A stretch of 64,000 nucleotides of DNA from NCBI GenBank assembly GCA_022829145.1, contig CM040763.1, forward strand, positions 12,571,141 to 12,635,140, given 5' to 3'. Source of the stretch: Albula goreensis (Eukaryota; Chordata; Actinopteri; Albuliformes; Albulidae). The translations under genes and the position numbers were made by a program. This document shows positions 1 to 64,000 of this stretch, in pieces. Position 1 is the stretch's first letter. Every line of letters begins with the position of its first letter. The notes beneath the pieces were generated by a model that saw only the letters and a list, made by a program, of their open reading frames with translations, had not been told where the DNA came from and made no database searches.

Positions 1-1189
1 AGAGGAAGTGAAAATACAAGTGCTGCTTTTTCTTTCACCACTGGAGTAGTAAACAAATCTTGTTTCCGGAACTTATGCTGACAAGAACACACCTGTATCA
101 CCAGGTCTTGCAATCTCACAGAGAGATTCCTCTGGAATACATGAAAATAAATACAAATGGTACCATTATGTTCCTCTACTCTTGCCAGGCACACAAAATG
201 GCCTAATTGCTAAAAATAAAAGTATTGCTTTAGAATCTTTGAAGTAGCAAGAGATTCAGGAAAAAGCTGTTGCAAAATAAAACCAAAAATGCATCCAATC
301 ATGACTCACAGTGTCCCACTCATAATATCATTCAATTTCCTCTACAAAACAATACAGCTAGGACCAAAAAAATCAGAAAAATTGTTAACTGTAATAGAGA
401 GGTGGATCTTTTATTTACAGTTTCATAAATGAGTTGCAACCATTTTTTTACCACAATGTTTACAAAAGTAGTGCTAAATCTTAATCAGGTCTCCAGGTCT
501 CATTCGATTTGCAGCAAGGATGAAGCATCAAAAAGAGGAAGTGAAAACATGAGAACTGCCATTTGTTTTACCCATTTGCGATTGTGGTAGAATTATGGCT
601 GGTTTATACCAGAGCAATGAAGGAACAGTAATGCCAGGTTGACTAATGCATTTTAAATTCTGCTCCAAATGATTCACCATCACACAAGGATATGAAAATG
701 CAAAGTGGATTATCACATTTTCACTTTCATTTTTGCAGAAATTATCCACGCACATCAAGGAAATGAAATACAAAAAAAACTGCAAGACCACAGATCTGCA
801 ACAAGGACAGATGTGGTGAAAGAGAACATGCACAAGGAATAAGAACAGATGTTATTGATACATCTATCAGGAGCCTCTGTGACATTTAATTTCAGAATCG
901 CCAGGGTTCTGGGGAAAAGCTAGAGGAACAGTTTAATTAAAATCCATACAAGTGTCCAAGTTAACAGCTGTAAATCTAAAAAAAAAAAAAAAATCTCAGG
1001 AGCATTTGTGACCAATTACCTTTACCTCTCCGGGTAACAGCTATACTGGCGTTTAAAGACATGTGTTTGCTCTGCCCCATTGGCATTTTTGTCATTAAAA
1101 AAGAGCATTGCACAAAAAGTCAGGTTTTTATAAATTCAGTGTTTCTCATGGCATGTCTCATGACCACAAACACGGTCGATGTCTCGTAC
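1..1189. other. uso1 intron 10, left part
   Basis: No exon of uso1 is recognisable left of the donor at 1189/1188. The next expected segment, beginning around TINTVSEVIRGC in mammals, is absent in all minus-strand frames, so the intron extends beyond base 1. The sequence is A/T-rich with a short A run near 980-993. Nothing else is supported here. Confidence 0.6.
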
Positions 1190-4100
1190 CTCAGTGAGGA
1201 TGTCTGCTGGAATGCCAGTAGCCATTAGAATGGTGCAGAGCTGCTGTAGCAGGCCACAGTGGTACATGGCTTTCTGACAGCTGCTGATGGCTCCAGGCGA
1301 GTTCATTGGAGAGACCATCACTCGGACAAGCTGTTTGGGGGGGGTGACAGAGAGACGATGAATACTTGGCGGACACCAACAGTCGTCTCACTATCTCTCA
1401 TCAATTGCTGGCAAGGGGCTCTATTCTGACAGTCTAAGCTAATGGTGCAGTGATAAAAATGATAATATTACACAGGGTAAATGGAGCATCAGTTATTTGA
1501 GTACTCAGATTTGTGGGATGTTAGTGATTTCCCACTTCCCATGACCATTCTGTGACTTTTCAGGACAGAGCTGTCAGACCACAGTCCTGGAGGGCCATAA
1601 TTTACCTTGCCCAGTGTCTGGGTGAGATTATTACAAATAAATACACTGTGTGTAGTAAACCTACATCTCAAGACAATTATTAATCGCTCACCTGTAACAT
1701 GAGATGGAGGTTTGTCACCTTCTGGGCAGACCAGCCCGAGTTGTCACCCCCAACCTCAAACCAGGGTTTCATGCGCTGGATATAAGAACCCTCCTTGAAG
1801 AAGTTCTGGTTGGAGCTATTGTTCTTGAGAAGACTCAGCATAAGCAGTAGGCAGTCTTCAACCACAATCCCTGCAAATGGGAATAGAAGACTCATTATGG
1901 CCCAGCTCCATCTCAATTACTGTTGACCTATTCATTCGTAACATTGTTTACTGTTAACCTATTCATTCGTAACATTGTTATGAATGTGCAATTAGCTTAA
2001 AATAAACCACATACACAAAAAAACTCGCTTCAGCAGCTTACAGAATGCCAAATTTAGTTTTCCTGTATTTGTACACTTCACAATGATAGCTCTTTTAGAC
2101 ATTGATAACATAATAACTGTTACAGTGATCCATTTACCTCCATCGCTGTTTTCCTCTTCTGTGATGATATCTAGAAGTCTTTCAAAGGCATTCTCAAAAG
2201 CTACAATTTTCTGGATGGCTGCATTGCCTTTAGTCAGCTGTTGCAGTAGTAAAAGCCCCTAAGAGAGAACATTTACATTTAATAGTTAATGATTTAAAGC
2301 AGACATTTCTATGCAGCCAATGTCTCCTAACAAATGAACAGTTTGAGGGCTCTCCAGGGGTGATTATCACTGCCTAAGGGGCTTATTGGTAATGTTAATC
2401 ATATCATGCAAACTGCGTTGAAGAAATTTCCATAAATAATTTGTTGCATTTTTTGGGGATCAAAAAAATTAATTACAGATGACTCCCCATAGATTCAAGA
2501 AACTGAGTCTGTGCATGTAGAAAATATTAAAATGAGACCACTTACATCATTTCTAATAATTTCTCTGGAGTCGGCTAATAGATCCATAAGTCTTGAAACA
2601 CCTGCAATAAACAAAAAAAAATAAATCCACATGCATGTCCATGTACACTACATTTGCAATGTACATTTGACAATGTTGAGGAATTGAGGCTGGTAAAATA
2701 GCTTTGGTTCAGACACTATGCTACAACATGACTCATACATGTGTTTAACAATTTATTGACAACACAAACCTTAATCAAGTAAATCATAACTGGATTTTGG
2801 AAATAATTTGATGCCCGAGAATACAAATATTCAAGGCATTTAAACAAAGCTATCATATGCTTTTGACTCTATGGCAAACAGAAAAGACAGCTGAAATATG
2901 CAAGAATTTGATCATTATCAGTAATTTCTATCTCTGACTCCTATAATTGGAGCACACCACAGGAAGATGAATCTACAGAGAAACCTGACAGCAGAATGCG
3001 CTGAAAGATAGTGGGAATTAACTATTGTCACAAAAGGGCAAAAAGGTACTTTTGCTCAATTTTTCAGTTCAAAGCTGAGCATGACGCAGATAGATTCAGA
3101 TAAACATAGAGACAGAAACCCTACCCATGGGGCTAACGAGAATGATGCCCTGCACTGGAGCACAGCGCTGCTTCAGCAGGGCAGTGATGAGCTTGACTCC
3201 TGGCCATCGCACCTGGAAGTCAAATTCCTAAAAATAAAACAGAAAAGAATAAAGCAGACAGAATTACAAAGATTGCCAAGCACAAAAAGACTTCCCAAAG
3301 AAGTCCCAATTCTGACGTTGATCTGTGATTTCTTCAAATAGAAGAAAAATGTTACAAGAAACGTTAAGATTAAGTGAAAATGGGTGAGAGACCAGCTACT
3401 GGTGAGTCCACAGGACACATCTGATTTCCAGAGATGGTAGAGTCTAACGGTACTGAATTAGAATGTCCCACATATCATTCTCAACTATCTTACTGCAATG
3501 ATGTCATACTAAATTGAGAAGTATTTTTTCATTTCCAGAACTTCAACTGATTTCCAAAGCTGTTATAATGCTTGGGTAAGGGGGTATGCTGTATATGCTA
3601 AATATATAATTTTAGAAAAAAATGAAATTTTTGAATATATAGTTATTAAAATATATGTTCACTTCTTGATATGATGTCCTGGAGAAAGTGTGTGGTTATA
3701 TGAGAATAGCTGCGGTTTCATTCTGCATCACTCTCAAGGCCTACCTCCAAGAATCTCAAGATAAGCGTGATGTTTTCTTGTTCATCGATTAAAGCATCTG
3801 AAAACTTGGCTCCAAGGTCATGAGCTTCCTTCTGAGAGACCTCCTCTGAACCTAAGAACAAAGGTGAGAGAAGTAAGCCATGAGTCATATGAAGAAAATA
3901 CTGAGCTCAATTTCAGTTTGGGAGCAACATGTCTGCCTTACAAACAAACATGATTTTGGATGGAAAATACATGCTCATTTGACAGCAAGGCAGCAACTGT
4001 TAACCCAAATTAAGCCTTTAACGGCATGTTCAAGAGGAAAGAAGAGGCTGAACTGATGCATGGAAACAAAACCTTTTCTAGAAAGTATCTGTGAGATTTT

Positions 4101-7100
4101 AAGAATCAAATATTCCAAAAATTACTTAATATCTTTTTGCAAATATTTTTACAAGAGAAACGTTGGAAACAATCCATAAGTACAAACTGCCATTGGTTTC
4201 ATACATCCTGAATTCAAACCATTCTCTAAACTAGCACACCATCGGTCCTTAAAATACAGTAATGTTTTATGAGATAAATAATTAGGGATGATCATCCTGT
4301 GTGCATCTAGTGCTCTTTGCTGAAATAACAGCCATTGCAATTATGGCTATGATTATTAGTGTGTGCACTTTCTACCAGTCGAAGTTTGCCTTGCAGTTTA
4401 CCATCCCACACACAACAATAGACAGACTGCTTTAGTGAACTGACAAATGACAGAGGTAAAAGTGATATTTTTGATGCCAAATACAACATATGTATACTCC
4501 AGCTTTTCAAAGTTCTGGGAGACGAGAGCTGTAAGGATAAAACTGATTACAACACTTTGGCCTGGATTGCATCTAAAATCTAAAAAGATTCAAGTTTGTA
4601 CTAAACTTCAAATAAGAATACATTTAAGCAGGTGTAGGACATTATTTTGTGTTCATATAAAACATGCAATAAATAATTCACTCAATTGCAGAGCTGAAGG
4701 AAGTTTGTGTTTTTAGATTTCATTAGACTGTACACTGAAAGATACAGCCAAGAACAAGCAAAAGCACAAGTGATTTTATTACCTTCTGATTCATCTGTAG
4801 AATTAAACAAGAGAGAAAAGAAATCAGCAAAAGAATCACATTCAATAGGCAAACATTTTCTGATCTGTGATTTGAGCACTTAATTCACTCAGAGATTCAA
4901 AAGGTGGATTAAAAACAGTGCAAATTCTGCAATTATTTAGGGGTATAAGGTATGATCAAATTTGCCTTTGAAAGCTACAGGAGGTAATTGCAATAGTAAA
5001 ATTGCAGAGCAGCAATGGTGAAGCAAGCAAAATAGACATAACATATTAAAAGGTACCTTGGTCCCCCTCTTCATCATTGGAAATCACATTGTACAATGTA
5101 TCCAGTGCATAGCCAATTATTTCTGAGTCAGAGCTGGGAAAAGAAAATATCAAGCCTGTCACACACTTGCACAGCCCGTTTTGCACTTTTTTACAAATGT
5201 CATGCAGCATTTGAAATGAAATGCAACCCTTCAAAAATACCACAAATTTTAACACTATTTTTTCCCTCAGTGGATGAACTTATTCAGCGTGACATACTGC
5301 AAGTCTTTATAAACGCAGGTCGTTTCTTAGCAATACAGATGGTTTTTATGTTACAAGAGAAATCCAAGTAAGTATCTTGATCACTATCAGACAAGTACTG
5401 ATTGTGGTAAACTGGAACATGTACATGTATAACAAAACAAGCAGTGAACCATTAAAATTAAAAAAGAAAAAAAAAACATAATCTCATAAAATGACAAAAA
5501 TGGAATGGGTACATATAAAATACTAGCTCAAATTTCACATTTCAGTGAACTACATAGCTTTACAACAAACTGTGGCAGTCATGTCAGCATAGGCTAGCAT
5601 GTCCAAAAGGCCAGAAATGTACATACAACATTTGCCTGAGTATCTGGCAATGCTACTGGTGGTGTTGCAGTGTCAGAAAACAAACATGCCCTGGTATACA
5701 TTCTCACATCAAACTTCTTGCTAAGGCTCCTCACTTACAAAGAGACAAGGGTGAAGCTCAGGTCAGTCATGATTAACAGTTTGTAAGAAACACAGAGTCT
5801 AATTAGCACAGGATATTGTATTTTCTAATAAGTTCAAACAGTAAGCACTGTATGGCGCTGCAAGAGCTACCAAAATCTAATACCTTTTGCTCCACTGCAT
5901 GTATTAAGACTGTAAAATGACAAACTAATATCAAAATAAAAAAATTCATTCATCATAATAAATTCCAGTCACATACCTGTCAGTTTGCAGTATATGAATC
6001 AACTGACCCATGGCCTGTGTGCCAACTTCCAGTCGGTATTTCTGCAAAAATTGTTCATTGCTTAGATTTGACAGGCTAGAAGTATTTGAGTGCTCTTCCA
6101 CCTACTGGGAGGCACTAATAATGAGTACTTCACAATTAAATTGTGAAACTGTTGTATTTTCCATTACTGCAGGCCAAAGTTTTGTGATACAATAGATAAT
6201 TAAGTAAAAAACTAGGAAGAAAGCATGGTACATTAGTGTGCTAATACCATATAACAAATAAAATACAAAATTCTGTATTCAACCTCTTTCTGCATTCTTC
6301 CTCTTATGGTTATTGTTATAGTAGTGGTACAATTAGTTGTAAGAGAAGTAAGAGTAGAACAAGAATAAGAATCATCAGCAATGTCATCATCATCATCATC
6401 ATAATCACAATTATTATGAAAATAATAACCAAATTCACCTATTCAGAGAACAACTGAACACATAAGACAACTGTAATGAAAAACACACCAGACACTGTCT
6501 GTATTTGTATAAGCAGTCAGGTCCTAAAAGCAAGGACAGATAAGCTCTGGAGCTTTGACAAATATACCACATGCTTAGAACACTGAAATGTTGACAGGAA
6601 TTAAACCAGTTTTACAAACTTACCCTGTTTAACTAATATAACAAGTCTATCTAGTAGGTAACATGATATTAGATAAGTACATCAGGGTCATATCGAATGC
6701 TCTACCCGGAATGAATGTGCATACTTGTCTAATTTTGATTAAAATGTGTATACATAAAACCTACTTAAATTAAAGATGACTCCAATTAAACTAAAAAAAA
6801 ATGTGATCAGTTAGGGAAAGTATGGGAGGTAAAACACTGTTTTGGTATCTTATTCTGACTGTATCATACTTATCCATTATTCTACTATTTACAAGGATAA
6901 CTAACTAACCAAAGAAACAATGTGCAAAAAAACATATATAACTGCCCTGACATACATGTTTATCATTGACTGTTTTATTGTAGTGAACTTCATAAGATAC
7001 GATACCTTTGATAGAGATTTGAGCGCTCGTACTGCATCTCTTCGGTCCTCCAGTAGAGTGGAAGAGGCCACTCTGTCACACAGTTTCTGAATCTATTACA

Positions 7101-8852
7101 TAAAAATGTATTTCATGAAACTTGCCAATGCCCTTAAAATTTAATACACAACAGTAGTTTTTTTAGCTATCTGAGAGTGACTACAATCCAAGGACATGAG
7201 ACAGAATCACATATAGTTTTATTTAGATAGTACATCACATATTACAACTGAGTGTTTTTGTACTGAAAGGCTCCATATAACCATGTAGTTGACATCCTCT
7301 GGGAATGTGCTACATACTGTATGATGCTGGAATTACAGAGAAGCAGGAGTCCTGTGGTTTTAGAGACACTTCTCAGGTTATGATAAGCACAAACTCATCT
7401 CTCTTTCATTTGCAGTGACAGTCTGGATATGTTGGGTTCAGTAGCAGGGATTGTTATTAGTGTGTAATTCATCCCAACATTTTTAAGATGACTATCCATG
7501 GACAATTACTTCCGTATCAGATCATGCACGCTAGTAGAGAGTGAGGTTTAAACTCTGAATTCCACAAATCCCACACAAAGAAAAATTAGTTGTATTATCA
7601 TGGAGTGCAACTATAGATTAAGTGGGTGATGGCAAAACAACAATTGCACTGTCAAAGATATGAACTGGTGACTTGAACAGCCAATGATCCACCGTCAACC
7701 CCTTTTCTGCTCCAATGACAAGAGCCTGTTGACTGGTCGCCTTTCCTTTTCTCGTGGCAAAAAATTAGAATGAGTCATCAGGTGGCTCCATAGTCTTGAC
7801 TGTACCGATCCTGATCCGCCAAGGACATCCTCCTGTTACATCTGAGCAATTCACGGCAGCGAATATCTCGTTGCCCAAATTAATTCAAACGATAAAGTCC
7901 TCCCCTAGGTCTTCATTGACAATGCAAATTTGTTGGCGATTGATTCCCTACAAGCCCAATTGACTGCATGGCTAGTTTGTTCAAAAAAATAATCAAACTC
8001 TTTTCTAGGGTTGTGGTAGGCTTGACTGCAATTGCTAAAGCCCTGAAAAATGATCATACTGGTGTTATAATGAAGACAGTAAACAAATTGGCTGGCACTT
8101 GGTAGCTCCCTCGAATAGAATCACTAGTCTTGTATCGGCCAGTGGGGCCGGATTTCTTCCCTATTACGCAATGAAACACTCATACAGTGTGCCGTTTTGA
8201 CGTCATCACGCCATGCCACAGTAATACTGTGCAAATGTATTTAAAATACTTTCACTGTTAAAAGTTACATGTCAGAACAATTTGACAACACCCATGTGCA
8301 TTCCAGATATTTGTATAGTTATAAATATGTAACGAAAAAATATTTCACTACGATAAAAATCCTTAGGATGCACATAACCGTTTGACCATGTAAAATGTAA
8401 ATAAATTACAAAAATCGATTATTGAAAAGTTATTGAGTTTGAGTCATTAAAAAAATGTGTGGAATCTATAGGAATGTACTTGTACCTTAAGGGTTAAATA
8501 CTAAATATGAATCTGACTCAGCTCCGACGTCCAGTTAACTCTTAACTTTATATCGCTGGGATGTTTACACCCCCTCAGATGACAGTTTTATCTTGACTGC
8601 AAGTTGAACACACACCACTCCAGTGGGTGAGCGCACCACTTCGGTGATCAGGAAAACAACCCTCGTTTCCTTCTTGACAAAGTTTAAATGTTCGGTTGCT
8701 AACGTTAGCTAGCCCTTTAGAATATAAAGTTTGCCGAGGCAGGCTTCAGAGCTACGTGAGCAGAGGTGACATGAATGAAAACTTACAGTTTCTGCTCCGG
8801 TCGGCTGTGGCCCCACAGGTTGACCACCAATTACTCCTCTCAAGAAATTCAT
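1190..8852 (-). CDS. uso1: uso1 (general vesicular transport factor p115), 5' coding exons; gene continues left of the window
   Basis: Golgi/ER-Golgi vesicle tether acting with GM130, giantin, Rab1 and SNAREs. Coding exons on the minus strand, in gene order: 8852-8787 (starts MNFLRGVIGGQ), 7092-7006, 6041-5977, 5133-5057, 3851-3745, 3227-3125, 2601-2546, 2258-2138, 1870-1692, 1330-1190. All junctions have GT/AG borders and keep one frame. Fragments such as IQKLCDRVASSTLLEDRR, SDSEIIGYALDTLYN, DFQVRWPGVKL and FFKEGSYIQRMKPWFEVG are p115 armadillo-head sequence. The part present covers roughly the first 300 of about 960 residues; the remaining head, the coiled coil and the acidic tail are not in the window. 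The ATG at 8852 is chosen because the exon reproduces the conserved vertebrate amino terminus and ends in GTAAGT. At the exon 3/4 junction the split codon reads AGC (Ser) where I recall Arg in mammals. The identity is sure; it is inferred from family recall. Confidence 0.95.
1920..1981. repeat. Tandem duplication, 31-bp unit, two copies
   Basis: The segment beginning TGTTGACCTATTCATTCGTA at 1921 is repeated from 1952 with one substitution near its start (GACC to AACC). The period is 31 bp. It lies in uso1 intron 8, just upstream of the exon at 1870-1692. Confidence 0.85.
4783..4794 (-). other. uso1: Candidate 12-nt microexon of uso1
   Basis: On the minus strand a long pyrimidine tract ending in TTCTACAG is followed by 12 bases encoding, in the reading phase of the flanking exons (5133-5057 and 3851-3745), Asp-Glu-Ser-Glu, then a GTAATA donor. 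Inclusion turns ...GDQ/GSEE... into ...GDQ-DESE-GSEE... without shifting frame; skipping also stays in frame. This is in the acidic variable segment between two head-domain helices, where mammalian p115 also differs in length. The borders are seen directly; that it is spliced is inference. Confidence 0.5.
6382..6403. repeat. (CAT)n-type trinucleotide microsatellite
   Basis: A run of about six ATC/CAT units within uso1 intron 2, in an A/T-rich stretch with other near-repeats (AATAATAAT). It is non-coding. Confidence 0.7.
7093..8786 (-). other. uso1: uso1 intron 1
   Basis: This 1.7-kb first intron runs between the donor after codon 22 and the acceptor TGTAATAG. It holds a perfect TGACGTCA palindrome at 8198-8205 and a less A/T-rich stretch at about 7,640-8,170 that I could not assign to any gene or named repeat. 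No coding exon is supported. Confidence 0.6.
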
Positions 8853-9110
8853 CTTCCTGGATGTCCTCTGTATTACAGTCTCATGTGTTATTCATATACT
8901 TTTGTGGATGGTTATTTTGTCTTGTCTGTCTTTCAACTTTTACAGATTATGTGTAGCCTGCTGAAACGACCCCGGAAATGAAAGTATGGCATATAAGCTT
9001 CTGCGCAAGCGCAGAGCGGTGCGAAACGTGTCTACACGAAAAACAGGAACAGCGACCACTGCGAGTTTTTTTATTATTATTATTTCTTAAAGGTACATTA
9101 AACCTGGTGA
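8853..9110 (-). promoter_or_regulatory. uso1: uso1 promoter / 5' UTR region
   Basis: This sequence lies immediately upstream of the uso1 start codon. It carries TGCGCAAGCGCA at 9002-9013, one base off the palindromic NRF-1 consensus, in a locally CpG-containing stretch, and no TATA box. A housekeeping-type promoter is expected for this tether. The transcription start is not determined. Confidence 0.45.
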
Positions 9111-11215
9111 ATCTTGGCGACATTTTTACTAAGTCAGAATCAGAGTCGTTATGATATGAGATATGACATTCAGCAAAACCAGAACGTTCACTGCAAAACA
9201 TTTGTAGCTATGTGTTAACCGCAGCGTATTGTTTTCTTCAGAGAGACAAATTAAACTTTTTCTGTTGAATGTTACATTTGCCTTTTCTTGAAAAAAAAAT
9301 GGGAACTGTCTGAGACCCATAATTTCTTATAGAACACCTGAAAACCCTAACAGTTACCTATTTTTAATCAGTTTCATAAAGCAAAAACCTGAAACTCCTT
9401 TTTGTCCATGTTTGCTCAATGACTGTATGTATATAACATAAGATGCCTACAAAATTTACATTTAAGACAACATACGGTAAACATAAATTAGCCTACCACT
9501 AAAATATCATGCTATCCAGCTTTAGAAAAGTTAGTATGTTATTATTGTAATAATTATGATTATTACAAGACCAATTTACAACCACAAGAGTAATGCTTTA
9601 AGGTTTTTGCTGGACACTTCATGAAATGCTAGCTTAAACAGAAAAATGAGTGACCAGACATTTCTCTCATCTCTCAGCAGAGGGTGGGGAAATGCAAAGG
9701 AAATGAAAAGGATCTTAAAACTAGTATGCACTGGCTGTGAGCAGATTTTGATACTGATTATACACAACAGCTTGATATCTATTTGTTTTATCAATATTTA
9801 TCACCAGTTAAAATAAATACAATCATACATAATGATAGATTACAGTTTCAATCAAACAGATTGCTATGTGTGAATTCCAAAAGATAATGCATTGTTGTAA
9901 ATAGAGGTTAATGTATAGTAAGTATGCTTTTCTTTCCCTGATGCATCTGTTTAATTGAAAGACACATGGTTTGCAGATTATATTTGAGGACAAGTTATAT
10001 CTAGCCCTTAAAATATCTGAATACATAGATCTCTTGATGATCCTGAAGGCTCAGCAAACATTACCGAAGCATAAACCTCTTTATTGATCCAATTGAATAA
10101 AATTTGATTTGTATCATAGGGTCCTGTCTTTCATATTTGTGTCGTAGTGATGGGAGAATGATATTTCATAAACCCATATTTGTCAGATCTATAATGATCT
10201 GTCACTGCCTTCTTTGTACCAATCCAAAGGTTTTGTTTACCAAAGCAAAACACAACTATTGGTTTAACTCAGTCAGGTACTGGTAGTATAAGATGGTAGC
10301 TCCATATGGTGACATGAGACCTCATTCGTCTATCACTAGGCTATGGTACTATACTTTTTGTTGTTGTTGTTAGTAAGTAATGAAGGGATCAATTAAAGCA
10401 GCCAAATAAGCAGTTTACCACATTTCTTCTGGTTTCTTGGGTGTGAAGTGGTTGCTAATTTTAATATGAAAACAAAACTGGTAAACCCTGCATCCCCCCA
10501 GGACCAGAGTTGTATCCCGGCCATATGGCGGAATCAAAATGTGGAGTTAGCTTAAATGTGGCTCCAAAGTGGAAGAACAGTGGACAACTAGTTGTTTGCA
10601 CAAAGAACACAGCAATACCCTTACTTATAGGCAGGGCTAGGATGGTTACCAATATTAGCATTTCAAGCATTGTAACTGATTAGCAACAATCTTATTAAAT
10701 TAACAGTAAATTGGAATATATAAAGGTATATAGAATATAGTATAATGAGAATTTTAGTCTGCAATGTTTTACCATTTGGATGCATAGGTCCTAGATGACC
10801 CTGAGATAAAACTAACAACAGAAAAATTAAAATGATGCCTTGAAGGAACTTTGCTTCACTGTACAACTGACTGAACTGTCCTTCCCTGTGAAACCTATAG
10901 GCTCCAGTCATTTGTATTTGTCATTCTGACCTCCTAAAACACAGCTATTAGGAAAACAACACAGTAGTAGAGAGAGGGTGTTTTTTATCAAAGAGAAACA
11001 TAATATTATAAAATGATACAATATGAAATTAAAATATGAACACCCAATGCATATGCACTATTTGTTTCTGAAGAAAATAAATGGATAATTTGCTGCCTCT
11101 CTTGCTCAAAACAAAACGTGTGTATTTAGCCATTAGATGCTGAAGTCACTTTTGGCGTCTGACAAGTAAATCAATAATAATTTGGACTGTGATACAGACA
11201 AGAACGTTGTAATAT
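9111..11215. other. Intergenic region between uso1 and g3bp2
   Basis: About 2.1 kb of A/T-rich DNA separates the two divergent genes. No exon, RNA gene or intact mobile element was recognised. Short open frames here have no family resemblance. The stretch near 10,490-10,520 (CCCCAGGACCAGAGTTG) resembles a short motif common in fish interspersed repeats, but that is too weak for a call. Confidence 0.5.
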
Positions 11216-11592
11216 TGCCGCATTCTCATTTAAAGCCACATAATCTCTTGTGACTCCGCGGCAGTGGAGAGGCGGGCGGGAAAATAAAGACTGGTTTTTA
11301 CGTCACAAATTGGTCTCGCCGAGTGCGAGGGTTTGATTGGCTAGTTCAATGCGATGGGGGTTCCCTGCCCCGTATTGCAGGGGTGAGACGATAAAATAGT
11401 CTATCGCTTTAAATCACAATCTCTGATAAAGCAGAGATCATAAAGTCCTGGTGGAAATTGAGAAAAATCACAGATCAGTCTTTTGCGAAACATACCTAAC
11501 TATTATAACATTTCAGAGTGCTATTCATAAATCGTAATATTAACACTGATATTCCTTTTTATCACTGTGTTCATTTAGGTAGGTATTTTAAG
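11216..11592 (+). promoter_or_regulatory. g3bp2: g3bp2 promoter and candidate untranslated exon 1
   Basis: A GC-rich island in A/T-rich surroundings holds a GC box GGCGGGCGGG at 11271-11280, an overlapping E2F-like GCGGGAAA at 11276-11283, a CRE-like TACGTCAC at 11299-11306 and an inverted CCAAT box (ATTGG) at 11336-11340. Downstream, AAG/GTAAGTGG at 11592/11593 is a strong donor that could end the non-coding first exon, to be joined to the exon carrying the start codon at 14,166. The exact transcription start is not determinable. Confidence 0.5.
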
Positions 11593-21506
<9,914 letters not shown>

Positions 21507-22029
21507 GACCGCCACCTGCAGTTCGGAAGTAGTACCACGTTCTTCATCTTTGCGTTCTCGTTAACGAAATCTACATATAAATATATATACTTTTTTGGCT
21601 TTGGAATGTGACACAGCCTGTCAACCATTTCTTTGATGTGAAAGACAGAAAAAATACAAAACAAAAAAGCGCAAACATCATTAGTTTACCAACTTTGAGC
21701 CGAGCCTCCTTGTCCGGTTTCTCAAGAGTTTGCAAACGTTTCATTTTTAATTTGAAAAAAAAAAAGAAAAAAAGAAATAAAAACAGGAGAAATCTGCAAT
21801 GTGAAACAGGGACTGATAAGACTTTACAGTAGCACAGCCCATCATTTGGAGAAGAGATTAAAGAGCATGCCTCACGTTACGAGAGGGGCTGCCGCTCGGA
21901 TTCTTCCTCTGCACATTTTGTATTAAAGCGATCTGCCCGTTACTGTGGAAACAAGAGGTGCAAATTTTGTGCAATTGGAAAGCTTGCCTTTTTTTATTTT
22001 CTTTAAAAAAAAAAAAACACTGCTTAAAA

Positions 22030-22060
<31 letters not shown>

Positions 22061-24820
22061 CAAATTGCATTTATGCACTCATCAATATGCACTAATGGGT
22101 ACTTGTCATTTTACGCCGACATCCTTGGGACGAAGCTGGAGGTCAGCCCTCACAGTTGCCTGTCTCTAGGCTTAGACAAATTACTGGCAGGTCTTGATTG
22201 CTGCTTGCCATGACCAATATACTTTCACGTCTCTAACCCTTAACTATGTTTCAATTACTGCTGGGGGAAAAAAATGAGTATTTTCTTGTGAATTAAATTA
22301 ATAAAGAGCAAATCCTGGACTTCAAATGGAAAAAAGGATAAGAAAATAAGCTCAACACTAGGAGAGTTTGATGGCTCACTTTGCTTTATTTTTTTATTTT
22401 CAATGTTTTTTCTACCGTCTAACCAACATTGCCCAAACCGCAATGCAGGGATTGCCGACTCATCCCATCTGAGGAAGTATGGGTATAAACATAATAAATG
22501 TACAGCAAAATCATAGCTTACTGTATTATTTTTTATTGGCTTTTAGTTTACAAAAGCATGATGGTGCCTTTTGTTACATCCTTCCAGTCTTACTGGCGAG
22601 TCAGTGCTTTGGAAAGCACTTGCTTTTGAAAGGGGAGCTTTTGCAGTACAGGTAATATTTCAGTACATTGCACTATCCTTGTAAGACAAAGGGTTGCAGG
22701 TACAGTTTATACAATCCCAGGCTGCCCAACTATATCTGAGTTCAGGAGAGTTGCTGTAATTTTTTTTTTTTTTTAATAAATATACACACTTGTTTATAGT
22801 TTCTGTTCCTGGTTGAAAAGGCAGTCAGTTGATCAATTTGCTCATGAAAAGGCGCCTGAATATTTTTATTTTGCTGTGCTATAAATGGTTGAAGTTGCAG
22901 TAGCTTCCATTTGCTTTTCATAGTTCTGTTGATGTCTTTCAAAACTGCATCTTACCACTGAGCATCTTCGATAAAGTCAGAAGGAAGGAGCAGTAACTGA
23001 ACTGCTCGATTCCTGTCAGTGTGAATGGGGTCCAGCCCAGATGGGCTTCCTGATGGATAGCTTTACGAGTCAGCCCGAGTTAGAAAAGAGAAAGAAATGA
23101 GGTGTTTATAAAGCCTTGAACTGCCTGCCTGCTTTCCAGGGGGAAACAAATCATAGCTTTGCCTTTTATGGGTAAGGTGGGTAAACTGTCCTACTCCTAT
23201 AAAGGTCCCCCAAAACCCCCTGTGCCACCCAGCTCAGAGATTGAAGATCGAAGGTTCACAACGGAAATCCTCACCCAGGTCTTTCAGTCATGGGCGTTTG
23301 CTCAGTCAGTGGAACAAGTTAATACCTGAATATGTTAATATGAACATTTTTGCTTTTTATTGCCACTAAGTCCCCGAAACACTTGCAGTTCATTTGAGTC
23401 ATTTTGTTTTTTTTTTGATGCCCATCCGTCGTTAAATGTATCAAGGGCACCCATCCTTGTTGTGTCAAGCCCGGAAACTCATGAGAAGTCAATAAGCAGT
23501 CTGCCTGTGGGATCAAATATCATAACGCTGCTATTTTGAAAGGGAGACCTGAGCTGAATCCTGTGGAGAGAATTGCACAGATCTTTGTTTACACAGACTG
23601 CTGTAGTCTATTAGCAGGTCTTTTCAGACTGGTTTGAAGTTGACAAGAATGTAGCGACTTTTGAAAATGTCTCTCTCGTGTGCGTGTGTGTATTTGTGGG
23701 GGGAGGGGGGGTTCCTTGTTTGCCAGTCTTGCACTATTTCCAACATTTCTCAGACAAACCTTGTTTCAGCAACACTCCTTTGCCTCATTGGGTGTCTTAC
23801 ATTGGTGTCCTAGAAGCAAACATACTGGATGTTTTCCCATCATACATGGGGGGGGGGGAGGAGGGGGTGTTATGTTTTTGCCTCATGAATTACATAAAGG
23901 CTCTTCTGAACATGATCTGAAGCAAAATTTTTGTGTTCTATTTTGATGGCTTGCCAACAAGTCTTTTCTGAATCAGTCAGAATTTTTTTTGTATGTGTTC
24001 AGTTTTCCATTTCATTCTTCTGTAGCCACTCTCCAAACCCCTGAGGTTTTGTTCTATCTGTCCTCTGAAATGTACCGTATGGCGTGGGAATTGAGAACAT
24101 TGCATTTAGCTTGGTATGGGAGTCCTCCGCATATTTCGGCAATGTTGCCTTGCACATCGCAGCAATGCAACATCAGTAGATTCCACGGACACACAGCACA
24201 CAAGTTCCATAGAAACAACTGTGGCTTGTCACTGTGGAAGATAGGAATACATTTGACAGAGTGGAAATAGGAAATGCAGGGTATGTCCTAGACCTCAACA
24301 CAAGGTTATCTATACACCATTCAAAAACTTGGACAAGAGCTTTGCAACTACAAAGGCAAGAAGATAAGCATGGAGAGTCCATGCTCTCTCGCCATCTTCT
24401 ATTACCTGATGGAATCTGAGGAACAACACATGGTGGCACTTTGGCTTTTTCCCCACAACTTAAATTTACAGTGGGCAAATTTCACCCCCCTTTTTTATCA
24501 GAAGGTAAATTAAAGCAGTGGCTGTAAACTTTTTTTCTCCATTGTTGGTAAAGCAGCAGAAAGTCTAAGAAAGCACTAGAAAGATCAAAATAAAACATTC
24601 CAGTCCTAATTTTGTTTTCAATGGAATTCAATCACCCTCTTTAGCAGGTGTGGTAAGCAATGGTTTGCCATGTTAAGTTTGTGTTTTTCTTTTTCGTTTT
24701 TGTTTTCATTTCCTTTTAATAGTAGAAAACGTGTTGCAGGTGGAGCATTTTTATTTCTAGTTTACCATTTTGAATGTGTTGGACTTAACATACAATAAAC
24801 TACTGATATCTGCATCACCC
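21507..24820 (+). other. g3bp2: g3bp2 3' UTR (probable extent)
   Basis: No further coding exon is seen after the stop codon at 21504-21506. AATAAA occurs at several places, including near 22,300, near 22,490 and at 24794-24799; the last fits a long 3' UTR, as I recall for mammalian G3BP2. The interval contains T- and A-rich tracts and a G-rich run near 23,849-23,875. Which poly(A) sites are used is not determinable. Confidence 0.5.
22032..22060 (+). repeat. A29 homopolymer in g3bp2 3' UTR
   Basis: There are 29 consecutive adenines after AAACT, with a second shorter A run about 30 bp upstream. This could be a retroelement tail or simple slippage. It is also a place where length may be mis-assembled. 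Confidence 0.8.
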
Positions 24821-26260
24821 AGTACTTGTAAGTTGTCATGTCTTGTAAGACAGCTTTATGGAGCTGCCTTTGTGAGATTTTATGCTCTAGGTTTTCAGAC
24901 CGGTGAAGGAATGCTCAACTTATCTTGAAAATACCTTTTCTCAGACTGACAGCACAGGTTTGTATAAAACAAATTTTAAGATGATAAAGGATACTTATGC
25001 ATGAGTGGAATGCTGCGGAAGGAAAGGTGAAGCACCTGCTCTCACCTCAGACACTGCAGATTGATTCCCTGAACCACTTCTCCTTTTCAAGCCCTGCGGA
25101 GTTCATTAATACGAGTTTAAATATTTTCTGCACGTGTCCGCACACCTGCAGAGGACTGATATACCAATGCGTCTGTAAAACTAATTTTGACTTCCTAATC
25201 AAATACTGAAAATCTAATAGTTGCACAGATTTTACGAGTGTTCCTGTCATGTTTACTCACTGCTACTGTTCATTATGCGTCCTAAATTGAGTTTGGTGGG
25301 GTGCGCAAAAGAGGCTGAAACCATTCTAAAGCAACAGTCCCTTTTATCCATGCTCTGGCGATTGCTGAAAACATTGTATGCCAGATAGTCTGTAAAAGTT
25401 CGTTTTTTGTGTCTTTGTACAATGTAGGTGTTTTAATGTAGGTAAAAATGACCTTCTTTGCTCAAGTTGCACGGTTTTTAGGTTACATATGATTCGATCT
25501 CTATTGAATTGCCTTAGTATTTTCACAGCGGAATGCATTTTGCGGTGTTCTAAACATTTGTTGAGGAATGTAGACACTAATGGCTTATATAAAATAGTGA
25601 TGACTGTCATGACACTAAACGTGGCTGCAGTAATTAGCTATCAAGCTCTGACTCGTTTTAACTAAAACATTTTAATCAAGGTTATTTAAACAGAGTTACC
25701 CGGTCACCATCCTTTTCAAAAGAAAGATTTTTCCATCAACAGGTTAATATGACAAAAAACATTTTTTTTTAAAACATTTGGAGTAAGTTGTAGTTGTACG
25801 TGGTCCTTCTCGATGCCATATTAACTATTCTTCATTGTTGAAAATAGCTGTTTCCATGGCAGTTAAAATTACGTCATTCCTACGTTAACATGCACCAAAA
25901 ATAAACACTGGCAAGTTGAAACTGGCATCTAACCACCTCGTTTGAAGCGAATTGTCTGTCCTACCGATGGCCCTTTGTGATTTAACTCTAGCCCCATTTG
26001 AGGGCTCTACAGTTCCATCTAGAGCCGTTCGCAGATACAGCAACAAGTCATCTCTGCCGGAGTAGGTATCGATACAGGGTATTGTGACACTTCTTGAATG
26101 CATCTCAAAATCAAAACTTATCTAACCGGTATATTTCGTTGTGGGATATAACCTGCTCCAAAGCGCGTTATAATTATTTGGTATGTATTAGCATTTTAGG
26201 TAAACCCCTGTGCACGGCGTGACTGCTAGAGTGACGTTGTTTTTGTGTACATTGAGGGGA
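24821..26260. other. Intergenic region between g3bp2 and cdkl2
   Basis: About 1.4 kb of A/T-rich sequence between the last good g3bp2 poly(A) signal and the cdkl2 promoter region. No gene, RNA or recognisable mobile element was found. Confidence 0.5.
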
Positions 26261-26263
26261 GTA

Positions 26264-26278
26264 GTTGCTATTGGTAAC
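26264..26278. promoter_or_regulatory. X-box-like (RFX) site upstream of cdkl2
   Basis: GTTGCTATTGGTAAC consists of two inverted half-sites, GTTGCT and GGTAAC, with a three-base spacer, close to the RFX X-box pattern; it also contains an inverted CCAAT core. It lies about 290 bp upstream of the likely end of the untranslated first exon (donor GAAG/GTAAAC at 26551/26552). Confidence 0.35.
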
Positions 26279-26708
26279 GCCTTCGGTGATAGGTGATTCC
26301 CAACTAAGAAAACAAACAGCGGCATTCAAGTTATAAATCATCGTCCATTGAATAGGCTGCATAAACTACAACAGTATTTGTATTTTACACGACTTCTTGG
26401 ACGTTCAAGCGTGTACTACTGTAACGGAGGTTAACCACAGAACTAATAATCTTTTAAACGTAGAAAGCTTTCTTTTAGCTGAAGTTGCTTGTTGCCTGCC
26501 GGCGCATCCAGATCAATGGAATGATTTTTTTCAGAAGTCCTAAAGGAGAAGGTAAACTTATATTTAATGGCTATTATTTAGCCAGTAGTAATGCCACGAC
26601 ACATATCTTATATTTTCAGCATTTTGGTTACACTGCATTTAACTAAGTTATCTGGCTATAACAGAGAGAATTAATGGAACTTCATAAAACAATTGCAACA
26701 TTTATTAA

Positions 26709-33011
<6,303 letters not shown>

Positions 33012-34110
33012 AAGGTATAAATAAAAAGTCTTATTAAAAAATACTTAGAATCTTAAAAACATGCTGATATTGTGTAATAGTATGTATTTTCTATCTAGAG
33101 TGGTGATAACTGTTGAAATGTCAGTATTACTCTTTTTCAGGGTTTAGGAATACAGTTTCAGGTTCATGGAAGTACAAACGCCAATTTCCCTGAAGTGGAA
33201 TTTCAATGGTGAGAAGGGGATCCTTGTAATTCATGATCTAATTCATGTTTAATAGTGATATCAGTTGATGCTCAACTGATGTTACATCATAGAAGAATAT
33301 GAATCAAGGAATAATTAATAATGATGTAGTTCATTAATATTCAGGTATTTAACATTGCAAAGGCAAAAATGTCACTGGTGTTATCCTGCTTATGTATTCA
33401 CACTGTTCTTCAGTATTTACATTGTATTTGTGTATACATTGCACAATATGGTAACTGTTGCTATATGTTGATATGAAATTCAGCTAATTTTATACAGATT
33501 CTGGATGACTGTAGACACCATATACTTAAATAATGCACCAAAGTAAATGATATTTAGTTTAGATGTGACACTAAAAAACAAGAACAAAGTCATGGCATAT
33601 GTTTTTCCTTTTTTAATTTTCCAGTAAAAATTGTTACATAGTTAGGGATCATATCTGTTTGCACTTCAGGTATAATTTTGATTTGAAATCTATTTTTTAA
33701 ATAAATGAATGTAAACAATCAATCTGAACCTCAGTGTCATTGAATCGTAGTTGTAAGAGTGATTAAATATGCCGTTATGTTTATATTCATTAAAACGTGG
33801 TCTCGTTTCAAAACAAAACCACGTAAAACATTTCTGAACTGAGTGTTGTTTTCAGAATTTTTTAAAAATGTGTTGAGTGTTGATATTTAATACAAATCAA
33901 TCTTTTAAACCTGCTGTGATTCAAAGAGCAAGGCTTAAAAATCGAATGTGAAAATTACCATGTACAAAACAAAAAGTCAGTTATAGCTTTTGTAAAATAT
34001 GTGTGAATCACTTATTATAATAGAGGAAATTGTGGCTTTTTGACTTCATAGGGTTCTGTGGATTTAACAGGCCTGTCACCAGCACTTATGGTTTGGAGTA
34101 AATAAATGCA
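33012..34110 (+). other. cdkl2: cdkl2 3' UTR (probable) with alternative ends
   Basis: The stop TGA (33009-33011) is followed at once by AAAG/GTATAA, a possible splice donor at 33014/33015, and by AATAAA at 33020-33025. More distal AATAAA signals occur near 33,700 and at 34101-34106. The transcript may end by the proximal signal, continue unspliced, or splice to a 3' exon near 33,141 (acceptor TTTTTCAG). Confidence 0.4.
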
Positions 34111-35052
34111 TTTGTATAAACAGAAGTCTTTGATGCGCTTGTTATTTACTTTACCCCTAGATCAGCAGAAGTGTGTATGTGAAAAACATTGGCTGAGATG
34201 CATGTACCTCTTCTTCCAAAACAATTGGAATTAATTCTCCTAAAAACCAATTTATATACACATGATGCTATACATTTCCTGTACATTTGCAGTGGCAGAA
34301 TAGCTGGACAAAAATAAGTTAATAAGAATTAGTAGTAAGTAAACCATTGCTGTTCATTATCAAGAACCAACAAAAGAGAGTCTAAGATTTTTCACTGTAC
34401 CCTTCCTCTAGAAAAGGGTTATTGTAATTAAAGGTATAATTTTTACAGCGATGCTCATAGTCTCTTAACTCACAGTGAGTCACAGTTTATTATGAATAAG
34501 AAGGCAGAGAAATGTGTGCAAACCCATCATGTTCAGATCGTATCAGGCTGATGATATTAAAAGGTGCTGAGACTGAGATTAAAAGGATTGAGAATCATCA
34601 CAACAGTGTAATTATGGGGCGCTGAAGGGATTTTTGGATAATCCATTTTACCATGATAAGCCATACTGTCATAACATATGATCTGCTCACAAAGCCAATG
34701 CCATCATTTGTTGGCTAGATTATCAGTTACTAAAGTCGAAGCAAAATGCAGTTTTCTGTTCATAAGGTTCTGTGTGTCTTGTGGGTACTGTCTTTTTTTA
34801 AATGCACGTTGTGATATTAGCTGTATAAATCTAGCCAATGGTTTTCCCTTTGTCAGGATACTCTAGGCCTGGTTCTGTCTCTATGTCATCCACGGTATTC
34901 CTCGGAAGACTCCGAGCTTGTGAAGGCATATGCACGAGCTGCAGCCATCCTTTGGGCAAGCCCACTCCTCAGAAAAGAGGCCCATCGACTGGCAGGGCCG
35001 AGAGAACCTGATACGACACGGTAGTTTGGGTAACCATGGCCAGTGGGAAAGT
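34111..35052. other. Region between the convergent ends of cdkl2 and the odaph-like gene
   Basis: Non-coding as far as can be seen. On the minus strand AATAAA (reverse of TTTATT at 34486-34491) is a candidate poly(A) signal for the odaph-like gene, about 560 nt after its stop codon. No other feature is supported. Confidence 0.35.
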
Positions 35053-36537
35053 TCAAGTTGCCGGGACACTCCCTGCCACAAACCATGGTCTGCCATTGGG
35101 CACCAAGAAAGGGACGAGCATGAACCCGGGATGGGGGTTGTGAGGGACGATGGGTGGCTGCCAGCCATTGCCTACTGAGGGGGAGGCGGCTGGGTTGGGC
35201 GGTCGAGCTCTTCCAACTGTGACCAGTGGAGGGGTGGTGGTGGGCTTCGGCACAGGCGTGGGCGTGGGCGGTCTCTCAGTGACAGGGACGATCCTGCAGA
35301 CTGGCTCCACTGGCTGTCCATCAATTAAGTTTGGCTCAAATCCCGTCAGCCATGTGTCCTGATCCGGCACAGCTTTAAGGGAAACAAAGAACATCAGACA
35401 GCACAGCTGCCTCTGAATGCACTCCGAACAGTGAACCTCAGCCTCGTTTGTCAATTGGACAATTAAATATACAGCTGCATAATAATAGAAAATGTATAAC
35501 CTTGTAAACCCTGCAAGCTGCTTTGGTTGTGTATTAGATAAGCAAAAAATCTAATAAGAGCACTGTTATACGACAGTCATTGACACCATTATGTTCCTAA
35601 GGAACAGTATTATGGATTTACCTCCATCGGAGGACAATAAAACAGATGCATTAGAAATATTAGCCAGACTAACACGGTAATACTCTCACGTGTTATTTCT
35701 TGCTTTTGAGCTTAGGTATTTGGTAGGTAGTCATATGGTCTCAGGGTGGAGCCACTGATTTACATGACTGTACTGGATAGAGGTGTCACACTTAAGCTGT
35801 AGTGGGAATGTAGTCACTCATGAAATTCTCTACCCAAGCTCATTATAGCCAGTGAGTAATCATTCCTAATGAGTCATGTCACACTATTTGACAGGCTTAG
35901 TTCAAGGCATAAAAGTCACACTTATGCAGTAATGTGGAAATTAAGTGCATCAGGGTTGGTAATGTGGCTGGGGAAGAGCCAAATGTGACAATTTAATTTT
36001 CCAATAAAATGTGCCATTAATAATCATCCATAAATAATTGCAGTATATTATAACAAGTCAAATGTAATTACATTCATAACCATATATATTGTAATAATTT
36101 TCATGGAATGCAAGGCCATGTCAAACCAACCACAATTTAGACATAACACATCAATACATTTTCTATATGAATGCAATTTAATGTGTGCGTTTTCTGTATT
36201 ACTTTAAGTCTATAACTGTAATAAATAATTGGATAATTGTCTGGGGCTACAAAATGCTAATTCTTATTTACTAATTTTGTATTAAAATTGTCAAATTTCA
36301 TTTACTAATTTTCATATTTCAAAACAAACATTTCAAGGTTTCCTACAAGCTATTTAATGAGCAGAAATATCCATTATTATCCAGAATGTATTCCTGTGCT
36401 ACAATTCTGAATTAGTACAGTTGGGAAATACTAAGATGAATACAGAGTTTAAATCACTGACCTGGGGCTGAAACAGCATGGTGCACTTGGATCAAGAGGA
36501 GAAGAAAAGGTACAGCTCCTATCTGACCGAGGTCCAT
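35053..36537 (-). CDS. odaph: odaph-like gene: small secreted proline-rich protein (proposed ODAPH orthologue)
   Basis: Two coding exons on the minus strand, 36537-36462 and 35372-35053, join (CCAG/GTCAGT donor, CCTTAAAG acceptor, phase 1) into a 131-residue protein. Residues 1-24 are a classic signal peptide (MDLGQIGAVPFLLLLIQVHH, then AVSA before the likely cut). The mature part is short, proline-rich (PPTPTPVPKPTTTPPL about 59-74) and has one cysteine (Cys51), no transmembrane segment and no Ser-x-Glu site. Human ODAPH, an enamel-matrix secreted phosphoprotein mutated in amelogenesis imperfecta, is 130 residues with signal peptide, a Cys-x-Ile then proline-rich segment, and is the next gene after CDKL2 in the same relative orientation. 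Here VEPVCRIVPVTERPPTP occupies the equivalent place. The ATG is chosen because it directly precedes the hydrophobic core and follows the acceptor TTTTACAG by five bases. The gene structure is well supported; orthology rests on position, length and weak similarity, and another small secreted matrix protein is possible. Confidence 0.7.
35373..36461 (-). other. odaph: Intron of the odaph-like gene
   Basis: This 1.1-kb A/T-rich intron separates the signal-peptide exon from the main coding exon. No repeat or exon was recognised in it. Confidence 0.6.
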
Positions 36538-37332
36538 AGCTACTGTAAAAGCTGTGCCCTGCACAGGAGGGTGAGATGTGAGAAAGGTGTGGAGGATAAG
36601 CCTTACCGCACCATAATTAGTTTGTGTATATTTCCACACATCCAGCCCTTCTCTCACAGGGATTCAAAGATTTTGCAATGATTTTGCAACCTGGGAATCC
36701 TGGGAAATTCAAGGGAAAGACATCTGAGCTTGTTGTATCTAATGGCATGATGCTGGCTACCTCAAGTAAAAGAGCGAGTAGACAGAGATTCCTAATAGAA
36801 CTAATTATGTACAGGAATATCTAAGTAATTCTTTCATTTTTTTGTTTATAAAAAGTTTGATGTGTTTGTGGACTTTGTTGCAAGAGCAGCTTGCTTTAAG
36901 TCTTGCGACAACATTTATTTACATGTCAAAATAATAAAGCCAAACAGCATTCATTTTATTAGTATCTGCATCAGATCTATCATTGACTGGGGATTCTTTC
37001 TGAACTTCCACCTAACTTAAGAAAAGTAGCAGTAGATTTCTTATTGCGGTAAACTGTGTGAGGGATGATTATTCTACTCAAATCCCATGGCAGTTGAATG
37101 TTCTTGTATACGGCAGGGCTTAAATCTGGTTTGGTAACGTTGCAACTGAGATACATACTATAGATAAAGACTATAGTATGAGTACAAAAGCAAAAGATAA
37201 ACATGCATCAGTGACACCTGCCTCTATTGCACAACAAGAGAATAGTCCTAATCTGTTTTCAGACACACTAGCATGGAGAGAGTGAGATTTCCAGACAACC
37301 TGAGCTCAACGACCGAAACTGCAACACCCCAC

Positions 37333-37339
37333 ATTTATA
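37333..37339 (-). promoter_or_regulatory. odaph: TATA box of the odaph-like gene
   Basis: On the minus strand CTGGTATAAATGTGG contains TATAAAT about 800 bp upstream of the start codon. Initiation about 30 bases downstream (near 37,305) would give an untranslated first exon; CAG/GTGTCA near 37,217 is one possible donor leading to the acceptor just before 36,540. A TATA promoter fits a tissue-restricted secreted-protein gene. The link to the coding exons is inferred. Confidence 0.4.
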
Positions 37340-37344
37340 CCAGG

Positions 37345-40133
37345 TAAAGTTCGTATATAGGGAGGCCAAGGTGGTTCACACTGTTTACATAGTCTCCATG
37401 AACCAATAATCCATGATGCATGATTGCAAAAGCTAAATTATACATCATATTATACATAGCTAAGGGAATTCAACATTTATACAGTTACAGAATAGAGATT
37501 GGAAAATCAGACCAAAGGATTATCCAGTCAGACATGAAAACATGATATGGAATGAAATAGAACTCTACATAAAATTTTCCAGGAGTTAGACTCCAGCATA
37601 AAATAAAAAATAAATCAACAAAGGTTACTGTATCAAGTTCTCATTCAGGCAGTAGTAATACATTATGTAATGTGTTTACGCAGTCTGAAACTCTGCCCAT
37701 GTGAATCACAGACAAAGGTGTTTGTGCTCTGGATACAATTTCTGACCTGTATTATTCTTAACAAGTCAATTATCAGACCAACTCAAGGGTAACATTTTTC
37801 CAGTGACCAACTCTCTCTCTCTCCTCCTGCCCTACCCTTGCCTTGTGTTTTCTCTCAGACCTTGGTTGCCATGGAGGGCTCAGGGGAGAAAGGGTGTCTG
37901 CTTTCAGACTTCAGGATGATGTCCACTGTGTACTTCATTGGTGATGCCTTGTGTTCGCTCCTCTCCTTCATAACTGGTGTTACACAACCGGTGTGTTCTT
38001 ACCTTGATTTTAAGAGCTTATTTCAATGTAAAATAAACATTGCTTTCAGACTGAGTGTGGGGGAAGGGGGTAAGGAGAGTGTGACAGCAGGTAGCATTTC
38101 CCAATGTTTTAAACATCCACATCATTTTATTAATACACTTCCATATCATTTGTGTATACATGTTCAGCATTTAATAGTGAAATAAAATTCTGTCAGCTTT
38201 AAATGAAAAAATGCACCATCCTGAAACCATTTAGGGACGCCATCTGAGTAAAACAAAAGTGTTAAGACTGAGCTGTTGAAGAGCAGGGAGAAAACACACA
38301 GCTTCAGACAATTTTTTCTAATTCCTGCATAATCTGCCATTACTTATGTGATACTTCTTTCATTGTGAAGAATTCTGCATTTAGTCTGCTTAAGATCATT
38401 AACGATTGTGTGACAGCAGAATAGGCACATAAAACCAAAAGAGCACCTAGGGTAAAAAGAAACCTAATGAGAGGGGTGAAAGAGAAGAATGGAGAGATAA
38501 AGGCAGAGGTGTTGTGAGCTTATGTTCTACTTGGGAGGTGACCAGACAGATAACTAGGCTTATCTCATTTTATTTACTGAGACATCAGTCAGCAAGAACA
38601 CATGGTTTTGGTGCCACTTCATGTCACAGACGAAAGAGAACCATTGACATCAGTATAGGATGAGGATTCTACAGGGTTAACCATTAACTGATGGTAACTG
38701 GTGGAATTGTTTTGCATGCTAAACCTCACAAGCCCTCTCTCTATCTTCTTTAGCTTAGCGCATACTGCTTCACATGTTTATTCAACTGACATCTTCTTTG
38801 AGAAAGGCTTGGCTCACTGGTTTTATTTTATAGCAGTTTTATGTGGCTATTTCCTGATGGAATTTCATTCTTTGCTCAACGGTACAACAGCCTTCAGTGC
38901 AACAAACTCTGGTAATAAAAACCACAACCTTCCCTGAAAGTCACGTAATTCAACCTCTATGCCACATACTGCTGCCCACAGTGTGTAAACACCATCTCTC
39001 ATTGTGGGTTTGCAATAATCCCTTTCAAATTTAGTGGCCGAAACACCTTAATTACCTTTGAGGGAGTAAAATTCATTCTTTCATGTACTGCTGTTATAGA
39101 CAGCCTTATGAAAAAGCCTAATGTCTTGAAAAAGTCCACAGGGATCTATCATTTCACAGGACTGGAGAGAGACGGTTAAAATCCTGAGAGTGGAGACTGT
39201 CTCTATGTCAGCCATCTTACTACACGTCTGCACTTGTAATGAATTGGAGCTACCCAGACAAGACATTATCATAACAACTGCTGGGTTTAACCCATTTCAG
39301 ATGGATCTCAATCAGTCTGACTGCAGAACAAAGGAGGATTATAAATCATTTCCATTGATGTTAATGCATTTCTTCAGATTCTCTTTCACCTCATATCTTG
39401 TTGCTTACATTTCCAACAACCTTTAGTACTGAGGACAAAAGGAGGACATAGGAGATCTGCGATCTGACTAGTATACAGCAACTGCCTGTACAATACACTT
39501 AACTATTATAGATGCCTGATTTCTAGTACTTTTAGTGTCCCCAGAGGTCTGGAATACAAATGGTGCGACCTTCAGAGCTTTGTCTCCTCTGCAGGTCATG
39601 AAGTCATAAATCCCTGGCAGCAAAGAGAGAGGGATGATGGGTCCACCTGCTTAGACTAGCCTTTTTTCATCTACATATGCCATGCCTACTCAAGGAAGGG
39701 AGCGTGCCACGTAATAAAAAAGAAACAAAGCAGAGGACTCTGTAGTGATGTAGTCTGGCCCCATCTTTAGACAGGAAAATAGAACTACAGCAATAATTAT
39801 AGCCTTTAGCAGCTGCAGCATGACAGTTACTCCAGCTTTGCCTGAAAAAGCCCTGAAACTAAGCAGCCATCAGAGAGGTGAGGTTACAATGTGCTGCATT
39901 TGAATGAAAAACATGTCAGGTGCAACCTCTGTTTTTAGACCCCATTGCTGAAGATGGAAGAATGAACAGGACTTCAGTAAAAGAGTACAAGAAGCATTAA
40001 GTTTATAAAAATGTTTAATCATGCATTACGGTGAGTGCAAAAGAAAGAGTGATTAAGTGTATTTTCTTAAAAAAAAAAAATTTTTTTGATATACAACGTT
40101 CATCACAACAGTGAAACCACTTAAGTTTTTATG
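37345..40133. other. Intergenic region between the odaph-like gene and abcg2
   Basis: About 2.8 kb. It contains one degraded SINE (separate entry) and otherwise unremarkable A/T-rich DNA. An open frame from 37,838 preceded by a good acceptor-like TTTTCTCTCAG was examined but shows no family resemblance. This is the junction between the two synteny blocks. Confidence 0.5.
38868..38980 (-). repeat. tRNA-derived SINE fragment, reverse orientation
   Basis: The order TTGCTCAACGGTACAACAGC, CACAACCTTCCC, and CATACTGCTGCCC is the same as in the element at 14,820-14,940 and in common fish SINEs read in reverse. It is more degraded. Confidence 0.5.
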
Positions 40134-40139
40134 TTTATT
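40134..40139 (-). terminator. abcg2: Candidate poly(A) signal of abcg2
   Basis: Minus-strand AATAAA (TTTATT on the plus strand), about 355 nt after the abcg2 stop codon. Other A/T-rich alternatives exist nearby, so the call is moderate. Confidence 0.4.
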
Positions 40140-40492
40140 CTGTATGCTCAACTACAAAAAAGATGCGGTTACAAAGACCTTCATTAATCATAAATAAATA
40201 TTTACAAATGGCAAAGATAAGCCACAAACTGCAACAACAGTGGTGAAAATATTGCACATGAATTTCTCCATACAAAAATCACAAAATTAACATTGTCACA
40301 TGAAATTGAACTCGGCTCGCATGGTTCAAGATATGGTAAGATAAGTACTGTCCCTGTGAATGCAAGAACCACTGAAGAAAACAATGAGAATACTTTGGAG
40401 TGATTGTGCAGCAGAAGACAGAGTTATAATCTACTGTGGTCCTTTTAATAAGGAGGACCAGAAAACACAACTGCTCATGGGTAATTCCATAT

Positions 40493-43400
40493 CTATGTGA
40501 ATTTCTTAATGAAACGAAGCTTTAGATACGCAATCAACAAGAAAATGACCGTCATTATTATCAGGGCAACATGATTCTGCCAGAGTCCCCAGGTTGTGTA
40601 TGTAATTCCTTGGTTATCCAAAAACTGCTCACCGGTGCACCTGTAAATAAATTAATTGGAGATGTTATCAATCAATTTAAAAAGCAGACTTCAAATGTGT
40701 TGACATGGAGCTGCAGTAATGTGCTTTAAAGTGGCATGCTGTCCTTGATAATGGGTCAAAAACTAACTGGTCAATTGTATCCACAAAAGCAGATGTTACA
40801 AACATTTCCCAGTAGATGGTGCTACAATGTGCACTCTGGGAACAGATTTAGTGCCATCTGCTGGAATGACTACCAAATTTTACAGAGTACAGTTATATAC
40901 GTGGACATATTATATTCCTTACATCAGACCCGGTGCTTCGATAGTACAGTTGATCCCTGGAAGCATGGTGGGTCGAACTGGAAGGTTCTCACAGAACTTA
41001 AGACCCACAAATTCATTGATCTGCAGAGCCTAGTAAAATAAAGAAAAACAATTACACCAATAAACCAATAACCCTTATGCCTACAACTGGGAGATAGACT
41101 GCAGTCAGTCAGACACTTACGGTCAGTCCATATCGAGGGATACTGAGGTACTGAAACCAGGCTAGCCAGTCCATGATGCTGGGCAGGTTCACCAACAGGC
41201 CAGAGAAGATCTGAAACAAATGTGGATCAACCTCTGGATATGGGATCAGTATTAGGACTTAGTGTATTTAGGCATTTTAAAACTGTATACAGTCATCATG
41301 CAAACGTCATTATCTGGCTTAGTGAGCAAGAAACCTAATATATCACAGTGAAACACATCTGTCATGTATCCCTTCTGCACACATGTCTGACTCACCATCA
41401 TGAACACGAAGCTGATGGTCATGAAGATGTTGGCGACAGCAACCACGGTCTGATCAGCGGAGATCGCCATCGTCATGGCAGTGGCGGCGTAAGCCACCAG
41501 GGCCACCGACACCATGAAGATGAAGAAAGCAGAAACCGTGGCTTTGAACCCTGCAGGGGGGTGACAGCATGGACCAGAGTGGGTGGCCTTCATGATGACG
41601 AATCAATGAGTGTTGGGCTCCTTTCGCCTCCTTTCTGTCTGCCTCTCGCTCTCTCTGTTCATCTACCTTCAATCTGTCTCCCTCTGCACCCAATGCATGC
41701 GAGTGTAGTTTACTTTAACAATTAAAGTTAATTAGATAATTGGAGGTTGGAGATGCTACAATCTGCAACAATTTTTACTTTTATGTAATCCAGCAGATCA
41801 TTTCAGAACAGTGTTCTTATGCGCAATGAGGTTTGTTTTTTATGTTATGTAAAAAAAAAAAAACCAGAGCAGGTGCTGCTTACCTATCATGAAGTATGCC
41901 ACGCAGCTGAAAACTATGGCAGGAATGGTCCGAAGGGTGATGATGTCAGACAGGATCTTCGACAGGAAGTACACAGAGACTCTGTAATACCCACTGATGT
42001 ACTCATGTCTGCAGACCAGGAGAAAGTAGCATCATTTCATTATGTGCAAAGTAACACGGACCAGTAATTACCATGTTTTAGGCATTACAAGTCTTTTGGT
42101 ATTCATCTGCTTGACAAATATATGAATATACACTGCTCTTTGTGTACTCAATACACTTTGCGATGGGATTGAGCAACTGTGGCAATCATGGTATGGAATG
42201 TATGTGCTGATACCCAGTTTCAGTAAAGCATTCTGTGACCTGAAGAAATTCGCCAGAGGGGTGCAATACATTTTAATGTATATTCTCTTCTTTTTTCCCC
42301 ATCTGAATTGAACCTATGAACAGCTCTACCACAGTTACCTTCTCCCAAACACTCAGGGAGAAGAGTCCCCCCAAGTCTTCCTCTGATTCACATTGCAGAT
42401 ACCTCACTAATTACTCTGGAGCCAGAAGGGCAACTTGGTAAACATATTCTAAGTTAATAAGCTGGCAGGTGCCCAGTTGGCAAAGATTGGCCACTAGAGG
42501 GTCATGAGACTGATTATAAACTCCTGTCTTTCCCTGGTGAGGCCAAGCCAACTGTTTCCTGACCAATGTGGACCTCCAGCTCCGCTAGGATGTGAAAAAA
42601 CAGTTGCAGAACTCAGAGGGCGATGGAATGACTAATGAACTCACACAAAGAGCTTCCTCTCAGTGATGAAGAGCTCAGCTGCAGACAGGGACCCGAAGCA
42701 CTGGTTGGTGGTGATAAAGAAGAGAGCTCCCATCCTGAAAGAATGACATCTAATTAACCTGGAGAACACTCTCACCAAGCACCACACAAACAGTATGCCA
42801 ATCCAACAGGCTGCAGCGCTACATTTCTGACTACGTGTTCTAATGATTTACTGCTACTAATCGACTTTCTATCAATCACATGCTGTGCTTACGACTGCAC
42901 ACGTTCTGTGACAAAACACCACCTACATTTAAGATAAAGTTATTTCAATTCCACTAAGAGGCTTAGCTTACAACCTAAGAGATGATGAAAATAATGGTTG
43001 TATACATACATAAACAATCATCCCACAATAATTGTATAATTCATTACCTATTTTGCATTCCACTCTGGTCATCTTTCACACCAAAGAATATTGCTCCCAC
43101 TATAAGAGCCAGGAACACAGTCACTGCCACCTGTTGAAGAGAACAGAAACTCTCAAGCTGGCAATCTCCATTTAGGAGTATGCAGTACTTCCAGGTACAT
43201 GAGAAATGCTTTGTGGAAGCATGAGCCAAACTGTCAAAGCATCACAGTCCCTAACCATATCGGTGTTGCTTTTTTAGCATGACCTTGCTTGTATTGTGCT
43301 GAGGAGGAGGAGATGCGCGTGTTGTATGTGTGATTAAGTGGTTACACCAGGCACACCTGGTGTGTTAGTGTTTCTCCGTGTGAAAAGCTAAGCTTGTGAG

Positions 43401-46400
43401 GTCAAGCCCTTTCCTCCTGATTTCCAGAGCTCTTCATGTGGAAATGCATCGGGGGTCATGACGCTATCATGTGATGGTGCTCGCCGGCGCTAAGAGCTTT
43501 AGCGGCCCGCGGCCTCGGCGAGATATATCACTTCAAATCCTGTCGGCGGAGGCAACATCAGGGTCGCAGCGGTCACCAAAGCTGCTTTGCCGAGCTTGGG
43601 ATCATTATTTGGTGCCAATTAGTAGTTAATCATTCTTAAAGTGAGTCCTCTTGATGGCATTTCATTGCAATGTGTCACTAATGAGTCGGAAAAGTTTCCC
43701 AGTTGAAAGTGGATTGCGGAGGCAAAGAGTCTGTTTGAGAGTCAGATTAGCCGAAAGTCGCTAGCACGGGTAAGCCCTGTCATGAGGTCACTCGGAATCA
43801 CAGATGAATTTCCTTTTTTCACAGCATGTTTGAAAGGTCTTAAAGAAATTGGTGCGACATTCTGCTAAACATTTCTAGCATTCTGTCCAAAACAGGATTC
43901 TAGCATTTACTTCTGAACTATACATTTTACACTGACATTTTACATTACTTATTATAATACTATAATAAGCCCACAAAGACGAACCAGCCATTTTATTTTT
44001 TTAACTTAAGACATAATACATACAACTGATTGGGAAGCCTGAACGTCATGACACCTTAGGTCAACTGACATATCTTCCTTAACAGAGCCAATACAGGCAC
44101 TGATACAGTCTCAGACATCTAGGATGCACATGATAAATACAAAAGCCCAGACCAGTGCACTGCCGATGAGCACCTGGTGAGTAAATACTAAAGGTAACTA
44201 TGGCATTGTCACTACGAACCACAGGGCATATTTGCTTAACAGTATTCGTTTCACGAAAATCCCTTCCCAAGGTAACTGATAACAGTTACTTGTTAATGTA
44301 CTGTTCGGTACTGCAGTGCATGTTGCATAACTTTAATATTTAAATGTCACACTAATGGGTCCATCAGTTCACTGTGGTTGGTTTAGGTAATTCTGTAAAA
44401 CTGATTCTTGCACCATTACAAACTTTACCTTTTAGATGTCTTGTAGCACAGTGAAGGCAAATAGCCAAAATGTATGTTTTAATTCCAACCTGTTTACCAA
44501 ACTAAAAATGGCCATCATTTGAGCTTTCTTTAGACCAGACTTTTTTCTCTTTTTTATGAACTTTCTTACACTTGCATTGCCACCATTACTTCCTCTGACC
44601 TGTGAAACCAAAACAGAAAACTATACCTGAGCAACAGAGGTCTGCGGGTTCAGCATGAGGTTCCGGAATGTTCTCTTGAGGACCCACTTGAACTGGTGGG
44701 CAAAGGAAGTGTTGTAGGTGATGGTGCGGGATTTGGGTCGGGTGGTGTGGTCCTTGCCCTTCACAATCCTCTCCAGCTCTGCTTGGGTGTTCCTGTAGTT
44801 CTCACATTTCCTGTACTCCTCCACCAGGCGGTCCTCGATGCTCTGCCGGTTCTTGCCCTTTTCCTCAAAGTCAGGCTCTGTGGATCCATGACAAACCAAC
44901 GTAAGACCAAGGGGGGTCATTTCCACTCTTCTTCCCACTCACAATCACACTCATCATTAGTTAAAAGTACTTTGCTGTGGTTTATCTGCCCTCTTATGAA
45001 AAAGTACTTTATCTGAAAATTGATGATATTTACCATATGTACATATGTAATGTGTGTGGGGAAGTGTTGTGTCTCTGTTCCAACTGAAGTATGTACTGAT
45101 TATCACAACTGGTTCATTCTATTACTGTTTCTATTATCTGTAACTCTGTGTTATAATGAAATTGCATCATTTTGTTTTCTTTATAGAACACTGAGATACA
45201 TACACAACAAAAAAGCAAATACCCAAACATAAGCATAATTTGATAAATTGGCATTGTTTAGTCCTTGGTGTATAGAGGAACAGAAAGGAAATGTACAGTA
45301 TGTGGAAATATTCCATAGTGAGGAATAAGAAACTATATGGCCTTATGTGAAATGCAAACTGTGTGTAAACTACACACATTTCTGAAGACTCTGCACTGTG
45401 CGTTCACCTTTCAAGCTGCACATCCACGCTTAATTCATCTTAAATTCAATAAAAAATGAAATTATATACTTTTATATTCCCATACCTTCTGAATTCTGCA
45501 TTTTTGAAAAAGCCACTGCTGTTGAATCTCCGTTGATGACATCCAGAAAGAAGTCAGCTGGGTTGTTATGGGCCTCACAGGCATAACCTGGAACGTCACG
45601 ATGAAAAGGACCCTTATGACCATGGGAGCAGCTCAGAAACTACACCTTCAATCATGACGCCACTCTGTAACACATACATGCTCCCAGTACAGTTCATTCT
45701 GGAGTGTAAATCCATTTTGTCATGGCTCATATTACCTATGCTACTAATAAGGCATAATCCATGTCAACTGGGTCAAAGGGGAATGCACAGTACAAGTCAA
45801 GCTCACCAATGTTAGCAAAGTAATCCAAAGCATCCTGGGCAGGCCCATGGTAAACCTGCTTGCCGCTGACCAGAAGGGTGAGACTGTCGAACAGTCGGTA
45901 AATGGAGTATCTGGGCTGGTGTATGGACATAATGATGGTGCGCCCATGATTGGCCATTCTGAGGGAAACAGAGCATGGGTAAGGAGCCAGTGACCTGAAA
46001 GCCTACAGTGCATAACATTGTCAAAAGCATGACTTAATACCTGTCATAACAGTTCATTAAGGTCCATTCAATTCAACCGCTATTCGACATTGTAGCCATG
46101 TGCCTTTGATGTCACTGATCTTAAGGAACAATCCTTAGTTTTATAAGGGACTTTTCTCCCATTAAAAGCATGTTACTGTAGCTTCAGGGAGTTACTGTAC
46201 ATCCACAGGTTAATATGCAGCCTGAAGTGTAAGAGCAGGAGATATATTAGGTTTTGTTGTGACATTAAATTATGATATAGCTCAAAAGTCACAGCTCAGA
46301 TTGTACAAAGACAGACAGCATCGTACTAAGCCCTGACCCTTGAGGAACACCATATACATCTATAACACTGTGTAAGCGATAAAAGCTGAAGGACTTAGGG

Positions 46401-49400
46401 AACTGCTATCAGGAAGTTAAGTACAACTTGACCCAGCAGTGGGCTCTGGCAAACAGACAAACCTGCTTAAGCAGAATAATTTGGTTAACAGGAAATGTAT
46501 TAAAACAAAATGTTCACACACCTAAAAAATGCTGTTGGAAGTATAAAGAGAAACAATTTGCACTAAAGGAAAAACTTCCCCACACAAAGTACAGTGTGTA
46601 AAACTATAAGCTGTGTATGTCACTCTGGATAAGGGTGTCTCCTAAAACTCAAAATATAGTGTGATGTAAATACTTAGACAACCAACACTGATAGACAAAA
46701 CAGTATTACTCACCCTGACTACAGCAGTTCATAAGCTATGCTGCTACATGAAACCTGATTAGAAAGGTTCAATATCATTGGATTCAAGGACACCATGGCG
46801 TTATGCAAATAAAACTTGTACAATGACCTCTACTAAAAAAAAAAAAGGACGTTTGATGTGAGCGTGCAAACATTTAGGATAAATGGGTTGAGACCAGACC
46901 TTTTTATTGCAGGAAGATGGAGGAAATAAATCATGTAATGTTAGCTAGTGTGTAACTTGCTGAGAAGTGGGAGCAATATCGCAGCATTTATAATAGTGCA
47001 GAGATGGTTTATGTGGATCCATATGAGACAAAAAAAACAGGAAAATGCACTGCCACACTAAGAGAAATGTTTTCTGTGGATTGATTTATAATAAAAGTAA
47101 CTGAAAAATCCTGCACAGTTTTACACAATATTAAAACATTAAATAGTACATTGAACTGTCAAAGTCAGACATTTGACTTAAACCTCCTGTAATTCATTTT
47201 TTTCCTGCTGTCCACCTTTAAAAATGAAAACTTTGACTGCTGGGCTGGAGTTCCTTTCATGTGAACCATTTGAAATAAACTTATAATGTGGAACTTGGAC
47301 ACGTGGAGTACAACCTTATGGGTTCATTCAAATGTTTCAGTTGCCCAGTCAATAGTGAAGAGGTTTTCTAAAATGCATACTTTAAAAACTGCCTCCATGG
47401 GAGTCATTTCCTAAACAGTTTCCTAAAAAGCTATCAGGTACATCTGATTGCTACAGAGTGGCCTGCACAGGTGAAGTGATGTTTAGAGTTTAGTGAGTGG
47501 CAGGGATTGGCTACACTGTGATTTTAGACTCTAAACACCGGATGACATTTGATAGATTCACCTCTTCAGGAGCAGAAGAACAGAATTGGCAGTACTAGCA
47601 TCCAGCCCGGTGGTCGGCTCATCGAGGAACAGAACTGATGGGTCAATGATAAGTTCCATGCCAATATTGGTCCTCTTTCGCTCACCACCTGAGATCCCCC
47701 TGATCATTTGGGTTCCAACCTGCAAAGCAGAGCCATCCACCACCAAGTGAGATGAGGTGAACCTAACCTGCAAGCTCCCAGAAGCAAAGTCCAAGGTGCA
47801 CAAGGACACATATGACCTTGTTGTTTACTACGGTAAACAAACACAGATCGTTTGCACTTGCTTTCACTGCACCGCACTCCATCCCTGATGCTCACCTTTG
47901 AGTCAGCCACTTTGGTGAGTCCAAGCTGTTTGATGAGGTTGTTGACTTTCTCCTCTTTCTCTCTCTCACTCACTGAGGTGGGCAGCCGCAGGGCAGCGGA
48001 GAAGCGGAAGTTCTCCCTTACCGTCAGAGTTCCCATCACAACATCATCCTAGTGGAGGAGAGCAGAACTGAGCGCACTTGTCAGGAAGTGGGCAAGGTCA
48101 GTCAGGAACATTTCTCACTTATGACAGTCTTGTAGTAAAATGCTCATGTCATATTTCTTACTCTGATGTCTTACCCTAGCATTCAAACATAATTTTACAT
48201 CCCTTGGCATGTTTATGTCCCATTCAGAATTTATCAGAAGAACATGTGCCAGTAAATGATATTGTTTGAATGGACTTTTCTCACTTGTTTCAAAATGTAC
48301 TGTTCAAAGGAATATACTGCTCCTGATGTGCCTAAAGTCCTTCTTTATCAGCCAAACCTGAACAACATAGCCCGAGAGACACTTGAAGTTGGGCGGCTGT
48401 GGAGCGCCATCGATCAGCACTTCTCCTGACAGTCCAGAAGGGTCTTTCCTGGCTGCCAGGACATCCAGGAACCTTACAACACAACCAGGGGAGTGCAGAC
48501 AATGTCATCTACCAGGGACAAAATCTGTTTATTTACAGTTTCCAAGGAGACCAAACACTTACTTTTCATTTCTCTGAAGCATAACAAAGTCCATGTGGGT
48601 ATAATAGGCACAAAACCAATACCATGTCCATGTTTAATAAATATTAACTGATTTATATAACCATGTATTATTCATTATATCCATGTGACCAATGCCAGAA
48701 CAAATTGGATATTTTCCATCTGAAGTTCATCAAGCACAACCTGCTAATTCAGTTCAGTACTCAAACCGTGGCTCTATATACTGTGCTGGGCTTCACATAT
48801 ATGACCAAAACAGTTTCAAGTGTATACCTTTTTCAAACAATGCCCACAAGTCCTTGTGAACTCCCACTGTCAGTGTTTTAGCAATTCAGATTTTTTATTT
48901 AGGAAATTGAGTTTTGTTGAGTCACATTGACCTCTTGCCGAGTAACCACAACAGTATTAAAGGAGGAGTGAACTTACGAGGACTTCCCACTTCCAGTCGC
49001 TCCCAGAATAGCATTGAGACCTGGTTTCATGAGCCCACTGTAAGAGGAGAAGTACATTAACCTCAAACTTCTCATCAGCATGTATAACACATTCACAGAA
49101 TTTTCTCAGCCTTTAGATTACCAGAAATTGGTCACACTGGGTGTATCACAGCATGACACTGCAATATTTCCTACAGTCACCATCTCAGCTTCAACAACAT
49201 AGTCAGCCAACAATATGTTAGCATAAATCTTTAAAAAAATTATCGTCAGGATAATGGAAATGAATGCACATATACATTACTAAATTCCTTAAAGAGTAAT
49301 AAAAGTAATAGTGGCAAAAAAATCATTTATCAATATTCTTTCACCAATAAAAGTAACTTTTTACATTTTCATTATACTTTTGTAGTCTCGTAGACTACTG

Positions 49401-52400
49401 TTTTTGTCAACATTTGCATGTAACATCACTCATAAAATGTTTTCATTTTTAAACAGGCGTCTCAATACTCTTTAGCACCACTTTACACATCAGTCTTCCC
49501 TTAGTTGTATCATGGGACTTTATTTATAAACATAGACGTTTGTTGTCATAACTGTTGTATGTGAAACATATGTCAAAATCAGCATAATCAAACACACTGC
49601 TGGGAGTGGAGCAAAAAAATCAGATGTTTGGGAACACATGAAAATATATTGCCAAAAGCTCTGGAAAGTATTAAGAATTCAAACCACCATCAGGATAACA
49701 GTTAGCTTAACTTGGTTATCCATAGCTGTAAGAAAACTGAGAGTGTTTCCTAATCTTTCTGGCTAGTCAGAGAATATACCTGCATATACAAACAGTTGCA
49801 CATGCATATATATACACTGATATGCCATAGCGTAGGTCACTGGAATACTGGGAGTAAAAGCCTATGAGACCAGAATCACATGACCACCCATAATTCTGTA
49901 TTCTGGCAGGCGGTGCTATGGTTCAACAAAAGAGATTATAACCAAGAAACCATGCTTAATAGCATATAATTAACACCATGGACAAAAGGCTGAAAACCTG
50001 TGTGAAATGATGCACTCTTCCCTGGGAAATGTCAAGTATACTTAATGCCAGGAGGAAATTTGGTTGCATGTTGTTCAGCGTGGTCAGGACTGCCAAATAT
50101 AGATGGCACTTAACAACTACATTTTGATTAACTTTAATGCCACACCTGTTTAAGAAGAGAAGTATCTCCAGAGTTGGGTGTTCATTGTTTAAAATGCCTT
50201 TCTTATAACAACCCTCCTATTTAAATTACCATGAGAAAAACGATCAATTTAATTTTAAATGTTCTTCATCCTCACTAGCCACCACTAACTTTCATTCAAC
50301 CGATGGGATCACTGTGAGATATCAACAGTTACTCAAGTAATGACACCACTACCCTGGGAAGGTTATTTTGAATAGCATTTCATACCATGCTCAAGCTACC
50401 AGTTTTATTAGTGTATCTACAGACCTGAAAACTGCACTGAGAGAATTGAACTACTGTAACATCGCTGTGGAATGTATTGGCAGGGAGCAAACACTTAAAT
50501 AACAACACACACACGTGGTTGAGTTAAACAACTCAGCAGACTTACAGCAAGTGACTTACAAAACATTAGATACTTTCTATGGTGTTGCAGGAAGTGGCGA
50601 ACAATAGCACACTGCAACGTGATCTTCAACTCTTACACACATCCTGTTAATGATCACACACTAGATCAATATAGTCTGAGTAGATAATGACTCCAAATTC
50701 CATCCAGGTTTCATAACAAGGAGGGTCAGATGTAAGAGACACGCAATGCACAATTAACAGGTGGTAACTGCAGGTGGAGGATAATTTGTGGCAGCCCTTC
50801 TACTTTTTCTTCACCTTTTACTGCTCCTTTGTCTGATCATAAACAACACTTCATATGATCAAGTTTTATGCTCTACAATGTAGGATGGTAAATCTTCCAG
50901 ATTTTAACAAGAGTTATATACAGAAATTATGAAACCATCATATAATAATCAGAAGGACAGAGCCTAAACTCTCTGGGCTTTCCTTCATAAATAATATTTT
51001 TTCTCAAAAATATGAAAAATGGTTTTATTTTATTCCAGAGAATGTGCTCCCTGACCACTTCCCATTCAGAGGGCTATGGCCCTGCCTACACCCGGTAGTA
51101 ACATGTGACTCTGGTCTTGTGAACACGGTGATTGCATGTTTCTGACAGGTGTAAACTTTCAAAAGGCACCAGGATCTGATTGTGTTCAGATCTGCCAGAC
51201 CTCCTGTGCAGGTGGATGGGCACATATGAGGTGTGGCTATTAAATAACGAGGCTTATGCAAGTCGAACCACAGCGCTCTTGCGCGCACCACAAGGTATGC
51301 ATTGACCAATGGGCAAGCAAAAACAACCCGTGAAAATTTCGATCAGCTCGCATCTTCAGTTTGCTGTTACGCATCGCTTGAAGTAGACAAGTTTTTCTCG
51401 AGCATTAGTCTCATTATTTAATAGCCACACCTCATAATGCATCTCGCTCATTTGTAATGTGCAATCATGCTACCAGAAGAGCAGTAGGCTGTGTTCTGCT
51501 TTGAGAAATATGCAACATACTTTTGAATACAGTTTGGTTATGGTCACAAAACAGACAGATACAGGACCAATAGTATGTGTAGACATAAGATCATCAGACA
51601 AGAATAATCAGACAATAAATGTCCCGCTTTGATACCACAAGTAAACGTGATGCCATGGTCAACTGCATCCCATGTAACATGCAAGCTTATGCATGTCACT
51701 GGAACTGCACTTAAGACAAGTGGTGTAGATTTAAAATGTCATCTGATATCTAAATGAAGGTATTATACTACATTTCATTATATCCATTTGGACACAAGCA
51801 AGACATAAATGACATAGTTAACAATCTGACACATTGCAATAATGTGGGCTAGATATGACACCGATTGACTAAACTGTCAGCATAACCAGATTTAATGACA
51901 GATACTCAGCTACCATGATAACATGTCCAGCAGTCAAAAAAGTGCTAAGATGTGGTGAGGAGTTAAGAACATCCCCCTGGGGGATCAGACCTCTGCTCAC
52001 TGCTGTAAAACCTCTTATCAACTGCACGTGTCTCCACTTGATGTTATCACCTATTCAGAACAGCAAAACAAGGAAAACTGGTCCCTACAAGATGAAAATC
52101 CCTGTAAAAAAATAATCACAAAATGGAATTTACTGCGGTTATGAAACATCTCAGTCACATTCTCAGAGCATAGTTTTCTGTATCCTGTTGTACAACCTAC
52201 TTGGCCTGAACATTACTGAATACCTTTCCATCAAAGTAGTCTGTTGAGCTTGGAATCATTTTTTGGCACTACACAGTAAACAAAAGTCCATATTTAGTCA
52301 TCAAACAGTTGGCCAACACATTATTTTGTGAGTTATAAAAATATCATTGTTTCTCTTTTATCTAAGACAATGAGCTGTGGACAGCAGGGGGTTCTGCTGG

Positions 52401-53942
52401 CGTTTTGTACTGAAGTAGAAAGCACACTGCTATAAACCCACATGTTTGGTGTGTCTGAATTGCCAACTTTGTAAAGCTTATCACATGTGAAATTCTCACA
52501 TAGGGGAAAGGGAGATGGGTGGCGACGGCAAACAGGATGAGAAACACCCTAATCCCTACAGCAGACCCAAGACCCCTGTCCCATTTCAGTATTCAACATG
52601 GACAGTTTGCTCTTACTGCAAATTTCATTACATTGTACTTTCTTTACTGTATGTTTACAACAATTATGACTTATTATTTGGTTGTTGGGTGACTTTACTC
52701 TGTAATTAAAATCAAGCCACTAACAACTTCCACAACACCAACAATACTCTATACTGAAAACCAAAGAATTTTCACTAATGTTTACATATTCATTCTATGA
52801 CCAATGACCAATACACTGACCAGTGCTAGGAAAATGATGAACACTGCTGATCAGAATTACACTGATGCCAGCACCAAACTTAATGACGCAAGATTTCGAA
52901 GCCTTGTTTTTGCAAAGCAATTCCTGATGAACGTGCATACTCAGGTAAATAAAATGGTTTGCCTTTGGACGCACCAGGCAAGAACACAGTATCTTTTAAC
53001 AGATTTCATATCCTACTTTATTCTGATGACACATGGCAGTCTGCACCCTTTATGAAGTCTGCGTTGGAGCTCCACAGTTGTTACTCTATATTTTACACCC
53101 ATAAAAATGTGGTCTGGGTCAGTGTGGTGAAATCACAGCTAAATCGCGGACTGATCCTCAGAAACAATGAAATTCCTTCCTTTCATTCAGTAACATCCTT
53201 TAATTATACTTATAATACAGGAGCAAGGCTCAAAAGAATGGAAGTGCCGCCCTTATCAATGAGCAGAAAAAAAGATGATCAGAGAATTTAAAAAATCTGA
53301 TACCACATTCAACGCTTTTGTCAATACAAGTTTTCAACAGGAAAAACCTGTATACATTGGTGATCTTAATACATTACAAAAGAATTTTCAGTTCAGTTTC
53401 ACTTTCTCAGCCAATGGTAAGTAAACTTGTAGAAGCCTTCGGCTTCGGCTAACATCCGCTGATGGACATCAGATTAAGGAATATCAAAATTGTATCTGTG
53501 CGTCAACAGCAGAATGACACTTCAACATTTCAGAAAAAGAGAAAATACACTGAGAAAAAAAGGGTTCCACATGGTTTCCTCGTTCATTATCATTGGTGAA
53601 CCTTTTTTGGTACAGTGTAGTAACCACTGTATGCTAGCCATTAATGAATGGTGCCCTCTATGAACCTCAGAACCTTTTGCTCTTGGAGCATAGGTCTCGT
53701 CTGGCTCTCTTCCTTCATTTAACATGCAGCGATACTTACTTAAGGTCCACCAGGATTTCTTTTGTGGTCACTTTCCTTTTGCACACTGGTCCGCTCTTGA
53801 GGTCCACGCTGTAATGGATGTTGTGGAAGCTGACCGTGGAGCCATGTGGAGATTTCACGTTGGCCCCCTGGCCTCCGGAGGCTCCATTTGAGCTAGCATA
53901 CTCTGCCATTGGGATATTAATGTGCTTCGACCTCTCAGTCAT
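40493..53942 (-). CDS. abcg2: abcg2 (ATP-binding cassette subfamily G member 2, BCRP), complete CDS
   Basis: Plasma-membrane half-transporter that dimerises to export urate, porphyrins and xenobiotics. Exons in order: 53942-53740, 49037-48978, 48472-48358, 48048-47896, 47719-47562, 45958-45807, 45587-45486, 44877-44627, 43130-43048, 42734-42645, 42008-41884, 41550-41396, 41210-41121, 41029-40923, 40640-40493; 1,992 nt, 663 residues (human 655). The nucleotide-binding domain comes first: Walker A GATGSGKS at 80-87 (Lys86), signature ISGGERKR, Walker B with catalytic Glu211 in [11 protein letters not shown], then the H-loop SIHQPRYSI. Six membrane segments follow, from about residue 395. Arg482, which controls substrate choice in human, is Arg at the same number. 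The extracellular loop keeps three cysteines (592, 607, 616). The end reads [12 protein letters not shown]. Numbering stays in register with human up to Cys592. The first intron is 4.7 kb. Identity is certain; several fish have more than one abcg2 copy, so an a/b suffix cannot be assigned. Confidence 0.97.
43440..43720. promoter_or_regulatory. CpG-dense intronic block in abcg2, candidate regulatory element
   Basis: At 43,480-43,600, within an A/T-rich intron of abcg2, lies a burst of CpGs (GCCGGCGC, GCGGCCCGCGG, CTCGGCGAG) including the near-palindrome GCTAAGAGCTTTAGC, followed by a TAATTAGT/TTAATCA-type homeodomain-like stretch. There is no open frame or repeat signature. Function is inferred only from composition. 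Confidence 0.3.
46595..46680 (+). repeat. SINE/LINE 3' tail fragment
   Basis: GTCACTCTGGATAAGGGTGT followed by CTCCTAAAA closely resembles the conserved tail shared by many fish SINEs and their partner LINEs (CGCTCTGGATAAGAGCGTCT type). No tRNA head is preserved upstream. It lies in the abcg2 intron between the exons at 47719-47562 and 45958-45807. Confidence 0.6.
49038..53739 (-). other. abcg2: abcg2 intron 1 after the start-codon exon
   Basis: The longest intron of the gene, 4.7 kb, separating the first coding exon from the Walker A exon. It carries the mariner-type MITE at 51,227-51,434 and otherwise A/T-rich sequence with no exon that could be supported. Confidence 0.7.
51227..51434. mobile_element. 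Mariner-type MITE with intact terminal inverted repeats
   Basis: The 208-bp element starts TGAGGTGTGGCTATTAAATA and ends with its reverse complement, TATTTAATAGCCACACCTCA; the terminal repeats match over about 33 bp with three differences. TA dinucleotides at 51225-51226 and 51435-51436 are the target-site duplication expected of Tc1/mariner transposition. The inside has no transposase reading frame, so it is a non-autonomous, internally deleted copy. The good TIR match suggests a relatively recent insertion. The family name is not known to me. Confidence 0.85.
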
Positions 53943-55310
53943 TTTCAGTTCCTCTCTTGAAAATCAATCAACAAAATCCATTACAAAAGGAGACTAGACT
54001 GTCTTCAACATATAAACATGACACAGCAACACTGCACACTTTCTAGAAGCTGCAGTGTCAAATGAAAGGGGTTTGAAGTGTTGAATACACTTTGTAAAAT
54101 GCCCACGCTCAGTCATATATTCCTTTTAGCATAGACACTTGATCTTTGACATAACAACATAAAAATTGATTTGTGATGGAAATTATCTTTTTTTGGAAAA
54201 TATTGAGTGAAAATGTAATTATTAAATAACATTCAAGTAATTCAACAGAGAACAGCACATATTTTCACCACATCATCTACACAGGCAGAAATTATCATCC
54301 AAATGAATAACATGTACAATAAAAAAAAATGGACAAGTATATAAGGAATGCTGTGTATGTCTGTATCTACTAATTACAAACATGTGAAATTAGTTGCCAA
54401 AGTTAGGGCCATTTTTTAATATAATAGGAAATACCGATATTGTGCACACAAACCTGTCTAGAACAGAAATGTTGATTTAAAATTACTTCGAAAAAAAAAA
54501 TTCTTAAACAGCACTTTTAATTATTGAACATTACAGAGATTTACTACATGGGCGTGACACATACATCGAACCAAAAAATGTGACTGAATACTTACACACG
54601 CAACTATGACTACGTGTTTCCAGAAGCCCAAAACGTGACACAGCACAATGAACGGATTCGGCTTAAAATATGTAGAAATAAAAATGTATAAATTACGAAC
54701 ACATTTAATTTTTTATTACGTATCTCAATGACGGGTTGCGTTATAAAACACTCAATAGTGAAAGTATTTAAACCGTAAAACAGAAAACATGCTATTTCTA
54801 TCTTTCAAATAACAACTCTGTAATTTAACAGTGCTTAATTTATATTTCTTATACAGTAAAAAAAAATGTAGCAAACATTCAAACTTTTATTCTTAGCAAA
54901 CAAATAAAATAGATATGTAGCGTTAAAATACTTTTGATTATGTCGTTAAATATCAAAATTTTGAAGATGTTGAAGCCTAATTAAAATGATAAATTCAACA
55001 TACCAATGAAATAAACTTGCCCTCTTCAGAAGCTGAAAACAGAGAGTTTTGAAGCGCTTGGCTGGTTAGACTCGCTGCAGTCCAGTCTCCTCATGGGATT
55101 GGTGATAAGGATGGATGTCCGTTGAGTTTTGTGAGTCTGCATTCGCACTTGCATAAAGAGAACGATCATTGAAGTCAGCAAGAGGCAAGGAGTCACTTCC
55201 AGATTTGTCGCACACGTGACTTTAGTACTGCCTTTTATTACGATGCTTGGGTTAAATGAGGTCATGCATTCTCTTAATTTTTTTAATGAAATGTGCATAA
55301 AACAATAGCG
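53943..55310 (-). promoter_or_regulatory. abcg2: abcg2 5' UTR and promoter region
   Basis: Upstream of the start codon an acceptor-like TTTTCAAGAG precedes the translated exon by about ten bases. A strong donor, CATTG/GTATGT at about 55,004/55,003, could close an untranslated first exon in the 55,005-55,300 interval, which is richer in G/C than its flanks. No TATA box was confidently seen. Exon borders here are inferred. Confidence 0.35.
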
Positions 55311-58056
55311 ACGGCTGCGTCTGAGTGTGTAACTGTGACAAATAACTATATATCAACCTTATGTGGACATTACTAAAACCCCCAAAACTTGAAGGTAAAA
55401 CAAAGCAACGACTTACAGGCAATTACATAGCTCATCTCCATTTGCATGGATACAGTAAAATTAATGTACTGATGACAGCATAAAATAATACAAAAATATT
55501 TTAAAAATAGCAACGCAACAACATGATATCAACGACATCACAGTTCAGCTGTTCGCAAACTTTCATTTGACAAGAGTACGTTATAGTGACAAACAGCCAG
55601 AAATGAAAAAATAATAAAAAAATAAAAATAAAATAAAATGCAATTTGTTTGCATTTCCCAAATAAAGTCAATTTATGCGCAGCTGTGTTTTAGGATTGGA
55701 GATCCGAATTGCCCATGCAATTACATCGTCCCTATCTCGAGTGACTTCTTCATTGGGCCTAAAGTCTGCGCAGACTCCCCTCAGGACCCTTCAACGAAAT
55801 GCCAGGTTGGAATTTGGTACAAAATAAAACAAGATGCGACACAGTAAGATATTTGGGAGATGCGATCTTCATATCATTGTTTTTGCGGCCTGATTTCCAC
55901 CGAAGCATCTGTCCGAAAACTTGCCTTATGTACGAGTGTACTTATCTTGCAAGAGGAACTGTGTGCTTGATTTGTTTGTGGCATCATGCGGAATGGTCAT
56001 TACCTTCATGAATAATAGGTGAACATAGATGAGAATAATTTCAACATGAAATAAAAGTATCTTTTACATAAAAGGCCCCCGAACTGTTCACAAATTTATT
56101 TAAAAATTATAGCAGCGACATTCAGAAAAATACTTTTTAAACATTATTTAATCTACGATATAAGCGTGGAAATGGTCACGCATGGCTTTGAAAGGAACCC
56201 TTAACTTTCAGAACCGAGCACAAAAGTCCTGCAACAATGTCTAGCAAACATCTTCATCATTTCCAAAACACCCCAAACACAGTTAAAGTTGCAAGAGGTC
56301 ACTAAAATGAATCAATAAAATTGCATGCTTTTTACAACCGCTCAAAGCAAACAACGTTTTCAAACCAGACTGCTAGTTTCATGAGTTGTTTTGCTCTTTT
56401 GAACCGAACAGGTTATTTTTTTACAACCTTCGGACAAAATCCAAAATGCACTCGAATTGAAATAACAGGAATCACTGCTAAATAAATAAGTATACATATA
56501 TAGTGAATATATACAGTTATAGACAATTATACTGGCCATTTTGGCTGAAATACTATAGCTGGGAACGCTGCTGTCTGCCCCTTGCATGTGTGAGTATTTG
56601 AACTGTGACGCCACAAATGATGACACTACAAATAGAAAATTAAAGGAATATTTCAAAAAAATGTGACCTGTATATTTATATTTTGAGCGAACATGGCCGA
56701 GCAGGGTTGTATTTCGACAGCCCTATCTAATGAGGTAAAGATGACAAAAATAAGGTTTTGAATAATTGGCGCATGATTTCTTTGGAAACGCAGACTTGTC
56801 ATATCGACGTCCGGGAATAGCTGTGGTCTGTCGAGAGCTTTCGATATGTGATTATCATTCTGATGGTATCTGCTCAAAATCAAGGCGATGCTGGTCCATT
56901 CGTTGTGCCAAATGGAAATATAATAATTTATATTTATTTTAGACAGCGGTTCCAAAGTAGCTCAATAGTGCCATCTATTGGCTGTTACTTTTATAGTGCA
57001 GTGGGAGGGACTGTGGTCCCTGACAGGTGTGACCACATCAGACCGGTTAAAAGTTATGTGCCACGTAAAGAAAAATATTTCAGTCACTAGCTTTTTGGAT
57101 TGGAGCTTATGCATACCGTAGGAATGGAGCTCATTTCCTCCACATTCCACTGGTAAGGGGAAGAGAGGTAGTGGTGGCAGGGCAGTGGAGGTGAGGAGCG
57201 AAATGTACTGTGATACACCCAACATGCAATGCCTTGCAGAGGGGGCACAAAAACAACAAAGGTGTGGCCCTGACATGCAGACTTATGTGTTATATATACA
57301 GTCCTAGGTCTCATGCACTGTTTTGTGCTTGATTATGAATTGAATTTGAACTGAATTTATTTTTCAGGGATAATTTAGATAAAATATCAAATTCAAATTC
57401 ATTCAAATATAGTGAAAACATAGACCATTACATGTGGATAATTTTATGCTAGCTAAAATATTCATGCTTTCACTGAAACGTGAATCTCCGTATTTGTATT
57501 ATTTTGCAGCACCCTTATCAGACTACAGTATTAGATAAACCAGCTGAAAAATTGGGCCTTTAAAACCTGCCCATGACTAACAGGGTTGACTGTCGACACA
57601 AATGTATCTTGGGTATTTTTAGACATTGCCATTCATGAAGCAGACTGTCTGACCATGCACACCAGAAGTCAGGGGGTGAGCTCTCACATGCCGATTTCAC
57701 CATGGCTGAGGTATGAGCATAACAGATATGCGGGCCAGCACACAGTCTACCGCGCTGCGGTGAGCTCTTGATATGGGAGCATTTGGGCTGCCATCTGCAC
57801 CACAGCCTGCTCCTGACAACACAGCAAGTATTTAGGTCATGTCTGTCTGCAGCATGAAAAAACAACTTAACTGGGATAAAGAGACCCCTAAAATAGCAGA
57901 ACCCTGTACTACACGATTTAGCTAATTGAACAGAGGCCACTATCTGATGTTGGTTTTTCCTGAAGGGGGCTTCTGCACAACATTAATATTTGATTACAGT
58001 TATGCAGCTGAAGAGTATAATATACTACATTGTATTATATTGGGTTTTATGAAAAA

Positions 58057-58087
<31 letters not shown>

Positions 58088-58295
58088 GTTTGTTTTGTCA
58101 AATATCTGAATATTTACTGCATGGGTGACTCAAGGCATGCCTACCTTCTCAAGGGGCAGCTTTCTGACCCCAGTGTTTGCTGCAAAGCTCTAACACAACA
58201 CTGTACACGTGATAATCAGTGCAACTAAATGGGATTTAAGCCTGATCACACGGCCCCTGAAAAGGAGTTTGAGATGTCAGTGACACTGTTCAGTT
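55311..58295. other. Intergenic region between abcg2 and the end of ppm1k
   Basis: About 3 kb, mostly A/T-rich. Open frames here (for example plus strand 55,638-55,847) have no resemblance to a known family. It contains an AAAT/TAAA microsatellite listed separately. No gene is supported. Confidence 0.5.
58051..58087. repeat. (AAAT)n tetranucleotide microsatellite
   Basis: Nine or so consecutive AAAT units in the intergenic region downstream of ppm1k. Confidence 0.9.
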
Positions 58296-61186
58296 TGAGA
58301 CTTTTATTTAGACAGCTTGTAAACCAAACATACATTATGTACAAAACATTTCTCCTGTGAAAGAGGAAGTTACATTCCGTTGAGTCAGCATTGCATACGT
58401 GCAGTTCAAAGACTGCAGCTGCGTTCACAGAGCCAAGCACAACAACGATAGGGAAGATATACAGTGAATTTAGACATCTGTCATGGCAAAGCACAAAAGA
58501 GGCACAAAAAGCTTGCCTTAACCATTCCTACCATGTAATTGATGAATGACATACACACCTCATACTGATGTAAAATCATACCATTACCAGTTTAAATGGA
58601 AGCAGTTTACAATATGGTGGTCAAAACCACAATCACAGGCAAGGTGAGTGTGTTAAAATATCATCATTAAGATATTCTACTTAGAGAAAATCTAACTCTG
58701 TTCATGTGTGGGTTAATTAAGATCTTTTTACAAAACAAATACACACACACATTCTGCCCATTGTTATGACACTGAACAAATATTTTTCCACACTGTAATC
58801 ATTTCTGTTCAACTGTTTTTATGTAACAGTGGTTAACAGTTAAGCCAACAGCATTGATTCACATGGAATCAAGAGAATTCTAAAGTGAACCAGAAGAAAC
58901 AACACTTTGTGCTGTTGTAGGAAGACATTTTTAGGTAAAACAGTGAGCTGATACACAACTGTATAATCACAATATATGAGCTAAAATAGTGCAAATGCTT
59001 TTTCAGGTTAAGTCTGCAGCAGTGCTCACATGGGTCATTAATGTAACCGGTTACTTTTTTATGGTAAACTGAATTGAAACAATCTTGTCTATGGATTTTA
59101 CATATTCAGGACTGTCTTGTTATTGACTGCAGTCTTGATACTTGTAACATCATGGTAGCGGTAAATAATGAATATATCTGTTTGAATTTGAACAAATAGT
59201 ACCAACAAATGGACCCAATACCACTGTAAACTTAAATTGAAAGAAAGCATGGACAACATTAGGATGGCTTCCTATGGCTAGTGACAGATGGAACATACTT
59301 GTTACATTTGTACCATCTTTAATGTAACTTGAATTGAGTAGCCATTAAAAAGCTCTTAACATGGAAGTGTCAACAAAAGCATGAATGTCTCAATTAAAAT
59401 ACATAACATACATTAAGGCCTCAATTTAATTAAACAAGTCTGCCGTTTAAATATGCTCAATGATTTTATGAAACTAATGAGTTTTGCTTATATATAAAGC
59501 AATGCCTAAATAAACATTTTAATTTAAACAAGGCTGAAACTCTGTTATGGACAGAATGCATTGCAATGAGAGCAGACAGAGACCTAACTGTTCATTATCA
59601 CTGACCATAGATACAGTACTATTTGGCTGTCAGTATACCTGACAAAGGAACTAAAACCATTTAATAAACCATGTACACTTATTATACTTTCTCTTATGGC
59701 GGCTGGATGCAGCATTCACAGAACATGTAAGGGAAAAGCTTATATAACACCAGAGATACAGTGGCTCAGCAAATCACAGTACCGGACAAAGCTACTTCAA
59801 AGCAACCACAGCTTCGACCAAAAGCATTACTGAGGAAACCTACACGGCACTGAAGAATTTCTCTACAGGAAATTCTGTAATGTGCTGCTAGTGGATGAAG
59901 TGTAAATTGTAACTGTTGTGTAAAATGTAGCAGTTACAATACCGAAGGCAAATGGGTATGGGAAATCACATTGCGTAAGTGACATTAAAACCATAAAAAC
60001 CAGAACATAAAGCCAAAAATAGTATAGTTTGCAAGTCATACACTGTATAAACAAAAAACATTTAAACAGCAGCATTTTGCCATCAGACAAAATATATTAA
60101 CAGTAATATATACAATGTATATTAAATGCAGCACAATATTCCAAGGACAGTAGATATCTGTGGTAATTTTTTGAGAGTACTGTTGGTTTAGTGAGGACAA
60201 AAATCATGAACCAAATTTTAAAGAAAAAATTCACCTTGATTTTCCTACTGCAACATGGACTTCAAATAAGTTCTGATCGCCCAGTCCACAGACTGTAAAT
60301 GTTATTTGTGTGCTTTTATCTGTGATTTGTTTGCTTGCCTATCCATGAGGTCTTGGAATGCATGTAGAAGTTGACATTATCTCATACATAAATTGTTCTT
60401 TTTCTCAAGCTTACTGAGGCAGACACACATGCCAATCAAAACCACTTTCCAACCACAAGAGTTTTTGAGTGCCGAGATGGACAACCCTGAATCCAGAGAA
60501 AATGGTGCAACATTTTCATGCACCAAATCTGATGCATCAGAATGCAGTGCTGATATGGATGGCTGTATCCATACTCTTGATTTCCACTACCATACAGAAC
60601 GATCTATGCAACACTGGGGGAAAATCCAAAAAGTGCATCTATTCAATGGCCATATCACAACTTTCCCACATTAAAATAAGCCACAAGTGCTTCAAGGTCC
60701 AGTCATCCTAAACAGGCATCCCACTCTCACCATTTATGAGGTATCAGTAATACGAGTATTCCAGATCAATGCAATACATATGGAAACATATCACATATTG
60801 ATCTATGTTATCAGAGGGGGAAAGTGCATAAAGTTCTCTCACCAACACATTCTCAGAGCAGCTTCCTCACAAAGTTGCAACCACATTGAAATAGCTATAA
60901 TATTCACTTTCATGCCCTAGAAAATCATTTACCACCTAAACAGCACCCAGTCATTAAACTGTTCATATGTTAACAGGAAATGTTCCCTTTCATTATTAAT
61001 GTGCAGTCTGTGTGTTAGCTCATCAATACATGCCTGTATTTACAACTCCCAATATTTCCTAAAGCATCATTCCTGGTATCTGCTAAAGTGTATATGTGGC
61101 TGTACTTCCCTCCATTGTCCTGAAGGGGGTGTTATGCGTCACAGAATCTATTGCACATTGGTTCCATCTAGCGTCTGGCCTCCCCC
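58296..61186 (-). other. ppm1k: ppm1k 3' UTR (probable extent)
   Basis: From the stop codon at 61187 the minus strand runs 2.9 kb without another recognisable exon to a canonical signal CTAAATAAAAG (AATAAA at 58303-58308, reverse strand). Long 3' UTRs are usual for this gene in mammals as I recall. Earlier minor signals cannot be excluded. Confidence 0.45.
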
Positions 61187-62940
61187 TCATGCCCAGCGCC
61201 CACTGGACACAAAGCTTCGGCTGAAGGAGTAGCTATTCTCTGAGCTCTTCTGCTTCCCCCAGGCACCGAATGGCACCACGATGATTGTGCTGTTGTCTTC
61301 TGATCCGTACTGAAGGGCCTACAACAGGGAACGGAAGATGTTAAAATATCTCATGGAGCTACTTTAAAGAAGGAGAGGTATTAAAAATAGCAATGGTGAT
61401 CACTCCAGGCCCATTACAAAGCCTGCAGCTGTCCTCCAGTGTCCAGGCACCTGTTCAGAAATCAGCTGGGCGGCTTCTTTGGGGTCATGGCACTGATTGA
61501 TGACATCACAGATCTCCTGACTGTTCATGATGAAGTTGATCCCATCTGTCGTCAGTGCCAGGAAGGTGTCGTGAGCATGATGCAGCTACAGAACAAACAG
61601 ATCCCGTTACCGCCTGGCTCTCCTTTAAAACACTGCAGGCCCAGCCTTGAGAGGGTATCAGTCATTGGCAAATGTAGTAAAATGGAGACTGAATGAGTTG
61701 TCAGATGGAACACATGACAATAAATAGGAAATGCTTCTACCCATCGTCCCCATTAACTAAATCAAAAGGAAGTGATGGCATTGGGAAATCCCCTGAAGTT
61801 TCTGTTTTGTCGCACATTTGTATTTATTTATGCCACATAATCCATTCTGAAGCTACTGATTTGAAAAACCATACAAGGTGTGCAAACTTTACTTTTTGAG
61901 AAAGGTACAAAAATACACTTTCTTAAAATAAACAGGACACAAGCCAGTACCTCTGATCACAGATCATAACTAAAACAAATCTAAGAAAAAAATATGTAAG
62001 AATGCATTATTTTGAAAATGAGGAAAAAGCATTAGTAAATGTACAGATTCATTACTGAAATAGTAAATGAGTTTCCTCACACAGCTGGGCTGTGGCTGAA
62101 CTCACCAGCACCAATTTAAGATGTTTTCAATGTGTCAAACCAAAATATTTTCAAAATATTGAAAATAATCAAAATTACTGCAATTTGCAATTTCCACTGG
62201 TTTTCCATAGCTGAAAGTCACTTTGATAATTTCAGAAATTTCCAGGATGTGTGGGAACCCTGTATATAGGTCAAGCCCACAATGTTTGGGGAAAACATAC
62301 ATGTACTAATGTTCTGTTGCCACAGCATTTTTGAGTACGGAAAATGCAGTCGGCCTCCCCTTGGAGGACACCAGCAGATAACATTCCTCAGCATTGACTA
62401 AACCACACTCACGGTAATCCTCTTTGTCTCTGGTTCAGCTATGACGCCCCTGTTCTTTAAGTCAAAGTCTCCTATGCTCCGTGTCATGGCCAGCCTGCCA
62501 TTGACGTTCGCCTGGCCAAGACTGTTCCAGGTCACGAAGCCACCACTCTTCTTTATCCTATAGGGCGTAAACAAAGGACATCCCAGGTTCACAAATTCAC
62601 TCACATTTTTATAATGGGAAATCTTGAGCAGTGTTTTGCAAAACTATAATATCCAATTTACTAGTATAAGACTAGTTAAAAATCCTGCTTAACAGATATT
62701 CAAATTTTATAGCTGTCACAGTAAATAACAATTATCATTCTTAAGTGCTGAACAAAAATACGGTTTGTGTATACCTCTGTTTTTCGTCTTTCCTCTCCGG
62801 GGTGTGGTCCACAGTCAGCTTATGGGCTTTCCCCTTGCGGCAGAGCAGAGCTCGGCTGTCCCCCACGCTTGCTACCACCAGCTCAATGCCGTCCCTCAGC
62901 AGGGCCACTGTGGCTGTGGTGCCGGAGCTCATGAAGGAGG
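61187..62940 (-). CDS. ppm1k: ppm1k (mitochondrial PP2C-type phosphatase), last four coding exons; 5' part beyond the window
   Basis: Mn2+/Mg2+-dependent phosphatase of the mitochondrial matrix that dephosphorylates and activates branched-chain ketoacid dehydrogenase. Minus-strand exons: 62940-62775, 62557-62413, 61585-61451, 61318-61187; 578 nt, equal to the last about 192 of roughly 372 residues. Seen in order: [87 protein letters not shown] with a metal-binding Asp, QCHDPKEAA, and [18 protein letters not shown] with the second conserved Asp, ending [11 protein letters not shown]. Each joint has GT/AG borders and keeps phase. The mitochondrial targeting part and the first metal site (DGHGG) are not in the window. 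Position next to abcg2, same strand, matches mammals. Confidence 0.95.
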
Positions 62941-64000
62941 CTGCGAACACCAGACACAATACTGTCACACACGGGCACCGCACAGCTCACATCGCCTCCA
63001 TTGTACTGTCCTAGCCTGTATCACCACTCCCTGCATGGGTGGAGGCTTCAACTGCACCCATTGGGCTGGAGTAAGCACTATTACCATTTAATAACATAGA
63101 ACAAAAAGGGAAAAAAGACATGCACAAGAATTCAGGGAACTATCAAAGACTGGACATGTAAGGGACATTTTACAACAGGGTTTGAAGGTGGAATGCAAAT
63201 ATTAAGGTGAAGAGTGTTTGACTAGATGTGATCATAGAGCTGATATAAAAATACTGCTTCCTGATAATTTGTTCTAAAATAATTCTAAGGCAACTATACG
63301 TACAACTTATTCAAGGATGAGTTCACTGTATTATGCTGTAATGTATTAAAGTAATACTGAACAACTGCATTGACCATTTGTTTTTGGTATGTAAGCCTAT
63401 GAGGTTTGTGATGTTACCAAGCACATGGGGAATGTATATTACAATCGCAGCACATGATTATTCAGCTATAAAGTTAGGGAATTAATCTTCAGAGAGAAGA
63501 ACAGATGCCTTGACCAAATGGTAATATTTTCTAAGGAGAGCTTGCTATATGCCATTCACTCAACTGTGAAATTAAAATAAGGTCCAGTGAATTGTTTTCC
63601 AAAACTCTAATGTAACATGGCTGGATTTGTGAAAGATGAATTACATACGTAAAATGAAACGTGATAATACAGTTTGTCTATTTAAAAAGCTAAATATAAA
63701 ACTACAAAACTTGGGCCGTCAGACTTACTCACAAGTATAAGTAACTCACAGGTATTGAAGCCAGCTCTGCTGACAAATTGCTAGATGAGCAATAAGAGGA
63801 AGCTGAAAGCTAAGGAAGTGGAAGGATATCCAGGTTGGTGTGTGAGGAGGGGTAGAGGGTTCTCTGGTAAAATAATTCTTCATCAAATGTTGACTGTTGT
63901 CATAGAAACTGCCATAGCAACTGTCCACCACACAAGACTTCCTTGAGCCATTCCAATTTTTTCAAGAGGAATTAAAACAGGAAGCAAATGTCTTAGGCTT
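62941..64000 (-). other. ppm1k: ppm1k intron extending past the right edge
   Basis: Upstream of the acceptor GTGTTCGCAG no exon carrying the expected HGG-containing catalytic segment was found up to base 64,000. The open frame near 63,746-63,931 has no PP2C resemblance. It is treated as intron. Confidence 0.5.

Follow-up and report, generated by a model that had tools for sequence, protein, structure and literature searches.

We identified a candidate orthologue of ODAPH (odontogenesis-associated phosphoprotein, C4orf26; Pfam family PF15848), the gene of a secreted phosphoprotein, beside CDKL2 in a 64,000-nucleotide stretch of a teleost genome (the window; C23:12571141-12635140). The reading that we favour, with about even chances of being right, is that the locus is a teleost ODAPH orthologue whose end has been thrown out of frame by a real one-base change near 35070-35085. 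We infer the orthology, and likewise that the frame change exists in the animal, how old it is and what it does to the product; position and architecture make the locus a candidate ODAPH orthologue, and its assembled product is not filed as proven ODAPH.

Exon structure and neighbourhood of the candidate gene

Spliced in phase 1, the two exons (Table 1) encode 131 residues and a stop, with a protein end of GSVPAT, which agrees exactly with the two exons, in-frame splice and length given in the preliminary description (translation and splice check). The signal-peptide exon that it described is borne out by a hydrophobic core, the feature on which our call rests in place of a dedicated predictor. 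Its Cys-x-Ile followed by a proline run is also present: the last exon encodes Cys51-Arg-Ile and then a proline/threonine-rich stretch, which counts toward ODAPH identity. The donor scores 8.5 bits, the acceptor 9.3 bits and the whole intron 17.8 bits, on splice matrices and with scan thresholds of our own choosing. With an alternative acceptor at 35474, also in frame, exon 2 would start 34 residues earlier (35474-35373, minus strand), several cysteines being among the residues gained (VYLIVQLTNEAEVHCSECIQRQLCCLMFFVSLK plus the junction residue); this longer exon 2 was not adopted.

Table 1. Positions of the candidate gene, its parts and its neighbours in the window.
Feature	Position	Strand	Basis and remarks
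G3BP2	14166..21503	+	tblastn, human protein
CDKL2	26757..31252	+	tblastn, human protein; convergent (tail to tail) with the candidate gene
AATAAA, possible poly-A signal	34486..34491	-	about 395 nt past the second stop
Continuation in the other frame	34886..35052	-	54 full codons beyond the 131-residue stop, FPTGHGYPNYRVV...FTSSESSEEYRG; stop TGA at 34888-34886
Last exon, earlier reading	35053..35372	-	320 nt; acceptor TTTGTTTCCCTTAAAG|C; stop TGA at 35055-35053
Inferred one-base frame change	35066..35085	-	35082-35067 reads TTTGTGGCAGGGAGTG; joint scan with human ODAPH
Intron	35373..36461	-	phase 1
Coding exon 1	36462..36537	-	76 nt; ATG, signal-peptide-like MDLGQIGAVPFLLLLIQVHHAVSA, phase-1 donor CAG|GTCAGT; translation and splice
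ABCG2, other neighbour	40496..53942	-	tblastn, human protein; exon best matches human ABCG2 chains in PDB

The same architecture was sought on both strands of 264 kb (the window plus 90 kb to its left and 110 kb to its right), as a hydrophobic ATG exon whose phase-1 donor is followed within 3 kb by a good acceptor and then by 100 or more codons. Two loci were returned, the candidate gene and one other; the same scan, applied to 40 Markov resamplings, turned up 7 loci altogether (mean 0.175), spread over 5 of the 40. Because the thresholds were fixed after the locus had been seen, the scan serves as a guide and not as a significance test. The other locus lies in the left flank at C23:12553530 (window coordinate -17610), where a hydrophobic ATG exon is followed by a phase-1 intron into at least 100 codons.

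The tblastn matches cover 436 of 493 residues of CDKL2, 410 of 482 of G3BP2 and 627 of 655 of ABCG2. Five of the 31 matches contain a stop; by eye, the alignment there overruns an exon edge or crosses an intron. With CDKL2 on the plus strand and the candidate on the minus strand, the opposite-strand neighbour named in the preliminary description was confirmed, and we take CDKL2 and ODAPH to lie tail to tail in human as well. A PP2C exon is found at the right end of the window and belongs to a gene that is presumably PPM1K, going by the human gene order. G3BP2, CDKL2 and the candidate ODAPH thus sit directly beside ABCG2 and the PP2C gene (14166-64000), two stretches that human chromosome 4 keeps separated by over 10 Mb. 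Among the matches listed, and by eye, the left flank (90 kb) holds USO1-, TEC-family kinase-, coronin- and ANP32-like exons and the right flank (110 kb) B3GALT-, UCP1- and TBC1D9-like exons. The candidate lies downstream of CDKL2, the place in which Liang et al. sought non-eutherian orthologues and which they treat as a criterion for ODAPH (Liang et al., 2021, PMC7807025, here and below as represented by excerpts).

A Ser-Ser-Glu-Glu tail in another frame

Non-mammalian ODAPH, including that of gar and reedfish, is described as having phase-1 introns, cysteines and a Ser-Ser-Glu-Glu (SSEE) stretch (excerpts of PMC7807025). The 131-residue protein is without SSEE; the motif is present in the DNA, out of frame as assembled. 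Another frame runs without a stop between 35275 and 34889; its end reads FTSSESSEEYRG, with SSEE at 34909-34898 inside SSESSEEYRG (34918-34889), beginning 144 bases beyond the 131-residue stop. Just ahead of that stop the same frame holds two Cys codons (35080-35078 and 35068-35066). The 131-residue end is doubtful, since a published ODAPH signature sits beyond it in another frame. The preliminary description had also argued from length, human ODAPH having 130 residues; this argument falls, as the frame ends ahead of the SSEE tail and the agreement of 131 with 130 is accidental once a frame change is accepted.

Read in six frames, the 264 kb comprise 527,996 codons and hold SSEE three times. 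One of the three occurrences lies within 5 residues of a stop; that one is the candidate locus, which itself qualifies. When 100,000 stretches were resampled, SSEE appeared in either other frame 171 times, and in 44 of these cases that frame was open over 50 codons or more. An out-of-frame SSEE arising by chance is unlikely, and because the signature was in print beforehand, we regard it as the strongest single piece of evidence for ODAPH.

The place of the frame change was estimated by scoring joints between frames against human ODAPH. The top three joints fall at 35070-35076, in a scan so biased that joins to frame 0, which hit stops early, could hardly win. A GGG run adjoins the inferred break. 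Splicing was considered as another route to the tail. We scored all GT-AG introns of 60 nt or more, with donors from 35342 on, that would bring SSEE into frame; the highest-scoring was 35083/34988 (phase 2, 95 nt), at 10.6 bits. Of 600 random places, 62.5% reached this score, by a somewhat looser rule that required a frame shift and left the openness of the frame aside. A third exon by splicing was rejected, the best rescuing intron being at chance level. Phase-1 GC/GT donors gave 11 pairings that reach SSEE, none of them plausible by eye (the two with a GT donor were also scored). As no intron above chance reaches SSEE, a one-base change of the coding frame is the simpler reading.

If the change is real, the break is probably recent, because the splice sites, the frame before and the frame after are otherwise undamaged and the tail stays open for 54 codons. 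These same observations, together with the neighbouring GGG run, would also fit an ODAPH orthologue that is intact in the animal, with a protein of about 188 residues ending in SSESSEEYRG and a base error of the assembly, for example in the G run. We consider such an error unlikely. The G run is short, and across the CDKL2, G3BP2 and ABCG2 matches (31 matches, 1473 of 1630 residues) no neighbouring pair within 70 nt differs in frame. Six of ten small contigs sampled (C28, C29, C30, C35, C207 and C208) have lengths of 14.3-14.7 kb, as single long reads would, which suggests HiFi reads and with them high base accuracy. The unbroken neighbour exons and the HiFi-like pieces are our grounds for favouring a real frame change.

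Before the proposed change, the first exon would have given the signal peptide and the last exon a secreted, proline-rich chain with a Ser-Ser-Glu-Glu phosphorylation site at its end. If the analogy with known ODAPH holds, this protein may have been secreted by the tooth epithelium and phosphorylated at SSEE by FAM20C. The frame change near 35070-35085 would then end the protein after 131 residues and deprive it of both the second cysteine and the SSEE tail. The truncated product is likely to be non-functional or altered, judging from p.(Arg77*) and p.(Trp106*), two truncations that lead to enamel disease in human (excerpts of PMC13331816). A working 131-residue orthologue, whose tail was lost through an old, tolerated frame change and which acts without the SSEE site, would explain the intact splice sites and signal-peptide frame. 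This seems very improbable to us: a tail given up long ago would hardly have stayed open and kept its SSEE, as this one has, so that a recent change is the likelier case, and human truncations ahead of the SSEE site cause disease.

Likeness to human ODAPH and genome-wide searches

The mature part of the candidate was aligned globally with human ODAPH, the joined protein carrying an X at the joint. The score was reached by 13 of 2000 shuffles with the tail joined and by 217 of 2000 for the 131-residue protein. Local alignment did not rise above shuffles for either form (591 of 2000 for the 131-residue protein, 440 of 2000 joined), and neither did the tail alone (1359 of 2000 locally, 1506 of 2000 globally). 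With stops read as X, frame 2 reached z 1.92 (28 of 1000) against human ODAPH and the other frame, over its whole length, z 1.70 (57 of 1000). For frame 0 the value was z -0.09, and for the three frames of the plus strand 0.52, 0.94 and -2.35. The gain from joining the frames is modest, because the unjoined frames alone reach z 1.92 and 1.70. Taken as sequence, the candidate is weakly similar to human ODAPH.

The PF15848 profile matched neither the 131-residue nor the joined protein at E up to 10, and it matched human ODAPH at 3.4e-48. We do not hold this miss to be decisive, since Liang et al. report limited identity outside eutherians (excerpts of PMC7807025). The same source describes non-mammalian ODAPH as having three exons, with one cysteine in exon 2, an exon that mammals have lost. 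The two coding exons advanced in the preliminary description as an argument for ODAPH are therefore the mammalian layout, and that argument lapses. Within the intron (36461-35373) we found 26 frame-compatible candidates for a non-mammalian exon 2, none of which combines good sites with a cysteine, in a search on sequence alone and hence of low power. The best-scoring of them, 35967-35920, has 48 nt, no cysteine and a weak donor.

Of the earlier case for orthology, the arguments from length and from two exons were lost, and what supports it now is position, orientation, the phase-1 intron, the Cys-x-Ile/proline run and SSEE. The missing profile match, the weak likeness to human ODAPH and the one further locus that the signal-exon scan gave in 264 kb would suit a gene other than ODAPH, either a secreted proline-rich gene peculiar to this lineage or a frame open by chance between CDKL2 and ABCG2. 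Such an origin would require place, orientation, intron phase, Cys-x-Ile/proline run and SSEE tail all to coincide, and we judge it quite unlikely.

The candidate DNA occurs at a single place in the genome, which comprises 932 Mb in 208 contigs. A genome search with the joined protein returned three pieces of the candidate locus only (8 candidates scored). PF15848 gave seven fragments genome-wide, of which not one reached its cut-off of 27 bits or fell at the candidate locus (8 candidates scored). The best of these has 24.3 bits, E 0.023 and three stops inside, and stops are found in four of the seven. The check named in the preliminary description, for a true ODAPH elsewhere in the same genome, thus found none by profile or protein search (8 candidates scored in each), the profile search having little power because it misses the candidate locus too. 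No second CDKL2 was seen among the 47 matches listed (144 of 481 candidates scored). Among these matches, the best CDKL2-like exon sets from elsewhere in the genome have 64-70% identity, compared with 76-98% for the window exons, and are presumably related kinases such as CDKL1. The enamelin and ODAM profiles matched nowhere in the genome, controls included, and were uninformative; a PHROGs scan found nothing.

All 17 of the contigs C1-C25 that were measured are at least 23.7 Mb long and fall in size with number, C26 has 0.75 Mb and nine later contigs have at most 34.4 kb, which points to 25 chromosomes. With the PF12284 profile (8 candidates scored), seven Hox-13 loci were found, each on a contig of its own, which by eye are HoxA13-, HoxB13- and HoxC13-like pairs and one HoxD13-like locus. 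Four Hox-13 genes are expected without the teleost duplication, so seven mark a teleost genome. Two HoxB13-like genes are apparently whole (L043 on C22 and L044 on C19); zebrafish is not known to have a second HoxB13, and two retained HoxB13 genes may hint at an early teleost branch. A tarpon-like fish of such a branch would be our guess. In the HoxD13-like locus (L048 on C6), a TAG lies within the matched N-terminal domain and the homeodomain exon looks whole. Tarpon, arowana and zebrafish have n = 25, and eel and arowana have eight Hox clusters (excerpts of PMC4835728 and PMC9730501); the excerpts of PMC3286462 hold nothing on Hox-13 genes.

Significance and comparison with known ODAPH genes

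In humans and mice, enamel does not mature without ODAPH, and mammals that have no teeth carry the gene in inactivated form (excerpts of PMC13331816). In mouse, ameloblasts express it from the post-secretory transition, and when it is truncated, a cyst parts them from the enamel and maturation fails (excerpts of PMC7807025). Teleosts are described as having neither tooth enamel nor ganoin (excerpts of PMC8423624), so an ODAPH that was whole until recently would need another use. Such retention is less strange given that ODAPH is functional in three mammals having teeth without enamel (excerpts of PMC13331816). We tentatively propose, with rather more doubt than confidence, that the teleost kept ODAPH under selection long after the ancestral loss of enamel, for a role in enameloid or epithelial attachment, and that the gene was broken or cut back recently. 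In the literature searched, with partial coverage, we found no report of a teleost ODAPH, and 'odaph' is absent from the main text of a 2026 SCPP survey of 63 teleosts and from the bowfin genome paper. If our reading is true, a near-whole teleost ODAPH with a single break would mean that the gene was useful without true enamel until recently. The loss of ODAPH could then be mapped against tooth type across fishes, and the fish would be a natural test of the role of ODAPH apart from enamel.

The candidate can be compared with three known systems. With the P/Q-rich SCPP genes it has in common a small secreted proline-rich protein; SCPP introns are of phase 0 (excerpts of PMC7807025), whereas that of the candidate is of phase 1, and on this ground SCPP membership was rejected. 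Mammalian ODAPH shares with it the CDKL2 neighbour, a phase-1 intron that closes the signal-peptide exon, a single long exon at the end and the Cys-x-Ile followed by a proline run, while the acidic Ser/Glu end is found in the candidate only at the DNA level. The human intron follows base 67 (c.67/68) and is likewise of phase 1 (excerpts of PMC13331816). The candidate differs in having no PF15848 match and an end that is out of frame. The joined candidate has two mature Cys codons, against three in the human sequence.

The gar and reedfish genes, compared here by description, belong like the candidate to ray-finned fish and share with it the place beside CDKL2, a phase-1 intron, a cysteine and Ser-Ser-Glu-Glu (excerpts of PMC7807025). 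Elsewhere Liang et al. state that Odaph arose in reptiles, which conflicts with their own gar and reedfish orthologues. Those genes have three exons, whereas in the candidate no exon 2 was found, SSEE lies in another frame and the host is a teleost.
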